DNA from: Colwellia sp.
GTDB taxonomy: Bacteria; Pseudomonadota; Gammaproteobacteria; Enterobacterales; Alteromonadaceae
Reading direction: 5' to 3'
Length of the DNA: 64,000 nt
NCBI GenBank assembly: GCA_013215385.1
Contig: JABSOY010000006.1
Span: 62,001 to 126,000, forward strand
Below, piece by piece: positions 1 through 64,000 of the stretch; positions within the stretch are counted from its first letter, which is position 1, and every line of letters begins with the position of its first letter. The position numbers and the translations under genes were made by a program. The notes under the pieces were generated by a model. It did no database searches and was not told the origin of the DNA. It saw only the letters and a program-made list of their open reading frames with translations.

Positions 1-662
1 TTGGTTAAGAGAATAGGATTACCCTCGAGCAATATTTCACCAGCGGCTAATACGGCCATGTTGGGACATAATTCAGATACATCATCTACTATATGAGTTG
101 ATAAAATAATAACCTTCTCTTCACCTAAAGAAACTAATAGGTTATGAAAACGATTACGCTCTTCTGGATCTAGGCCGGCGGTAGGTTCATCAACTACTAA
201 TAAATCTGGGTCACCTAACAATGCCTGTGCAATACCAAAGCGCTGGCGCATTCCACCAGAAAAACCACTAACAGCTTTTTTCTTATGTTGGTAAAGGTTG
301 GTATGAGCTAACAGGCCATCTACGGCTTCTTTACGCTCTGCTTTGTTGTCTATACCCTTTAAAATTGCCATATGGTCTAATAAATCATAAGCACTAACAC
401 GAGGATAAACACCGAAGTCTTGCGGTAAATAACCCAAACGTTGTCTTAAACTTTGCGGATCAGCAAAAACGTCTATGCCATCAAAAGTAATAGAGCCACT
501 ATCGGCATCTTGCAATGTTGATATAGTACGCATTAATGATGATTTACCTGCGCCATTGGGTCCTAATAAACCAAACATTCCTTTAGGTATGTCTAGAGTT
601 ACATTATTAAGTGCTTTAACACCATTTTCATAAGTTTTGGATAGTCCGTTTATTTTTAGCAT
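1..662 (-). CDS. ABC transporter ATP-binding protein (3' part cut by window edge)
   Basis: This is the ATPase subunit of an ABC transporter, which binds and hydrolyses ATP on the cytoplasmic face and powers a partner membrane protein. The start is the ATG at 662-660. About 220 residues are visible and the C-terminus lies outside the window. The N-terminus begins MLKINGLSKTYENG. The Walker A motif GPNGAGKSS is near residue 37, an FSGGMRQR signature is near residue 140, and a Walker B VVDEPTAGLDP and a switch histidine (STH) follow. The pattern (LPQDFGVYPRVSAYDLLDH) resembles ABC-2-type exporter ATPases often paired with a permease just downstream. That partner is not visible, so the substrate is unknown. 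An 11-bp tandem repeat lies just upstream of the start. Confidence 0.93.
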   Translation of the reverse strand, partial: MLKINGLSKTYENGVKALNNVTLDIPKGMFGLLGPNGAGKSSLMRTISTLQDADSGSITFDGIDVFADPQSLRQRLGYLPQDFGVYPRVSAYDLLDHMAILKGIDNKAERKEAVDGLLAHTNLYQHKKKAVSGFSGGMRQRFGIAQALLGDPDLLVVDEPTAGLDPEERNRFHNLLVSLGEEKVIILSTHIVDDVSELCPNMAVLAAGEILLEGNPILLT

Positions 663-686
663 GAGTTTATTCCTGAGTTTTTTGTT

Positions 687-718
687 ATTGTTAATTCATT
701 GTTAATTCATTGTTAATA
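687..718. repeat. 11-bp tandem direct repeat upstream of ABC ATPase gene
   Basis: The unit attgttaattc occurs at 687-697 and 698-708, and a third copy at 709-719 is near-perfect over its first nine bases. The period is about one helical turn. The array lies 25-56 bp upstream of the minus-strand start codon at 662, where a promoter or operator would be expected. A regulatory role is an inference. Confidence 0.6.
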
Positions 719-854
719 CCTTTATGCCATGGTGTTGGCACTAGTTCAATACTTTAGCTTGTGTCGAAATGCATTATTACAATTTACATGGGGCTGGTTG
801 ATATATGTACAATTGTGTAGGTAAATGATTTAAGCAATGAATGACTTAAAAAAG

Positions 855-1175
855 CTAAAATTGTTGATATTTCAAATATTCAGGATTCTGTGCTAAATAA
901 CCACACCAAGTACTAAAATTCCGATAAGCAAAGCGCTTATCTGTGGCTGTGTACCATTTAGATTCACGTAATGCCGCTAAACGGAACTTTACTTTATAGC
1001 CATTAATAGCTACGTAACAGGCCAAACTCTCAGTGGTGTTATTTTTTATTTTAACGCGAGCAAAACCATCTAAACTATGGCCATAAATCGTCTTGGTTTT
1101 TGGTTTTGCTAGTGCAGCATGACTATATAAAAATATAAATGCTGAAATAAGTACGAGGATAAGAAAATTTTTCAT
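855..1175 (-). CDS. small secreted hypothetical protein (106 aa)
   Basis: I do not recognise the family. The N-terminus is a clear signal peptide: MKNF, a long hydrophobic stretch (LILVLISAFIFLY), then an SHAALA-K cleavage site near residue 23. The mature part is about 83 residues, basic and rich in aromatics. It has two cysteines (in SLACYV and STWCGYL) that could form a disulfide in the periplasm. It stands alone between the ABC ATPase gene (same strand) and the divergent SapC-family gene. A real gene is supported by the export signal and by coding-like composition. The function is unknown. Confidence 0.65.
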   Translation of the reverse strand: MKNFLILVLISAFIFLYSHAALAKPKTKTIYGHSLDGFARVKIKNNTTESLACYVAINGYKVKFRLAALRESKWYTATDKRFAYRNFSTWCGYLAQNPEYLKYQQF

Positions 1176-1404
1176 TATTTATGCTAAATAAAACCTTGTG
1201 AGTAGTGAGTTGATATTATTTACAAAAGTATAGCTGATTAACCCTTTTTGATAAAAAGTTAGGGCCCGTTTAATTAAAAATTTAGTTTTTTATTAAATTT
1301 CCTATTGAAAGCTATTCAAGGTGTCTCCATAACTATTGATAACATTATAAAAGCACTATTAACTATAAATAGAAAGTGCATGCATTCAAGAGAAGAATAT
1401 TATT

Positions 1405-2169
1405 ATGGCTAACGTAGTTCCGGTAAGAAAAGATCAACATAAAAATTTAAAAGTTGCGTCAACACGTACACTTAAACATGTTAAAGATCAGCATATAGCA
1501 CCTATTACTGCCCGTGAATTTGCAAGGGCTGCCACTAGCTACCCAATCGTGATTATTAAAGATCAAGATCGTTACCGTAGTGTTGTTATGCTAGGTATTG
1601 AAGCAGGTGAGAACTTATACTACAGCCAAGATGACTGGCAAGCGGTTTATGTGCCTCAAAGTATTTCAATGATCCCGTTTAGTTTAGGTATCGATCCTGA
1701 AAAAGAAAAAACATTAACAACTTGTATTGATTTAGATAGTGAATATGTTGGCGAAGACAAAGACAACGCTTTATTTGATGCTGAAGGTAACGATACCGAA
1801 TTTTATAAAACGGCACAAGAGTCTTTAGGTCGTGTCTATGATAACGAAATTATGACTGAAAAATTCATCAAGGAATTAGAAGCTAACAATTTAATACAAG
1901 AACTTGAATTAAATGTTGCTTTTGCATCAGGTGAAAATAAACGCTTAGTCGGCTTATTTGGTATTAATGAAAAAACATTGCAAGAACTTAGTGATGACAA
2001 GGTGCTTGATTTCCACAAGCGTGGTTTATTTGTGCCTATTTATTCAATGATGGGTTCTGTTGCTCAAGTTAATCGTTTAGCGCAATTAAGAAATAAAAGT
2101 GAAAACAGCAACAAAGTAGCTAACATTCAAATTCGTCCAATTAAAGTAGAAGAAACTGCTGAAGTATAA
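1405..2169 (+). CDS. SapC-family protein
   Basis: 254 residues matching the SapC family (PF07277), named after a gene next to surface-layer genes and found mainly in marine and aquatic proteobacteria. Biochemical function is not established. Typical family features are the N-terminal 'VPV...H' segment, the central FARAATSYPIVI stretch (about residues 38-49), the tyrosine/tryptophan-rich middle (LYYSQDDWQAVYVP) and the IPFSLGID turn. There is no signal peptide. The ATG at 1405 follows an AGAGAAGAA purine stretch. The gene is monocistronic, with a strong terminator directly after it. It is not related to the E. coli SapC peptide-transport permease despite the shared name. Confidence 0.85.
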   Translation: MANVVPVRKDQHKNLKVASTRTLKHVKDQHIAPITAREFARAATSYPIVIIKDQDRYRSVVMLGIEAGENLYYSQDDWQAVYVPQSISMIPFSLGIDPEKEKTLTTCIDLDSEYVGEDKDNALFDAEGNDTEFYKTAQESLGRVYDNEIMTEKFIKELEANNLIQELELNVAFASGENKRLVGLFGINEKTLQELSDDKVLDFHKRGLFVPIYSMMGSVAQVNRLAQLRNKSENSNKVANIQIRPIKVEETAEV

Positions 2170-2186
2170 TAACGAAAATGTTTTAT

Positions 2187-2212
2187 AAAAAGAGCCTAAA
2201 GGCTCTTTTTTT
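2187..2212 (+). terminator. Rho-independent terminator after the SapC-family gene
   Basis: Stem AAAAAGAGCC (2187-2196), loop TAAA, stem GGCTCTTTTT (2201-2210), and a T tract running to 2212. It sits 18 bp past the stop codon at 2169. Confidence 0.92.
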
Positions 2213-2282
2213 ATGACTAAAATAAATTGAACTGTTTTTCTCGTATATACTAGTTTTTTAATTTCAACCTTTGAGAGTATCC

Positions 2283-2879
2283 GTGGCTATTCAACTTCCT
2301 TTTTCTCATTTAAGCCAATGGCAGCAAATTGCTTTTTCTGCGGCCTTATTAGAACGAATGATCCCTAATTATAAAATGTTTGCTAAACATGCTGAGTTTG
2401 GTGAATTTTCTGTTTTACGTAATCAACTTGATATTATTTGGCTGTGGTTAGATAAAAATAACGGTTGTAAAATTAATTACGATGCTCAAATAAATAAACT
2501 TGAACCACAAGTTCCAGACCCACAGGAATTTGATTTTTTTGGTGTTTTCCCTGCTATTGATGCCACAATGGCAATGATGTCATTACTACAAGCAATGCAA
2601 GATAAGGAAATTCAAGGTGCTGAAATCGTTTCTAGGCTATCAGAAAACAGTGTTAGCTATTATGTTGAATTGATTATTGCCGAGCAACGAGCAGAAAATG
2701 ATGAAAGTGAAATCACAAACAAAGAAATTGAACTGGATCCTCTAATGGAGTGGGAGTTTGATACGCAAAATGAACTGTACTATGCCTTAAAAGAATTACC
2801 CGAAAACAAAGACACTTGTCTAAAAATAAAAGCTATGGTGCTTGAAGAAGGGCTTTCTAATTTAGGAATAGAGGTTTAA
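2283..2879 (+). CDS. yjaG: YjaG family protein (DUF416)
   Basis: About 198 residues of the YjaG/DUF416 family, widespread in gammaproteobacteria and of unknown molecular function. The recognisable pattern is a helical N-terminus with WQQIAFSAALLERMIPNY, then FGEF, DIIWLWLD, and the conserved FDFFGVFPAIDATMAM segment near residues 90-105. I chose the GTG at 2283 because a GAGAG Shine-Dalgarno lies about 6 nt upstream. An in-frame TTG at 2271 has no ribosome site. The acidic cytoplasmic protein has no membrane segment. It is probably transcribed alone, after the terminator at 2187-2212. Confidence 0.88.
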   Translation: MAIQLPFSHLSQWQQIAFSAALLERMIPNYKMFAKHAEFGEFSVLRNQLDIIWLWLDKNNGCKINYDAQINKLEPQVPDPQEFDFFGVFPAIDATMAMMSLLQAMQDKEIQGAEIVSRLSENSVSYYVELIIAEQRAENDESEITNKEIELDPLMEWEFDTQNELYYALKELPENKDTCLKIKAMVLEEGLSNLGIEV

Positions 2880-3020
2880 GGAAGTAAACGCGTAATATTT
2901 TCTTTACCACAGAGCTAATGTGCGAAGAATATATTTAGGCAAATACTAGCCCGATCATCATTATTGGGTTACCTTGCTGAATATCATGAAGAATAAATAC
3001 AATAAAAATTAGGATAAAAC

Positions 3021-4589
3021 ATGAAAGCACTCCGTGTGGGTTTGTTAACAACGGCATATTTATTTGCCTCGTTAGCGTTTGCATCACCTGCTAGTACCTT
3101 AGAGCAGAAAAATAAGAATATTGAATTTTCTATTAATAAAGCGATGGAAGCTTTTCAGGTTCCAGGTGTCGCCGTCGCTATTGTTAAAGATAATAAAATT
3201 GTTATGAGCAAAGGTTTTGGCCTAACTGAATATGGTACAAGCCATAAAGTGAATGGCGATACTCTATTTGGTATTGCGTCAAATACAAAAGCGATGACCG
3301 CAGCCTTATTAGCAAACCTAGTTGACCAAGATAAGCTAACTTGGCAAACCAAGGTCATTGACATTATTCCTGAATTTCAAATGCCTGATGCGTATGTTAC
3401 GCGTGAATTTACTATTTCAGATCTGTTATCACATAATAGTGGTTTAGGTTTAGGGGCTGGCGATCTTATGATTTGGCCAGGCACATCCTTAAACAATCAA
3501 GATATTATTAAAGGGTTAAAACATTTACCCGAAGTGTCTAGTTTTCGCAGTGAATTTGCTTATGACAATTTAATGTATGTAATTGCTGGCGAAATTATAG
3601 CTAAAATTACTGGAAAAAGCTGGCACGACCATATTAAAGAGACTATTTTTCAGCCGTTAGGTATGAACAAAACTAAAGCTGCCTTTTCATTAATTTCAGC
3701 TAATAATAAAAATGTTGCGCGCGCGCATGTACCGCTTGATGGCAAATTAAATGTTGTTGGTGGTAATTTCTTAGAACAATTTTCGTCAGCAGGCTCTGTT
3801 GCTTCAAGTGTTAATGATATGTCGTTATGGCTGAAAGCTCAGTTGAATAAAGGTGCTTACGGAAAAGACGAAAAATTATTTAGTGAACGCCAAAGCCATA
3901 ACATGTGGCAAATGAAAACTATTTTACCGGTATCGGACCGAGCAACTAAAAATAATAAAACTCACTTTTCTGGTTATGCTTTAGGTTGGTTTGTAAAGGA
4001 TTATCATGGTGTGAAATTAGTACATCATAGTGGTGGTATCTTAGGTATGGTGTCTAAAGTAGTTTTAGTACCAGAAGAAAATTTGGCTATGGTTATTTTA
4101 ACCAATCAGCAATCTGGTTATGCCTTTAATGCTATTTATCATCAAATATTAAACGAATATTTAGAATTGCCAGAAAAAAACTGGGTTGATTTTTATCATG
4201 AGATGAGTAAAAAACGTAAAGCAGCAGAAAAAAATCGTTTAGCAGAAGTCGCCGGTAATGTGGATAAAAATTCACGTCATTCATTGCCATTAAAAGCGTA
4301 TGCGCAAACATATACCGACGATTGGTATGGTGATATAACGATTAACTACGCGAATAATGCCTTAACTATGCAATTTGGTAATACCCCCGCTTTACATGGT
4401 ACGTTAGAGCATTATCAGCATAATACTTTTGTGGTACGTTGGGATGATAGAACTTTAGAAGCAGATGCTTTTGTTAATTTTAATTTGAACCCTGACGGTT
4501 CAATTAATTACGCAACCATGAAAGCTGTGTCTCGTGCGACTGATTTTAGTTTCGATTTTCATGACTTGAAATTAAAAGTGAAAAACTAA
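3021..4589 (+). CDS. secreted serine hydrolase, beta-lactamase/PBP family (class C fold)
   Basis: 522-residue exported hydrolase of the beta-lactamase-related family (PF00144), with a C-terminal DUF3471-like domain. A signal peptide ends near residue 22 (SLAFASPA). The nucleophile motif SxxK is S87-N-T-K90, the YxN motif is Y181-D-N183, and the third motif is HHSGG at 335-339 (HxG type rather than KTG). These motifs fit esterase, D-aminopeptidase or EstB-like enzymes better than a true antibiotic-resistance beta-lactamase. The substrate cannot be read from sequence. The GTDDWYGDI-like region near 430-450 starts the C-terminal beta domain. The ATG at 3021 follows TTAGGATAAAAC. The gene stands alone and converges on rsmD. 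Confidence 0.88.
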   Translation: MKALRVGLLTTAYLFASLAFASPASTLEQKNKNIEFSINKAMEAFQVPGVAVAIVKDNKIVMSKGFGLTEYGTSHKVNGDTLFGIASNTKAMTAALLANLVDQDKLTWQTKVIDIIPEFQMPDAYVTREFTISDLLSHNSGLGLGAGDLMIWPGTSLNNQDIIKGLKHLPEVSSFRSEFAYDNLMYVIAGEIIAKITGKSWHDHIKETIFQPLGMNKTKAAFSLISANNKNVARAHVPLDGKLNVVGGNFLEQFSSAGSVASSVNDMSLWLKAQLNKGAYGKDEKLFSERQSHNMWQMKTILPVSDRATKNNKTHFSGYALGWFVKDYHGVKLVHHSGGILGMVSKVVLVPEENLAMVILTNQQSGYAFNAIYHQILNEYLELPEKNWVDFYHEMSKKRKAAEKNRLAEVAGNVDKNSRHSLPLKAYAQTYTDDWYGDITINYANNALTMQFGNTPALHGTLEHYQHNTFVVRWDDRTLEADAFVNFNLNPDGSINYATMKAVSRATDFSFDFHDLKLKVKN

Positions 4590-4590
4590 A

Positions 4591-4640
4591 CTTATAATAT
4601 TATAAGAGAGGTTCCATCTAATATCTTAAGATGGAGCCTC
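4591..4640. terminator. paired hairpins between convergent genes
   Basis: The 59-bp gap between the serine hydrolase and rsmD holds a perfect 16-bp palindrome (CTTATAATATTATAAG, 4591-4606). Next to it is a 12-bp stem, 4608-4619 with 4629-4640 (GAGGTTCCATCT / AGATGGAGCCTC, one G-T pair), with a 9-nt loop. Neither has a long T tract on the plus strand. On the minus strand the large hairpin is followed by TCTTATAATATT. It is probably a bidirectional transcript end or an RNA-stabilising hairpin. Confidence 0.55.
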
Positions 4641-4648
4641 ATCGACAT

Positions 4649-5233
4649 TTAATTCTTTTGATACAAGCGGTAAACTACTTGCCCGGCAATTTTTTCTTTC
4701 AATAATTTCCAGTTATCAGGTAACTGCTGTTCATTTTTCTCACTTTCCATTTCAACATAAATTAGCGCATTTTCAGCCAAGCTATTGTCGTTTAACTGTT
4801 GTGCTGTTTGTTGAACAAAACCTTTGCGAAATGGTGGATCTAGAAATACCAAATCAAATTTAGTGGTGTTTTTTTTGATAAACGTTAATGCGTCACTCTG
4901 CATAATAGAGACATTATTTGCTTTTAATAAACGCTGGTTTTCACGTAACTGTTGGGCGGCCGCTTTATTTAGCTCAACAAAACTTACCTGCTCAGCCCCG
5001 CGTGACAAAGCTTCAAACCCTAGACCGCCAGAGCCTGCGAAACAATCTAAACAAATACTGTCTTGAATATAAGGCATTAACCAATTAAAGACCGTTTCTT
5101 TAACCCTATCTGTAGTGGGTCTTAATCCTTCAGCCATTAAAACGGGCAGTTTTCTGCCACGGTAAGTACCCGCAATAATACGAATACTGCCCTTATTGTT
5201 TGGTTTTGCTGACTGTTTGCGTTGTTTGTTCAT
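4649..5233 (-). CDS. rsmD: 16S rRNA (guanine966-N2)-methyltransferase RsmD
   Basis: 194 residues, the usual RsmD length. It methylates G966 of 16S rRNA using S-adenosylmethionine, acting on assembled 30S particles. Visible motifs are the N-terminal IRIIAGTYRGRKLPV and RPTTDRVKETVFNWL, the SAM-binding CLDCFAGSGGLGFEALSRGA, and the N6/N2-methyltransferase motif DPPF at about residue 132. It is divergent from ftsY, the standard gammaproteobacterial arrangement, with about 115 bp between the start codons for both promoters. Nothing is unusual. Confidence 0.97.
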   Translation of the reverse strand: MNKQRKQSAKPNNKGSIRIIAGTYRGRKLPVLMAEGLRPTTDRVKETVFNWLMPYIQDSICLDCFAGSGGLGFEALSRGAEQVSFVELNKAAAQQLRENQRLLKANNVSIMQSDALTFIKKNTTKFDLVFLDPPFRKGFVQQTAQQLNDNSLAENALIYVEMESEKNEQQLPDNWKLLKEKIAGQVVYRLYQKN

Positions 5234-5348
5234 ATCTTACTCAGCTTTTGTTTTTTGTATCGATTTTAGGTGCTACTATAGCGAGGATTTTATCCTTGTT
5301 TAGTGAACTATTACCATCAAAATGATGGTCAGAGAAGAATTTATTGTT

Positions 5349-6524
5349 ATGTCGAAAAAAAAAGGTATGTTTTCCTGGTTAGGTTTAGGGCGTCAGCAAG
5401 AAGAAGCCGTTGAAGAAATAAATGAAAATGTTGTTGAAACAGCTAAACCGTCTGATGAGGTGGTTGCGCCCAACGAAGACGTAAATCAAGAAGTAGCGGC
5501 AGAGCCCATTGGGGAAACTGTAGACAAACTACTGCAAGAAAACGTTGTATTTGACGATGTAGTCGATAAAACTGAACTTGCAGAGCCAGAGCCAGATAGT
5601 AAAGCTGGTTTCTTTAGCCGTTTAAAGCAAGGACTAACAAAAACGCGCCAAAATATCGGTGGTGGAATATTCAGTTTATTTCGTGGCAAAAAAATAGATG
5701 ATGATTTATTTGAAGAACTCGAAACTCATTTATTGTTGGCTGACGTTGGTATTGAAACGACCACTAAAATTATTAACTCATTAACTGACAGCGCGTCACG
5801 TAAACAACTAAAAGATGCTGAAGCTTTATATGACTTATTAAAAGAAGAACTCAATAAAATTATTGAACCCGCCAGTCAGCCTTTAGTTATTGAAAATGAA
5901 ACAGGACCGTTTGTTATTTTAATGGTGGGCGTAAATGGCGTTGGTAAAACAACGACCGTAGGTAAGTTAGCGAAAAAATTTCAAGCGGAAGGTAAATCAG
6001 TCATGCTAGCTGCAGGCGATACGTTCAGAGCCGCGGCGGTAGAACAATTACAAGTATGGGGTGAACGTAACGATATTCCTGTTATTGCTCAACATACCGG
6101 AGCAGATAGTGCCTCAGTTATTTTTGACGCCATTAGTGCCGCAAAAGCCCGTGGTGTTGATATATTAATTGCTGATACTGCTGGACGCTTACAAAATAAA
6201 AGCCACTTAATGGAAGAGTTAAAGAAAGTGGTTCGCGTCATGAAAAAACTTGATAAAAATGCTCCTCATGAAGTGATGTTGACACTCGATGCTGGTACTG
6301 GGCAAAATGCACTAAGTCAAACAAAGTTATTTGATGAAGCTGTTGGTTTAACGGGTTTAACGGTAACAAAACTCGATGGCACTGCAAAAGGTGGTGTCTT
6401 ATTCGCCATAGCAGACAAGCATAATATTCCAATTCGCTATTTAGGCGTTGGTGAAGGTATCGATGATTTACGCCCCTTTCACAGCGGCGACTTTATTGAC
6501 GCACTTTTCACACAAGAGTCATAA
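5349..6524 (+). CDS. ftsY: signal recognition particle receptor FtsY
   Basis: About 391 residues. FtsY is the SRP receptor GTPase, which docks ribosome-SRP complexes at the inner membrane for co-translational insertion. The start is the ATG at 5349 (MSKKKGMFSWLGLG), with AGAGAAGAA upstream. The upstream ATG at 5322 has no ribosome site. An acidic linker (A domain, about residues 15-85) precedes the N domain and the GTPase. G1 is GVNGVGKTTT, and AGDTFRAAAVEQL, IADTAGR and TKLDGTAKGG follow. It heads the ftsY-ftsE-ftsX cluster, 32 bp before ftsE. Confidence 0.97.
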   Translation: MSKKKGMFSWLGLGRQQEEAVEEINENVVETAKPSDEVVAPNEDVNQEVAAEPIGETVDKLLQENVVFDDVVDKTELAEPEPDSKAGFFSRLKQGLTKTRQNIGGGIFSLFRGKKIDDDLFEELETHLLLADVGIETTTKIINSLTDSASRKQLKDAEALYDLLKEELNKIIEPASQPLVIENETGPFVILMVGVNGVGKTTTVGKLAKKFQAEGKSVMLAAGDTFRAAAVEQLQVWGERNDIPVIAQHTGADSASVIFDAISAAKARGVDILIADTAGRLQNKSHLMEELKKVVRVMKKLDKNAPHEVMLTLDAGTGQNALSQTKLFDEAVGLTGLTVTKLDGTAKGGVLFAIADKHNIPIRYLGVGEGIDDLRPFHSGDFIDALFTQES

Positions 6525-6556
6525 ACGTAATAATCAAATAAGAGCCATAATATTTT

Positions 6557-7255
6557 ATGATCCGTTTTAATCATGTCAGTAAAACTTATCCGGGTGGCTT
6601 TTTAGCACTGAAAAATGTCAGCTTTGAATTAGCGGCAGGTGAAATGGCATTTTTAACTGGACACTCTGGCGCAGGAAAAAGTACATTACTCAAATTAATG
6701 TGTTTAATGGAAAAACCAACCAGCGGCAGCATTCAAATTAATGGCAGTGAAATATCAAATATAAAATACAAAGATGTTCCTTACGCTCGCAGAAAAATAG
6801 GCATGATATTTCAAAATCATAATTTGCTTATGGACCGGACCATTTTTGATAATGTTGCTCTACCACTCGTTATTGAAGGCTATGGTCACAAAGAAACCAA
6901 AAATCGTGTTGAAGCTGCGCTAGAAAAAGTGCATTTAAGCGATAAACTTCGCTGTTTCCCTAATATGCTTTCTGGTGGTGAACAACAGCGCGTTGGTATT
7001 GCTCGGGCATTAGTAAATAAACCCCCTATCCTACTTGCCGATGAACCAACTGGGAATTTAGACCCTAAATTATCATTAGATATTATTCGCCTATTCGAAG
7101 AGTTTAACGACTTTGGTGTGACGGTGTTAATTGCCACCCATGATCTCGGTCTTATTGCTCGAATGAAATATCGTACGTTAACGTTGAAGCAAGGCACAAT
7201 GATCACCGACGGCGTTATTGACGGCTTACAAGTTAGGAATGAAAATGATGAGTGA
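6557..7255 (+). CDS. ftsE: cell division ATP-binding protein FtsE
   Basis: 232 residues. FtsE is the ATPase of the FtsEX complex, which couples ATP hydrolysis at the septum to periplasmic peptidoglycan hydrolysis through EnvC-type activators and to divisome assembly. It has a typical ABC core: Walker A GHSGAGKST near residue 36, Q-loop FQNHNLL, signature LSGGEQQR, Walker B ILLADEPTG, and H-loop THD. The family start MIRFNHVSKTYPGG is intact. Its last 11 bases overlap the chosen ftsX start, consistent with translational coupling. Confidence 0.97.
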   Translation: MIRFNHVSKTYPGGFLALKNVSFELAAGEMAFLTGHSGAGKSTLLKLMCLMEKPTSGSIQINGSEISNIKYKDVPYARRKIGMIFQNHNLLMDRTIFDNVALPLVIEGYGHKETKNRVEAALEKVHLSDKLRCFPNMLSGGEQQRVGIARALVNKPPILLADEPTGNLDPKLSLDIIRLFEEFNDFGVTVLIATHDLGLIARMKYRTLTLKQGTMITDGVIDGLQVRNENDE

Positions 7256-8210
7256 TCATTCTTATGGCAAACAAAGCCTTTCGACCAAGATTATGGCGCG
7301 TTTAATTCGGCATCTACAACAAGGCATTGGCAGTTTAGGTGATTTATGGCGAACGCCCTTTACTTCTGTGATGACTGTCTTAGTACTTGGGATAAGCTTA
7401 ACGTTACCTGCAACATTACACTTGTTTGTTAAAAATGCTAAAGCTATCAGTGAACAATGGGATACCGCTTCAGAAATCAGTTTATTTTTAAAGTTATCCG
7501 TCAATGAAAAATCTGCTCGAAATTTAGTTCATCGTATTGAGCTCTATCCAGAAGTTTCTAAAGTTACCTACATTTCAGCAAAACAGGCATTAAAAGAATT
7601 TAAAGTGTTATCAGGTTTTGGTCAGGCACTCGAGTATTTAGATAAAAATCCATTGCCGGCCACTATTTTAGTGACCCCTACCAAGCGTGCTAGCCAATCA
7701 CAAGCTGTAGGCGAGTTACTATTAAAGTTAGAACAAGAGCGAGAAGTTGATCAAGGAAAGTTAGACCTAGAATGGTTATCTCGCTTAGAAGCGATTGCTA
7801 AGTTAATTGAAGATCTTGTTGTTGGTGTTGCTATATTACTGTGTTTATCCGTTGTACTTATCATTGGCAATACCATAAGGTTGGCAATTTTAAACCAAAA
7901 AGATGCCATAGCGGTGATGAAATTAGTGGGAGCAACCGACAGCTTTATTCAACGGCCTTTTTTATATGCAGGTGTTTGGTATGGCATTTTAGGGGGAATA
8001 GTTGCTTGGTTGTGTGTTGCTATTTTAATTCAGTATTTATCGGGGGCTCTTGCTGAGTTAACGGACTTATATCAAAGTAACTTTACCATTATCGGACTCT
8101 CTTTTTCAGATGCGATGACCTTAATATTTTTTGCGGTATTATTAGGTTTGTCAGGAAGTTATATTTCTGTGAGAAAACATATACGCGCTATTGAACCTAC
8201 CGCTGATTAA
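7245..8210 (+). CDS. ftsX: cell division protein FtsX
   Basis: About 321 residues. FtsX is the membrane partner of FtsE, with a cytoplasmic N-terminus, a large periplasmic loop that contacts EnvC-like activators, and four membrane segments. These are about residues 45-65 (VMTVLVLGISLTLPATL) and three toward the C-terminus (VVGVAILLCLSVVLIIG, GVWYGILGGIVAWLCVAIL, LIFFAVLLGLSGS). The region around GNTIRLAILNQKDAIAVMKLVGAT matches the family. I chose the ATG at 7245 because AGGA at 7235-7238 lies 6 nt upstream. ATG 7239, ATG 7248 and TTG 7218 are alternatives. It overlaps the end of ftsE. Confidence 0.96.
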   Translation: MMSDHSYGKQSLSTKIMARLIRHLQQGIGSLGDLWRTPFTSVMTVLVLGISLTLPATLHLFVKNAKAISEQWDTASEISLFLKLSVNEKSARNLVHRIELYPEVSKVTYISAKQALKEFKVLSGFGQALEYLDKNPLPATILVTPTKRASQSQAVGELLLKLEQEREVDQGKLDLEWLSRLEAIAKLIEDLVVGVAILLCLSVVLIIGNTIRLAILNQKDAIAVMKLVGATDSFIQRPFLYAGVWYGILGGIVAWLCVAILIQYLSGALAELTDLYQSNFTIIGLSFSDAMTLIFFAVLLGLSGSYISVRKHIRAIEPTAD

Positions 8211-8227
8211 CTTTTATAAACTTATTG

Positions 8228-9445
8228 TTAAGTTCCGCAAGCGAGCATTTCATCTGCCCAAGACAGTGATTTTTTATAAGCTTGAAAACAAATATCACAG
8301 TCTAATTCTATTTGATCAGCAATAATTTCACTTTCTTGCCAAAGGCCCTGTTCAATACTCTTAACTAATAATAAATAATTAGTTAAATCAGATTTTTCAT
8401 TTCGTAATGCCGATTTTATCTCTTCGTGTATCGGTAAAATATCAAGAACACTTGCTAAATCATGATCTAAAATGCCATCAATTAACGATAATATCCCGGT
8501 CAAAAATGCTTTGGGTGGGTTTTCACTCTCAAAGCGGCATAAAGCTATTTGTTCACAGAATTTAGCGCGAGCGAGTGACAGCCGCATTATTTCTGAGTTT
8601 TTCTCTGAGCTTAAATTTGACAGTGCTAATAAGGCGATAAATTTTTTCAGCTCAACTTGGCCAATATAAGCAAGTGCATGCTTTAATGAAGTGATTTCTT
8701 GGCTACTGCCGTAAGTTGGACTATTAATAAAACGTAATAATTTATAGGTGAGCCCGGGATCGACAGAAAAAATATCACTAATGGTATTAATATTTAAGTC
8801 GACTTTGCTGGCCTGGCTGATTAATTCAATAATATTTTTTTTAGTTGTGGTAATCTTTTTTTGCTTAAGCATTTCAGGTTTAGCAAAAAAGTAACCTTGG
8901 AAAAGTGTAAAGCCCAACATTTTTAACTTTTCAAATTGTTGCAGGGTTTCTACTTTTTCAGCTAATAATGTGATCTTTAAACCGGCTAGTTTTCTGACTA
9001 GCTTGCTAATTTCTAAAATAGAAAATTCAAGCACATCAACCTTAATAATGTCGACTATAGGGTAAAACTTTTGCCATTTATCATCAAAGTCGAAGTCATC
9101 TAAAGCTAAAGTATAACCTTTATCTTTTAAGTTTTTACAAGCCGTAAGTAATTCATCTGTGATAGGCACATCTTCTAAAATTTCTAAAACGACCTTTTTA
9201 GGATCTAAAAAACTAGGAAAATGCCTAAGTAAAGTATCCGCATGAAAATTAATATAAGCGGGTAAATTTCCTGTTACTTGCTCTAAGCCGAGGGTTAAAT
9301 GATTGTTAGTAAGAATATTTGAAGTTGCTTGATTTGGATCGATATCAGGAAAGCTATTACTTTTACCATCGCGAAACAATAGTTCATAAGCGACAACATG
9401 TTGATCAATATCTAAAATTGGCTGACGAGCAACATATGAGTACAA
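8228..9445 (-). CDS. degenerate EAL domain + HDOD domain signalling protein (YuxH type)
   Basis: 405 residues with the EAL-HDOD architecture. The N-terminal EAL-like domain (about 1-200) begins YVARQPILDIDQHVVAYELLFR. The catalytic EAL triplet at 21-23 reads ELL, and the usual AEGVET is LAEKVET, so c-di-GMP hydrolysis is unlikely. The HDOD domain (about 200-400) lacks an HD metal dyad, as is normal for HDOD, and is probably a protein-interaction module. The gene lies opposite and between ftsX and rpoH, interrupting the usual ftsX-rpoH run. Homologues in Vibrio and Shewanella (CdgJ-type) affect motility, but the role here is inferred. Confidence 0.87.
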   Translation of the reverse strand: MYSYVARQPILDIDQHVVAYELLFRDGKSNSFPDIDPNQATSNILTNNHLTLGLEQVTGNLPAYINFHADTLLRHFPSFLDPKKVVLEILEDVPITDELLTACKNLKDKGYTLALDDFDFDDKWQKFYPIVDIIKVDVLEFSILEISKLVRKLAGLKITLLAEKVETLQQFEKLKMLGFTLFQGYFFAKPEMLKQKKITTTKKNIIELISQASKVDLNINTISDIFSVDPGLTYKLLRFINSPTYGSSQEITSLKHALAYIGQVELKKFIALLALSNLSSEKNSEIMRLSLARAKFCEQIALCRFESENPPKAFLTGILSLIDGILDHDLASVLDILPIHEEIKSALRNEKSDLTNYLLLVKSIEQGLWQESEIIADQIELDCDICFQAYKKSLSWADEMLACGT

Positions 9446-9713
9446 ATTTCAACCCTCTTAAATTCACATTTATACAAATTTAAAACTTAATAATATGGTT
9501 AAATACAAGTTAACCTATTGTTTTGTAATAAATAAGTTATAGTAGCTTATTTTATGTTAACAAATATACACAAAAAAAACAGATAAACTTATCAAGCCGA
9601 GTTGTTTCGTCTTGTGTTGTAGGGTAATGTGTGATGCGTTACTCGCCTACAGACTATATGTATGCTATTATCGCGAACTAGTTAGACAAGAATTTAGAAG
9701 AGAGGTTTTAAAA

Positions 9714-10574
9714 ATGAGTATACCGATGCAATCTTTGGCGCTAACGGTACCACGTAGCGGCAGTATTGAATCTTACATGCAATCTGCTTATGGCATTCCG
9801 ATGCTTACAGCGGAACGTGAAAATGATCTCGCCACTCGTCTTTATTATGAAAATGACTTACAAGCGGCTCAAGAACTTATTATGTCGCATTTACGTTTTG
9901 TTATTCACGTTGCTAAAGGCTATGCCGGATACGGCTTACCCCAAGCTGACTTGATTCAAGAAGGCAATGTCGGTTTGATGAAAGCGGTTAAACGTTTTAA
10001 TCCTGAAGTAGGCGTACGTTTAGTATCGTTTGCGGTTCATTGGATAAAAGCTGAAATACATGAATTCGTATTACGTAATTGGCGTATTGTTAAAGTGGCT
10101 ACGACTAAAGCCCAGCGTAAATTGTTTTTTAATTTACGGAAAAACAAAAAACGTCTAGGATGGTTTAGTAATGATGAAATCAACAATGTTGCTGAAACGC
10201 TTGGTGTTACCACTAAAGACGTTTTAGAAATGGAATCTCGAATGAGTAACCAAGATCAGGCCTTTGAGTTATCGTCTGATGATGTTGATAACTCAGCAAG
10301 TACTTATTCTCCAGCACTGTATCTTGAAGATCATCAATCTGATCTTGCTATTCAAGTTGAAGATGAAAATCATACGGCTCATGCTAATAATCGCCTATCT
10401 AACGCTTTAGTTACGTTAGATGAACGTAGCCAAGATATTATTCGCAAACGTTGGTTGTCTGAAGATAAAACAACTTTACAAGATTTAGCTCATAAATATC
10501 AAATCTCCGCAGAGCGCGTCAGACAGTTAGAAAAAAATGCCTTAAATAAATTGAAAGGCTCGATGGCAGCTTAA
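9714..10574 (+). CDS. rpoH: RNA polymerase heat-shock sigma factor RpoH (sigma 32)
   Basis: About 286 residues, the normal RpoH length. It directs RNA polymerase to heat-shock promoters. The start is the ATG at 9714 ([16 protein letters not shown]), with AGAGG at 9701-9705. The reading frame stays open further upstream to 9612, but that part lacks family resemblance. Region 2 contains [20 protein letters not shown] and [16 protein letters not shown]. The RpoH box, [10 protein letters not shown] near residues 131-140, distinguishes it from other sigma factors. Region 4 ends with the helix-turn-helix [14 protein letters not shown] strong terminator follows. The 268-bp upstream region must carry its promoter and any thermosensor leader. 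Confidence 0.97.
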
Positions 10575-10887
10575 AATTTAATTTTATGCCTGACCATTAA
10601 ACCGACGAAAGTCGGTTTTTTTATGCCTAAAATTTAGAAATATCACTCTAAAGATCATTATTTTGTAATGATTCTGTAGCTTTAGGCGATTAAAAGACTG
10701 CTCTTAGTCATTTTTTGATGAGTAAATATACGATATCCGATAAAAGTTACATTTCAGCAATATTCATAACAATTTCACCGCATTAAACAACGAACTCCAG
10801 CGATGTTATCAAGCACTATCTAGCCATAGACAAATTTATGTCTTTTTACATTATAAAACTAGATATGTACTTATAGAGGAAATTATT
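10575..10887. other. intergenic region between rpoH and the TonB-dependent receptor gene
   Basis: 313 bp without a gene. It starts with the rpoH terminator (10599-10622). It then has a 7+7 inverted repeat, ATCATTA-TTTTG-TAATGAT, at 10654-10672, a possible operator. At 10828-10847 there is a small hairpin followed by T5 (AGACA / TGTCT), a weak attenuator-like element about 40 nt before the receptor start. The receptor's ribosome site AGAGGA is at 10875-10880. No open frame of note is seen. Confidence 0.6.
10599..10622 (+). terminator. Rho-independent terminator of rpoH
   Basis: Stem AAACCGAC (10599-10606), GAAA tetraloop, stem GTCGGTTT (10611-10618), and a T tract to 10622. It lies 25 bp past the rpoH stop. 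Confidence 0.93.
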
Positions 10888-13419
10888 GTGAACTCAGTAA
10901 ATAAAATAACTTGCGCGATAAAGCGTGCATTAGTGATTGGTGTTGCCAGTAGTGCAGCGCTAACTACAACACATGTTTTTGCTAACGATGCAGAAGAAAG
11001 TAAAGTAGAACGTATTGAAGTAACCGGTTCGCGTATTAATCGTACCGATGTTGAAACAGCTAGCCCAGTAACTGTTATTTCTTCAGAGTACATAATGCAA
11101 AGTGGTTTTCAATCAGTTGAAGAAATATTATCAACTCAACCTTCAGCTGCAGGTATGAGTTTAGGTTCTACTTCAAATAATGGTTCTGGTGGTTCTGCAA
11201 CAGTTAACTTACGTGGTATGGGCACACAACGTACGTTAGTTTTATTAAACGGTCGTCGTATGGTGTCATCTGGAACAGGTGCGGATGCTTCTGTAGATTT
11301 AAATACTATTCCTGTTTCGATGATTAAATCAATAGAGATATTAAAAGACGGTGCATCGGCTGTTTATGGTTCTGATGCTATTGCGGGTGTGGTGAACATT
11401 ATCACTAAAAAAGATTTTGAAGGCACTGAAATTACCGCTGATGGCAGCCAAACCGATAAAGGTGATGGCACGAGTAAAGGCTTCAGCATTTTACATGGTA
11501 GAGAAGTCGCTGGTGGTAATTTAGTTGTAGGCATACAGTATTCAGATCGTGGTGAAGTCATGCAAGCAGACCGTGATTTTGTTGAGCCAGGTCAATCGTC
11601 TTTCATTCCAGAGGGATCTTTAGGTGGTTTAGTACCTGATGGCAATGGTGGTTTCAAAGAAAGAGATAGCTCTTATGACTATACCGAAGATAGCTACGCA
11701 CAAACACCTAATAAACTATTAAGTTTATTTTCAAGCTTTGATATAGAGTTAGACAGTGACACTGAACTAAATATTGATTTTATGTATACCCATCGTGAAT
11801 CTGATCAACAAATGGCTCCACAGCCGGCATCTATCATGTTAGATGTTTGTCAAGAAGGCGAAGATAATATTGGGAATTGTTTAAATACCAAGAACCCTGA
11901 TGTTGCACCTGTAATACCCGTTGATGAACTTGAATACCGCCGTAGAATGACTGATGCAGGTCCACGTATTTATTCACAAGAAACAGATACATATAGAGCA
12001 TCTATTGGTATTAAAGGTTATTTAGAAGATGATTCAACGTGGGATATTTCTGCGACTTATGGCCGAAATGACTCAAAAGATAGCGTACAAAACTCTATAA
12101 ATGCGACGGCAATGGAGCAGAGTATTTATGAGAATCAAGCTCTTTGGTTTAATGATTGTTCTGCAGAAGCAAGTGTACCAACTTGTCAGAGCATCGATAA
12201 CGACTTTTTAGTGGCTGAAGGTATTACTTACACTGAAGAAAATGAAGGAGGTAATGAACAGTTCATTCTATCTGCTGGTTTTAGTGGTTCTACAGAAAGT
12301 GAAATTGGCTACGCTGTTGGTATTGAAAGCCGCTTTGAGAGTGGTTTTTATACGCCTGATGAACTAACACAATCAGGTGATAGTACTGCTGCGCAACAAG
12401 ATGCAACAGAAGGTGATTATTCCGTTCAGTCGATATATGGTGAAATATCAATTCCAGTGACCGACGCTTTTACCGTTGAAGCTGCTACTCGTTACGATAA
12501 CTATTCAACATTTGGCGGTGCGACAACTTGGAAACTAGGTGCTACTTATCGTTTCAGTGAAGAATTCATGATTCGTTCAGTCGCAGCTACAGGTTTTAGA
12601 GCACCAAGCGTTAGCGAATTATATGGCGGTAACTCTGGTTCTTTTGATTACTTGACCGACCCATGGGAAAAGAATAACGATGGTCAAATATTAGTTAACT
12701 ATACCAGTGATGCTGACCTACAAGCGGAAGAAAGTGAATCATTTACCTTTGGTGCAGTTTGGGAAATTACCGACGGTTTATCAACAACTGTTGATTACTG
12801 GTCATTTGAAATCACTGATGCTATTAGTCGTGTTAATGTGCAAAATGAACTAGTTAAGTGTGAAGCAGGTGATATCTTAGCTTGTGATACAATTAACATT
12901 GACCCGACAAAAGCAAAAAATGGTGACTTAACAACATTAACGTCGTCATTAACTAATATTGGTTCGCAAGAAACTTCAGGTATTGACTGGAATGTCAGCT
13001 ATCGAGGAGACATGTTTACTGTTGCTTTAGATACTACCTACTTACTTGAGTTTAAAGAAGATGATATTTCTTATGAAGGAACTATTGACGGTAACATGGG
13101 CGGGTATTCAAAACTTAAGGCTAACTTTTCAGTTAACGCCGCGGTAACTGAAGATTTAAATTTATTATACAACGCTCAATACATTCAAGGCATGGATGGT
13201 GAATATTACGGTGATAACTTTACAACTGACGACGTAATTTACCATAATGCTTCAGCGGCTTATCATGTGAATAATGCGTGGCAAGTAACTGGTGGTGTTA
13301 AGAACATTTTTGATACAGAGCCTGAGGAAGTCTTAGGTGGTAACGATATGGGCACAGTGCCAAATATTTATGACGTTGTTGGCCGAACTTTCTTTTTAAC
13401 TACATCTTATAAGTTCTAA
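10888..13419 (+). CDS. TonB-dependent outer-membrane receptor
   Basis: 843 residues, starting at a GTG (10888) with AGAGGA 7 nt upstream. It is an energy-coupled outer-membrane importer. The signal peptide ends near residue 32 (THVFA-ND). The TonB box is probably the VERIEVTGS stretch around 39-47. The plug domain (about 50-170) shows TLVLLNGRRM, SIEILKDGASAVYGSDAIAGVVNIIT. A 22-strand barrel follows, ending in an aromatic-terminated final strand (TTSYKF). It belongs to the large group of Alteromonadales receptors that carry oligosaccharides, peptides or other nutrients. The substrate cannot be assigned, and no transport or catabolic genes are adjacent. A terminator follows. Confidence 0.93.
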   Translation: MNSVNKITCAIKRALVIGVASSAALTTTHVFANDAEESKVERIEVTGSRINRTDVETASPVTVISSEYIMQSGFQSVEEILSTQPSAAGMSLGSTSNNGSGGSATVNLRGMGTQRTLVLLNGRRMVSSGTGADASVDLNTIPVSMIKSIEILKDGASAVYGSDAIAGVVNIITKKDFEGTEITADGSQTDKGDGTSKGFSILHGREVAGGNLVVGIQYSDRGEVMQADRDFVEPGQSSFIPEGSLGGLVPDGNGGFKERDSSYDYTEDSYAQTPNKLLSLFSSFDIELDSDTELNIDFMYTHRESDQQMAPQPASIMLDVCQEGEDNIGNCLNTKNPDVAPVIPVDELEYRRRMTDAGPRIYSQETDTYRASIGIKGYLEDDSTWDISATYGRNDSKDSVQNSINATAMEQSIYENQALWFNDCSAEASVPTCQSIDNDFLVAEGITYTEENEGGNEQFILSAGFSGSTESEIGYAVGIESRFESGFYTPDELTQSGDSTAAQQDATEGDYSVQSIYGEISIPVTDAFTVEAATRYDNYSTFGGATTWKLGATYRFSEEFMIRSVAATGFRAPSVSELYGGNSGSFDYLTDPWEKNNDGQILVNYTSDADLQAEESESFTFGAVWEITDGLSTTVDYWSFEITDAISRVNVQNELVKCEAGDILACDTINIDPTKAKNGDLTTLTSSLTNIGSQETSGIDWNVSYRGDMFTVALDTTYLLEFKEDDISYEGTIDGNMGGYSKLKANFSVNAAVTEDLNLLYNAQYIQGMDGEYYGDNFTTDDVIYHNASAAYHVNNAWQVTGGVKNIFDTEPEEVLGGNDMGTVPNIYDVVGRTFFLTTSYKF

Positions 13420-13466
13420 AATTAAGTAACATTTATCAACAGTTCTTGTCGGTTGATAAAGTATCA

Positions 13467-13495
13467 AAAGCGATGGTTATACCATCGCTTTTTTT
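13467..13495 (+). terminator. Rho-independent terminator after the TonB-dependent receptor
   Basis: Stem AAAGCGATGGT (13467-13477), loop TAT, stem ACCATCGCTTT (13481-13491), with T's continuing to 13495. It lies 47 bp after the stop codon. Confidence 0.93.
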
Positions 13496-13695
13496 GTTTA
13501 AAGTAATCAGTAAATGTCTCTAACAGCGATGAGAAATAACTTGAGGCAATGATGACTTTGGATGGAATTGTGTACAAAAAATCAAATATATAGTGGCTTA
13601 ACAGAAAAAATTAGGTGAAGGTACTAGCCAACAGCAATTAACTTGGTAGACTAACCGCTTAAAAATAATACTAATAACTATATGGAATCGCCTTA

Positions 13696-16320
13696 ATGGA
13701 ACAAAAGGCAAAGGAAGATATTCAGGCATTACGTCAGCTTCCTAAGTTAAAGTCGTTACTTAAAAAGTATCGTCAGGTTAAAACTATGCAATCGGGATTA
13801 CTGCAATTGTCAGAATTGGCAAGTACGGTAACCGATATGGCTGCGTTTTATGCCGAACTTGAATCAGTGATTAAAAGCTTATTAATTACTGATAGTTTCC
13901 ATATCACCTTAATAAATTCTGAACAAAATTTAGAACTTGCCCATTGCCATAACCCGGTAGAAATACGCTTACTTGATCATTTAAAGGTTGCCGACTGGCG
14001 TAAATGTTTAACAGGTATAGTCTTTGAAAGTGAAGAACCACTTCATTGTACTGCTGCGGAACGTATGGAGTTAGCTAAAACAGGTGAGATTTTTCTTTAT
14101 GGTTCATCGTGTGTTGACTGGTTAGGTGTACCACTGCGGCGCGGACAACAAGTGATTGGTGTTATAGCGTTACAAAGTTATGATGAAAAGCTTTATTTTG
14201 ATGCTCGTGATTGCCAACTGCTTGAGTTTATTGCCCTGCATTTCGTGACAGCAATAGATCGTGTTAGAAGTCGTGAGTTATTAGAACAAAATATTATTCA
14301 ACGAACGAAAAAATTAACGGCTACCAATAAGCAGCTTCAACTTGAAATCGCTGAACGTCAAAAAGCGGTAAGAATGCATAAAGCGCTGTTGTCTATTTCA
14401 GAAATAACCGCACATTCCCAAGACATTAATTCTTTTTACCGGGCTATTCATCAAGAAATAAACACCGTATTACCTGCAAAAAATTTATATATTGCGTTGC
14501 TATCAGAGTGTGACATTAAAGCACAGCCGATACTTGAATTTCCATATTATGATGATGAAAAGGTACTTGCCCCTGTTTCAAGGATATTAGGTAACGGCTT
14601 AACAGAATTTGTGATAGAAAACGCTTTACCGACGCTTATTTCAAAACAAGAAATATTTTCTCTATCTGAGTTCAATAAAATTACCCAACAAGCATTGGTG
14701 CTAAACTACCCGAAAGAAAAAATGCCACAAGCATGGTTGGCGGCCCCGTTAATGGCAGACGGGAAGCTATTTGGTATTTTAGCTATTCAACATTATCAAG
14801 ACGCTGACGCATATCATTGTCAAGATTTAGAAATAATCCGTTTTATAAGTCAGCATGTTGCAACGGCTATTTTACGAAAGCGCGGGCAAGCTGAAATAGA
14901 AAAAAATAACGAAGAATTAGAAAAAATAGTGAATCAGCGTACCCAAGAATTACAAGCAAGTAATTTGAATTTACGTATGCAAATTGAAGAGCGAAGAAAA
15001 GCTGAAGCCCGACTTTATTACGAAGCGCATCATGATGCGTTAACTAAATTACCCAACCGTGCCATGTTTTCCGATCGACTTAACTATTCATTACGACATT
15101 TGAAGCGACATCCTGATCAACGTTTTGCTGTACTTTTTATCGATTTAGATCGTTTTAAAATGATCAATGATACCTTAGGACATCACGCTGGCGACGAGTT
15201 CCTAATTGAAATTGCTCTAAGGTTACGAGATTGCGTCCGTGACAATGATATTTTGGCACGCTTGGGTGGCGATGAATTTGTTATTTTACTTGATTCTTTA
15301 CAAGCACAAGAAGATATAGAAGAAGTTGCTTCTCGTATTATTAGTGCTATAGCTAAGCCTTTTTCTTTAGAGGGCCACACTTTATATTCTAATGCGAGTA
15401 TTGGCATTGCTCAGTGTAGTAGCCACTATAAAGATTCACATGAAATTCTCCGTGACGCTGACGCGGCTATGTATCAAGCAAAAAATTTAGGCCGTGGTCG
15501 TTATATTTTCTTTGATGAAAGTATGCGAGAACAGCTAATCGCTAGCATGACGTTAGAGCAAGAATTACGTATTGCAGTGAAAGAAAATCAGTTTGAGTTG
15601 CATTACCAAAAAATTTCAAATTTAGCCTTAACCGACACTATCGGTTTTGAAGCTTTATTGCGTTGGAAACATCCTATTAAAGGTCTCTTAACGCCCAGTG
15701 AATTCTTATTTATGGCGGAAGAAACCGGCATGATACTAGATATTGAAAGTTGGGTGATTACAGAAGTGAGTGCGCAATTAGAAGATTGGCAGCATAACCC
15801 TGATTATCATAATGCATTTATTGGCATTAACTTATCAGGTCGTCATTTGACGCAAGCTAACCAACTAAATAAATTGATTAACCAGATAAAATCGGCCAAA
15901 ATTGAGCCGCATCGATTAATTCTAGAGTTTAACGAATCTGCTTTTGCTCAACAAACTGATCTGGCTTTGAAGAATTTACGTAAACTAAAAGAATTTGGCG
16001 TTAAACTCGCTTTAGATGATTATGGTGCGGGCTCTTCATCATTAAACTTCTTACATAACTACCCATTTGAGTTCATTAAATTAGATCGAAGTTTTGTTCG
16101 TACGCTTAATACAAGTGATAAAAATTTATCATTAGTGAAGGCATTGCATGACTTAGGTAATAATTATGGCTACCGTTTAGTCGCAGAAGGTATTGAATCA
16201 GAAGAAATGTTGAAAAAGCTGCAAAAGGTGGGGTGTGAATTTGGGCAAGGTTATCATATTAGTCGTCCGGTAAAAATGCCGATATCAATAAATGAAACAA
16301 TCACTAAAGTTAGCGCTTAG
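13696..16320 (+). CDS. GAF-GAF-GGDEF-EAL c-di-GMP turnover protein
   Basis: 874 residues, soluble, with no membrane segment. Two GAF-like sensory domains (about 35-195 and 230-400) are each followed by coiled-coil linkers rich in E/Q. A GGDEF domain (about 445-610) and an EAL domain (about 620-870) follow. The active-site GGDEF is intact (RLGGDEFVILL), with an RDND inhibitory I-site just before it. The EAL motif is intact (GFEALLRWKHP), and the loop-6 motif LALDDYGAGSSSL is present. It can therefore, in principle, both make and break c-di-GMP. The ligands of the GAF domains are unknown. The gene stands alone between the receptor terminator and a convergent gene 19 bp away. Confidence 0.93.
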   Translation: MEQKAKEDIQALRQLPKLKSLLKKYRQVKTMQSGLLQLSELASTVTDMAAFYAELESVIKSLLITDSFHITLINSEQNLELAHCHNPVEIRLLDHLKVADWRKCLTGIVFESEEPLHCTAAERMELAKTGEIFLYGSSCVDWLGVPLRRGQQVIGVIALQSYDEKLYFDARDCQLLEFIALHFVTAIDRVRSRELLEQNIIQRTKKLTATNKQLQLEIAERQKAVRMHKALLSISEITAHSQDINSFYRAIHQEINTVLPAKNLYIALLSECDIKAQPILEFPYYDDEKVLAPVSRILGNGLTEFVIENALPTLISKQEIFSLSEFNKITQQALVLNYPKEKMPQAWLAAPLMADGKLFGILAIQHYQDADAYHCQDLEIIRFISQHVATAILRKRGQAEIEKNNEELEKIVNQRTQELQASNLNLRMQIEERRKAEARLYYEAHHDALTKLPNRAMFSDRLNYSLRHLKRHPDQRFAVLFIDLDRFKMINDTLGHHAGDEFLIEIALRLRDCVRDNDILARLGGDEFVILLDSLQAQEDIEEVASRIISAIAKPFSLEGHTLYSNASIGIAQCSSHYKDSHEILRDADAAMYQAKNLGRGRYIFFDESMREQLIASMTLEQELRIAVKENQFELHYQKISNLALTDTIGFEALLRWKHPIKGLLTPSEFLFMAEETGMILDIESWVITEVSAQLEDWQHNPDYHNAFIGINLSGRHLTQANQLNKLINQIKSAKIEPHRLILEFNESAFAQQTDLALKNLRKLKEFGVKLALDDYGAGSSSLNFLHNYPFEFIKLDRSFVRTLNTSDKNLSLVKALHDLGNNYGYRLVAEGIESEEMLKKLQKVGCEFGQGYHISRPVKMPISINETITKVSA

Positions 16321-16339
16321 TCGTACTAACCCTTTTAGT

Positions 16340-17371
16340 TTATATTTTACTAAAAAAGCCTTCAATACGAAAAGCAATACCGGGTGTCGTTGTATAGTTT
16401 TCATCTTTAGGCCAATCTATAAAAGGCTCAATTTCAAAGAATAACCACTTGCGTAATGCGTTAAAGCGATAACGATAACTCAGCGTGTATTTATCAATAA
16501 AGAACCCCTTATCTCCATTTCGTTCCCCCTGTGCTTGTAAGCCTAATACCGTAGCCGTTGTTGGGGTTAGTTGTTTTAATTGATAGAAACCATGTTTCCA
16601 GCGAATACCATTGAAAGATTTGGAGCCACGTATACTGTAATTTACTCTATATTGAGCGTTTTCAGTATTTTGATAATTGTACTCCAGCAATAACTTGGCT
16701 CCCAAGCCGTCATCAAGAAAATAATAGCTTGAAGGCTCGACTTTAAACGCATGTTTTTTATCTATTTCAAATAATTGCCGATGGCGTATCTTGGCAAAAA
16801 TATCACCACCAGAAATACCAACGCGAGTATCAATAAGGCGATCTATTTCTTTTTTTACTACATAACGTACTGCCGCAGAAAAGTGATCTTCACCAGTTTC
16901 GGGCCGAGTACTAACACCGTCTAAAGGTAATTGATTATCTTGCACTTCGTCTTCATCAGAAAGTATCAGGCTCATTTTATCTTTAAAATGAGGTAAGCGT
17001 ACCTTTAAACGAAAACGTGTTTTAAACTCTGCTAAGTCCCGAGCTTTGGGGATCCAACCTAAACGTATCTTTGCAGCTGCTTTGGGATCTGTTTGCTGAG
17101 TGTCGTTATCTGTAAAAAAACCATCAAACCAGGCTGCTGACTGAAAAACGGAATTGGCAATCGTATCATGTACATCTTGGCTCCAGTCTTCTGGAACAAG
17201 CTTAGGAGTCGTATGTTTTGGTGGCTGTTGAGAAGGTTTAACTATTTCTTTTTCAGCGTCACTGTCGATGTTTTGATCAAAGGCTGCCTGACCCTCAAGT
17301 GAGAATATAATGGTGCTGATCAATAATAAGTAATTCAAATATGTGAAGTACTTAATCTGCTTTTCCTGCAA
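16340..17371 (-). CDS. probable outer-membrane beta-barrel protein of unknown function
   Basis: About 343 residues with no assignable function. I chose the TTG at 17371 because ATAGGA lies just upstream and it yields a clean signal peptide (basic QEKQIKYF, hydrophobic YLLLISTIIFSL, then EGQA-AF). Starting further upstream (ATG 17488) would run across the tatA start. The mature protein has a Pro/Thr-rich linker (about 30-65). About 250 residues of alternating polar/hydrophobic strands follow (AKLLLEYNYQN, YRVNYSIRGS, YTLSYRYRFN, FEIEPFIDW), typical of an outer-membrane barrel. It is divergent from tatA, with 93 bp shared. Confidence 0.75.
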   Translation of the reverse strand: MQEKQIKYFTYLNYLLLISTIIFSLEGQAAFDQNIDSDAEKEIVKPSQQPPKHTTPKLVPEDWSQDVHDTIANSVFQSAAWFDGFFTDNDTQQTDPKAAAKIRLGWIPKARDLAEFKTRFRLKVRLPHFKDKMSLILSDEDEVQDNQLPLDGVSTRPETGEDHFSAAVRYVVKKEIDRLIDTRVGISGGDIFAKIRHRQLFEIDKKHAFKVEPSSYYFLDDGLGAKLLLEYNYQNTENAQYRVNYSIRGSKSFNGIRWKHGFYQLKQLTPTTATVLGLQAQGERNGDKGFFIDKYTLSYRYRFNALRKWLFFEIEPFIDWPKDENYTTTPGIAFRIEGFFSKI

Positions 17372-17464
17372 AGTTTGTCCTATCTCATTATTTTGTGTAT
17401 CAAAGGATGATTTTTCATATGAAAACTTTATAATGAATCTATTATAAATAATAGGGGTTTTTTC

Positions 17465-17713
17465 ATGGGTGGTATAAGTATTTGGCAATTGCTAATTGTC
17501 GCGGTTATTGTGGTTTTGTTATTCGGTACCAAAAAATTACGCAATTTAGGTGGAGATCTTGGTTCAGCTATTAAGGGGTTTAAAAGTGCCATGACTGATG
17601 ATACCGCTAAAAAAGAAGAAGAAATTGCGGAAAACTTAGCAGATAAATCCACAGCGGCTGATAAAAAAGTAGCTGATGAAAAAGTAACAGCAAAAGAAAA
17701 AGATCAGGCGTAA
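17465..17713 (+). CDS. tatA: Sec-independent protein translocase subunit TatA
   Basis: 82 residues. TatA forms the size-variable pore through which TatBC-bound folded proteins with twin-arginine signals cross the inner membrane. [20 protein letters not shown] is the N-terminal membrane helix, [20 protein letters not shown] is the hinge and amphipathic helix, and a charged Lys/Glu-rich tail follows. The ATG at 17465 has AGGGG about 7 nt upstream. It is the first gene of tatA-tatB-tatC-tatD, 3 bp before tatB. Confidence 0.97.
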
Positions 17714-17716
17714 TCG

Positions 17717-18139
17717 ATGTTTGATATAGGCTTTTGGGAGCTATCGCTGATTGCGATAATTGGTTTAGTTGTTTTAGGACCTGAACGTTTACCTGTTGCT
17801 ATTCGAACGGTACGTGACTGGATAAGTAATGTGCGTAAATTTAGTGACAGTGTAAAAACAGAGCTTACTGAAGAGTTACGGATTCAAGAATTACATGCAA
17901 ATTTAAAGAAAGCAGAACAAGCGAATATGAAAAACTTGTCCCCAGAAATTGCCGAGTCATTAAAAACATTGCAAGAAGCAGCTGAAATGGTTAATCGTCC
18001 TTATCAAGTTGATAAAGATAAAGAGCTAGAAAATATAGCTTCAGAAAATATAGAAATAAATGATAAGGATGTCAAAGAGACAGAAGCAATTGCCGATATC
18101 TCACCTTTATCTTCACCAGACAACAATAAGTCATCTTAA
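17717..18139 (+). CDS. tatB: Sec-independent protein translocase subunit TatB
   Basis: 140 residues. With TatC it forms the receptor complex for twin-arginine signal peptides. It begins [20 protein letters not shown], the TatB membrane helix, which carries the diagnostic early Glu. The conserved [13 protein letters not shown] hinge and a long amphipathic helix (about 25-100) follow, then an acidic, disordered tail. The stop codon overlaps the tatC start by one base (TAATG), so translation is probably coupled. Confidence 0.97.
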
Positions 18140-18900
18140 TGAGTTATTCTTCAGCAAGTAGTTACACTTTATTTGATCATTTACTCGAATTACGCAGTCG
18201 TTTATTAAACGTGGTGGTGGGAGTATTAGTTGTTTTTTTATGTTTATTTTATTTCGCTAATGAAATTTATGAATATGTCTCTAAGCCTTTAATGGCAACT
18301 TTACCTGAAGGTGGGCAAATGATTGCAACGGATGTCGCATCATCATTCTTTGCCCCTTTCAAATTGACCATGGTGCTTTCTATTTTCCTCGCCATGCCTT
18401 TCATTCTTTATCAAATTTGGGCCTTTATAGCACCTGGGCTGTATAAAAATGAAAAACGCTTAGTTATCCCACTTATGTTTGGTAGTACCTTGTTGTTTTA
18501 TGGTGGTATCGCTTTTGTGTATTATGTGGTTTTTCCGGTAATATTTGCTTTCTTTACCTCTGTAGCGCCTGAAGGGGTAAATATTGCTACCGACATTAGT
18601 AGTTATTTAGATTTTGTTCTAAAATTATTTTTTGCCTTTGGCGTTGTTTTTGAAATACCCATAGTCATCATTTTATTGTGTTGGACCGGCTTTACTGATC
18701 CCGCCAGTTTGCGAGCAAAAAGGCCGTATGTTGTGGTTGGAGCATTTGTCGTTGGCATGTTACTAACACCGCCAGATATTATTTCACAAACCATGTTGGC
18801 AATACCCATGTTGTTATTGTTTGAATTAGGCGTTTTTATTGCTGCCATGTACCAGAAAAAAAATGATTCAGACGAAACTGAATCTGATAAACCCGGATAG
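18139..18900 (+). CDS. tatC: Sec-independent protein translocase subunit TatC
   Basis: 253 residues. It is the six-helix inner-membrane core of the Tat receptor. It starts near [20 protein letters not shown] (the conserved cytoplasmic HLxELRxRL motif). The first-loop [17 protein letters not shown] follows, then [20 protein letters not shown]-like sequence with the conserved FxxPGL, the periplasmic VFPVIFAFF region, and the late [20 protein letters not shown] motif. A charged tail ends the protein. It lies between tatB (1-bp overlap) and tatD (3-bp gap). Confidence 0.97.
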
Positions 18901-18903
18901 TAA

Positions 18904-19692
18904 ATGATAGATATTGGCGTTAATTTAACAAATGCTCGTTTTGACAAAGACCGTGATGAATTAATTTCACGAGCTAAAGCTGCTGGTATTAGTTCAATGT
19001 TAGTCACAGGAACAAGCATTGCTGAAAGCAAAAAAGCGCTTAAGCTGTCTGAAAAATATGATAACTATTTATATTCTACCGCCGGTGTTCATCCACATGA
19101 TGCTGATAATGTTAGTGATAACTACCTAAATGAAATTAGAGCATTAAGCAAAAAAAAATCGGTGAAAGCCATTGGTGAATGTGGTTTAGATTTCAATCGA
19201 AATTTTTCAGCCCCTAAACAGCAAGAAAAAGTCTTTGCAGAACAAATTGCATTAGCCGCAGAACTACAGTTACCTCTTTTTCTCCATCAACGTGATGCTT
19301 TTACTCCTTGGTTTCAATTACTCTCTCCTTATTTAACCACAATACCTGCGATGGTTTCTCATTGCTTTACCGGAAATGGTGATGAGCTAGAGCAATGTTT
19401 ATCGGCTGGAATGTATATTGGTATTACCGGTTGGGTTTGTGATGAACGACGTGGCAAGTCGCTACAAGCGCTTATTCCTTCTATTCCCTTAAATCGTTTA
19501 ATGATTGAAACCGATGCGCCATATTTAACGCCCAGAACGATTAGACCTAAACCCAAAAGTAGTCGTAATGAGCCAAGTTATTTACCATATGTAGTAGATA
19601 AACTCGCGGAACTTTATCAATGTAGCGTGCAAGATGTGATTAATGCCAGTAGTGACAATGCCCGTCGTGTTTTTCACTTGGCTGAAAAATAA
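18904..19692 (+). CDS. tatD: TatD-family metal-dependent 3'-5' DNase
   Basis: 262 residues. TatD is a TIM-barrel metal-dependent nuclease that acts on single-stranded DNA and RNA. It is not needed for Tat transport despite its position. It begins MIDIGVNLTNARFDKDRDEL. The usual first metal motif, normally DxHxH-like, is DIGVNL here, as in E. coli TatD itself. AIGECGLDFNRNF, PLFLHQRDAF, SHCFTGN and the C-terminal IETDAPYLTPR are all present. Its stop overlaps the next gene's ATG by one base. Confidence 0.95.
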   Translation: MIDIGVNLTNARFDKDRDELISRAKAAGISSMLVTGTSIAESKKALKLSEKYDNYLYSTAGVHPHDADNVSDNYLNEIRALSKKKSVKAIGECGLDFNRNFSAPKQQEKVFAEQIALAAELQLPLFLHQRDAFTPWFQLLSPYLTTIPAMVSHCFTGNGDELEQCLSAGMYIGITGWVCDERRGKSLQALIPSIPLNRLMIETDAPYLTPRTIRPKPKSSRNEPSYLPYVVDKLAELYQCSVQDVINASSDNARRVFHLAEK

Positions 19693-20507
19693 TGATCATG
19701 CTATTTAACCGCTCAATTTCTTATCTTTTTATTATTGCGATTTGTAGTGTGTTATTAAGTTTACTTAGTGTAGTTATACAGTTTACATGGTTGGTTTTAT
19801 CGCTATTTATTTTATCGCTTTTGCTGGTGTTTTTGATCTACCGAAAAGAATATCGAGATGAGAGTAATAAGACTATTAGCCCAGATGTCGAACAAGATGA
19901 ATTAGAAAGTAAGGTGCAAGAGCGTACTTTAGAGCTAAATATTGCCCTGCAAGAACTTGAAGAAGTAAATAAAGAATTACAAGAAAAAAACACTTTAGAC
20001 GAGCTTACCGGCTTATATAACCGTCGTCATTATGATCAAAAAATTCTTGCCGAATACCGCCGTAGTCGCCGTAATTTAACTCCTTTAAGTTTAGTCGTCA
20101 TTGATATCGATCATTTTAAACAGGTTAATGATAATTACGGTCACTTAGCGGGTGACGCATGTTTAGTTGTGGTCGCAACCTGTATTAAGCAATGTTTACG
20201 ACGCAGTGCCGACATTGGTTGTCGCTATGGTGGTGAGGAGTTTTGCCTAATATTGCCGGAAACCGATAGCGAAGGTGCGTTAGCACTCGCAGAAGAATTA
20301 AGAGAAAGTATTGAGACATGCCATGCTAATTATAATGGTATCGATATAAGCTTAACCATTAGTTGCGGGTCGAGTACTTATCAACAACAAAAACATGTCA
20401 AACCCGAGCACTTATTTGCGGTGGCAGATCAAGCGCTTTATCAAGCAAAAAATAATGGTCGAAACCAAGTACAACAACAAAAATTTCCAGCAATTGACGC
20501 TGATTAA
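19692..20507 (+). CDS. membrane-anchored GGDEF diguanylate cyclase
   Basis: 271 residues. Two closely spaced N-terminal membrane helices (about 8-30 and 32-50) leave almost no periplasmic loop. A short coiled coil (about 70-98) leads to a complete GGDEF domain (about 100-265). Active-site GGEEF is intact (RYGGEEFCLILP), the metal motif VIDIDHFKQVNDNYGH is complete, and an RSAD I-site precedes the active site by the normal spacing, so product inhibition is expected. The ATG overlaps the tatD stop (TAATGA), placing this enzyme in the tat operon and before hemB. Why it sits there is unclear. Confidence 0.93.
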   Translation: MIMLFNRSISYLFIIAICSVLLSLLSVVIQFTWLVLSLFILSLLLVFLIYRKEYRDESNKTISPDVEQDELESKVQERTLELNIALQELEEVNKELQEKNTLDELTGLYNRRHYDQKILAEYRRSRRNLTPLSLVVIDIDHFKQVNDNYGHLAGDACLVVVATCIKQCLRRSADIGCRYGGEEFCLILPETDSEGALALAEELRESIETCHANYNGIDISLTISCGSSTYQQQKHVKPEHLFAVADQALYQAKNNGRNQVQQQKFPAIDAD

Positions 20508-20530
20508 TTCCCGTTAATTTAATCCCTTAA

Positions 20531-21568
<1,038 letters not shown>

Positions 21569-21599
21569 CGTACTAGAAAATTATATAGCCGCACGTCTT

Positions 21600-21633
21600 A
21601 TTCTATCAGTTAAGGATTATTAGCTGATAGAAT
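21600..21633 (+). terminator. hairpin after hemB
   Basis: Perfect 10-bp stem ATTCTATCAG (21600-21609) with CTGATAGAAT (21624-21633) and a 14-nt loop, 31 bp past the hemB stop. The T tract is poor (GTCCTTCC, then ATTTATTTTTAT further on), so termination here is plausible but not certain. Confidence 0.55.
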
Positions 21634-21665
21634 GTCCTTCCTAAATTTATTTTTATCGAGCATTA

Positions 21666-22517
21666 ATGCCCAGCCCAAAACAGTCACTCTTCTCACTGCA
21701 TAGCGCTGTTTTACTCTTTGCCTTTTCGGGATTGTTTGCTAAATGGTTAAATATGCCGGCAAGTCATATTGTATTTGGTCGTGCATTTTTTGCTGCCATT
21801 GCTATCGCTCTCTTTGTTGTGGTGATAAAAAAGCAATCTTTAAAAATTGAAAAGTCATTATTATTACCACTCTCATTTACCGGGCTTATTTTAGCTTTTC
21901 ATTGGGGCAGCTTCTTTTATGCTATTCAAGTTTCGAGTGTCGCTATTGGTTTAATCACTTTTGCGAGTTTTCCTGTATTTGTTAGTTTTTTAGAGCCGCT
22001 TTTGTTCAAAGAGAAGTTTCATTATCAAGCACTTATACAGGCACTATTAACGATTATTGGTATTTTATTTATTTTACCCTTAGATAACTTGAGTGCCGGC
22101 GATGTTGATGGTGTAACTTGGGGAATGGTATCAGCGTTAACTTTTGCTTTACTCACTTTGCTTAATAGAAAGTTTGTCGCTAAAACATCAGCGAAGAAAG
22201 TCGCATTTTATCAAAATACATGCGCAACATTATGTTTATTGCCCATCGTTTTTTTATACCCGATCACCATTTCATTTCAACAGGTGTCGGTATTGATTAT
22301 TTTAGGCGTCGTTTTTACTGCGCTAGCGCATACCTTATTTAATCATTCCTTAAAAGTTATTAAGGCGCATACAGCCAGTATTGCGATAAGTTTAGAGCCA
22401 ATTTATGGCTCAATAGCGGCGTATTTTCTTTTAGGTGAACATATAACTTTGATGATGATCATTGGTGGCACTATTGTTATTTTTACTAATATCTGGGCAA
22501 CACGAGCGAATCATTAA
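21666..22517 (+). CDS. DMT-superfamily (EamA) transporter
   Basis: 283 residues with about ten hydrophobic helices in two EamA repeats (about 8-135 and 150-280), a drug/metabolite-type inner-membrane transporter. Typical features are the LFAFSGLFAKWLN helix near the start, the helix-3 SFFYAIQVSSVAIGLITFASFPVFV, and the second-repeat HTLFNHSLKVIKAHTASIAISLEPIYGSIAAYFLLGE. The exported substrate cannot be assigned. Small metabolites or amino acids are usual. The 3' end overlaps the convergent ppx/gppA gene by 4 bp. Confidence 0.9.
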   Translation: MPSPKQSLFSLHSAVLLFAFSGLFAKWLNMPASHIVFGRAFFAAIAIALFVVVIKKQSLKIEKSLLLPLSFTGLILAFHWGSFFYAIQVSSVAIGLITFASFPVFVSFLEPLLFKEKFHYQALIQALLTIIGILFILPLDNLSAGDVDGVTWGMVSALTFALLTLLNRKFVAKTSAKKVAFYQNTCATLCLLPIVFLYPITISFQQVSVLIILGVVFTALAHTLFNHSLKVIKAHTASIAISLEPIYGSIAAYFLLGEHITLMMIIGGTIVIFTNIWATRANH

Positions 22518-24049
22518 GGGTTGTTCTGTGTTTGACAATAGATATTAAGTGATAAATTAATTTGTGCTAAATGGGTGTTTTCTTGCAACAGTTCGTCAGC
22601 AATAAGCGGGTGCTGAGCGAGCCATTCTGTTGGTAGGCATAAGTTAATAACTTCAGTCTCTTTACCTTTCACAATCGTCGTTTGATAGTCAGGTAAAGCA
22701 TCATCTTTACGGCGACGACATAAAATGACTGCTAAGCGTAAAATAGCTAATAAATAACTCACTTGTTTGACACTGGTTACGGTTTGTTTTTGCAAGGGGC
22801 TTAGATCTATTTTACCTTTATAGAGTAAAACTAAAGCGACTAATAACTGACGCTCTGCTTGGTTAAATCCGGGTAAATCGGCATGTTGTAAAATATAAGC
22901 ACCATGTTGTTGGTGTTGTTTAAACTCCAATAACAAACCTATTTCATGTAGGTCACAAGCGGCATTTAATAATGCTAAATTGTTGTCCTCATCTAATGAC
23001 CAATATTCTTTATAAATATGAAATAAACTAGCCGCTTGCTTTTTAATACGTTTAGCGTGTTTGCTATCAATATGAAACTTTTCAGTTAATGAACTAATCG
23101 TACTTTGGCGAATATTGATATCAGTAATTTCAGGCAACATCTTATAAAGTAAACCTTCACGTAAAGCACCACTTGATAACTGAATTTTTTGAATTGAAAA
23201 GCTTTCAAATAAAGCGATTAAAATAGCTAAACCACTGGCAATAACGGGAGCTCGATCACTTGCGAGGCCAGCAATGTTTATCTCAGCTATAGTTTTACAA
23301 GCGATAAGTTGTTGTTGAATTTCTTGTAAGTAGGCTAAGTCGATACCAGAGGTTTGATGAGTAAAAGTTTGAATTTCACTTAATGCCTGCATAGTGCCAG
23401 AGCCACTTAATACTAGTTTCCAGCCAGTTTTTTTGTAACGCTTTACTAAAGGGCTTATGACTTTTGTTGCCCCCGCGATCGCTTGAGAAAAGTGTTCAGT
23501 TGTTAAAGTATCATCAGAAAAATAAAGTCTATTGAAGGTAACACAACCAATATCTAAACTTTCAACTTGCTTGGTAACAAAACCATCACCTAAAATAAGT
23601 TCAGTACTGGCGCCACCAATATCTATAACAAAACGCTGTTTAGCACCACAACTGGTATGAGCAACACCTAAATAAATATATTCTGCTTCTTGCTTGCCGC
23701 TTAACAAGTTTATTTTTTGCCCTAAAATTTTATTCGCTGGTAATAGAAATTCATTACGATTAGTTGCTATACGTAATGTCGCGGTGGCAACGATACGAAC
23801 ATTTTTTGGAGGAATATCTTGTAGGCGCTCAGCAAAAAAACTTAAACATTCAAGACCACGAGCAATGGCGGATGTACTGAGTTGATTGTGTGAATCTAAA
23901 CCGGAAGCTAAGCGTACTTTACGTTTAACTTTATCAACGACTTGCACACTGTTGGCAAGTTGACGGGTGATCAGCATATGAAAGCTGTTAGAACCTAAAT
24001 CGATCACCGCATATAGAGGTGTTGAATTCTCTTTATGGGTGACCGTCAT
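22514..24049 (-). CDS. gppA: Ppx/GppA phosphatase (guanosine pentaphosphatase/exopolyphosphatase)
   Basis: 511 residues. The family removes terminal phosphate from polyphosphate or converts pppGpp to ppGpp. The N-terminal ASKHA-fold domain has AVIDLGSNSFHMLI, followed by VATATLRIATN, GKQEAEYIYLGV and FVIDIGGASTELILG. An HD-like C-terminal helical domain (about 310-510) follows. Homology alone does not separate Ppx from GppA. I favour GppA because it sits immediately downstream of rhlB, next to trxA and rho, as in E. coli. It is separated from rhlB by only 6 bp and is presumably co-transcribed. Confidence 0.9.
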   Translation of the reverse strand: MTVTHKENSTPLYAVIDLGSNSFHMLITRQLANSVQVVDKVKRKVRLASGLDSHNQLSTSAIARGLECLSFFAERLQDIPPKNVRIVATATLRIATNRNEFLLPANKILGQKINLLSGKQEAEYIYLGVAHTSCGAKQRFVIDIGGASTELILGDGFVTKQVESLDIGCVTFNRLYFSDDTLTTEHFSQAIAGATKVISPLVKRYKKTGWKLVLSGSGTMQALSEIQTFTHQTSGIDLAYLQEIQQQLIACKTIAEINIAGLASDRAPVIASGLAILIALFESFSIQKIQLSSGALREGLLYKMLPEITDINIRQSTISSLTEKFHIDSKHAKRIKKQAASLFHIYKEYWSLDEDNNLALLNAACDLHEIGLLLEFKQHQQHGAYILQHADLPGFNQAERQLLVALVLLYKGKIDLSPLQKQTVTSVKQVSYLLAILRLAVILCRRRKDDALPDYQTTIVKGKETEVINLCLPTEWLAQHPLIADELLQENTHLAQINLSLNIYCQTQNNP

Positions 24050-24055
24050 CGTAAT

Positions 24056-25318
24056 TTAGTACCTACGTTGGCGATTTCCGCCGGTTCTACCGCGGTTTTG
24101 TCCACCTGTGTTAGGCTTATGGCGACGTTGAGGCGGTCTCGGTGTTGGTAAGTCTGTTAACAATGCATCGTGATCATATTTACTTACGGGTAACGAGTGC
24201 TCAATATAAGTTTCGATACCTGGTAAATTAAAAACATAACCTTCACAAGCAAAACTAATTGCATGTCCGGTAGCTCCAGCGCGGCCTGTTCTGCCGATAC
24301 GATGTACATAATCTTCACAGTCGTCAGGTAAGTCGTAGTTAAATACATGGCTAACGCTAGGAATATGTAAACCACGAGCGGCAACATCGGTGGCAACTAA
24401 TACGTCTAGTTCACCGGCTGAAAACTGTTCAAGAATTTTTAAACGTTTCTTTTGTGGAACATCGCCAGTTAATAAACCAACGCGAATTTTGTCTATTGCT
24501 AAGTGTGAATAAACTTTTTCACAAACATGTTTAGTATTAGCAAAAATAATGGCTTTTTCTGGCCAGTCTTCTTCAATTAACGTTTGTAATAACGCCATTT
24601 TATCTTCGTTTGAAGGATAAAATAACTCTTCTGAAATACGAATGTTCGTTTTTTGGTCCGGTTCAATTTCAACACTTTCTGGGTCATTCATGTGTTCAAA
24701 AGCCAGCTCTTTAACACGGAATGACAATGTCGCTGAGAATAACATACTTAAACGAGCTGTAGCTGCAGGCATACGATCGAACATATAGCGAATGTCTTTA
24801 ATGAAACCTAAATCGAACATGCGATCCGCTTCATCAAGTACAACAGCTTCAATATTGTTTAAGTTGTAGATACCTTGTTTCATGTAATCAAGTAAGCGTC
24901 CACAGGTTCCAATAAGAATATCAACACCAGCTTCAAGCTCTAAACGTTGGCTTTCATAACCTTCGCCGCCATAAACAACACCTAAACGTAGTCCAGTGCT
25001 TTTAGCCATTTCAAGAGCGTCACGATGAATTTGTACTGCTAATTCTCGCGTTGGAGCCATGATAAGAGCACGCGGTTGGTTATGCTTTGGCGCTGGTTTT
25101 TGTAATAAGTGATGAAAGGTTGCGGCTAAAAAGGCGATTGTTTTACCTTCGCCCGTTTGAGCCTGACCTGCAATATCAGTACCTTTCAATAGAATGGGCA
25201 AAGATTGCTCTTGAATTGAGGTGCAATACTCAAAGCCCATAGCGTCAAGACCTGCGACAACTCTTGTGTCGAGGTTAAGTTCAGAGAACTTAGTTTCAGT
25301 TAAGTGTGATTTTTTCAT
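24056..25318 (-). CDS. rhlB: ATP-dependent RNA helicase RhlB
   Basis: About 420 residues. RhlB is the DEAD-box helicase of the RNA degradosome, where it unwinds RNA for PNPase and RNase E. Visible motifs are the Q motif ([11 protein letters not shown]), Walker [30 protein letters not shown] (DEAD), SAT (FSATLSF), and [12 protein letters not shown] and [10 protein letters not shown] in domain 2. A basic RGG-like tail ([20 protein letters not shown]) ends the protein. I prefer the ATG at 25318 ([15 protein letters not shown]), which matches the family N-terminus. ATG 25324 is 2 codons upstream. It is divergent from trxA. Confidence 0.95.
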
Positions 25319-25493
25319 GCGCACAGCTTAACAGGTTATATAGCTAATAAAAATGGCATTGGTTAATTGCACTAGTAAATACTTTATTGAATGTATAAAT
25401 AGCGAACCGTTATAAGATCAAAGTTGGTAATTAATAATGTTAGCGTTATAATCGTCGTCAATTGGCATAATGCCACCATTAACGGAGATAGAA

Positions 25494-25820
25494 ATGAGCG
25501 ATAAAATTGTTCAGTTAACAGACGACAGTTTTGATACTGACGTAATTGCCGCTTCAGGCCTTGTATTAGTTGATTTTTGGGCTGAATGGTGTGGTCCTTG
25601 TAAAATGATTGCACCTTTATTAAATGATGTTGCTGAAGAATATGCAGGTAAGTTAACTGTTGGTAAATTAAATATTGACCAAAATTCAGTTACGCCACCT
25701 AAATTTGGTATTCGTGGCATTCCTACTTTATTATTATTTAAAGATGGTGCAGTCGCTGATACTAAAGTTGGCGCATTATCGAAAACTCAGTTAAAAGAGT
25801 TTATTGATAAAAACTTATAA
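25494..25820 (+). CDS. trxA: thioredoxin 1
   Basis: 108 residues, the standard TrxA length. It is the cytoplasmic dithiol reductant for ribonucleotide reductase, methionine sulfoxide reductase and others. The active site WAEWCGPCK is at about residues 29-37 and the cis-proline lies in [11 protein letters not shown]. The ATG at 25494 ([10 protein letters not shown]) has GGAG at 25483-25486. An upstream in-frame ATG at 25470 would add an unusual MPPLTEIE leader and is rejected. A strong terminator follows, so trxA is separated from rho. Confidence 0.98.
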
Positions 25821-25829
25821 GTTATTGAG

Positions 25830-25858
25830 AAAAAGGTTCGTATTTACGGACCTTTTTT
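25830..25858 (+). terminator. Rho-independent terminator of trxA
   Basis: 11-bp stem AAAAAGGTTCG (25830-25840), loop TATTTA, stem CGGACCTTTTT (25847-25857, one G-T pair), and a T run to 25858. It lies 10 bp past the trxA stop. Confidence 0.93.
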
Positions 25859-26020
25859 GTATTTATCGGTAAATAAAGACAAAGAAAGCCATAGATCAAA
25901 GTTTGATCCTTTACCTGATTAAATTTTAGTGCTAAGTTTAGCTTTCAAAGTAAAGACATTTCAAAAACTAAACTCCAATTCAATAATGCCAACAGGCAAA
26001 ACACTTCAAGAACCCCCACT

Positions 26021-27280
26021 ATGAATCTGATCGAACTTAAAGAAAAATCTATTAGCGAGCTTATTGCTCTCGCCGCGTCTATGAAGCTTGATAACTTAGG
26101 CCGAAACCGTAAACAAGACATTATTTTTGCTATTTTAAATGCCCATGCAGAAGGTAATAATGACATTTTTGGTGGCGGTGTTTTAGAAATTTTACAAGAT
26201 GGCTTTGGTTTCTTACGTTCTTCGGATTCATCTTACTTAGCGGGACCCGATGATATTTATGTATCTCCTAGCCAAATTCGTCGTTTTAGTATGCGTACCG
26301 GTGATACGATTCATGGAAAAATTCGTCCACCTAAAAAAGGTGAGCGTTATTTTGCATTATTGAAAGTAGCCGAAGTTAACTTTGACAAACCAGAAAATGT
26401 TCGCAATAAAATACTATTTGAAAACTTAACACCGATTCATCCTGATGAACGTTTAATCATGGAACGTGGTAATGGCTCAACTGAAGATATTACTGCTCGT
26501 GTTTTAGATTTAGCCTCGCCGATTGGTAAAGGGCAACGTGGTTTAATTGTTGCACCGCCAAAAGCTGGTAAAACATTATTGCTACAAAATATTGCACAAA
26601 GCATTGCTCATAATCACCCTGAAGCCGAGTTGATGGTGCTACTTATCGATGAGCGCCCGGAAGAAGTTACAGAAATGCAACGCTTAGTAAAAGGCGAAGT
26701 TATTGCATCAACGTTTGATGAGCCAGCTAATCGTCATGTTCAAGTGGCTGAAATGGTTATTGAAAAAGCAAAACGTTTAGTTGAACACAAAAAAGATGTG
26801 GTTATTTTATTAGATTCAATCACACGCTTAGCTCGAGCATATAATACAGTTATCCCATCATCAGGTAAGATTCTTACTGGTGGTGTTGATGCAAACGCTT
26901 TACATCGGCCAAAACGATTTTTTGGGGCAGCACGTAATATTGAGCACGGTGGTAGCTTAACTATTATCGCTACAGCTTTAGTAGAAACTGGCTCTAAAAT
27001 GGACGAAGTTATTTACGAAGAATTTAAAGGTACCGGTAACATGGAATTACACCTTTCTCGTAAAGTATCTGAAAAACGTGTTTTCCCTGCTATTAACATC
27101 AACCGCAGTGGTACTCGTCGCGAAGAACTCATTACTAAAACTGATGAGCTACAAAAAATGTGGATCTTACGTAAAATCGTTCATGAAATGGATGAAGTAG
27201 GTGCCATTGAATTCCTTATTGATAAATTAGCGATGACTAAAACCAATAATGAATTTTTTGATTCTATGAAACGTAAATAG
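26021..27280 (+). CDS. rho: transcription termination factor Rho
   Basis: 419 residues, the same length as E. coli Rho. It is a hexameric RNA-dependent ATPase that binds C-rich nascent RNA and terminates transcription. The N-terminal helical domain ([15 protein letters not shown]) is followed by the RNA-binding cold-shock-like fold with [22 protein letters not shown]. The ATPase has P-loop [12 protein letters not shown] and Walker [17 protein letters not shown], plus the Q/R-loop regions and [15 protein letters not shown]. The 5' region between the trxA terminator and the start is 160 bp and may carry autoregulation, which is not visible by eye. Confidence 0.98.
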
Positions 27281-27337
27281 TTTATTGGTCGCTCATTCAC
27301 ATCCATGTGATTGCGACATACCGTACATCCTGTACAT

Positions 27338-27370
27338 AACGCCAGCGTTAGTAATAACGGCTGGCGTTTT
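27338..27370 (+). terminator. Rho-independent terminator after rho
   Basis: Long hairpin: AACGCCAG plus CGTTA, GTAA loop, TAACG, one bulged G, CTGGCGTT (27338-27368), then a short T run to 27370. Two shorter palindromes, TCACATCCATGTGA and GTACATCCTGTAC, lie just upstream between the rho stop and this hairpin. Confidence 0.85.
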
Positions 27371-27418
27371 TGCTTAGAAAACTTAGAAAATTATTAAGCC
27401 AGCAAGTGATTAATATTT

Positions 27419-28936
27419 ATGAAATATAGTGATTTAAGAGATTTTATAAAACAGCTAGAAAAAATAGGTCAACTCAAACGTATCTCTCAACCTATTTCAA
27501 CTGATTTAACTATGACCGAAATTAGCGATCGTACCCTACGTGCTGAAGGTCCTGCATTATTATTTGAAAACCCGACAGATAAAGACGGTGTTCCATACGG
27601 GATGCCGGTCTTAACCAACTTGTTTGGAACGCCTGATCGGGTTGCATTGGCTATGGGCCAAAAAAATGTTCATGCATTGCGCGATGTTGGTAAATTATTA
27701 GCTATGCTGAAAGAGCCAGAGCCGCCGACAGGTTTTCGTGACGCGTTAAGTAAAATACCTATATATAAGCAAGTATTGAATATGCCGGTAAAAGTGATTA
27801 AAAAGCCACTTTGTCAGCAAGAAATCATTTCGGGGGATGACGTCGACTTAACTAAGTTACCTATTCAGAAGTGTTGGCCAGGCGACGTCGCGCCATTAAT
27901 CACTTGGGGATTAACGGTAACTCGCGGCCCTCATAAAGCACGCCAAAATTTAGGTATTTATCGTCAACAACTGATCAGTAAAAATAAAATTATTATGCGT
28001 TGGTTATCACATCGAGGTGGTGCGCTAGATTTTCAAGAATTTAAAAAAACAAATCCAGGTGAAAAATATCCTGTCTCTGTTGCTTTAGGCGCGGATCCTG
28101 CAACTATTTTAGGCGCGGTAACACCGGTACCTGATACATTATCAGAATATGCGTTCGCTGGTTTATTACGTGGCGCTAAAACGGAAGTCGCAAAATGTAT
28201 TAGTAACGATTTAGAAGTGCCTGCCACGGCAGAGATTATTCTTGAAGGTTATTTAGATCCTAACGAAGTTGCTCCAGAAGGCCCATATGGAGATCACACC
28301 GGTTATTATAATGAAGTAGATGACTTTCCTGTGATGACAGTGACTCATATTACCCATCGTAAAGATCCTATTTATCACAGTACATATACTGGCCGTCCGC
28401 CTGATGAGCCAGCCATTTTAGGTGTGGCACTAAACGAAGTATTTGTGCCTATTCTACAGAAGCAATTCCCTGAAATTCAAGATTTCTATTTACCACCAGA
28501 AGGTTGTTCATATCGTTTAGCGATTGTAACGATTAAAAAACAATATGCCGGACATGCAAAAATGGTAATGATGGGGGTTTGGTCGTTTCTACGTCAGTTC
28601 ATGTATACTAAGTTTGTCATAGTTTGTGATGATGATATTAATGCGCGAGATTGGAAAGACGTGATTTGGGCAATGACCACTCGCATGGATCCTAGTCGTG
28701 ACACGGTATTAATTGAAAATACACCGATAGACTATTTAGATTTTGCATCACCTGTTTCAGGTTTAGGTTCGAAAATGGGCATGGACGCAACGAATAAATG
28801 GCCGGGTGAGACTAATCGCGAATGGGGCGAACCTATTGTGATGACAGAAGAAATTAAAACAGATGTTGATAAAATGTGGGATGAACTCAATATTTTTTCA
28901 GCAAAGGAAGAAAAAGTAGACGTTACAAAAGCGTAG
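27419..28936 (+). CDS. ubiD: 4-hydroxy-3-polyprenylbenzoate decarboxylase UbiD
   Basis: 505 residues. It decarboxylates octaprenyl-hydroxybenzoate in ubiquinone synthesis, using the prenylated FMN made by UbiX. It starts [19 protein letters not shown]. Family motifs include the middle domain [20 protein letters not shown]-like region, [28 protein letters not shown] (with catalytic Glu nearby) and the C-terminal [20 protein letters not shown]. It is followed by fre, as in E. coli, with a 67-bp gap. No abnormality is seen. Confidence 0.97.
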
Positions 28937-29003
28937 CGTTTAATAGATAAGGTTTATACCGCTTAGTATGAAGTATGCGGATAATCAATAAAGGTTCAAA
29001 GAA

Positions 29004-29699
29004 ATGAATAAAATTAACTGTCAGGTAGAATCGATAACATCACTAACAGAATTTGTTTATAAAGTGCTATTGAAGCCAAGTAAACAAGTCGATTTTGAAG
29101 CTGGGCAATACTTAAATTTTGTCATGAGTGAAGACGATAAACGTCCATTTTCAATTGCTAGTGCACCAGGTGCAGAGTCGATAGAGCTACAAATAGGTGC
29201 TTTTGGGGCTGACAGCTATCCCATGCAAGTCATCGAGCATATTAAAGCCAATAGTACCGTGACTATTGAAATGCCATTAGGTAATGCACAACTTCGCATG
29301 GCAAGCGAACGTCCATTATTGCTATTGGCAGGCGGTACAGGTTTATCTTATATTAAATCGATGTACGAACTTTTAGCTACACAAAAGTCGTCACGAAAAG
29401 TTGTTGTTTACTGGGGATTACGCGAACCAAGCGCTTGTTATGAATTAGATAAAGCGACTAAAATTATTAACAGTTTAGACAATGGTGAGTTTCATCCGGT
29501 AGTAGAAACGCCGCATGATGATTGGCAAGGACAAGTTGGTATGGTGCATAAAGTGGTTATGAACGATATTAAAAACTTGGCTGAGTATGATATCTACCTA
29601 GCGGGACGTTTTGACATGGTTGGCGCGGTACGTACTGACTTTTTAGCACAAGGGGCGTTAGTTGAACACATGTTTGCTGATGCCTTTGCATATATTTAA
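29004..29699 (+). CDS. fre: NAD(P)H-flavin reductase Fre
   Basis: 231 residues. It reduces free flavins with NAD(P)H and supplies reduced flavin for various acceptors. Ferredoxin-NADP reductase fold: the N-terminal barrel has the flavin-contacting RPFSIASAPGAE (RxxS), and the nucleotide domain has LLLLAGGTGLSYIKSM (GGTG) and VYWGLREPSACYEL. It is directly downstream of ubiD, the conserved neighbourhood. The C-terminal AYDIYLAGRFDMVGAVR-like motif and short tail are typical of Fre rather than of larger oxygenase reductases. Confidence 0.95.
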   Translation: MNKINCQVESITSLTEFVYKVLLKPSKQVDFEAGQYLNFVMSEDDKRPFSIASAPGAESIELQIGAFGADSYPMQVIEHIKANSTVTIEMPLGNAQLRMASERPLLLLAGGTGLSYIKSMYELLATQKSSRKVVVYWGLREPSACYELDKATKIINSLDNGEFHPVVETPHDDWQGQVGMVHKVVMNDIKNLAEYDIYLAGRFDMVGAVRTDFLAQGALVEHMFADAFAYI

Positions 29700-29781
29700 G
29701 ACATATTCGAAAGGCCAGTAATATTGAATGTATTGCAGAGCCTTTTGCGTGTTAACAAATTATATTGTTGTTAAAGTAACC

Positions 29782-29800
29782 AGCCATCAACCTGATGGCT
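29782..29800 (+). terminator. hairpin between fre and arfA
   Basis: 8-bp perfect stem AGCCATCA (29782-29789), loop ACC, TGATGGCT (29793-29800), followed by TGTTCATTT. It is terminator-like but T-poor, and ends only 22 nt before the arfA ATG at 29823, so it could instead be part of the arfA leader. Confidence 0.5.
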
Positions 29801-29822
29801 TGTTCATTTAAAGGGTAAAAAA

Positions 29823-30026
29823 ATGAGTGAAAATAAAAAATCCGCATCATCTAAAAATGCGACAACTAGCGAGTTAGGTAGAGGAGTGATAAAAGATAAC
29901 TACTTGGCTGCACTCGTTACTTCAAAAGTTTATAAGTTACAAGTTGTGAAAGCGAAAAAAGGTAAAGGTTCTTTTAAACGCAATAACAAACATCAAGGCC
30001 AAGAGCCTTATTTAATAGCCGCTTAA
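29823..30026 (+). CDS. arfA: alternative ribosome-rescue factor ArfA
   Basis: 67 residues. ArfA rescues ribosomes stalled on stop-less mRNA by recruiting release factor RF2, as a backup for tmRNA. Recognised by the central GVIKDNYLAALVTSKVY segment and the basic KAKKGKGSFKRNNKH motif, which match the IKDN...KGKGSYxRKGKH core of ArfA. The N-terminus carries about 20 extra polar residues (SENKKSASSKNATTSELGR). The hydrophobic C-terminal extension that E. coli ArfA loses by mRNA cleavage is nearly absent: only about 8 residues follow the core. The ATG follows AAAGGG. A small hairpin lies inside the last codons (29995-30009). Confidence 0.88.
   Translation: MSENKKSASSKNATTSELGRGVIKDNYLAALVTSKVYKLQVVKAKKGKGSFKRNNKHQGQEPYLIAA
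29995..30009 (+). promoter_or_regulatory. small hairpin inside the 3' end of arfA
   Basis: AAGGC (29995-29999), loop CAAGA, GCCTT (30005-30009), then ATTTAATA. It lies just before the stop codon, right after the conserved ArfA core. Other arfA genes carry an RNase III or terminator hairpin in this place, which makes the mRNA non-stop. The stem is only 5 bp, so the assignment is tentative. Confidence 0.35.
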
Positions 30027-30116
30027 CATTTTAAGTTTCTATTAAATAAAGTTTTTATAATTTATAGCGCTAACATTTAGGTAAGTCTTGTCGATACGAC
30101 TAAGGAAAGTGTTTAT

Positions 30117-30503
30117 ATGATCCTGGTATATGGAATTAAAGCAAAGCTCAATCCAATCAAAGCTAAACTATCAGATGCTATTCATCGCGCAATGCAGTCT
30201 GTTTTAGGTATGCCAGAAGACAAAAGAGCACATCGTTTTATTCCCATGGATAAAGCAGATTTTTATTATCCTGATGGACGTTCAGACAATTATACCGTCA
30301 TCGAAATTAATATGATGGCAGGTCGAAAAGTTGCCACGAAAAAAGCACTAATACAATGTATATTCAAAGAGTTAGAAACAAGCGTAAATCTATTACCTAT
30401 TGACGTAGAAATTACCATTAAAGAGCAACCTGCCCATTGCTGGGGATTTCGAGGCATTACTGGCGATGAAGTCGCAGATTTGAAATATAAGGTTAATGTC
30501 TAA
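30117..30503 (+). CDS. tautomerase-family protein (Tautomerase_2 type) lacking Pro-1
   Basis: 128 residues resembling the Tautomerase_2 family (PF14552). The pattern AIHRAMQSVLGMPEDKRAHRF, VIEINMMAGRKVATKKALI and a C-terminal DVEITIKEQPAHCWGFRG matches the single-chain, 4-oxalocrotonate-tautomerase-like fold. Active members use the amino-terminal proline as general base. Here the protein starts M-I-L-V, so that proline is absent, and catalysis by the usual mechanism is unlikely. The ATG follows AAGGAAAG. It lies between arfA and a convergent GNAT gene. The function is unknown. Confidence 0.75.
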   Translation: MILVYGIKAKLNPIKAKLSDAIHRAMQSVLGMPEDKRAHRFIPMDKADFYYPDGRSDNYTVIEINMMAGRKVATKKALIQCIFKELETSVNLLPIDVEITIKEQPAHCWGFRGITGDEVADLKYKVNV

Positions 30504-30544
30504 CTGTAGTTCAGCCAGCTAAAGCTAAGTTAGTATAAGCTTAT

Positions 30545-30578
30545 AGTTACGCAGTAACGTTAATATTACTGCGTAACT
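30545..30578. repeat. 13-bp inverted repeat between convergent genes
   Basis: AGTTACGCAGTAA (30545-30557) and TTACTGCGTAACT (30566-30578) are perfect complements, with 8 nt between them. Neither strand has a T tract beyond the stem. It lies between the ends of the tautomerase-like gene (30503) and the GNAT gene (30590), so a transcript-end or mRNA-protecting hairpin is the simplest reading. Confidence 0.65.
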
Positions 30579-30589
30579 AGAGTACTTTG

Positions 30590-31222
30590 TTACTTAGCTA
30601 ATATACTTTGTGGGCTGGCGACAAATAGTTGATAAGGTAATGGTTCAGCCAGTAAACTTTCATCGACGTTAAACTCAACAAAACCACTGTTCCTGAAAAA
30701 GTTAGCAAGCTCATCGCTGGTAAGTTTTTTATTCTCTAAATCAGCCGCGTGATAATAAGCCTTATTGTCGTCGTCTTCACATTCCTCAGCATCAACAAAA
30801 AGATCCATTGGCATGCTCAAGACCGTAATTGATTGTGCTTTAGTGTGATGTTTTGCTATTTCTGTTAGCAAATACTGACCAACCGCTTGTTTACGGTATT
30901 CAGGTAATACACTGATCGCTTCAAGTAAAATATGGCTTTTAGCTTTTTTGTTATCAGGGGTAATACTCAACTGTTCACATAAATTGGCGTTAAGATTTTG
31001 ACCTTTAAAATAAAGGTTTAAGGGGATTTCCCAATCAGTACTTTCATCTGCCAATAAGGTATATGAGCCTAAAGCATCGCGATGTTTATTAATGGTGATC
31101 AGCTCAATTTCGGCTTTAGCAATAATAACACCTTGCTCGTTGCTAACATTTATTTCTTGGCAAACTTGCCAGTCAAAGCTGCCGGCGATTTCTGGCTTTT
31201 TAAAGTCGATAGTTAAATTCAT
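30590..31222 (-). CDS. GNAT-like acetyltransferase domain protein
   Basis: 210 residues. The segment SHILLEAISVLPEYRKQAVGQYLLTEIAKHH (about residues 95-125) resembles the beta4-alpha3 acetyl-CoA pyrophosphate-binding element of GNAT acetyltransferases, and the later LANFFRNSGFVEF matches the usual GNAT end. The rest is acidic and without a recognised subfamily. The substrate is unknown. It is the last gene on the minus strand after hemY, 15 bp downstream, so it may be co-transcribed with the haem operon. The G-x-G/A signature is imperfect. Confidence 0.7.
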   Translation of the reverse strand: MNLTIDFKKPEIAGSFDWQVCQEINVSNEQGVIIAKAEIELITINKHRDALGSYTLLADESTDWEIPLNLYFKGQNLNANLCEQLSITPDNKKAKSHILLEAISVLPEYRKQAVGQYLLTEIAKHHTKAQSITVLSMPMDLFVDAEECEDDDNKAYYHAADLENKKLTSDELANFFRNSGFVEFNVDESLLAEPLPYQLFVASPQSILAK

Positions 31223-31237
31223 TGTTCTTTATTTCCG

Positions 31238-32464
31238 TTACTGGTCTTGAGAAGAGGTTTTTATGTTAGCTGTTGTTTGAGCCACCATTTTATTCAATAC
31301 TTGATTAGCTTTTTGATATTCACCCTGTTGTTCTAAAACAGAGGCAAAGTTTTTTAAGTCAGTGGTATCGTATTGCACACCGTCTAAATTAACTAAGCTA
31401 TTAAAGGCTTTTTCTGCCATTGAATATTGTTGAGCTTGTGCGGCCAAATTTGCTAAGCAACTTAGCCATTTGCCACTGTGTTGATCGTGATGCAAATGCT
31501 TTTGTACTGCGCTAATTAATTCATCGGCTGAAATAATAGGCAGCTGGCGTATATTTTGTAAAAACTGAAGTTCAGCTCCCTTTTTAATGGCGGGCAGCAA
31601 AATATTATTTAAAGGTGCAGTTATGTTGTTTTCAGCCAAAACCTGACAATAAGCAAAGAGTATTGCTTCACGCTGTTTTAACTTGCGTGCTAATTTTTGC
31701 CATACTTGTGTAAGAGCATCAGTACTTTCTTTACGTATTTTGTCATTGAACGCACCATAAAAAGCGCTTGCTTCCCATCGTGAAATTTTAGCTTCGGTAA
31801 TGGTTTTTTGCTTTCTGGCAGCAACGAGCTGTTCCACCACGTAATCAAAGCGTTTCTCATGCAAGCTTAATTCAATTTCGAGACTTAACAACCGAGCATC
31901 ATGACCAATATGTTTATGGTGTTCGTCAATCATGGTCCGCGCTTTTGAAAAGTCATCCTGTAACATCAGTAACTTTATCGTCACTAATATTGACTCTAAG
32001 CCCGATGTTTTTACCGTATGTTCTTCTTGGGCTAGTAAACCTAAGTAATGATTGGTATTAGAAGGTAATGACTGTTTTGAGGAAGCTGCCGCCGCCATTA
32101 AATAAGCCGTACGGGGAAAATTTGATGGTTCAGCTGCTTTTGCCAATAGATGTTCAGCTTGTTGATGGTCCTCAAGAATAAAAGCCGCAATACCGCGATT
32201 AAGATCTTTTAAACCACGACGACGATTAGCAAAGGCAATTTTATTCCAACCGCCAAAACCTAAACGTAAACTACTACGGACAATCTTGAGTGATAAAAGT
32301 AAAACAATAAACAACAGCGTCAGCATAATTCCTGCAGTAACTACTGTCGATTCTATCGTTAAATCGCCCATCGCAATGAGGATATAACCTTTCTCATTAA
32401 TTAACATTGGGCTGATAGCTACAGCGGCAAAAAAGATTAATATTAATAATGTTATTCGTTTCAT
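31238..32464 (-). CDS. hemY: HemY family protein (haem-operon TPR membrane protein)
   Basis: 408 residues. HemY is the inner-membrane TPR protein at the end of gammaproteobacterial hemCDXY operons. It is linked to haem-synthesis flux and is not a protoporphyrinogen oxidase. Two N-terminal membrane helices (about 4-20 and 40-62) flank a short loop. HemY_N features (LRLGFGGWNKIAFANRR, LNRGIAAFILEDHQQAEHLLAKAA) and TPR-like helices follow to the end. The ATG sits on the hemX stop with a one-base overlap, suggesting coupling. Confidence 0.93.
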   Translation of the reverse strand: MKRITLLILIFFAAVAISPMLINEKGYILIAMGDLTIESTVVTAGIMLTLLFIVLLLSLKIVRSSLRLGFGGWNKIAFANRRRGLKDLNRGIAAFILEDHQQAEHLLAKAAEPSNFPRTAYLMAAAASSKQSLPSNTNHYLGLLAQEEHTVKTSGLESILVTIKLLMLQDDFSKARTMIDEHHKHIGHDARLLSLEIELSLHEKRFDYVVEQLVAARKQKTITEAKISRWEASAFYGAFNDKIRKESTDALTQVWQKLARKLKQREAILFAYCQVLAENNITAPLNNILLPAIKKGAELQFLQNIRQLPIISADELISAVQKHLHHDQHSGKWLSCLANLAAQAQQYSMAEKAFNSLVNLDGVQYDTTDLKNFASVLEQQGEYQKANQVLNKMVAQTTANIKTSSQDQ

Positions 32465-33900
32465 TATCTTGCCTCGTCCGTGCTGCTCGGTGCTATTTTG
32501 TTTTCCACCTCAGGAGTTTTTTCAGAAATAACTTCTGATGTTCCATCGTTAGGCGATAAGTTGTTGTCTGGTAATGTTTTAGGGATCGCCAAACGTTCTT
32601 CAACCGTTTCTCGCTCAGGCGTAAGGAGTTCGTTTGGTAGTTCCAATTTATCAATCATTGGTTTTAGCGGTTTATCCGCGAGTACTTTACGAATCGCTTT
32701 AAGTGATAACAGTGAATTTGGATAATCGTAGCTAATAATTTCACTTTTTAATTGTTGAATATCCTGATAAAAATTTTGGTTTTCAACTCTACTCATATCA
32801 AAAAAATCATTAAACCATTGTTGAATTTCAGTTAAGGTTTGATCATAAATCTTTTGTTTTTGTTCAGCTGTTGCCCATTGTACTAATTGTAATTTTAAAC
32901 TGAGATTTTCACGTAAATTCTGTTGGTATTGTGGAGACATTATCGGTTCTACGTTACCACTTCTGCGGCGTACTGTAATAAAGTCAGCAAGAAATTTATC
33001 CCATGTTTTGGCTAAGTTACTTCGCCAATCAGTCGCATTTTCTGACAGAGTAAAATCCGCACTTTTACTATCGCTTTCTGGTATTTTCACCATAGCTAAA
33101 GGTAAATGTTTAAGTTGCTGATTCATTGCCATTAATGTCATGATCGTTTCTTCGCTGTCTAAATCAGGTATTAACTTTAACATGGCGATGTCTTCACGAA
33201 TTAATTGACGTATAGGTAAAAATTCAGGACTTTGTAGTTCTTTTAAGCGCATATCTGCATCTTGCAATAAACCAATCGCTGCGCTCGTATCATGCTCTAA
33301 CCACATAGTACGCGTTGCGATCCGAATCAGATACTCTGCTTCATGCAGTAACCAATCGCTTGGTTGATTTTGTGACAAACGTTCAACCACTTTTTCAAGT
33401 TGGCTAATCTTAATCTGGCTGTCTTTTTCTATTCTGTTAATATTATTTGTTAGTTGCACAGAGAATGTCGCTTGCTGTTGTTTGAGCAGCTGTTTTACTT
33501 GTTGTTCGCTATTAGCCAAGCTTTGTTGGGTTTGCTGGGAAATTGCTTGCTTAGTTAAGGCTTGTTGTTGTGTACCCCAATAAAAAAGGCCACCAACGCC
33601 AGCACTTGCTGCTAATGCGATGATTAAAGCAAGCACTGCGGTTTTAGAAAATTTTTGTTTGTGTGTCTCAGTATTGTCTTTCGGTAAGGGAGCAGACATT
33701 TTTTCAGGCGTTTTCATGGTTGATTTTTTCTCATTAACTGTCGCAGAAGCTTTATTGTTTTCGGACTGTTTCTTTTCATCATTTGAAGATGCTTTAGGGG
33801 CTGATGTCAGTGAAATTGAGGTGGAAAAACCTTGCTCTGACTTTTCTTCAGTATTTTTTTTATCTGAAGCTTCTGACTTGTTTGGCTTTTTATCAGTCAT
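32464..33900 (-). CDS. hemX: HemX (uroporphyrinogen-III C-methyltransferase-like membrane protein)
   Basis: About 478 residues, longer than E. coli HemX (about 390) because of a low-complexity Ser/Lys/Glu-rich N-terminal region (about 1-85). A membrane helix (TAVLALIIALAASAGVGGLFYWG) and a coiled coil rich in Gln (about 115-180) follow. The conserved HemX domain contains LLHEAEYLIRIATRTMWLEHD and AIGLLQDADMRLKEL. True methyltransferase motifs are not visible, so the enzyme name is historical. I chose the ATG at 33900, with GGAAAG 6 nt before it. It overlaps the hemD end by 8 bp. ATG 33912 lacks a ribosome site. Confidence 0.9.
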   Translation of the reverse strand: MTDKKPNKSEASDKKNTEEKSEQGFSTSISLTSAPKASSNDEKKQSENNKASATVNEKKSTMKTPEKMSAPLPKDNTETHKQKFSKTAVLALIIALAASAGVGGLFYWGTQQQALTKQAISQQTQQSLANSEQQVKQLLKQQQATFSVQLTNNINRIEKDSQIKISQLEKVVERLSQNQPSDWLLHEAEYLIRIATRTMWLEHDTSAAIGLLQDADMRLKELQSPEFLPIRQLIREDIAMLKLIPDLDSEETIMTLMAMNQQLKHLPLAMVKIPESDSKSADFTLSENATDWRSNLAKTWDKFLADFITVRRRSGNVEPIMSPQYQQNLRENLSLKLQLVQWATAEQKQKIYDQTLTEIQQWFNDFFDMSRVENQNFYQDIQQLKSEIISYDYPNSLLSLKAIRKVLADKPLKPMIDKLELPNELLTPERETVEERLAIPKTLPDNNLSPNDGTSEVISEKTPEVENKIAPSSTDEAR

Positions 33901-34651
33901 TATTCTTTCCATATGAAGTTATCGCACAAAGTATGGCTTGGTCATTAGCACCGTTAGCATTAATTATATTGTCTAACCCTAACTGTTTTGCTCGTTCGGC
34001 AATACGGCTGCTCGCAACCACCCATTGACAGGTGGTTTGCCAGTAACTATCTGAATTCTTTATTAAGTGTACTATGCTTTCCAGCAAAGCGTTACTGGTA
34101 ATAACAATACAATTTATCTGTTGGTTTTTCCATTGGAGAACATGATTTTGTGTCAGTGGCAGCCAAACTTTCTGGTAACTTTCTAAATAGTGAATAATTG
34201 CGCCACGTCGGCTTAGTTGCTGGGCAAGATGTTCTCGTCCGCCATCACCACGAACAATAATAACCGTTTGGTTATTTATGTTTTGTTTATTGAAAACATC
34301 AAGCATTAATAATCCTTCACTGGTATGAAGATCAGGAGAAATGGCGTTAACACCGAGATTTTTTAGCGCCGCTTTGGTGGTATCTCCTACAGCGACTATA
34401 TTTTTTTGCTGCCAATGAGAAAAATCAAAAGCTTGATGAGCAAACGTTACAGCAGCAACACTAACGAAAACAAGGATCGCCTGCGGATTTTCTTCAATGA
34501 GCTTTTGAGTTTTTTCTTTGTTGGCGAAAGGAAGATATTCGAAAAAAGGCTGACAGCAAGCGTTGATGCCAATACCTGCTAACTGTTGTGCTAAAACACG
34601 CCCTGCTTTTTCAGGACGTGTGATCAAGACCTGCGTTTTATTGCTCGGCAT
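33893..34651 (-). CDS. hemD: uroporphyrinogen-III synthase HemD
   Basis: About 252 residues. It cyclises hydroxymethylbilane to uroporphyrinogen III with inversion of ring D. Sequence conservation in HemD is low. The recognisable parts are the N-terminal [19 protein letters not shown], the [11 protein letters not shown]-like segment ([15 protein letters not shown]), [17 protein letters not shown] and the late [18 protein letters not shown]. The start ATG at 34651 overlaps the hemC end by 14 bp. An AGG lies just upstream. An open frame continues to 34702, but it lies inside hemC and has no support. Confidence 0.92.
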
Positions 34652-35573
34652 ATACCTGACGCAATATTTTATCTGCACCTTTTTCAAGTAATTGCTCAGC
34701 AAGTGACTTACCTAATAGCTCAGCATTTTCGCTAGCACCAGTAATTTCACTGGTGAGTATTTCACTGCCGTCAGTTGCGCCAACTAAACCACGTAAAAAT
34801 ATCTCACCGTTTTCTTGTATAACTGCGTAGCTACCAATGGGTACCTGGCAGCCGCCTTCTAAAGCGCGATTCATCGCACGTTCTGCTAAGACGCGAATTC
34901 GGGTGATTTCACAGCCTAATGGAGCCAGTAAAGCTTTTAGTGCTTCGTCGTTCGTTCTACATTCAATGCCAACTGCGCCTTGTCCGTTTGCCGGTAACAT
35001 GACTTCTGGTTCAATAAACTCTTGAATACGTGCAGGCATTTCTAAACGAATAAGGCCCGCAGCTGCTAAAATAATGGCGTCATATTCGCCATTATCTAAT
35101 TTTTTCAAACGGGTATTTACGTTACCGCGTAAATCGCGAATTACTAAATCTGGGCGCAAAGCTTTAAGTTGACATTGACGACGTAAACTTGAAGTACCGA
35201 CAACGGCGCCTTGTGGTAATTCAGCAAGGCTTTTAATGGTATTAGAGACAAAGGCGTCACGTGGGTCTTCACGTGGACAAATAACTTCTAGCCCTAATCC
35301 TTCAGGAAATTCTACCGGGACGTCTTTCATTGAATGAACAGCGATGTCGGCGCGATCTTCTAACATAGCTACTTCAAGTTCTTTAACAAATAAACCTTTA
35401 CCACCTACTTTAGCTAATGGCGTATCTAAAATAATATCGCCCTTGGTGGTCATCGGCACAAGCTCAACATTAATACCTGGGTGAAAGTGTTCTAATTGTG
35501 TTTTTACATATTCGGCTTGCCATAAAGCGAGCGCGCTTTTACGAGTGGCGATGCGTACAGTTACTGTGCTCAT
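34638..35573 (-). CDS. hemC: porphobilinogen deaminase (hydroxymethylbilane synthase) HemC
   Basis: 311 residues. It links four porphobilinogens into hydroxymethylbilane on a dipyrromethane cofactor. Visible motifs are [54 protein letters not shown] (catalytic Asp region), [32 protein letters not shown], and the cofactor cysteine in [14 protein letters not shown]. The ATG at 35573 ([13 protein letters not shown]) is 5 bp from the end of cyaY. A frame extension up to 35675 falls inside cyaY and is rejected. Confidence 0.97.
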
Positions 35574-35578
35574 TGAAA

Positions 35579-35899
35579 TTATCCTGCGCTGATGGTTATA
35601 TCGGTGTCGGCTTGAATACTGATGGCTTTTGATAAAAACTGCCAAAGTTCGCCGCCGCCACGTTTGTCTGTCCATACGTTATTTTCACACTGAAAATGAT
35701 GACCGTTAAATTTCGTCGCTACCCATATTTCATGCAAGGGTGCTTGTTTATTAATGATGACTTTACTGCCATTTTTAAAGGTCAGCGTTAACATGCCACC
35801 AACACCTTCGAAATCTATATCGGTACCACAATCTTCTATGGCCTCTTCTATTTGAAGAATGATTTCATCGGCAAGTAAATTGTATTGGCTGTCGTTCAT
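35579..35899 (-). CDS. cyaY: frataxin-like iron-sulfur protein CyaY
   Basis: 106 residues, the bacterial frataxin length. It binds iron and modulates Fe-S cluster assembly with IscS. Typical frataxin features are an acidic first helix ([24 protein letters not shown]), a beta sheet with [28 protein letters not shown] and the conserved W in NNVWTD, then [10 protein letters not shown]. Here it leads the minus-strand haem genes, with only 5 bp to hemC, whereas in E. coli cyaY is divergent from hemC. The iron protein and the haem enzymes are therefore probably in one transcript. Confidence 0.93.
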
Positions 35900-35980
35900 T
35901 AATGCTTCCTTTTCTAGCGCAATGAAATTTATTCATCTTTGCTAGCTATTTGTTGGTCATGAGATTATAAAACGTCTATC

Positions 35981-36187
35981 ATGAGAAAAAAATCGAATAA
36001 ATCAAGTATGCGTAAACAAAATTCAATTATTTTAGCGTGTTTTATTATATCAGTGCTTTTAAGTGGATGTGGAATTAAAGGTCCACTTACTCAAAAACCT
36101 GCTGAAGAGAAAACACAAAAGCAAAAAAATAACGCTGAAACAGAGCAGAATACAAACTTGTCAACAAAACAGCCGCAGGAAAACTAA
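35981..36187 (+). CDS. lptM: LPS-assembly lipoprotein LptM (YifL)
   Basis: 68 residues. LptM helps oxidative maturation of the LptD-LptE outer-membrane complex. It has a lipoprotein signal: a basic start, a hydrophobic stretch (IILACFIISVLLSG) and a lipobox LLSGC. The diagnostic CGxKGPL motif (CGIKGPL) directly follows the lipidated cysteine, and the tail is a short charged low-complexity segment. ATG 35981 or the in-frame ATG at 36008 could be the start. It precedes lysA by 3 bp, as is standard (yifL-lysA or yifL-dapF). Confidence 0.88.
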   Translation: MRKKSNKSSMRKQNSIILACFIISVLLSGCGIKGPLTQKPAEEKTQKQKNNAETEQNTNLSTKQPQEN

Positions 36188-36190
36188 TTC

Positions 36191-37441
36191 GTGGATTTTT
36201 TCAATTATAAAAATGCTTCACTTTATGCGGAAGACTGTGCAGTTACTGCACTGGCTAAACAGCATGGTACGCCGCTCTATATTTATTCTCGAGCGACTAT
36301 TGAACGTCATTGGCACGCCTTTGACCAAGCGGCGGGTGATAAACCCCATTTGGTTTGTTATGCCGTAAAAGCCAACAGTAATCTTGCGGTGTTGAATGTA
36401 ATGGCACGTTTAGGCAGTGGTTTTGATATTGTTTCAAAAGGTGAATTAGCACGTGTACTGCAAGCCGGTGGCGATGCGAGTAAAGTGGTGTTTTCGGGCG
36501 TTGGGAAAAAGTCAGCTGAAATTGCTTACGCATTGGAAAAAGGTATTTATTGTTTTAATGTTGAGTCAGCGGCAGAGTTAACGCGTATTCAGCGAGTCGC
36601 CCAAAATATGAAGATGACCGCACCTATTTCCCTACGGGTAAACCCTGATGTCGATGCTGGTACACACCCTTATATTTCTACGGGTTTAAAAGAAAATAAA
36701 TTCGGTATTAGTATTGATGATGCTTTTGATTTGTATCAGCACGCCAGCGGTTTATCACATATTACCGTGCAAGGTATTGATTGCCATATCGGTTCACAGT
36801 TAACCGAAGTTAGACCATTTTTAGATGCACTTGATCGTGTGTTAGCACTTGTTGATCGCTTGGCTGAAAAAAACATTCATTTATCTCATATTGATGTTGG
36901 TGGTGGTTTAGGTGTTTGTTATAAAGATGAACAACCGCCACACCCTAACGAATATGCGCAAGCGATTGCTGATAAGCTAGCCGACCGTGAAATTACCTTA
37001 ATTTATGAACCAGGCCGTGCCATTATGGCTAATGCTGGTATATTGGTGACCGAGGTTGAGCTGTTAAAAACCAATCAAGACCGACATTTTGCCATTGTTG
37101 ATGCGGCAATGAATGATTTAATTCGCCCAGCACTTTATCAAGCGTGGCAAGCCATTATTGAAGTTGAGCAAACCGATACCGCTGAAAAGCAAACCTACGA
37201 TATTGTTGGTCCTATTTGTGAAACCGGTGATTTCCTGGGTAAAACACGAGAGCTTAGTATTGACGAAGGTGACTTGCTCGCTATTCGTTCATCAGGAGCT
37301 TACGGGTTTACCATGAGTTCTAATTATAATAGTCGCCCCAAAGCCGCGGAAATTATGGTTGATGGAGATAAAAATTATTTAATCCGTGCTCGTGAAACCT
37401 TAGAGCAGTTGTGGCAAGGTGAGTCTTTGTTGCCAAAGTAA
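36191..37441 (+). CDS. lysA: diaminopimelate decarboxylase LysA
   Basis: 416 residues. A PLP enzyme that converts meso-diaminopimelate to lysine, the last step of the pathway. The start is a GTG at 36191 with AGGA about 10 nt upstream. Motifs are the PLP lysine YAVKANSNLAVL (near residue 60), GFDIVSKGEL, HIGSQ, IDVGGGLGVCY, the YEPGRAIMANAGILVT region and CETGDFLGKTREL with the active-site cysteine from the partner subunit. It is followed by dapF at 26 bp, so two lysine/diaminopimelate genes are together. Confidence 0.97.
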   Translation: MDFFNYKNASLYAEDCAVTALAKQHGTPLYIYSRATIERHWHAFDQAAGDKPHLVCYAVKANSNLAVLNVMARLGSGFDIVSKGELARVLQAGGDASKVVFSGVGKKSAEIAYALEKGIYCFNVESAAELTRIQRVAQNMKMTAPISLRVNPDVDAGTHPYISTGLKENKFGISIDDAFDLYQHASGLSHITVQGIDCHIGSQLTEVRPFLDALDRVLALVDRLAEKNIHLSHIDVGGGLGVCYKDEQPPHPNEYAQAIADKLADREITLIYEPGRAIMANAGILVTEVELLKTNQDRHFAIVDAAMNDLIRPALYQAWQAIIEVEQTDTAEKQTYDIVGPICETGDFLGKTRELSIDEGDLLAIRSSGAYGFTMSSNYNSRPKAAEIMVDGDKNYLIRARETLEQLWQGESLLPK

Positions 37442-37467
37442 ATATAAAAATTGAATATGGGTAGTTA

Positions 37468-38298
37468 ATGTTAGTTAATTTTTCAAAAATGCACGGTTTA
37501 GGCAACGACTTCTTGGTGCTAGATAATGTCACGGAAAATGTTTATTTGTCGACTGAGCAAATAAAGCAATTAGCGGATCGAAATTTTGGTGTTGGTTTCG
37601 ACCAAGTCTTAATTGTTGAACCACCGTACGACCCTGATCTAGACTTCCATTATCGTATTTTTAATGCCGACGGTAGTGAAGTTGGGCAATGTGGTAATGG
37701 TGCACGTTGTTTTGCTAAGTTTGTGCGCTTAAAAGGATTAACCAATAAAAATAAAATTAAGGTCTCAACTCAGTCTGGAAAAATGACATTATTTGTTGAA
37801 CGAGACGGCACGGTTTCTGTGAACATGCCGACGCCAAAGTTTGAACCAAGCCAAATCCCGTTTACCGCTCAAAAGGTAGAAGGTACCTATATTCTCCGTA
37901 GCGATGACGAAACCGTTTTATGTGGTGCGGTGTCTTTAGGCAACCCACATTGCGTGCTTACCGTTGACTCTATTGCCGACGCCCCTGTTGCGAAATTAGG
38001 TAAAGCTTTGTCACACCATGAGCGATTTCCTCAGCAAGCTAATATTGGCTTTATGGAAATCGTCTCGCCTGACTATATTAAGTTACGCGTTTATGAACGG
38101 GGTGCTGGTGAAACCTTAGCTTGTGGCAGTGGCGCATGTGCGGCGGTAGTTATCGGTCAAACACAAAATAAATTAGGACGAAATGTTACGGTAGAATTGC
38201 CTGGTGGCAAATTGAAAATATATTGGAAAGGCCCTGGTAATTCGGTAAAAATGACCGGACCTGCAGTGCATGTATTTGACGGACAAATACATTTATAA
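37468..38298 (+). CDS. dapF: diaminopimelate epimerase DapF
   Basis: 276 residues. It is a cofactor-free epimerase converting LL- to meso-diaminopimelate for lysine and peptidoglycan. Both active-site cysteines are present: the first in [14 protein letters not shown] (about residue 75) and the second in [14 protein letters not shown] (about residue 218). N-terminal [16 protein letters not shown] is typical. It sits after lysA and before the DUF484 gene. Confidence 0.97.
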
Positions 38299-38387
38299 CG
38301 TCAATTACGCATAACTGAATATAATTGTAGATAGGGCTTCAGCTCTATTAATACGTAAGATCCAAATTTAATAAGCAGAGAAATAAA

Positions 38388-39071
38388 TTGAGCGATTCAA
38401 ACCCAATACAGTTAGACGAATTAAAACTAACTGATGATGTAGTTATCGATTTTCTTCATGATAATCCAGAATTTTTTAATCGTAATCCTGAGATGATCAA
38501 TAGTTTGCGTTTAGCAGATCAAAATCGTGGCACTGTGTCTTTAGTTGAGAGACAGCAGAGCCTACAACGTCAAAAAATTCACAATTTAGAAGAAGAAATT
38601 ACCCAACTGATGGCAATAGCTAATCAGAATGAGCAACTCTTTGCTTTATACAGTGATTTGTATTTACGTTTACTTGATTGCGATTCTGCCAGCGAATTAC
38701 TTGATTGTCTGTATCAAGCGACCACTGAATTATTGTCTTTGTCTGGTTTAAAGGTCTGGCTAAAAGATGGCACATCAGTTGAACATTCAAGTATTGTGAA
38801 GAATGACTGTGCAGGAGTGATGCATAATCGTTTAGCGAAAGAAGATTACTATTTTGGACGTTTACAAAAAAGTGAACAAGATTTGATTTTTTCCCAAAAT
38901 CAAGAGGGTTCAGTCGTGCTTATTAAACTGAACCATGTTGATGACGAAATAGGTTTTTTAGCAATTAGCAGTGCTGATACCGACCATTTTGATCCACGAA
39001 TGGATACCTTGTTATTAAGTCAATTTAGAAAGCTTGTTGCTAAGTTACTTTTTCAACAATTGTGTAAATAA
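38388..39071 (+). CDS. yigA: DUF484 (YigA) family protein
   Basis: 227 residues of the DUF484/YigA family, a GAF-like fold of unknown function normally located between dapF and xerC. The start is a TTG at 38388 after an AGAGAAA purine stretch. It begins with the family's helical lead DDVVIDFLHDNPEFFNRNPEMI and SLVERQQSLQRQKIHNLEEEI. A GAF-like core and the typical C-terminus (VDDEIGFLAISSADTDHFDPRMDTLLL) follow. The usual next gene, xerC, is missing, and yigB begins 8 bp later. Confidence 0.9.
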   Translation: MSDSNPIQLDELKLTDDVVIDFLHDNPEFFNRNPEMINSLRLADQNRGTVSLVERQQSLQRQKIHNLEEEITQLMAIANQNEQLFALYSDLYLRLLDCDSASELLDCLYQATTELLSLSGLKVWLKDGTSVEHSSIVKNDCAGVMHNRLAKEDYYFGRLQKSEQDLIFSQNQEGSVVLIKLNHVDDEIGFLAISSADTDHFDPRMDTLLLSQFRKLVAKLLFQQLCK

Positions 39072-39079
39072 TTCAGCTG

Positions 39080-39841
39080 ATGAAATTTTATCGTCGTTTA
39101 GCGCCTTTTAAAGCAATAAGCTTTGATCTTGACGATACCTTATATAGTAACTATCCAGTGATGATAGCAACTGATGCAAAAATGGTGGCATACTTTTTTG
39201 AATTTTTTTCAGCGCAGCCTGCATTCGCTCACTTGTCAAAAAATACGGTGTTCGATCATCAATTTTGGTGGCCATTTCGCCAACAAGCATTAAAAATAAA
39301 CCCTAATTTAATTCACCATGTTGGTGATGTACGCTTAGCCACTTATACCATAGGATTAAAATCATTAGGCTTAAATGACAAAGCTGCAGCACAGGCCGCA
39401 ACCATGGCGTTGGCCTATTTTGTACAACAACGCAGTGATTTTGTGGTACCGACAGCCGTACATCAACTGTTGAAAAATCTACAAAAAAAATACCCATTGG
39501 TTGCGATAAGTAACGGCAATGTCAATACGGACAAAATAGGGATATCATCTTATTTTGAATATCGTTTTCATGCTGGAGATTTAGTGACCTTGCCAAGTGG
39601 CGAAAGAGTACAATTACGACAAAAACCACATGCTGATATGTTTAGAGTCGCTTGCGAGCAATTGGCAATTGCACCCGGACAATTATTACATATTGGTGAT
39701 TGTGGTCGTGCTGATATTCAAGGAGCGATAAATGCAGGCTGTCAAACCGCCTGGGTTTCTTGTTACGATGTCGGTCATCCACTGACTGTTTTACCTAATA
39801 TTGAATTATCTGATATTAGCGAACTGCATCACTTGTTATAA
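39080..39841 (+). CDS. yigB: HAD-family phosphatase YigB
   Basis: 253 residues. YigB-type HAD hydrolases dephosphorylate FMN to riboflavin, or related phosphates. The nucleophile motif is AISFDLDDTLYSN (near residue 13-25), the second motif VAISNGN, the lysine region LRQKPHADMF, and the acidic motif HIGDCGRADIQGAINAG. A cap domain follows the first motif. It lies 59 bp before uvrD, the conserved neighbourhood yigB-uvrD. Confidence 0.92.
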   Translation: MKFYRRLAPFKAISFDLDDTLYSNYPVMIATDAKMVAYFFEFFSAQPAFAHLSKNTVFDHQFWWPFRQQALKINPNLIHHVGDVRLATYTIGLKSLGLNDKAAAQAATMALAYFVQQRSDFVVPTAVHQLLKNLQKKYPLVAISNGNVNTDKIGISSYFEYRFHAGDLVTLPSGERVQLRQKPHADMFRVACEQLAIAPGQLLHIGDCGRADIQGAINAGCQTAWVSCYDVGHPLTVLPNIELSDISELHHLL

Positions 39842-39900
39842 TTTACCTATACTGTACTTTCAACAAATAATTACAACTTTTCTAAGGCTATTTTTCCGTT

Positions 39901-42075
39901 ATGGACGTTTCAGAACTACTCGATTCTCTCAATGAAAAACAACGTGATGTGGTTGCCGCTCCTTTGCAAAATATGTTGGTTTTGGCTGGCGCAGGTAGTG
40001 GTAAAACGCGAGTTTTAGTACAACGTATTGCCTGGTTAATGCAGGTTGAGAAAGCCTCATCTCACAGTATTTTAGCGGTTACTTTTACTAATAAAGCCGC
40101 TGCAGAAATGCGTGTCCGCGTTGAGCAAACCGTTGAAGGCAATGTTCATGGTATGTGGATAGGGACTTTTCATGGTTTAGCACATCGCTTATTACGTATG
40201 CATTTTCAAGAGGCTAAATTACCGCAAAATTTTCAAGTACTCGACTCTGACGATCAGTTGCGCTTGGTTAAGCGTATCGTGCGATCGCTCGGTATTGACG
40301 AAAAACGTTGGCCGCCAAAGCAAATGCAATGGTATATCAATGGTAAAAAAGATGAAGGTATCCGTCCACAACATATTGAAGTTTATGACGACCCAACAGA
40401 ACAAACTTTTGTTAAGGTTTATCAGGGATATCAGGAAGCATGTGATCGTGCCGGTTTAGTCGATTTTGCTGAATTACTATTACGTGCCCATGAACTTTGG
40501 TTAAATAATCCGGTATTACTTGCTCATTATCAGCAAAGGTTTAAGCATATTTTGGTAGACGAATTTCAGGATACCAATGCTATTCAGTATGCGTGGTTAA
40601 ATATTTTGGGTAAAGCATCAAGCAAAGTAATGATTGTCGGTGATGATGATCAGTCTATTTACGGCTGGCGTGGTGCAAAAATTGAAAATATTCAACGCTT
40701 TTTAAATGAATTTGACGACACGAAAACTATACGTTTAGAACAAAACTATCGTTCAACCGCTAACATACTTAATGCCGCCAATAAGCTAATTGCAAATAAT
40801 AATAATCGCTTAGGTAAAAAATTATGGACAGAAGATGAAGCGGGCGAAAAAATATCTATTTACACTGCCTTTAATGAAATTGATGAAGCACGCTTTATTG
40901 CCGGCCGAATTACTGATTGGCGCAAAGAAGGCAGCTTAGACGATGTTGCTATTTTATATCGTAGTAACGCGCAATCACGTTTACTCGAGGAGGCACTTTT
41001 ACAAAGTCGTTTACCTTATCGAATATATGGCGGACAGCGCTTCTTCGAACGATTAGAAATTAAAGATGCTCTTGCTTATTTACGCTTGTTAAATAACCGT
41101 GATGACGATGCGGCTTTTGAGCGTATTATCAATACACCAACACGTGGTATTGGTAACACTAGCCTTTCATTAATACGTGACGCCGCTCGCAGTTTAGAAA
41201 TGACACTGTGGCAAGCCTGTCAGTTTATGCTAGAAAATAATGAACTCAAAGGTCGTAGTGCTAAAGTTATTGAAAACTTTGTTAGTATTATTGATCAAAT
41301 GGAAGATGACTCTAGCCACTTAGATCTCGACCAACAAGCCAATTTTGTTATTCAACATAGTGGCTTAAAAGCTATGTACCAAGCTGAAAAAGGCGAACGT
41401 GCTGAAGCAAGAATAGAAAATTTAAATGAGCTAGTTACCGCCTGTCAAACATTTGAAGCCGACCCTGAGTTAATTGAAGAACAAACTAAATTGACGTCAT
41501 TCTTAACTCATGCTGCTCTTGAAGCGGGCGAATCGCAAGCTGATGATCACGAACCGGCTGTGCAGTTAATGACGATGCATTCTGCGAAAGGTTTGGAGTT
41601 TCCACTGGTGTTTATCGCCGGTTTGGAAGAAGGGATGTTTCCATCACAGAAATCGGTAGAGGAAATCGGCCGTTTAGAAGAAGAACGCCGTTTATGTTAT
41701 GTCGGCATGACACGCGCGATGAATAAGCTATACTTGTGTCATGCAGAAAGTCGCCGTCTTTACGGACAAGAGAAAAACCATAAAGCTAGCCGGTTTCTAC
41801 GTGAGTTACCTCCGGAATGTACCGAAGAAATTCGCTTACAGAATCAAGTAACTCGTCCTTCAACCAAGGGGAAATTTTCTTCAACGTTTACTTTGGATAC
41901 TTTTGAAAATAGCGGATTTAGCCTAGGTCAGTCAGTGGTGCATGCTAAGTTTGGCGAAGGTGTAGTATTGAACTATGAAGGCTCGGGTGCCCAGAGTCGT
42001 ATACAGGTTAATTTTTCTGATGCAGGTAGCAAATGGCTGGTTGTTGCCTATGCTAATTTACAAGCTATAGTCTAA
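39901..42075 (+). CDS. uvrD: DNA helicase II UvrD
   Basis: 724 residues. A superfamily 1 3'-5' helicase for nucleotide excision repair and mismatch repair. Motif I is AGAGSGKTRVLVQRI, Ia VTFTNKAAAEMR, II (DExQ) VDEFQDTNAIQY, III GDDDQSIYGWRGA, IV LEQNYRSTANIL, V TMHSAKGLEFPLVFIAG and VI YVGMTRAM. A Tudor-like C-terminal region (HAKFGEGVVLNYEGSG) contacts RNA polymerase in family members. It is the end of the lptM-to-uvrD run. Confidence 0.97.
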   Translation: MDVSELLDSLNEKQRDVVAAPLQNMLVLAGAGSGKTRVLVQRIAWLMQVEKASSHSILAVTFTNKAAAEMRVRVEQTVEGNVHGMWIGTFHGLAHRLLRMHFQEAKLPQNFQVLDSDDQLRLVKRIVRSLGIDEKRWPPKQMQWYINGKKDEGIRPQHIEVYDDPTEQTFVKVYQGYQEACDRAGLVDFAELLLRAHELWLNNPVLLAHYQQRFKHILVDEFQDTNAIQYAWLNILGKASSKVMIVGDDDQSIYGWRGAKIENIQRFLNEFDDTKTIRLEQNYRSTANILNAANKLIANNNNRLGKKLWTEDEAGEKISIYTAFNEIDEARFIAGRITDWRKEGSLDDVAILYRSNAQSRLLEEALLQSRLPYRIYGGQRFFERLEIKDALAYLRLLNNRDDDAAFERIINTPTRGIGNTSLSLIRDAARSLEMTLWQACQFMLENNELKGRSAKVIENFVSIIDQMEDDSSHLDLDQQANFVIQHSGLKAMYQAEKGERAEARIENLNELVTACQTFEADPELIEEQTKLTSFLTHAALEAGESQADDHEPAVQLMTMHSAKGLEFPLVFIAGLEEGMFPSQKSVEEIGRLEEERRLCYVGMTRAMNKLYLCHAESRRLYGQEKNHKASRFLRELPPECTEEIRLQNQVTRPSTKGKFSSTFTLDTFENSGFSLGQSVVHAKFGEGVVLNYEGSGAQSRIQVNFSDAGSKWLVVAYANLQAIV

Positions 42076-42099
42076 ATATAAATAATAAGGTTAAATTAT

Positions 42100-43353
42100 A
42101 TGTCAAAGCAATTGCTCGTAGTAGAAGACAGTAAACCGATAGCGCGTGTTATTAAGCAAATTGGTGAGGCATTAAATTATCAGGTTACTATTGCCACTAC
42201 TCTCGCTGAAGTGGAAAGTATTTTACAAGGCAATAATGATTTTTTTGCTGCAACTATTGATTACGCCTTACCCGATGCGCCAAATGGTGAAGCAATACCT
42301 TGTGTACTTTCTCATGGTATTGCCAGTGTTGTTATGACAGGTAAAATGGATGAAACTACTCGACAAAAAATTCTGGCGCAACCTGTTGTGGATTACATCC
42401 CAAAAGAGAATAGCCAAGCCTTCCTTTATTTAAAACGAATTTTACATTGGCAAATAACAAACACTAGCACTGGGATACTTGTCGTTGACGATTCTTCGGC
42501 AGCACGAAATTATGTTTCTCAGTTATTAAAACGTCGAAACTTTAGTGTTTATTTAGCGAATGATGGTGTGCAAGCACTTGAACGCTTGAAGCAGCATAGA
42601 GATATTAAGTTGGTGATCACCGATTTAGAAATGCCAAAGATGGATGGCATTGAATTAACCAATGAAATTCGAAAAATTTATAGTCGTGATCAACTGTCGA
42701 TTATTGGTATTTCTGGCGCAGATAACGGTATGCACTCAGCACGTTTTATTAAAAATGGTGCCGACGATTTCCTACGTAAACCTTTTTGTCCTGAAGAGTT
42801 TTATTGTCGTATTACCCAAAACATTGAAAACTTAAATAACATAGCAGAAATTCAAAAAGCAGCGAATACCGACTATTTAACCGACTTACCGAATAGACGC
42901 GCCTTTTTTACCAAAGCAGAACAGCTTGTTCCCCAATATATCAAAAGAAACATGTCATATTGTATTGCTATGCTAGATATAGATTACTTCAAAAAAGTAA
43001 ATGATACCTACGGACACGAAGCCGGTGATCATGTTTTAAAAGTGTTAGCTTTATACATGCGCAAACATATAGGAACAGGTTTAACCGCTCGGTTAGGTGG
43101 CGAAGAGTTTGCTGTAGTTATACACGGTACTGATGAAGACCAGCTTTATAATAAACTGGATGATCTTCGTAGAGATATCGCAGTATCACAAGTTTCTTAT
43201 GAAGATCACCATATTGTTTTTACGGTGAGTATAGGTATGGTTTGTAATAGCAAAGAGACACTAGCCAAGCAAATGAACCAAGCCGATAGTGCACTGTATT
43301 ACGCAAAAGAAAATGGCCGTAATCAAGTAACTCTATTTGGTAAAGAGGAATAG
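42100..43353 (+). CDS. response regulator with two receiver domains and a GGDEF output
   Basis: 417 residues. REC1 (about 1-120) has D54 in ATIDYALPD as the likely phospho-acceptor, though its sequence is divergent. REC2 (about 125-245) has D175 in VITDLEMPK and KPF near 227. The GGDEF domain (about 250-415) has metal motif MLDIDYFKKVNDTYGH and active site RLGGEEFAVVI at 331-341. No RxxD I-site sits nine residues before it, so product inhibition is not expected. It starts 24 bp after uvrD, so it may be read through from it. The YfiR-histidine kinase just downstream is a plausible partner, but a terminator separates them. Confidence 0.92.
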   Translation: MSKQLLVVEDSKPIARVIKQIGEALNYQVTIATTLAEVESILQGNNDFFAATIDYALPDAPNGEAIPCVLSHGIASVVMTGKMDETTRQKILAQPVVDYIPKENSQAFLYLKRILHWQITNTSTGILVVDDSSAARNYVSQLLKRRNFSVYLANDGVQALERLKQHRDIKLVITDLEMPKMDGIELTNEIRKIYSRDQLSIIGISGADNGMHSARFIKNGADDFLRKPFCPEEFYCRITQNIENLNNIAEIQKAANTDYLTDLPNRRAFFTKAEQLVPQYIKRNMSYCIAMLDIDYFKKVNDTYGHEAGDHVLKVLALYMRKHIGTGLTARLGGEEFAVVIHGTDEDQLYNKLDDLRRDIAVSQVSYEDHHIVFTVSIGMVCNSKETLAKQMNQADSALYYAKENGRNQVTLFGKEE

Positions 43354-43383
43354 AGCTTAGCTTTGTTATAATTGAACTGCAAT

Positions 43384-43424
43384 AAAAGCACTTTTACTGA
43401 CTCAAGTTTTAAGTGCTTTTTTTT
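43384..43424 (+). terminator. Rho-independent terminator after REC-REC-GGDEF gene
   Basis: 10-bp stem AAAAGCACTT (43384-43393) with AAGTGCTTTT (43411-43420), a 17-nt loop, and T's to 43424. It lies 30 bp after the stop and 47 bp before the next gene. Confidence 0.9.
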
Positions 43425-43470
43425 ATGAAAAACAGTAAAGTAAAAATATATTACAAAAAAGGAACATTTA

Positions 43471-45378
43471 ATGATGAAAAAACTAATGCTCGTTAGCAAT
43501 TACTTGTTGATGTTGTTTTGTTTTTTTATTAGTTTTACTTTTTCTTCTCATGCTCAGCAATTGACTAGTGACCAAATTAAGGCCGCATATCTAAATAACT
43601 TTATTAAGCATGTGAACTGGCCAAATGAGGAAAATAAGTCTGGCTATATTGTTGGTGTATATGGTGACGAAGCCTTTGCTCAATTGCTCAATAGAACCAT
43701 GTCAAAACTTATCATTAAAAATAAACCTGTCACTATAAGCATCATAAAAAATATTCAAGAAGGGAAAAAAGCTGATTTATTATTTGTTGCGACAAATCGA
43801 AATAATGAACTGGCCGAAATTGTCTCTATTTTACGTAGTAGCGAGACATTATTAATAACGGATAATAGTGTAGATAAACACAATGTGATGATCAACATGT
43901 TGAATAATATAGAAAATGAGGTCATTAGCTTTGAAATTAATAAGCCGAATATTTATTTTGAAAATTTAACTATATCTGCAGAACTTCTATTCTTGGGAGG
44001 AACTGAGCTTGATATTGCAACCTTATACAGAGAAACAGAATTAGCAATGCAAGTAATTAGAAAGCGCGAGATCAGTCTCAATCAAAAGCTCATCGATCAA
44101 GAAAAGCAAATATCTTCAACAGAAAAAAAATTAAAAATCTTGAATCGTAATTTAAAGAGTAGAGAAAAAATAGCAGATGATCGTCAAACCGAGTTACAAG
44201 TATTAAAAGTGGATATTGAACAACAACAGCGTTCAATTAAAGCGAAGGAATTACAATTAAGGAAAATTGCCACTCAACTTGCTTCGGCCAAAAAAGATTT
44301 ATCGCATCAACAAAGTTCAGTGTTTAATAAAGAACAAGAAAACCAGTCGATGGCAGAAAAGATATCAGCAAATAAAGATATTTTACAACAGCAACTACAA
44401 CAAATAAGTCAGCAAGGAGTGCAACTTAGTAAAAAAAATGAAGAGTTAGAAGAGCGAAAAGAGCGTATCGATAAACAAAAGTTTTACCTAATTTTGATGT
44501 CGATATTTATCAGTTTATTAGTACTAATTTCTGTATTAGTCGTCTTTCTGTTTATTAAAAATAAACGCACGACACGTAAGCTCAGTAACACCTTAGAAAA
44601 TTTGCAAAGTATGCAAGAGCAATTAGTTCAATCTGAAAAAATGGCTTCGTTGGGCGCATTAACTGCGGGTGTTGCCCATGAGATAAATACGCCATTAGGT
44701 ATTGCGGTAACGTCAACTAGCTCAGCTTTAGAAAGTACTCACAAAATCAGAGAAAAGTTTGAGAGTGGTAACTTAACGCGTTCAGCAATGGCACGTTATT
44801 TTTCTGGGATCGATGAGGCATCTCGCTTGAATACTAACGCACTGGAACGTGTTATTGAATTGCTAAACAACTTTAAACAAGTCGCGGCAGATCAAGTAGT
44901 CGGAGAAGAACGGGAAATTGACTTAGTGAATTATATTGAAGAGGTAATGTCGACATTATCTGCTGAAATGAAGCGCTTTCGTGTTAATTATCATTACAGT
45001 GGAGAAAGTGAGTTTATCATAACTACTATTCCTGGTGCGTTGGCACAGGTCTTAACTAACTTAGTCACTAACGCGTTAAAGCATGCCTTTGCCGATAAAA
45101 CATCAGGTAATATCACGATAGTATTATTAAAGTCTAAAGAAGATAAGGTCGTCTTAACTTTTAAAGATGATGGCTGCGGGATGAACCAACATGTACTGGA
45201 TAATATTTTTGAGCCCTTTTTTACGACTAAGAGAAACTCAGGAGGAACAGGTTTGGGCATGAATATCGTTTATAATATTATTAGTCAAAAGCTACAAGGT
45301 ACGATAAAAATAAAAAGTGAGCCGGATAAGGGGGCAAGCTTTGATATTACCCTACCTCTACAACTCACCACTCCATAA
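43471..45378 (+). CDS. YfiR-domain periplasmic sensor histidine kinase
   Basis: 635 residues. Signal peptide (to about residue 28), then a YfiR/DUF4154 domain (about 30-182, beginning SDQIKAAYLNNFIKHVNWP). A long periplasmic coiled coil (about 185-335), one membrane helix (about 338-363), and a histidine kinase follow. The H-box is MASLGALTAGVAHEINTPLG with H403. The N-box is LVTNALKHAF, and DDGCGM, FEPFFTTK and GTGLGMN are intact. YfiR is normally a separate periplasmic repressor of a diguanylate cyclase. Here it looks to be the sensor module of a kinase. The ATG at 43471 follows AAAGGA. It converges with rarD, 2 bp apart. Confidence 0.9.
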   Translation: MMKKLMLVSNYLLMLFCFFISFTFSSHAQQLTSDQIKAAYLNNFIKHVNWPNEENKSGYIVGVYGDEAFAQLLNRTMSKLIIKNKPVTISIIKNIQEGKKADLLFVATNRNNELAEIVSILRSSETLLITDNSVDKHNVMINMLNNIENEVISFEINKPNIYFENLTISAELLFLGGTELDIATLYRETELAMQVIRKREISLNQKLIDQEKQISSTEKKLKILNRNLKSREKIADDRQTELQVLKVDIEQQQRSIKAKELQLRKIATQLASAKKDLSHQQSSVFNKEQENQSMAEKISANKDILQQQLQQISQQGVQLSKKNEELEERKERIDKQKFYLILMSIFISLLVLISVLVVFLFIKNKRTTRKLSNTLENLQSMQEQLVQSEKMASLGALTAGVAHEINTPLGIAVTSTSSALESTHKIREKFESGNLTRSAMARYFSGIDEASRLNTNALERVIELLNNFKQVAADQVVGEEREIDLVNYIEEVMSTLSAEMKRFRVNYHYSGESEFIITTIPGALAQVLTNLVTNALKHAFADKTSGNITIVLLKSKEDKVVLTFKDDGCGMNQHVLDNIFEPFFTTKRNSGGTGLGMNIVYNIISQKLQGTIKIKSEPDKGASFDITLPLQLTTP

Positions 45379-45380
45379 AT

Positions 45381-46304
45381 TTATACGTTTAGTGAAAGTT
45401 TTTGTTTTTCTCTCTTTCTTTCTCTTCTCGCTTGTAATGAATCAAGACTATAAATAATTAAGGCTAACCAAATTGCTGCAAAGGTAAATAACTTTTCCGT
45501 TTGTAATGCTTCTTGATAATAAAAAGTTGCCAAGACAAACATGATACTTGGGCCAATATATTGAAAGAAACCTAATGTTGATAAGGTCAACCTTTTCGCA
45601 GCGGCAGTAAAACACAATAAAGGTGCAGTGGTAATAATACCTGCGGCCATTAATAACATATTCAAATTTGCACTATTTCCAAACATGTTAGCAGTACTGC
45701 TATCAACAAATAGTAACCAATAAATTAGTGCTAAAGGTAACATCATGCTCGATTCAATTAACAAGCCGACAAATGAATCTAAGTGCATTTTTTTACGTAG
45801 CAAGCCGTAAATTCCAAAGGTACCCGCCAATGCCAGAGATATTACTGGCAATGAACCTAAAGCCACTAGCTGAATTAATACACCAGCTAAAGCTAAAGCA
45901 ACCGCAAACTTCTGCATTTTACGTAAACGCTCTCCTAAAAATATTACCCCGAGCGCAACACTAAACAATGGATTAATAAAGTATCCTAGGCTTGCATCAA
46001 GTAGGTGATTATTATTAATCGCCCATATAAATAAAAACCAATTTACCAGCAAAAATGAAGCAGACAAGGCAAGCTTAGCAATAACTTTTGGTTGTTTGAT
46101 CGTTTGAATTAAGATTTGCCATTTTTTGCTTAGTACAACAACAATGAGTAATAACAAGCTAGACCATATAATTCTATGGACCATAATTTCATCAGCGCTG
46201 ATGGTAGAAATTAATTTAAAATAAATGGGGGCTAAGCCCCAAAGTAAATAAGCACTAACGGCGTTAATTACACCATTGCGTTCGTTAAGATTGGTTGAAG
46301 TCAT
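45381..46304 (-). CDS. rarD: EamA-family transporter RarD
   Basis: 307 residues with about ten membrane helices. RarD-type DMT proteins are inner-membrane permeases of uncertain substrate. It begins with GVINAVSAYLLWGLAPIYFKLI. The conserved WAINNNHLLDASLGYFINPLFSVALGVIFLGERL segment is present, as is the C-terminal GFFQYIGPSIMFVLATFYYQE. The gene lies close to yigI and recQ, the same neighbourhood as in E. coli (rarD-yigI-pldA-recQ), though pldA is absent here. Confidence 0.95.
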   Translation of the reverse strand: MTSTNLNERNGVINAVSAYLLWGLAPIYFKLISTISADEIMVHRIIWSSLLLLIVVVLSKKWQILIQTIKQPKVIAKLALSASFLLVNWFLFIWAINNNHLLDASLGYFINPLFSVALGVIFLGERLRKMQKFAVALALAGVLIQLVALGSLPVISLALAGTFGIYGLLRKKMHLDSFVGLLIESSMMLPLALIYWLLFVDSSTANMFGNSANLNMLLMAAGIITTAPLLCFTAAAKRLTLSTLGFFQYIGPSIMFVLATFYYQEALQTEKLFTFAAIWLALIIYSLDSLQARRERKREKQKLSLNV

Positions 46305-46445
46305 TATGTGTCAGTAAATGGATTGCATGTAAAGAAAGAGGTCAATTATAGCACAATGATGTTTAATACCGATTTTTTGATCACTTTACCCTAGTGCTGG
46401 AAGTCATAAGGATGTAAACATATTGAGACTGATTATTGTCAAACG

Positions 46446-46913
46446 TTAACCGACTAAATATGTAGCTGTCCCACAGGCAATATGGTCGCCCTTTTCATTG
46501 TGCAACTCCATACGTGCAACGGCAACTTTGTTACCACTACGAATTATATGGGCCGTAGTAATAAATTCTTCACCACGACCAGGGAGTAAATAGTCGGTAC
46601 GTAAATCAATAGTACCTAAACAACTTAAGCATTGTTGAATAGACTCGGCTGTTTTATGCTCTAGTTGCTCAATCATGTTTGCAGCAACTACAACGCCACC
46701 TGCAAAATCGAGAGCTGTGGCGGTTACCCCTTTGTGAAGTATTTTCTGTAAAGGATTACCCACTAATTGTTGTTGCCAAGCAAAACGAATTTCTGAGGTT
46801 TTGCAATCAAACTTACTGACCGTTAAGCCAATAAGTTTATTGAAAGGGATGTTATCTGTCCAAAAATGGATTAACTTTTCAATCATTTGTTCTTGTTTTA
46901 GGTTCGCGGACAT
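46446..46913 (-). CDS. yigI: YigI family acyl-CoA thioesterase
   Basis: 155 residues with a hotdog-fold thioesterase pattern. YigI in E. coli hydrolyses medium and long chain acyl-CoAs. Visible are PLQKILHKGVTATALDFAGGVVVAA (the helix with the catalytic Asp region), DLRTDYLLPGRGEEF, and KVAVARMELHNEKGDHIACGTATYLVG at the end. The position next to rarD and recQ supports YigI. The ATG at 46913 is 174 bp from the divergent recQ start. Substrate length preference is not readable. Confidence 0.87.
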   Translation of the reverse strand: MSANLKQEQMIEKLIHFWTDNIPFNKLIGLTVSKFDCKTSEIRFAWQQQLVGNPLQKILHKGVTATALDFAGGVVVAANMIEQLEHKTAESIQQCLSCLGTIDLRTDYLLPGRGEEFITTAHIIRSGNKVAVARMELHNEKGDHIACGTATYLVG

Positions 46914-47087
46914 AAATGTTCCGTTTTTTTGAGTAGCCTGATTTTATCAATCAACTGGTCTGATGTCTCGTTGGTGCATTAGCACTTACCTTTAGGGCCA
47001 TTCAAGAAATAAGCTAAAATAGTGCTCTCGACTTCGTCTCGATTGAGGTAAAATATTCCCTTTAATATTTTAATAAAGCTTATCCCG

Positions 47088-48896
47088 TTGCCAATAACTC
47101 CTCCTGCAGTATCACAGTCTCAACTTGAAGATGCACTTAAGCATCATTTTGGTTATTCGTCATTTCGCTGTGGTCAACTCGAGATCATTCAACAGTTACT
47201 TTTAGGGCGAGACAGTTTAGTTTTGATGCCAACAGGCGGCGGAAAGTCGATGTGTTATCAACTCCCCGCTATTTTATTGCCAGGGGTTACTATTGTTGTA
47301 TCACCATTAATAGCTTTGATGAAAGATCAGGTTGACGGTTTAACACGGCAAGGCATTGCTGCTGCTTATGTTAATTCAAGCTTAGAGCAAGAAACCATCA
47401 ATGATATTTTTCAACGTTTATCACGTGGTGAAATTAAATTACTCTATGTTTCTCCTGAGCGGTTAAAAAACTATTACTTTATGCAAGGTCTTGCCAGTAT
47501 GCAAATAAGTTTGTTTGCTATTGACGAAGCACATTGTATTTCTCAGTGGGGACATGATTTTCGCCCGGCTTATACGCAACTTCATACTTTAAAGCAGCGG
47601 TTTCCATTAGTCCCGGTAATGGCATTAACGGCAACTGCCGATGTTACAACTCGTAAAGATATTCTGCTCCAGCTTGGTTTACATGACCCATATATTCACC
47701 TTGATAGCTTTGACCGTCCTAATATCAGATTGACGCTAGCAGATAAATATAAAGGCGATCAGCAAGTACTTCGCTACATTAAAAAACGTGGTGATGATAG
47801 CGGAATTGTTTATTGCCAGAGTCGTTGGCAAGTTGAAAAACTATCCAAAATGCTGGCCGGCGCGGGTGTCAATTGTTCTGCCTACCACGCAGGTATGGAA
47901 AATGAGATGCGCAGTATTGTGCAAGATGGATTTTCTAAAGATAATATTCAAGTCGTGATCGCGACAGTTGCCTTTGGCCTAGGGATTAACAAATCGAATG
48001 TGCGTTTTATTATTCATTTTGAGCCGCCAAGAACGTTAGAGTCTTATTACCAAGAAATTGGCCGTGCTGGACGCGATGGTTTATCTGCAGAAGCGTTATT
48101 TTTATATGATGAAAAAGATGTTGAGCGCATTAGCAAACGCATAGCTGATGGTGAAAATGAGCAACGGGCGAATGTTGAATTGCAGCGTTTTCAAGCCCTG
48201 AAAGGCTTTGTTGAAGCACAAACTTGCCGACGACAAGTGGTACTAAATTATTTTGCTGAATTTACCACTAAAAAATGTGGCAACTGTGATATTTGCCTGG
48301 ACCCTCCTTCCCAGTTTGATGCCACAGAAGCGGCACAAAAAGTATTATCGTGCGTGTTCCGTATTAAGCAAAATGGCGATATTGAGCATGTAGTACAAGT
48401 ATTGAGAGGGGAATTAACGGAAAAAATCAAACAGTGCCAGCATGAAAAAGTGTCTACTTTTGGCATTGGGAAAAATAAAACGCCAGGATATTGGTTTGCT
48501 ATTATCAGGCAGTTAATTCACTTAGGGTTTCTTCAGCAAGATATTTCTCAACAATCGACCCTTTGTTTAACCCAAGCATCAAGGGCTATATTAAAAGGAG
48601 AAGAACGATTAATGCTTGCCTCTCCTCGTTTACAAAAAGCGAGTTACTGGCAGCGTGAAAAAACTGATAATCGATACGATCGTGCGCTATTCGTTAAATT
48701 ACGAGACATGCGAAAAATAATTGCCGATGCGGAAGATATCGCCCCTTTCATTGTCTTTAACGATGCAACTTTATCAGAATTAGCACGTATTAAGCCGCAA
48801 ACCTCACAACAAATGCTGAATATTAATGGCATTGGTGATACTAAACTTGCGCGTTATGGTCATACTTTTCTTGAGCTTATTCAAAGGCATAATTAG
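47088..48896 (+). CDS. recQ: ATP-dependent DNA helicase RecQ
   Basis: 602 residues. A 3'-5' helicase for recombination and replication-fork repair. Start is a TTG at 47088 with weak ribosome site, and no better in-frame start is close. Motifs are Walker A MPTGGGKSMCYQLPA, DEAH in AIDEAHCISQWGHDFRP, TATADVTTR, and VIATVAFGLGINKSNVRFIIH, YYQEIGRAGRDG. The zinc-binding cysteines include KKCGNCDICL. An HRDC domain with LSELARIKPQT and LNINGIGDTKLARYG ends it. A terminator follows. Confidence 0.96.
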   Translation: MPITPPAVSQSQLEDALKHHFGYSSFRCGQLEIIQQLLLGRDSLVLMPTGGGKSMCYQLPAILLPGVTIVVSPLIALMKDQVDGLTRQGIAAAYVNSSLEQETINDIFQRLSRGEIKLLYVSPERLKNYYFMQGLASMQISLFAIDEAHCISQWGHDFRPAYTQLHTLKQRFPLVPVMALTATADVTTRKDILLQLGLHDPYIHLDSFDRPNIRLTLADKYKGDQQVLRYIKKRGDDSGIVYCQSRWQVEKLSKMLAGAGVNCSAYHAGMENEMRSIVQDGFSKDNIQVVIATVAFGLGINKSNVRFIIHFEPPRTLESYYQEIGRAGRDGLSAEALFLYDEKDVERISKRIADGENEQRANVELQRFQALKGFVEAQTCRRQVVLNYFAEFTTKKCGNCDICLDPPSQFDATEAAQKVLSCVFRIKQNGDIEHVVQVLRGELTEKIKQCQHEKVSTFGIGKNKTPGYWFAIIRQLIHLGFLQQDISQQSTLCLTQASRAILKGEERLMLASPRLQKASYWQREKTDNRYDRALFVKLRDMRKIIADAEDIAPFIVFNDATLSELARIKPQTSQQMLNINGIGDTKLARYGHTFLELIQRHN

Positions 48897-48901
48897 CGAT
48901 A

Positions 48902-48927
48902 AAAAAACGCTCAAATGAGCGTTTTTT
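48902..48927. terminator. bidirectional terminator between recQ and cytochrome c gene
   Basis: 12-bp stem AAAAAACGCTCA (48902-48913) with TGAGCGTTTTTT (48916-48927). The two ends carry A and T runs, so it can act for both recQ and the convergent cytochrome gene, whose stop is at 48972. Confidence 0.92.
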
Positions 48928-48971
48928 GAGTAACTTTTATGATGATAATATACTCATCAATCATAAAGAAG

Positions 48972-49271
48972 TTACTTTAAGCTAGCGTAGTATGCCGCAA
49001 CGTTAGCAACATCTTCGTCACTTAAAGCCATTGCCATAGGAGCCATCACTGGATCTTTACGTTTGCCTGATTTAAAGTCTCTAAGTTGTTTAGCAATGTA
49101 AGCTTCTTTTTGACCAGCAAGGTTTGGGTACATTGGCACAGCAGAAATACCAGCAGCGCCATGACAGGCAGCACACATGCCAGTTTTAGCTTTACCTGCC
49201 GCCGCATCACCAGCAAATACAGGAGATGCCATCATAACAGTAGCAGCAATCGCTAAGGTAAATTTCTTCAT
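48972..49271 (-). CDS. small periplasmic c-type cytochrome
   Basis: 99 residues. Signal peptide ([20 protein letters not shown]), then a class I cytochrome c with one CAACHG haem site (C33, C36, H37) and a distal Met in the [11 protein letters not shown] stretch. It is the c553/c5-like family, an electron carrier in the periplasm. An AGAGAGAAA ribosome site precedes the ATG at 49271. Which oxidase or reductase it serves is not visible: no respiratory genes are adjacent. Confidence 0.93.
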
Positions 49272-49624
49272 AACTCATTTTCTCTCTTAGTAGTAGGATT
49301 TTATATACTACCTTCAGTATATGAGAAAAAATTTCAACTGTCGTTGATTTTTTTGAGCAAAGCGTTATCAATGCACAGTTCTTTGATTTACCGGCAACAA
49401 TATAGAGAATTTACCAAGAGTTATTTATTTATAATAATACTGGTTGTTTTTTGTACAGAAATGAAAGATTAATCTATACTGACGTTGTTTTTATATTTTT
49501 TAAAATATAAAACCTAAATTCATGTCAAAAATATTGATGTAAACTGATTCAAAACTTACAGGTAAAATAAGCCTTTGTTCATAAAGGATATCTGTATTTT
49601 TTATATTGATCTGGCAAATATAAT
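49272..49624. other. 353-bp divergent promoter region (cytochrome c / GGDEF sensor)
   Basis: No gene is seen. It holds a 6+6 inverted repeat GTAGTA/TACTAC at 49290-49311 next to the cytochrome start. A long AT-only inverted repeat at 49487-49513 (GTTTTTATATTTT, then AAAATATAAAAC, with one bulge) lies about 110 bp before the GGDEF gene. It likely carries two divergent promoters. No riboswitch was recognised. Confidence 0.6.
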
Positions 49625-51226
49625 ATGAAGTTACACCATAAAATTATAACCATGCCTACGACAGTAATGATAATTATTTTTATCGTCAGCATGGTAAACA
49701 TAGAGTTTCATTTAAAGGAAACCTTACGTGAGCAACTCGAGCAAAAGTTACGCATTTTTGCGACTTTTTCTCTCTCAGAAGTTAGAGAACTTATCAATCA
49801 GACAAGTGAGGAAACGCTCGCTAAAGCGTTAGACAAATCAGCAAAAAATATGGCCAAAATGTCATCCTCTCGTATCACATACATTAGCGGTAATGGTGAT
49901 GTATTAGCCGACTCGTCAATTCCTTACCAAGAAATTAAGCAGCTAGATAATTACTTACAGCGATTAGAGGTTCGTTTGGCATTAGAAAATGATGAAGGGG
50001 TCGTTTATCGCTATAGCAATACCTTAAATAAAAATATGATGTATTTGGCTATTTATGATAAAAATTCAAACCTGATTGTTCGAACATCAATGCTTGCCGA
50101 CGATTACCAACAAGCTCTCCAAAATATGCGTTTGAGCTTTATGGTGATTATTTTCTCTTCAATCATTGTCGTGTTTATTTTCGGGGTTTTAGCGATTGGC
50201 TTGATAAAAAAAGCAGTGAACAATGAAAGAGCTTTACAAGAGTCTCGAATTATCACTCGAACGCGAGAAATCACACTTATTCAAACGATGACGACCATGC
50301 TAAACGCTGCTAACTCTCTCGATGATGCCGCGATTGTGCTATTAAATATCATGCCTAAATTACTGCCATCATTAAGTGGTGCTATATTTTTGCTTGATGA
50401 AAACAGTTGCCTTAATGAAGTGAGTCATTGGGGAGTCGATTGGCATCATGATATTGCCACGATGACGAAAAACCGCTGGTTGTTACCGGAGCAGGAGCCG
50501 AATGAAGCTCGTGCAAATAAATATCATTATACAAGTTACAATTCTTGTGTTGATCTTATTCATGAGGGAGAGTTTATTGGAATTTTACAGCTCGTCTCAG
50601 CGGCTAAAGTTATAGAAGAACAATACCAAAGTTTATCGTGTAATTTATCGCCACAATTAAGCAGTGCATTAGTTAATATTCAACTAAAAGACACGCTACG
50701 TAATCAAGCGATTAGAGATCCACTTACCGAGTTATATAATCGTCGCTTTATGCTCGAAGCTTTTGAACAGGCATTAAATCGTGCCGAAAGACATGATGGC
50801 TGCTTGGCTGTATTAATGATTGACCTTGATCATTTTAAAAACTTTAACGATACACATGGTCACGAAGCCGGAGATAAAGTATTGGAAATGGTTGCTGAGC
50901 AATTTAAACGAAATTTACGGCTAGAGGATATTGCTTGTCGTTATGGTGGTGAAGAGTTCTGTATTATATGTCCGGATACAGGCTTAAAAGACGCACATAT
51001 TTTAGCTGAAAAACTCCGTCATTGCGTAGCCGAACAAAAAGTAAGTTATCAAACGCAAAAATTAGACAGGGTGACACTATCTATTGGCATTGCAATTTAC
51101 CCTAATCACGGACAATCAAGTAATGAGTTACTGCAGCAAGCCGATAAAGCTTTATATAATGCTAAGGCGCAAGGGCGAAATTGTACCGTTGTTACTCGCA
51201 TTAAGGTGCCGTATTATCAAGGGTAA
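49625..51226 (+). CDS. membrane GGDEF diguanylate cyclase with periplasmic sensor and GAF-like domain
   Basis: 533 residues. N-terminal membrane helix (about 8-28), a periplasmic region (about 30-170), a second helix (about 177-200), then a GAF-like domain (about 215-360) and a GGDEF domain (about 365-530). The active site GGEEF is intact (RYGGEEFCIICPDTG), with metal motif MIDLDHFKNFNDTHGH and an RLED I-site, so it should be active and product inhibited. Two helices around a loop mark it as a sensor. Its signal is unknown. It ends 22 bp before the TudS-like gene, probably in one transcript. Confidence 0.92.
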   Translation: MKLHHKIITMPTTVMIIIFIVSMVNIEFHLKETLREQLEQKLRIFATFSLSEVRELINQTSEETLAKALDKSAKNMAKMSSSRITYISGNGDVLADSSIPYQEIKQLDNYLQRLEVRLALENDEGVVYRYSNTLNKNMMYLAIYDKNSNLIVRTSMLADDYQQALQNMRLSFMVIIFSSIIVVFIFGVLAIGLIKKAVNNERALQESRIITRTREITLIQTMTTMLNAANSLDDAAIVLLNIMPKLLPSLSGAIFLLDENSCLNEVSHWGVDWHHDIATMTKNRWLLPEQEPNEARANKYHYTSYNSCVDLIHEGEFIGILQLVSAAKVIEEQYQSLSCNLSPQLSSALVNIQLKDTLRNQAIRDPLTELYNRRFMLEAFEQALNRAERHDGCLAVLMIDLDHFKNFNDTHGHEAGDKVLEMVAEQFKRNLRLEDIACRYGGEEFCIICPDTGLKDAHILAEKLRHCVAEQKVSYQTQKLDRVTLSIGIAIYPNHGQSSNELLQQADKALYNAKAQGRNCTVVTRIKVPYYQG

Positions 51227-51248
51227 TTTGAATAAGGTACTTAAAAAA

Positions 51249-51791
51249 GTGGAAAAGATATTAACTAGTGCCTGCTTTCTTGGGCACAAGGTGCGTTATG
51301 ACGGTAGGGCGAATTCTTTATCAGATGAAATAATTCAACAGTGGAAAAATCAAGAACGATTGATTTCTATTTGTCCTGAGGTCTCGGGGGGGCTTAATAC
51401 TCCTCGCCCAGCAGCTGAAATTCAAATCAATACTATTTCCGATGTTTGGGAAAAATACTCACCATCATGTAGCCAAAAGACACAATCCTCTAAAACCGTG
51501 CTCACACATCAAGGAATTGATGTAAGTGACGCTTTTTACCAGGGGGCGCAAATAGCATTACGTTTATGCCAGCGATATAAAATCCGCTTTGCTTTAATGA
51601 AAGAATCAAGTCCATCTTGTGGCAGTCATAATATTTACGATGGTTCTTTTACAAAAAATAAGATTAGCGGTGAAGGTATTACTGTTGCGTTATTAAGAGA
51701 GCATGGTATTGAGGTTTTTTCTGAAAATAATATAATGTCTTTAGCGGATAAGTTGCATGAAATTGAAGCAGTAAAAATAAAGGGTATTTAA
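51249..51791 (+). CDS. DUF523 (TudS-like) iron-sulfur desulfidase family protein
   Basis: About 180 residues. The DUF523/TudS family includes a [4Fe-4S] 2-thiouracil desulfidase. The three cluster cysteines are visible: SACFLGHKVRYDG (C9), CPEVSGGLNTPRP (C42, with E44) and SPSCGSHNIYDGSF (C124). The family pattern GIDVSDAFYQGAQIAL and GEGITVALLREHGIEVFSE is present. An unusual insertion (about 68-82, containing another Cys) is seen. I chose GTG 51249 because it gives the family start MEKILTSACFLG. The TTG at 51228, with AAGGG upstream, is a valid alternative. Its end overlaps the next convergent gene by 4 bp. Confidence 0.83.
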   Translation: MEKILTSACFLGHKVRYDGRANSLSDEIIQQWKNQERLISICPEVSGGLNTPRPAAEIQINTISDVWEKYSPSCSQKTQSSKTVLTHQGIDVSDAFYQGAQIALRLCQRYKIRFALMKESSPSCGSHNIYDGSFTKNKISGEGITVALLREHGIEVFSENNIMSLADKLHEIEAVKIKGI

Positions 51792-52789
51792 ATTAAGTTA
51801 TTCGGTTGGATAAGCTTTTTATCCGCTAATAACTTACTTGTTTTCTTGATAATATTGTTTACATTTTCGGCGACGTTAAAATTATCAACAGCAATGGACA
51901 GTGACATTTTAGGTAATCTAACACCAGATTTACTACTGATAAAGCGAAGTTTCTCAACACCTTGGCTGATTTTATTTGCTATTTCGATAGCACTACTACT
52001 ATTGACGTCAGGTAATAAAACTAAAATTTCATCATCACCCGAACGAATAGGTAAACCGCTATCGTCAACATAACTGCTGACTTTATTGGCTATTTTTGCA
52101 AGGAGAACATCACCAATTAAATGTCCAAACTGATGGTTAATTTCGGCTAATTTTTGGATACTTATTACGATAGCTGCAACTTGTCGGCTAGGATCTTCTG
52201 TTAACCAGATATCTAAATGTTTAGACATGGCTTTTCTGTTGTAGAGACCAGTGAGTGGGTCCATGTAAATTTCTTTTCGGGCTTCTTTCAGTTCAAGCTG
52301 TAATGCCATGGTCTTTTTACGTGTAAATGAAATGTTTTCAGCAAGTTTTTGTTGATGTAGTTTAAAAGATTGTGTGACTTGGCGTATTTTATTCACCGCC
52401 GCGATGACTTTTTTCTTATCTGTAGATTGGATACTCGACAAGTTGCCGTCTAGTGTGGAGATGAGCTGTTCAATACCTTTTGATGACTTTTGATGATTAT
52501 TTTCGACACTTGTCACAACGTCATCAAGTTCGTCTATAATTTCATCTCTAAATTTACTCTGCCCTAAAATGAATTGACGGTAATTTTCTTCAATGAAAAA
52601 ATTATCAAGTTTCTTGCCGAGTGAAAGTTGGGACTCGATAGCAGCATTGAGAGCGGTATTCTTTTTACTAATATACTCGTAGCTTACGGCGTAATTTATT
52701 GGACTGGCAGGTAAATGCCAGAGCTGTAATTTTTTTACGGCCATAGTCATTTTTTGTTCTGCTTGTTTTATGGAATCACGATATTTCAT
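51788..52789 (-). CDS. catalytically degenerate GGDEF protein under a c-di-GMP riboswitch
   Basis: 333 residues. The N-terminal helical region (about 1-165, resembling a coiled sensor or DUF-type linker) is followed by a GGDEF-like domain (about 170-330) that keeps MDPLTGLYNRKAM, GHLIGD and the fold pattern. The active site reads GDDEI (251-255) instead of GGDEF, and the metal-binding DxD of other GGDEF domains is SIQ (VISIQKLAEIN). No I-site is present. It is therefore probably not a cyclase and may bind nucleotide or protein. The ATG at 52789 has GGGATGGGACA just before. A c-di-GMP-I riboswitch lies in its leader. The gene is divergent from 53235. Confidence 0.88.
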   Translation of the reverse strand: MKYRDSIKQAEQKMTMAVKKLQLWHLPASPINYAVSYEYISKKNTALNAAIESQLSLGKKLDNFFIEENYRQFILGQSKFRDEIIDELDDVVTSVENNHQKSSKGIEQLISTLDGNLSSIQSTDKKKVIAAVNKIRQVTQSFKLHQQKLAENISFTRKKTMALQLELKEARKEIYMDPLTGLYNRKAMSKHLDIWLTEDPSRQVAAIVISIQKLAEINHQFGHLIGDVLLAKIANKVSSYVDDSGLPIRSGDDEILVLLPDVNSSSAIEIANKISQGVEKLRFISSKSGVRLPKMSLSIAVDNFNVAENVNNIIKKTSKLLADKKLIQPNNLI

Positions 52790-52959
52790 TGTCCCATCCC
52801 AATTGCCATAACACGGTAAAATTTACTCATAGACCATTTTCTAGGAAAAACAAGTAAAGTGCTATATATATATACATTTTATGAAGAAAAACTGTAAATA
52901 ATACTTTTTATGGATTTTACGCTGAAGATATACATCAAGATGGAGAGAAGGGAAGGCTC

Positions 52960-52973
52960 CGCAAAGTATACCG
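52960..52973 (-). promoter_or_regulatory. putative anti-aptamer segment of the riboswitch leader
   Basis: As RNA this reads CGGUAUACUUUGCG and can pair with CGCAAAGUUACCG of the aptamer core (53055-53067) over 13 bp, leaving one bulged U. Pairing would break the aptamer's central junction, so the two folds exclude each other. This is seen directly as complementarity. The switching role is inferred. Confidence 0.6.
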
Positions 52974-53020
52974 AAAGCTGACTGTTCAAAAGAAAGACAA
53001 GCCCCCACTATATCTAAATT

Positions 53021-53097
53021 TGGCAGTTCCGCTATCATAGGTTTCCCCGTAGACCGGTAACTTTGCGTCTCTAGCTTTCACTAGATTTGCCCTTTTC
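53021..53097 (-). promoter_or_regulatory. cyclic-di-GMP-I (GEMM) riboswitch aptamer
   Basis: Reading 53097 down to 53021, the RNA has the GEMM-I consensus parts in order. GGGCA pairs at the base with UGCC at 53025-53022. AAAUCUAGU-GAAA-GCUAGA forms a 6-bp hairpin with GAAA tetraloop. GACGCAAAG joins the hairpins. A second hairpin has AGUU and CCG pairing CGG and AACU, with the internal GUCUACGGGGAAACCUAUGAUAG carrying the tetraloop-receptor-like UCUA...UAUGAUAG pattern. This matches the Vc2-type riboswitch layout. It lies in the leader of the degenerate GGDEF gene, starting about 230 nt upstream of its ATG. Assigned by eye and not by covariance search. Confidence 0.88.
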
Positions 53098-53234
53098 GAG
53101 TTTCAGAAACTCGAAACTCATTATAAGCGTTGAACTCTTCTTGTAAACCTTTATTATTAATAATCAGCTAACTCCTGATTATGTCTATAAATTTAGCGAT
53201 GTTGAGTCTTATGAATAAGGGGATTTAGTCCGAA

Positions 53235-55067
53235 ATGTTTTATAAAGTACTGTTCGTTCTGTTGGGAATAATTAATATGTCATTCTGTATTGCAGATGAT
53301 CTGTTACCTGTTGAAAAAAACATTATCGATGTAAATAAGTATTTCCTGCAAGATGCTGAAGCGCTCTCTTATGAGAAAATAATTATCCTATCAAGAAATA
53401 TTATTGAATCTAGAGAAAGCTATAGTAATAAAACACTGGGGAAAATGTTTGTTTTACTATCTGATGTTGCTAATAACAAAGGTGAATATACTGATGCTTT
53501 TCAGTTTGCCCAAGATGGACTGACTTTGTTGGGACTTGAAAATTCAATCAAGCTTAATTTATTACTAAAAATTACTGATGGTTATTATAAAAAGGAAAAC
53601 TATCAACAAGCACAAAGAGTAGCGGCAAATGTTATTGTGATAGCGGATCATATTGAAGACCTCAAGTTTCGATTGATTGCTTTAAGTTATCGAGCGGTTG
53701 CTTACGCTTTACAAAATAAAAACGACTTTGCATTGGATGATCTTAAACAGGTAGAGCAATTACTGATAAATAATCCACAATATGCGGATCATCTCACCTT
53801 ATTAGAAATTTTATCGACTGCACATTATTACTTAGGCGATTATCAAACATCGTTAACGATGGAAAATAAATTATTAACACTGAGGTTTGATTTAGAAAAA
53901 ACGTCGAGTATAAATAAAACCTATTTAAACTTGGCGCGAACTTATTTACGGCTAAATTTATTGGATGATGCCTATAATGCATACTGGGAAGCACGAAAAC
54001 ATAGTAGAGAAAAAAAAGCACCTATTCAGGTTGCATACGCTGAGCTAGGGCTTGCAGAAGTATTGTTACAGCAAAAAGAATATCAAAATGCTTATAAGTC
54101 TTTATTGTCTGCTGCAAAAATATTTAAAGACAGAAACTTAACTAAACCCTACTTGTCGACACTTATTTTTTTGGCGAACACCACTCATTCTTTAGATAAA
54201 TCAGCTTTATATCATCAATATTTACTTCAAGCAGAGTTAATTGCTAAAGATGTAAATTTATCAATAAAACAAAGCCAGTTATACCTTTTATTAAGTAATA
54301 TGTATCAACAACATCATGATTACCCCAATGCCCTTAAAATGCATAAACGTTATCTTGAAATTTTTAAATCTGCTTATAAAAAACATAATCAGAGCACGAT
54401 AACCACAAATAATGAAGAGTTAAATGCTAATGTTAAGAGCCGAAATTTATTACTTAAACTAGCGGAAAAAAGTAAATTACGCAGTCAATTTACTAGTAAA
54501 TATATCCAACAAAAACAAATGATTTATTTACTGATTGTAACAATTATCCTTTTATTACTCATTTTTAGTTTTTTCATGTTAAGGCATAGAAGGTTGAGGT
54601 TGAATAAAGTATACGATGAGGTTGATCAACCCATAGACTTCTTAGCAAGCCCATTTCAGACTAAAAATATTTATCAATTAAATTATAAAATGGCGAGGAA
54701 ATTCGATTACCCTTTGGCGATAGGGTATTTATCAATAGTGAATTGGCAAGAGTTATCATTTCATTTTAATGATAAAGTTATGCTTGAAGTTTCAAAAACA
54801 TTAGCAATTATATTCAATGAGTACCGAGGTGAATTTGATACCATGGGCATGATTAACGATGGCGAATACTTACTTTTATGCCCTCATCAAGAAGAAGAGG
54901 AAATCGTAGAAAAATTAACTCGCATAGTTACTACAATAAAAGGCAGAGTTTTTGCAAATTTAGGTGAGCACTCAGTTAAAATTGGTTACGCTTATGGTAC
55001 GCCGTTGGCTCAAGATATCGACCCTTATATTTTCTTATCTCGCTTAAGTGAAAGCACTAAAGCGTAG
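53235..55067 (+). CDS. TPR membrane protein with degenerate GGDEF domain
   Basis: 610 residues. A signal peptide or first helix (to about 20) is followed by a large TPR-like helical region (about 30-395), a membrane helix (about 429-449), and a C-terminal GGDEF-like domain (about 470-605). At the active-site position it reads NDGEY (541-545, in MGMINDGEYLLLCPHQ). The DxD metal motif is lost (GYLSIVNWQELS), so no cyclase activity is expected. The TPR part would be periplasmic if the first helix is a signal. Divergent from the riboswitch-controlled GGDEF gene. A short gene follows, 30 bp on. Confidence 0.85.
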   Translation: MFYKVLFVLLGIINMSFCIADDLLPVEKNIIDVNKYFLQDAEALSYEKIIILSRNIIESRESYSNKTLGKMFVLLSDVANNKGEYTDAFQFAQDGLTLLGLENSIKLNLLLKITDGYYKKENYQQAQRVAANVIVIADHIEDLKFRLIALSYRAVAYALQNKNDFALDDLKQVEQLLINNPQYADHLTLLEILSTAHYYLGDYQTSLTMENKLLTLRFDLEKTSSINKTYLNLARTYLRLNLLDDAYNAYWEARKHSREKKAPIQVAYAELGLAEVLLQQKEYQNAYKSLLSAAKIFKDRNLTKPYLSTLIFLANTTHSLDKSALYHQYLLQAELIAKDVNLSIKQSQLYLLLSNMYQQHHDYPNALKMHKRYLEIFKSAYKKHNQSTITTNNEELNANVKSRNLLLKLAEKSKLRSQFTSKYIQQKQMIYLLIVTIILLLLIFSFFMLRHRRLRLNKVYDEVDQPIDFLASPFQTKNIYQLNYKMARKFDYPLAIGYLSIVNWQELSFHFNDKVMLEVSKTLAIIFNEYRGEFDTMGMINDGEYLLLCPHQEEEEIVEKLTRIVTTIKGRVFANLGEHSVKIGYAYGTPLAQDIDPYIFLSRLSESTKA

Positions 55068-55097
55068 GTGTTATCTGTAATAAACAATAGGTTTTAT

Positions 55098-55586
55098 ATG
55101 TTTTTCGTTTTATTTATCACTGCTCTTTTTATTGGTATTAGTATTTATTTTTATCTCAGGGCTGAAGGGTTACAGCGTAAATTATTTAATGCTCAACGGG
55201 AGTTTAGCAGCACACAAAAAGAAAATAAGTCGTATGTTGACTCAATGGCACTTATTGCAAAACGTCATGAAGATTTTGCCAAACATCGTTTAGAAAAAAT
55301 AAAAACTAATGAATCAGAATCATCGGAGACGCTTGATACTATTACGCCACTTATTAATAATTATGCGGTGATTTTTCGTGAGTGTTTAAAAGGAAAAGGG
55401 AAACTACAACCGATTACTAAAAAATGTTATGAAAGTTATGACAAAGAAGGATTTAAAAGATTAGTTGCCTATATCTCGAAACAAGAAGCGCATATTAAGC
55501 GCATGTGGTCGAGCAATAACTTAAGCGGTTATCTGTCATTAATTGAAGCGCTCTTATTAATGGCAGAGAAAATAAAGAAAGAGTAA
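55098..55586 (+). CDS. single-pass membrane protein of unknown function
   Basis: About 162 residues. The N-terminal helix (FFVLFITALFIGISIYFYLR) is followed by a soluble, lysine/glutamate-rich, mostly helical part (QREFSSTQKENKSYVDSMALI, KRHEDFAKHRLEK, then a region with two cysteines). No family is recognised. I chose the ATG at 55098 (AGG 6 nt upstream). The GTG at 55068, immediately after the previous stop, is an alternative. It follows the TPR/degenerate-GGDEF gene directly and is probably co-transcribed, so it may be a partner of it. Confidence 0.65.
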   Translation: MFFVLFITALFIGISIYFYLRAEGLQRKLFNAQREFSSTQKENKSYVDSMALIAKRHEDFAKHRLEKIKTNESESSETLDTITPLINNYAVIFRECLKGKGKLQPITKKCYESYDKEGFKRLVAYISKQEAHIKRMWSSNNLSGYLSLIEALLLMAEKIKKE

Positions 55587-55603
55587 GTGTATAACTGTTA
55601 GGT

Positions 55604-55858
55604 TTAAGGACGAATAATAATATTTGGCATGGTGTTTACATCGCCTTCACTATTTATAGTTGCTGCTTTACCATTGCATTGCAAAATGGCAAGGCTACCG
55701 TTATTGCTGTTTCTGATAAAAGAGAGATCATAGCCAAACTGCGTCATACTGCTTGCTGCAAATTTTTGTGCGAGCGACAATTTATCCCATAATGTTGCTT
55801 GCTCATGAGTATATTGTCTTCTTTCTAACAATAATTCCCTATCTGATAATGCTTGCAT
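55604..55858 (-). CDS. small conserved-looking cytoplasmic protein of unknown function
   Basis: 84 residues, MQALSDRELLLERRQYTHEQ at the start and TMPNIIIRP at the end. It is soluble, without signal peptide. A patterned core, WDKLSLAQKFAASSMTQFGYDLSFIRN, and GSLAILQCNGKAATINSEGDVNT suggest a compact alpha/beta fold. AAAAGAGAATTCG precedes the ATG at 55858, a plausible ribosome site. It converges with the previous gene and diverges from tesB. From memory, similar proteins occur in related Alteromonadales, but I cannot confirm this here. Confidence 0.65.
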   Translation of the reverse strand: MQALSDRELLLERRQYTHEQATLWDKLSLAQKFAASSMTQFGYDLSFIRNSNNGSLAILQCNGKAATINSEGDVNTMPNIIIRP

Positions 55859-56006
55859 CGAATTCTCTTTTAATATTTTGCCAAAACGAACAGTTCTCGA
55901 TACTACCCTGTGCCGTATGAAAATTCAACAGTTATGGTTGGGCATTCTAAAAGCGCACGATATTAATATGATATAGTATAAAAAAATATAGTTGAAAGAG
56001 TGAAAC

Positions 56007-56864
56007 ATGAGCCAAGTTTTAGATGATTTATCTTCCTTATTACATTTGGAGGTAATCGAACAAGGACTATACCGTGGTCAAAGCCAAGACTTAGGGTTTC
56101 GAGTATTATTTGGTGGTCAAGTTATGGGGCAAGCGGTCTCTGCAGCACAAGAAACGGTAGAATCCAATCGAACTGTTCATTCACTTCATTCCTATTTTTT
56201 ACGTCCTGGTGATGCCAGTAAACCGGTTGTTTATGAAGTAGAAAATATTCGTAATGGCAAGAGCTTTAGTACACGCCGTGTTAAAGCGATTCAAAATGGC
56301 AAAGATATTTTTTATATGACCGCCTCTTTTCAGCAACATGAGATTGGTATTGAGCATCAAGACGCCATGCCTGATGTTCCACAGCCGGAAGAGCTAGCTT
56401 CTTATAGTGACTTTATTTTTGATAACCAAGATAAAATACCTGAAGAAATTCGCGGTAAATTTCTCGCTGAAAAGCCGATAGAAATGCGGCCAGTGCAACT
56501 GTATAACTGGTTGCAACCGGAAAAAACTGAAGCAAAATCACAAATGTGGATTAAAGCGAACGGTTCCTTGCCTGACGATTTACGCATCCACACATACATG
56601 CTTGCATATACATCAGACTTTCTTTTTTTACCAACCGCGCTATATCCACATGGTTTAAGTCATTGGCAACCTAACTTACAAATTGCCACAATTGATCATG
56701 CCATGTGGTTTCATCGTCCGTTTCGTTTTGATGACTGGTTACTTTATGTCATGGATAGCCCTTCAGCGAGTGGCGGAAGGGGGTTAGTGAAAGGGCAAAT
56801 ATTTAATCGTCAAGGTCAATTAGTTGCTTCAACAATGCAAGAAGGTGTGATCCGTCAACGTTAG
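56007..56864 (+). CDS. tesB: acyl-CoA thioesterase II TesB
   Basis: 285 residues, the usual TesB length. It hydrolyses acyl-CoA of medium to long chain. Double hotdog fold: the N-terminal half shows GQVMGQAVSAAQETV and VHSLHSYFLRPGDASKPVVYEVE, then GKSFSTRRVKAIQNG. The C-terminal half has IATIDHAMWFHRPFRFDDWLLY, followed by the typical GRGLVKGQIFNRQGQLVAS and TMQEGVIR end. The catalytic Asp, Thr and Gln residues fall in the right areas. It ends 4 bp into the convergent ybdG gene. Confidence 0.95.
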   Translation: MSQVLDDLSSLLHLEVIEQGLYRGQSQDLGFRVLFGGQVMGQAVSAAQETVESNRTVHSLHSYFLRPGDASKPVVYEVENIRNGKSFSTRRVKAIQNGKDIFYMTASFQQHEIGIEHQDAMPDVPQPEELASYSDFIFDNQDKIPEEIRGKFLAEKPIEMRPVQLYNWLQPEKTEAKSQMWIKANGSLPDDLRIHTYMLAYTSDFLFLPTALYPHGLSHWQPNLQIATIDHAMWFHRPFRFDDWLLYVMDSPSASGGRGLVKGQIFNRQGQLVASTMQEGVIRQR

Positions 56865-58087
56865 TGTTTGCTTTTTTGCCAATCATGGCCAGTAGGATGT
56901 TGAAAGACCCTGAGCTCAAATACTGGCGCCATGGCGAATAAATGGTCAAAAATGTCACCTTGAATACCTTCATAATTTTTCCAGTCTTGGTCATTACTGA
57001 AACAATATATCTCTAGAGGTAGTCCCGCTTCGGTTGCTGATAATTGTCTTACCATACAGGTCATTTGCTGGTGAATTTTACTGTGACTATTTAAGTAAGC
57101 TTCGATGTAAGCACGAAAGGTTCCGACATTAGTTAATTGCCGGCTATTAACACTATCGTTAGGTAAACTAGTACTAATCTCATCAGACTTCTGTTGTAAG
57201 TAGTCCTTTAAGAGATATATTTCCTTTAATTTTTCAATTTGTTCGTTTTGATAAAATGAAATACTATTGATATCAATGATAATACTGCGTTTAATACGTC
57301 TGCCACCTGAATTAATCATGCCCCGCCAGTTTTTGAACGAACCATTAATCAAAGCATAAGTGGGTACGGTTGTGACCGTATTATCAAAGTTTTTAACTTT
57401 TACAGTATTCAAGCCAATTTCAATAACATCGCCATCAGCGCCATAATTGGGTATTTCAATCCAATCACCTGGCGCGAGCATTTTATTCGCAGAAATTTGA
57501 ATACTCGCGACCAAGCCCTTTATCGTATCTTGAAATACTAATAACAAAACAGCTGTTAATGCTCCTAAACCACTCAGTAAATAAATAGGAGACTTATCTA
57601 AAATAAAGGAGATAGCTAAAATACACGCCACTAAATAGATGATTAATTTGATGACTTGAATAGTAGAGTTTAGCGGCAAATAACGCTCGCGAGCAGTATG
57701 CTGATATAAATTATTTACCACATTTAAAATAGCATCTAGGCAGCGTGCCACTTGAAAGCATAATGCTATCTTGGCGAATACTATCAGTAATAAACCGAAA
57801 ATTGCTTGAGAGGAAATAAAAATAGGTGTTAGAAATAATAGCAGTAACAGGGGAACTAAAAAGGCGAATCGTGAAAAAACATTGTACTCAATGAGCAAAT
57901 CATCCCAAGTGTTTTTGGTGCGGGTAACTATTTTGTGGAGAATAATTAGTACTTGGTGCTTGGCGATGTAAAAACCGAGTGCCATCATAATAATGATGGC
58001 TAAACAGCCAAATAATAAAGTACTTAAGGGTAAATAATCTTGAGCGATACCTTGGTTATTCAGCCATGTGCTAATCAGTTCGCTCAT
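56861..58087 (-). CDS. ybdG: mechanosensitive channel YbdG (MscM type, MscS family)
   Basis: 408 residues. Member of the MscS superfamily of the YbdG type, which releases solutes on osmotic downshock. Five membrane helices lie in the first 190 residues. The MscS core is LLVFQDTIKGLVASIQISANKMLAPGDWIEIPNYGADG, with VIEIGLNTVKVKNFDNTVTTVPT. The long C-terminal domain contains GGRRIKRSIIID and FRAYIEAYLNSHSKI, then MTCMVRQLSATEAGLPLEIY, closely matching E. coli YbdG. It is 15 bp downstream of the yihG gene end and is likely co-transcribed. Confidence 0.93.
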   Translation of the reverse strand: MSELISTWLNNQGIAQDYLPLSTLLFGCLAIIIMMALGFYIAKHQVLIILHKIVTRTKNTWDDLLIEYNVFSRFAFLVPLLLLLFLTPIFISSQAIFGLLLIVFAKIALCFQVARCLDAILNVVNNLYQHTARERYLPLNSTIQVIKLIIYLVACILAISFILDKSPIYLLSGLGALTAVLLLVFQDTIKGLVASIQISANKMLAPGDWIEIPNYGADGDVIEIGLNTVKVKNFDNTVTTVPTYALINGSFKNWRGMINSGGRRIKRSIIIDINSISFYQNEQIEKLKEIYLLKDYLQQKSDEISTSLPNDSVNSRQLTNVGTFRAYIEAYLNSHSKIHQQMTCMVRQLSATEAGLPLEIYCFSNDQDWKNYEGIQGDIFDHLFAMAPVFELRVFQHPTGHDWQKSKH

Positions 58088-58102
58088 TTTAATTCCCTTG
58101 CT

Positions 58103-59014
58103 TTATTTTTCAGTATTAATAGGTAAACTATTATTAAACGCTATCATTTTCTGGTCTTTTTCTAGCCAAAATTGATTTACCCTTTTCTGAAACTTTATCT
58201 TAAATGGTCGATCATTAACATAGTCACCAATAAGATCACCATTAATCTCTGTAACATCAACATCGACATTAACTTGTTTTATTCTCCCGGCTAAAAAATC
58301 GCTAAATGTTGGAATGCCTTCTGGGTAATGGATGGTAACATTTACAATCTTTTGTAGGTTATCCCCCATTGCACCTAATACAAAGCCGATACCACCAGCT
58401 TTAGGCTTTAATAAGTGTTGAAAAGGGGACTTTTGTTTGTCGTGTTTAGTTTGTGTGAAACGCGTACCTTCAATAAAGTTCATGATACTTACAGGCTTAT
58501 GTTTAAACTTAGCACAGGCTTTGCGTGTTGTTTCAACATCTTTACCTTTTAAGTGTGGATTTTTTTTAATGAATGACTGGGTATAACGCTTCATAAAAGG
58601 GAAGTCGAGTGCCCACCAAGCTAAGCCCAAAATAGGAACGTAAATTAACTCTTTTTTTAAGAAAAATTTCAAAAAAGGAATTTTACCGTGCAATACTCGT
58701 TGGACTACGACGATATCCACCCAACTTTGGTGATTACATACCACTAAGTACCACTCTTTCATGGTCAGTTGCTCAGCACCGGTCACATTGATTTGAGTTT
58801 TATTAAACAACTTTTGAATAAGTGTATTTACCGCAACCCAGTTACTGGCCATTTGGTCTAATAAATAGCTAAATATTTTTTGTGAGAAGTTGAGCGGGAT
58901 AATTGCCTTACAAAATGAAAAAGCAACAATAGGAATTAACCAAAAAATCGTATTAACGGTATACATTGTTAATGAAAAAATATGGATAAGTAAACTGGGT
59001 AAAAAATTCAGCAT
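58103..59014 (-). CDS. yihG: YihG family acyltransferase (PlsC domain)
   Basis: About 303 residues. An inner-membrane PlsC-like 1-acylglycerol-3-phosphate acyltransferase of the YihG group. One or two N-terminal membrane helices are followed by the catalytic NHQSWVD (HX4D, near residue 93) and the second block FIEGTRFT. The substrate motif GGIGFVLGAM follows. E. coli YihG is linked to acyl chain composition of phospholipids. I prefer the ATG at 59014. The TTG at 59029 adds five residues but no better ribosome site. It is followed by ybdG. Confidence 0.9.
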   Translation of the reverse strand: MLNFLPSLLIHIFSLTMYTVNTIFWLIPIVAFSFCKAIIPLNFSQKIFSYLLDQMASNWVAVNTLIQKLFNKTQINVTGAEQLTMKEWYLVVCNHQSWVDIVVVQRVLHGKIPFLKFFLKKELIYVPILGLAWWALDFPFMKRYTQSFIKKNPHLKGKDVETTRKACAKFKHKPVSIMNFIEGTRFTQTKHDKQKSPFQHLLKPKAGGIGFVLGAMGDNLQKIVNVTIHYPEGIPTFSDFLAGRIKQVNVDVDVTEINGDLIGDYVNDRPFKIKFQKRVNQFWLEKDQKMIAFNNSLPINTEK

Positions 59015-59434
59015 TTGATGATTGCTCAATAATACAAAATAAATAATATGGCTGGATCATAATCTGATTTGAAGTGTTTTTCAGTAAAAATTAAGAAATA
59101 AATTAAGGGAGCATAAACACTATTCGAGAAATATTTATCACCAAGTGGTTAAAATTGGATGTTAACTCAGCACTTTTTAACGAATTGTAGCTAGTAACTG
59201 CATTTTTAACGACTTTTACCATTTAATAGTAATGGGGTAAAAAACATCAATTTGTTATTTCAGTACGAATATTTCCGCTATCGAGGCGGTTCTAATCGTT
59301 ATAAACAACAACTATTCCTATTAATTCAGAATAAGCCGTTAAAAATAACAAACTCTTCTATATTAGTCCTAAAAATCAATTGCATAATAGCACTGTTTCA
59401 GGGCATGCTAAAGGTTAGATTTTTAGGGGGTATA
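59015..59434. other. 420-bp region between yihG and proB
   Basis: No gene is seen. The frame upstream of the proB start stays open to 59252, but has no family resemblance and no ribosome site. It holds a TTTTACC/GGTAAAA inverted repeat at 59214-59242 around an ATT...AAT inner pair with two extra G's, and a strong ribosome site AGGGGG just before the proB ATG. A long proB leader is likely. Confidence 0.55.
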
Positions 59435-60532
59435 ATGAATTTTAAAAGAGCGGTGATCAAGGTTGGTAGTGCGCTAGTTTCACCGGAGAATAAAGGTTGT
59501 AGTGGAAAATATTTACTCGCTATTGCAGGTTTTATTACAGAATGCCAACAGGCAGGTAAAGAAATTATTTTAGTCTCTTCGGGTAGTGTTGCTGCTGGTC
59601 GGCAATTGATCCAACATTGCTCTCTTATTCCCTCCATTCCCACCAAACAAGCTATGGCTTCTGTTGGACAAATGCAAATGATGGCAAATTGGCAGCGTTT
59701 TTTTGATGTGCCTTGTAGTCAGCTTTTAATTACCCATGGTGATTTAAAAGATCGAGAGCGTTATATTAATATTAAAAATACGCTACGTATTTTGTTGAAT
59801 AATAATATTCTCCCTATTGTTAATGAAAATGATACGGTGGCCACCGATGAATTGAAAGTAGGCGATAACGATAACTTAGCTGCTTTAGTTGCTTTAGTGA
59901 GTGATGCTGATTGTCTATTTATTTTTAGTGATGTCGATGGTGTTTATGATCAAGACCCACGACATAATCCAGCAGCGAAATTAATACCTGAAATTAGCGA
60001 AATTACAGACGAAATTTATGCCATGGCAGGTCCAACGACTAATGCGATTGCGACAGGTGGCATGACAACCAAAATTCAGGCGGCTGAAAAAGCGGTAGAA
60101 AATGGCATTGAAACTTATATATTAAATGGTAGCCGAAATGATGTTTTTGAATCGTTATTGAAAGGTGAAAACCCTGGAACACGTTTTAGGGCTAAGCAAA
60201 CAGCGACTAAAGCACGCAAGCATTGGTTAAAACATACCTTAAAAAGTAGCGGAAAAGTATATCTTGATAAAGGCGCGGTTAACGCAATTATCAACCAAGG
60301 TGCTTCTTTATTACCATCGGGCATAAATGAGATACTCGGAAAGTTTATTGCGGGAGAGTCTGTTGATCTTGTGAATGCGAACTCAAAACAAGTTATTGCT
60401 AAGGGCATCTGCCAATACAGCCAACAAGATTTGTTGCGTATAAAAGGTTGTAATAGTAACGAAATCACCGATATTCTAGGTTTTTGCCCCAGTAAAGTTA
60501 TTATTCATCGCGATGATATGGTTGTTTTATAA
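59435..60532 (+). CDS. proB: glutamate 5-kinase ProB
   Basis: 365 residues. It phosphorylates glutamate in proline synthesis. The start is ATG 59435 (MNFKRAVIKVGSALVSP) with AGGGGG about 6 nt upstream. Amino acid kinase motifs: VIKVGSALV, ILVSSGSVAAGR, LLITHGDLKDRERYINIKNT, PIVNENDTVATDELKVGDNDNLAA, and FSDVDGVYDQDPR, then GTGGMTTKIQAAEKA. A C-terminal PUA domain (about 280-365) is present, typical of ProB. It is 34 bp before proA, forming the proBA operon. Confidence 0.97.
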   Translation: MNFKRAVIKVGSALVSPENKGCSGKYLLAIAGFITECQQAGKEIILVSSGSVAAGRQLIQHCSLIPSIPTKQAMASVGQMQMMANWQRFFDVPCSQLLITHGDLKDRERYINIKNTLRILLNNNILPIVNENDTVATDELKVGDNDNLAALVALVSDADCLFIFSDVDGVYDQDPRHNPAAKLIPEISEITDEIYAMAGPTTNAIATGGMTTKIQAAEKAVENGIETYILNGSRNDVFESLLKGENPGTRFRAKQTATKARKHWLKHTLKSSGKVYLDKGAVNAIINQGASLLPSGINEILGKFIAGESVDLVNANSKQVIAKGICQYSQQDLLRIKGCNSNEITDILGFCPSKVIIHRDDMVVL

Positions 60533-60566
60533 ATCAAAGATCTGATCAACATAATTGAGAATAAAC

Positions 60567-61847
60567 ATGACACAAATTACCCAAGCAAATGGCGACATTT
60601 TTAATATGGAAGCTAATGCCAAGTTAGTCAAAAAGGCTGCTCGGATTGTTGCACAACTAACGACATCACAAAAAAACAACCTACTTACCGATATGGCAAA
60701 AGCGATTGAGCATGACAGTGAAAACATCATTGCTGAAAATGCTAAAGATATCAGCTCAGGTCGTGAGAAAGGTTTAACAACCGCAATGCTTGATAGACTA
60801 TTGCTAACTCAGCAAGGAATAGTCGATATTGCTAATGCGATTCGTGAAATTGTTACCCTAACTGATCCGGTAGGTGATATTGCTAATTTGTCACTACGCC
60901 CCAATGGCATGCAAGTTGGCAAAATGAGGATTCCACTTGGCGTTATTGCTATGATTTATGAGTCGCGACCTAACGTTACTGCTGAAGCTGCGGCTTTATG
61001 CATTAAGTCAGGTAATGCCGTAATTTTACGTGGCGGTTCAGAAGCTATATTTAGTAACATTGCTCTGGCGAAATGTTTACATAAAGTATTAGATGAACAA
61101 GGTATCGATAGAAACATCGTTTCAGTAATCCCTGATACCAGTCGTCGTGTTATTGAGCAATTATTGAAACAGCGTGACAGTATCGATTTAGTGATTCCAC
61201 GGGGTGGTGAAGGACTTATTAGTTATGTTACCGAGCATAGCCAAATACCGGTAATTCAGCATTTTAAAGGTGTTTGTCACTTATTTATTGATAAGTATGC
61301 CGATCTCACCAAAGCGGTTAATATTTTAATTAACGGAAAAACACAACGACCTAGCGCTTGTAATGCCTTAGAAACGTTAATTGTGCATCAAGATATTGCC
61401 GAACAGTTTTTACCGCTCGCCGCAAAAGCTTTAGCTGAATCTGCACAAGTAAAAGTGCATGCTTGTGAGAAAAGTTTATCGTACTTTGACGGCGCTAGCT
61501 TGGCAACAACGGATGATTATCACGCTGAATATCTAGCACAAGAAATAGCGGTAAAAATTGTCTCAAGCTTTGATAACGCGATTGAGCATATTAATGAATT
61601 TACTTCAGATCATACTGAAGTTATTGTTAGCCAAGATATCAGTCGCACCCAAAAGTTTGTTCGAGCAATTAACTCATCTGTTGTGATGGTTAATGCTTCA
61701 TCACGTTTTTCTGATGGGGGGCAATTAGGTTTGGGCTCTGAAATTGGTATTTCAACCAGTAAATTACATGCGTACGGCCCGATGGGTTTATCCGCTTTAA
61801 CGACAGAAAAATTTGTTGTTTTAGGTGACGGTCAAGTTCGAGGTTAA
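60567..61847 (+). CDS. proA: gamma-glutamyl phosphate reductase ProA
   Basis: 426 residues. It reduces glutamyl phosphate to glutamate semialdehyde with NADPH. The start is the ATG at 60567 (MTQITQANGDIFN), with GAGA about 7 nt upstream. Aldehyde-dehydrogenase-fold features: VGKMRIPLGVIAMIYESRPNVTA, CIKSGNAVILRGGSEA, catalytic Cys in KTQRPSACNALETL, and the C-terminal FSDGGQLGLGSEIGISTSKLHAYGPMG. It completes the proBA pair. Confidence 0.97.
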   Translation: MTQITQANGDIFNMEANAKLVKKAARIVAQLTTSQKNNLLTDMAKAIEHDSENIIAENAKDISSGREKGLTTAMLDRLLLTQQGIVDIANAIREIVTLTDPVGDIANLSLRPNGMQVGKMRIPLGVIAMIYESRPNVTAEAAALCIKSGNAVILRGGSEAIFSNIALAKCLHKVLDEQGIDRNIVSVIPDTSRRVIEQLLKQRDSIDLVIPRGGEGLISYVTEHSQIPVIQHFKGVCHLFIDKYADLTKAVNILINGKTQRPSACNALETLIVHQDIAEQFLPLAAKALAESAQVKVHACEKSLSYFDGASLATTDDYHAEYLAQEIAVKIVSSFDNAIEHINEFTSDHTEVIVSQDISRTQKFVRAINSSVVMVNASSRFSDGGQLGLGSEIGISTSKLHAYGPMGLSALTTEKFVVLGDGQVRG

Positions 61848-61886
61848 GTCAACGTGATGCATTACACTAAAAATAGCGGAGCACTA

Positions 61887-62972
61887 ATGAAGTTTGTTGT
61901 CTTTTTCTGTGTTTTTTTTGTGATGCTAGGCTGTACAACGGCAAATAACGTAAATAAAGTCGCACAAGCGCATTCACTGGTTAAATATAAAAATGATTTA
62001 GTTACAGATAAACGCTTTGCCAATATTTACTCCGGTAAACAAAGTTACCCGACAACATGCCGTGAAAACTGCTATCCATCCTCCGCGGTTGTTACCTGTG
62101 AAACTCCTGCTGAAAACTGTCAATTTATCGGTGATAATAAATCCCCTTCATTAGCTACCGGTATCTCTATTCGCTGGTTAGGCCATGCGAGCTTTTATAT
62201 TACGATGCCGAACGGCAGCTCTTTATTACTTGATCCCGTTAGTCAGCAGTTTGACTGGCCGGTAAATTGGGCCTTTCGCTTAAGTGCTGGATTTAATCGC
62301 AATGAACCTCTTTGGCCTGATAAACAAAAAATAGCAGCTGTAGATGCGGTGCTATATTCACACATTCATTATGATCATTTTAATAAAGACGATATTGATA
62401 AAATAGGCAGTAATGCAGAATACTTTGTGCCGCTAGGTTTTGCAGAGCACTTTCCTAAACAAGGTTTTAACATCAATGAAATGACCTGGTTTTCAACAAA
62501 AAAATCCAATGGCTTCGATATTAGTTTTGTTCCCGCTCATCATTTTAGTAGTCGAACTTGGGTACCTTATCTTTATGAAGATAATGATGCTACGTTGTGG
62601 GGCGGATGGGTCATTGAGCAGCAAGGAAAGCGTATATTCTTTGCAGGCGATACCGGTTATTCGCCGCACTTTAAAGATATTCAGCAAGCTTACGGAGATA
62701 TGGATATCTGTTTAATACCGATTGCTTCTTATTATCACAAAGAGCACGGTAATTGGTATCGTAATGTACATACTACGCCAGAAGATGCATTAGCCGCGGC
62801 TAGTGAGTTAAAGTGTAAAGTGATGATCCCATGGGGATATGGCAACTCAAGTTGGAAAATGGGCGATCATAGTTCTCATTCCCCCTTGTTACGATTATTG
62901 AAAATGCATAAAGATCAGCAATCTACCATTCCGCTTTATATCTTAAATGAGGGGGAGGAAGTCGACCTTTAA
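61887..62972 (+). CDS. MBL-fold metallo-hydrolase lipoprotein (NAPE-PLD-like)
   Basis: About 361 residues. It begins with a lipoprotein-like signal (MKFVVFFCVFFVMLGC). An MBL-fold metallo-hydrolase of the NAPE-PLD/lactonase-like group follows: LGHASFYI near the start, the zinc motif SHIHYDHFNKDD (HxHxDH), then PAHHFSSRTWVP, GGWVIEQQGKRIFFAGDTGYSPHF, and HTTPEDALAA. The substrate is not assigned: phospholipid and other phosphoester or lactone bonds are all possible. The start is ATG 61887 with GGAG about 7 nt upstream. It comes 39 bp after proA, likely on the same transcript. Confidence 0.87.
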   Translation: MKFVVFFCVFFVMLGCTTANNVNKVAQAHSLVKYKNDLVTDKRFANIYSGKQSYPTTCRENCYPSSAVVTCETPAENCQFIGDNKSPSLATGISIRWLGHASFYITMPNGSSLLLDPVSQQFDWPVNWAFRLSAGFNRNEPLWPDKQKIAAVDAVLYSHIHYDHFNKDDIDKIGSNAEYFVPLGFAEHFPKQGFNINEMTWFSTKKSNGFDISFVPAHHFSSRTWVPYLYEDNDATLWGGWVIEQQGKRIFFAGDTGYSPHFKDIQQAYGDMDICLIPIASYYHKEHGNWYRNVHTTPEDALAAASELKCKVMIPWGYGNSSWKMGDHSSHSPLLRLLKMHKDQQSTIPLYILNEGEEVDL

Positions 62973-62975
62973 TAG

Positions 62976-63371
62976 CTAATGTTTAAACTTACTTGTTTTC
63001 GTTGGCTTTTGTTTGCTTATGCGCAACTTTAATCGTTCATCCCAATCACCTTGGTGCATACGATTACAGGCTTCTTCGCTATCAAAATGAACACTTCGGT
63101 TGACATTTTTAATGATCACCGCCACTTTTAGTAACTCGTTTTGAATACTTTTACGTAAATCATCTGCTAAATTATTTTCTGCCATTTTCTTAATATCATC
63201 ATCAGTTTTAAATACGCAGGTAACAATTAAGCTTGACGGGAAATGGGTATAATTAACTCTATGGGTTAACCAAGAAAACCCTTCAACGGTGTGCAATGAG
63301 CTTTCACATGCAATGGTTAAGGCTTTGCAAATATTATTGTCGAGCTTTTGTGTTGTTTTACTTAGTTTCAT
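62976..63371 (-). CDS. hypothetical protein (131 aa)
   Basis: 131 residues, soluble. DNNICKALTIACESSLHTVEGFSWLTHRVNYTHFP and a C-terminal VHFDSEEACNRMHQGDWDERLKL are distinctive. From memory, similar proteins occur in Shewanella and Colwellia, sometimes mislabelled as Fis-family regulators, but I see no helix-turn-helix of that kind. Function is unknown. It ends 3 bp from the convergent hydrolase gene. Its ATG at 63371 follows AAGAAGA (minus-strand reading), a weak ribosome site. Confidence 0.72.
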   Translation of the reverse strand: MKLSKTTQKLDNNICKALTIACESSLHTVEGFSWLTHRVNYTHFPSSLIVTCVFKTDDDIKKMAENNLADDLRKSIQNELLKVAVIIKNVNRSVHFDSEEACNRMHQGDWDERLKLRISKQKPTKTSKFKH

Positions 63372-63509
63372 TGAGTCTTCTTTTTATAAGGTGTTTTCAC
63401 TGCTTATGATAGCGTAATTTCTTTAAAAAATGCGGACTTTTGTTGCGCGGAATTTTAAATTACGCCACTATGCTATTTCATTTGTCGTTATTCAAAATAT
63501 TTTTGGTCT

Positions 63510-64000
63510 ATGCAATTTACTCTCAATGAGTTCGAACTAAATTTAACTTCAGGTTCGATCACCTATCAAGGCCAAGTCACTAATATCCGAGCTAAAACAT
63601 TATTAGTTTTAACCTACTTAATTAGCCACAAAAATAGAATTGTTACCAAGCAAGAATTATTAACCACTATCTGGCATGACGTGGTTGTACAAGAACAGGT
63701 CTTGGTGCAATCGATTAAAGAAATTCGTGGTTTATTAGGCCGTGATGTTATTAAAACCTACTCAAGACAAGGATATCAATGGACTGCTGAGTTAATTGAG
63801 TGCCAGTCAAAAACTCATCTCTTGAAAAAGTCAGCATCGTTATATCTCATGTTATTATTACTTACTGTTACTGCTGCTTATTTTTTCGTTTCGTTTGAGG
63901 CAGAAAAAAGCGATGAGGGACAGCAGAATAAGTTCACCGTCGGATTTTTACCCGTCAATAATGATATGCCAGACAATATTCATAACTGGGTGCCACTCGA
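63510..64000 (+). CDS. winged-helix transcriptional regulator, CadC/ToxR-like (cut by window edge)
   Basis: About 163 residues are visible, with the C-terminus outside the window. The N-terminal OmpR/Trans_reg_C winged helix (about 1-95) shows LNEFELNLTSGSITYQGQ, TLLVLTYLISHKNRIVTKQELL, IWHDVVVQEQVLVQSIKEIRGLL and VIKTYSRQGYQW. One membrane helix follows (SASLYLMLLLLTVTAAYFFV, about 110-130), then a periplasmic part. This is the CadC/ToxR one-component layout: DNA binding inside, sensing outside. The regulon is unknown. The ATG at 63510 has only a weak ribosome site (TTTTGG). Confidence 0.85.
   Translation, partial: MQFTLNEFELNLTSGSITYQGQVTNIRAKTLLVLTYLISHKNRIVTKQELLTTIWHDVVVQEQVLVQSIKEIRGLLGRDVIKTYSRQGYQWTAELIECQSKTHLLKKSASLYLMLLLLTVTAAYFFVSFEAEKSDEGQQNKFTVGFLPVNNDMPDNIHNWVPL

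Follow-up and report, generated by a model that had tools for sequence, protein, structure and literature searches.

A conserved RNA unit with a c-di-GMP-I riboswitch aptamer in Colwellia and relatives, probably a free-standing small RNA gene

The riboswitch aptamer and the conserved unit around it

The locus lies within a 64,000-nucleotide stretch of Colwellia sp. DNA, hereafter the window. It consists of a c-di-GMP-I riboswitch aptamer on the minus strand, followed on the same strand by a gene for a degenerate GGDEF protein and flanked on the other side by a divergent gene for a TPR protein (Table 1). In a cmscan search of the whole window, RF01051 (c-di-GMP-I) matched positions 53101-53019 of the minus strand with an E value of 2.3e-14, spanning model positions 1-87 of 87 with a mean posterior of 0.99 and lying well over the gathering cut-off of 35 bits. 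This is the sole match over any gathering score in the window, and no second or tandem aptamer was listed in 52500-53500 at E values up to 10. The first-pass annotation had placed a c-di-GMP-I riboswitch at 53021-53097, a span inside the RF01051 match, so the search with Infernal and RF01051 that it proposed agrees with it, giving a significant, full-length match of 81 bits. The fold elements it named are also present, namely GGGCA, a 6-bp hairpin with a GAAA loop, GACGCAAAG, UCUA and UAUGAUAGCGG. GGCAAA occurs in 61/61 aligned loci and supplies a G at position 20, which we take to mark the c-di-GMP rather than the cGAMP type. Judged by its sequence, the window RNA is a true c-di-GMP-I riboswitch aptamer, and binding of c-di-GMP is predicted. 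The same genome holds one further c-di-GMP-I riboswitch (L002, C1:258025-258126, 55.5 bits), which stands 61 nt ahead of an ORF of 119 aa whose start resembles a signal peptide, as is ordinary for a leader.

Table 1 Features of the locus, with positions in the window
Feature	Positions	Strand	Basis
Degenerate GGDEF protein gene, 333 aa, neighbour only	51788..52789	-	ORF list, Pfam, orthologues
Conserved block TAGCACTTT...CCTAGAAAAT, which probably serves the GGDEF gene as its own promoter or regulatory site	52836..52864	-	Role inferred
Pyrimidine-rich 3' tail	52942..52958	-	Pyrimidine fraction
Lock (anti-aptamer) strand CGGUAUACUUUGCG, which complements the aptamer core	52960..52973	-	CUUUGC in 61/61
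G-loop hairpin AGAUA-U-AGU-GGGG-GCU-UGUCU, outside the aptamer	52995..53015	-	Conserved 3' domain, covariation
c-di-GMP-I riboswitch aptamer (RF01051)	53019..53101	-	81 bits, full length
Aptamer core GACGCAAAG, also partner of the lock strand	53061..53069	-	61/61 aligned loci
5' hairpin GAGUUUCUGAAACUC at the expected transcript 5' end	53098..53112	-	Alignment of 61 sequences
-10 box TATAAT; start expected near 53113 (inferred)	53120..53125	-	Promoter scan, alignment
-35 box TTTACA of the unit's own sigma70-type promoter	53142..53147	-	11/12 consensus with the -10 box
Divergent TPR protein gene, 610 aa, most constant neighbour	53235..55067	+	ORF list, Pfam

Comparison with related loci indicates that the aptamer belongs to a larger conserved unit, which comprises a promoter, a 5' hairpin, the aptamer, a G-loop hairpin and, at the 3' side, a strand that complements the aptamer core. 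The alignment (A1) comprises 61 loci and omits L110 (a chance match), L115 (truncated at the edge of its locus) and L004, which duplicates L132; each row was cut by CTTTGC, no row being dropped for want of it. The promoter pattern TTTACW-N14..20-TAWAMT is found in 58/61 aligned units with a spacing of 16 in 57, and the promoter scan of the window was overall not above chance (10 sites versus 8.2 expected). The 5' hairpin GAGUUUCUGAAACUC sits inside a DNA palindrome (53094-53116), and 4 of its 5 pairs show two-sided changes, with 89.4% of cells paired among the 61 sequences. The unit as a whole can be drawn as a 33-pair structure in which 97.6% of cells are paired over the 61 aligned loci. Two-sided changes occur in 13 of these pairs versus 6.9 in shuffles (0/500 as high), and a weaker measure of the main structure, which takes in further pair types, was equalled in 17/500 shuffles; kinship among the aligned loci inflates such covariation counts.

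The 3' domain is comprised of the G-loop hairpin, the complementary strand (here the lock strand) and a pyrimidine-rich tail. Across the alignment the hairpin reads AGAUA-U-AGU-GGGG-GCU-UAUCU, with 99.0% of cells paired and two-sided changes in 2/8 pairs over 61 loci; the loci found by covariance model (see below) add more stem pairs changed on both sides while retaining the G-rich loop, and stem variants include AGGUA/UACCU (L172-L174) and AAAUG/CAUUU (L176). The lock strand carries CUUUGC in 61/61 aligned loci, which complements GCAAAG of the aptamer core, and the two pair in 59/61 MFE folds, against 36/183 folds in a control with a shuffled 3' part, where pairing of that part with any 5 positions of the core was counted. 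Covariation was not seen in the lock pairing, six of whose inner pairs are invariant and whose outer pairs are 76% paired, shuffles being equal. The whole-RNA fold lies below the sum of the separate aptamer and 3' domain folds by a median of 15.1 kcal/mol over the 61 loci and by 8.1 kcal/mol in the window, the two-domain comparison being approximate, and this gap suggests that a ligand would have to act during RNA synthesis.

The 25 nt after CTTTGC have a mean pyrimidine fraction of 0.77 over 62 loci. An intrinsic terminator was found in 3/62 loci and is not conserved, and the window scan gave none between the RNA and the GGDEF gene, so that read-through from the RNA would be possible. Pairing of the G loop with a C-rich tail as a terminator, seen by eye in many loci, looks weak in genus g76, and this candidate was dropped. 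An ATG ORF of at least 15 codons starts inside the RNA in 41/74 loci. In the 12 short-ORF loci inspected it starts at one aptamer AUG and has 16-40 codons; by eye, the window shows a 17-codon frame from this AUG (about 53038-53036, minus strand) through the G-loop hairpin. Because the other 33/74 loci have no such ORF, a conserved peptide as the product of the RNA was rejected.

Distribution and gene neighbourhoods

An exact-pattern scan of an 84,980-genome collection required GACGCAAAG and UAGUGGGGGCUU, whose invariance in the alignment is therefore partly by construction. It gave 55 matches, 54 of them genuine, the match at L110 being due to chance; the sole viral match (L185, an IMG/VR contig) is a chance match without an aptamer as well. 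Records titled Colwellia, Cognaticolwellia, Thalassotalea, Litorilituus or Thalassomonas account for 46 of the 54, and the other eight are titled Alteromonadaceae (6), Endozoicomonas (1) and Gammaproteobacteria bacterium (1). The Endozoicomonas record (sp. G2_1, which holds L093) bears a title that looks wrong. We also built a covariance model (R1) on 28 loci and searched it in 246 family genomes; it does not require exact letters, though it was built from exact-pattern sequences. R1 found 72 places at 82.6 bits or more, a single copy in each of 72 of the 246 genomes, which by hand count represent 19 genus codes, and among the R1 matches listed all others scored 75.1 bits or less. GGGGGC and CUUUGC are retained in the 15 of the 72 places that were inspected (all at 111.9 bits or less, two already known), and the 3' module is not present in the five lower-scoring matches inspected. 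The covariance model separates the unit well from ordinary c-di-GMP-I riboswitches.

The gene order around the RNA was read at 75 distinct loci (62 + 13), four of which had too little sequence, leaving 71 informative loci. In 19 of these, among them the window and L124, the GGDEF gene directly follows the RNA on its own strand, at an aptamer-to-gene distance of about 190-315 nt. The next gene in 52 is convergent, and encodes a DUF885 protein in 50 loci (Pfam score of 562 bits for the L066 member), an orn-like protein in L119 and a DUF523 protein in L170. At least 16 of the 50 DUF885 loci have the GGDEF gene beyond DUF885, on the strand of the RNA and about 2 kb off, and no GGDEF gene was found in 12 DUF885 loci with more than 1.4 kb read beyond DUF885. 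As a control, 18/20 ordinary c-di-GMP-I riboswitches have a same-strand ORF of at least 100 aa within 400 nt. The raw count for the unit was 24/71 with an ORF, from which five ORFs antisense to DUF885 (L093, L094, L128, L168, L172) were set aside; left out of this comparison were L110, the loci with less than 800 nt downstream (L080, L081, L097, L098) and the repeats L165 (=L094) and L177 (=L111). The family as a whole has no conserved downstream ORF, as in merRNA (see below), and the window itself does have the GGDEF gene downstream.

Of 12 loci examined in which no GGDEF gene adjoins DUF885, 10 (L084, L100, L104, L107, L113, L114, L116, L117, L123, L129) have an orn-like gene after the RNA/DUF885 pair; in L119 such a gene converges directly on the RNA. 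The product of orn, oligoribonuclease, clears pGpG, the breakdown product of c-di-GMP.

On the upstream side, a relative of the TPR gene stands divergent beside the RNA in 62/74 checkable units, which makes a link between the RNA and this gene possible. Genus g76 (L166-L174) has in its place a gene that looks acyl-CoA thioesterase-like. One of these loci, L170, retains the RNA although the 5.2 kb read there contain no relative of TPR, GGDEF or DUF885; for 1.8 kb, moreover, no ORF of at least 60 aa begins on the strand of the RNA. The C-terminal part of the TPR protein resembles, by eye, a strongly degenerate GGDEF domain; no Pfam GGDEF match was listed in this protein at E values up to 10. In L083, from a metagenome-derived genome, three separate ORFs about 300-2270 nt upstream of the RNA take the place of one intact TPR gene, which is either a pseudogene or broken by an assembly error.

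In four relatives that lack the RNA at this place, the DUF885 and GGDEF genes are divergent and near each other, in one case with a gene between them. Loss of DUF885 is therefore the simplest account of the window arrangement, and the gene, absent in the window's lineage, was probably lost there. On the GGDEF tree the arrangement shows clustering (3 changes by parsimony versus 10.7 in shuffles); since the starred branches force only one change, we do not claim a repeated origin.

The GGDEF neighbour and the role of the RNA

The GGDEF ORF begins 229 nt past the 3' end of the aptamer and 170 nt past the end of the lock strand. As the first-pass annotation held, it is the next gene on the minus strand, and its product keeps the GGDEF fold (93.7 bits against Pfam GGDEF) without the active residues. 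Specifically, the protein has RSGDDEI at the signature, hence GDDEI, and ISIQ, hence Ser, in place of the first metal-binding Asp, so that the combination of GG[DE]EF and first Asp taken for an active diguanylate cyclase is absent; residue roles are those of PleD. The first metal-binding Asp is absent in 29/31 orthologues, the window counted, and retained in L073 and L075, and a GGDEF or AGDEF signature is retained by many of the 31. The window protein looks catalytically dead, as do most orthologues, and appears to be among the most degenerate of them. The product of a further plus-strand neighbour (49625-51226) has, by eye, both an RxxD site and the RYGGEEF signature, which is intact; a diguanylate cyclase that seems active is thus encoded close to the degenerate GGDEF gene.

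The GGDEF gene seems to carry its own control region. A block TAGCACTTT...ACTAGAGAAT lies about 45-65 nt ahead of the GGDEF start, with its strict form at -56 in the window, where it is located downstream of the lock strand and about 155 nt after the aptamer. The strict form has a background rate of 0.008 per 130 nt. It is found in 9/16 loci with the RNA adjacent and in 7/15 with the RNA more than 2 kb off, where an opposite-strand gene separates the RNA from the GGDEF gene. A sigma54 promoter for the GGDEF gene was considered and rejected, the motif not being general.

These data bear on the reading of the first-pass annotation, which saw in the riboswitch a c-di-GMP feedback circuit driving the GGDEF gene. 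As a cis-acting leader, the RNA would let c-di-GMP set the expression of the degenerate GGDEF gene. The gene does come next on the same strand in the window and in 18 other loci, an arrangement clustered on the GGDEF tree, and with no terminator found between the two, read-through may take place in the window's lineage. However, this same-strand position is held in only 19/71 loci, and the identical lock strand and G-loop hairpin precede a convergent gene in the other 52; the GGDEF gene has its conserved upstream element some 155 nt past the aptamer, at like rates whether the RNA is adjacent or distant; and we saw no feature of the window unit that GGDEF-less loci lack. We therefore regard the leader as unlikely and the circuit as probably misassigned.

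The frequency of DUF885 as the convergent neighbour (50/71 loci), with its ORF end 96-180 nt past the aptamer core start in many loci, would fit an antisense riboswitch, whose transcription into the DUF885 3' end, or whose product pairing with that end, would be set by c-di-GMP. Precedents are AspocR (PMC8079631) and the ubiG operon (PMC9943018), and the latter report gives c-di-GMP riboswitches the strongest antisense tendency and names one Colwellia gene. The RNA faces the 3' end of an opposite-strand gene in these 50 loci, in L119 and in L170, but not in the window. The unit is retained in 21/71 loci without an adjoining DUF885, such as the window, L119 and L170, and elsewhere the DUF885 stop lies 300-580 nt off; we regard an antisense role, too, as unlikely. 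Least probable among the alternatives, in our judgement, is a reservoir or sponge of the merRNA type, i.e. an abundant RNA that buffers free c-di-GMP. Such a role needs an aptamer only, leaving the conserved G-rich loop unexplained, and the lock strand, equally unexplained, would oppose ligand binding; on the other hand, the consensus-like conserved promoter with its 5' hairpin, the convergent gene next in 52/71 loci and the merRNA precedent (PMC3627812) are all consistent with it.

The reading that we favour as probable is a free-standing gene for a small non-coding RNA, conserved in Colwellia and related marine bacteria, with the riboswitch as its sensor. The sequence data behind it are the aptamer, the conserved unit, its single copy per genome and the want of a constant downstream gene. 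The predicted RNA would be about 155 nt or somewhat more in length, with its start at 53113 and its end at 52960 or further on. When c-di-GMP is absent, the 3' strand would pair onto the aptamer core and keep the RNA locked, while c-di-GMP bound during transcription would keep the aptamer shut and leave CUUUGCG and the pyrimidine-rich tail free. Since no neighbour is constant, we prefer output in trans; a partner RNA or protein would most likely be acted on by the freed strand or by the G-rich loop. With the probable loss of DUF885 from the lineage of the window, the RNA would have come to stand ahead of the GGDEF gene, which retains its own upstream element.

More tentatively, the unit may represent a conserved family of c-di-GMP-gated, trans-acting sRNAs in which binding frees the 3' strand and/or the G-rich loop; we hold this possible rather than probable. 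If it is true, the freed effector would act on distant mRNAs or on an RNA-binding protein, without a protein receptor for c-di-GMP. Searches of the window's own genome gave no clear excess of complements, either to the G loop (RAGCCCCCAC, 2 non-self sites versus 1 in the reversed control) or to the 3' strand (9 sites versus 6 in the control).

Comparison with known systems

A c-di-GMP riboswitch is commonly interpreted as a leader that turns the gene after it on or off. The unit described here, which has its own promoter and a conserved 3' domain but is followed by no constant gene, would be a strong example from nature of a riboswitch acting as the sensing part of an independent RNA. It also cautions against linking a riboswitch with the gene after it on the basis of a single genome; taken by itself, the window probably suggests the wrong target. 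Among the papers listed for Colwellia or Thalassotalea riboswitches, no title or abstract opening describes this RNA unit.

The unit shares with RF01051 riboswitches the full-length 81-bit match, the core, the GAAA loop and the G that we take as position 20, but it differs in adding a fixed 3' domain of G-loop hairpin and lock strand, and in having a convergent rather than a same-strand gene next in 52/71 loci. In a survey of antisense riboswitches, those for c-di-GMP show the strongest antisense tendency, with 152 cases and the lowest P value, although cobalamin riboswitches have more cases (190); its examples include a gene of Colwellia sp. PAMC 21821 that is uncharacterised (PMC9943018). 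If that gene is the DUF885 gene described here, one locus of the family has already been noted as antisense.

Riboswitches apart from mRNAs have been reported elsewhere. In Listeria, Rli55 and AspocR are cases in which the riboswitch controls a non-coding RNA rather than an mRNA, a feature shared with the reading favoured here; they are B12 sensors with full lengths of about 450 and 1,400 nt and with EutV and pocR as targets (PMC8079631). Compared with these B12 systems of known targets, the unit here is of the c-di-GMP type and looks shorter, and the target search gave no clear excess. In Clostridioides difficile, 5 of 12 listed class I riboswitches have no detected downstream coding sequence; they show very low reads and were suggested to be nonfunctional or to have non-cis functions, and, unlike for the unit here, the accessible part of that report describes no conserved 3' domain for them (PMC6200980).

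The closest precedent is the merRNA of Bdellovibrio bacteriovorus. This merRNA is a c-di-GMP riboswitch RNA of 445 nt with no conserved downstream ORF, which is massively expressed, was proposed to act as a reservoir and had no conservation found outside Bdellovibrio (PMC3627812). The likeness thus lies in a c-di-GMP riboswitch placed within an RNA that has no conserved downstream ORF. In contrast to merRNA, the unit described here looks shorter, has a conserved 3' domain of its own and occurs in Colwellia and relatives.
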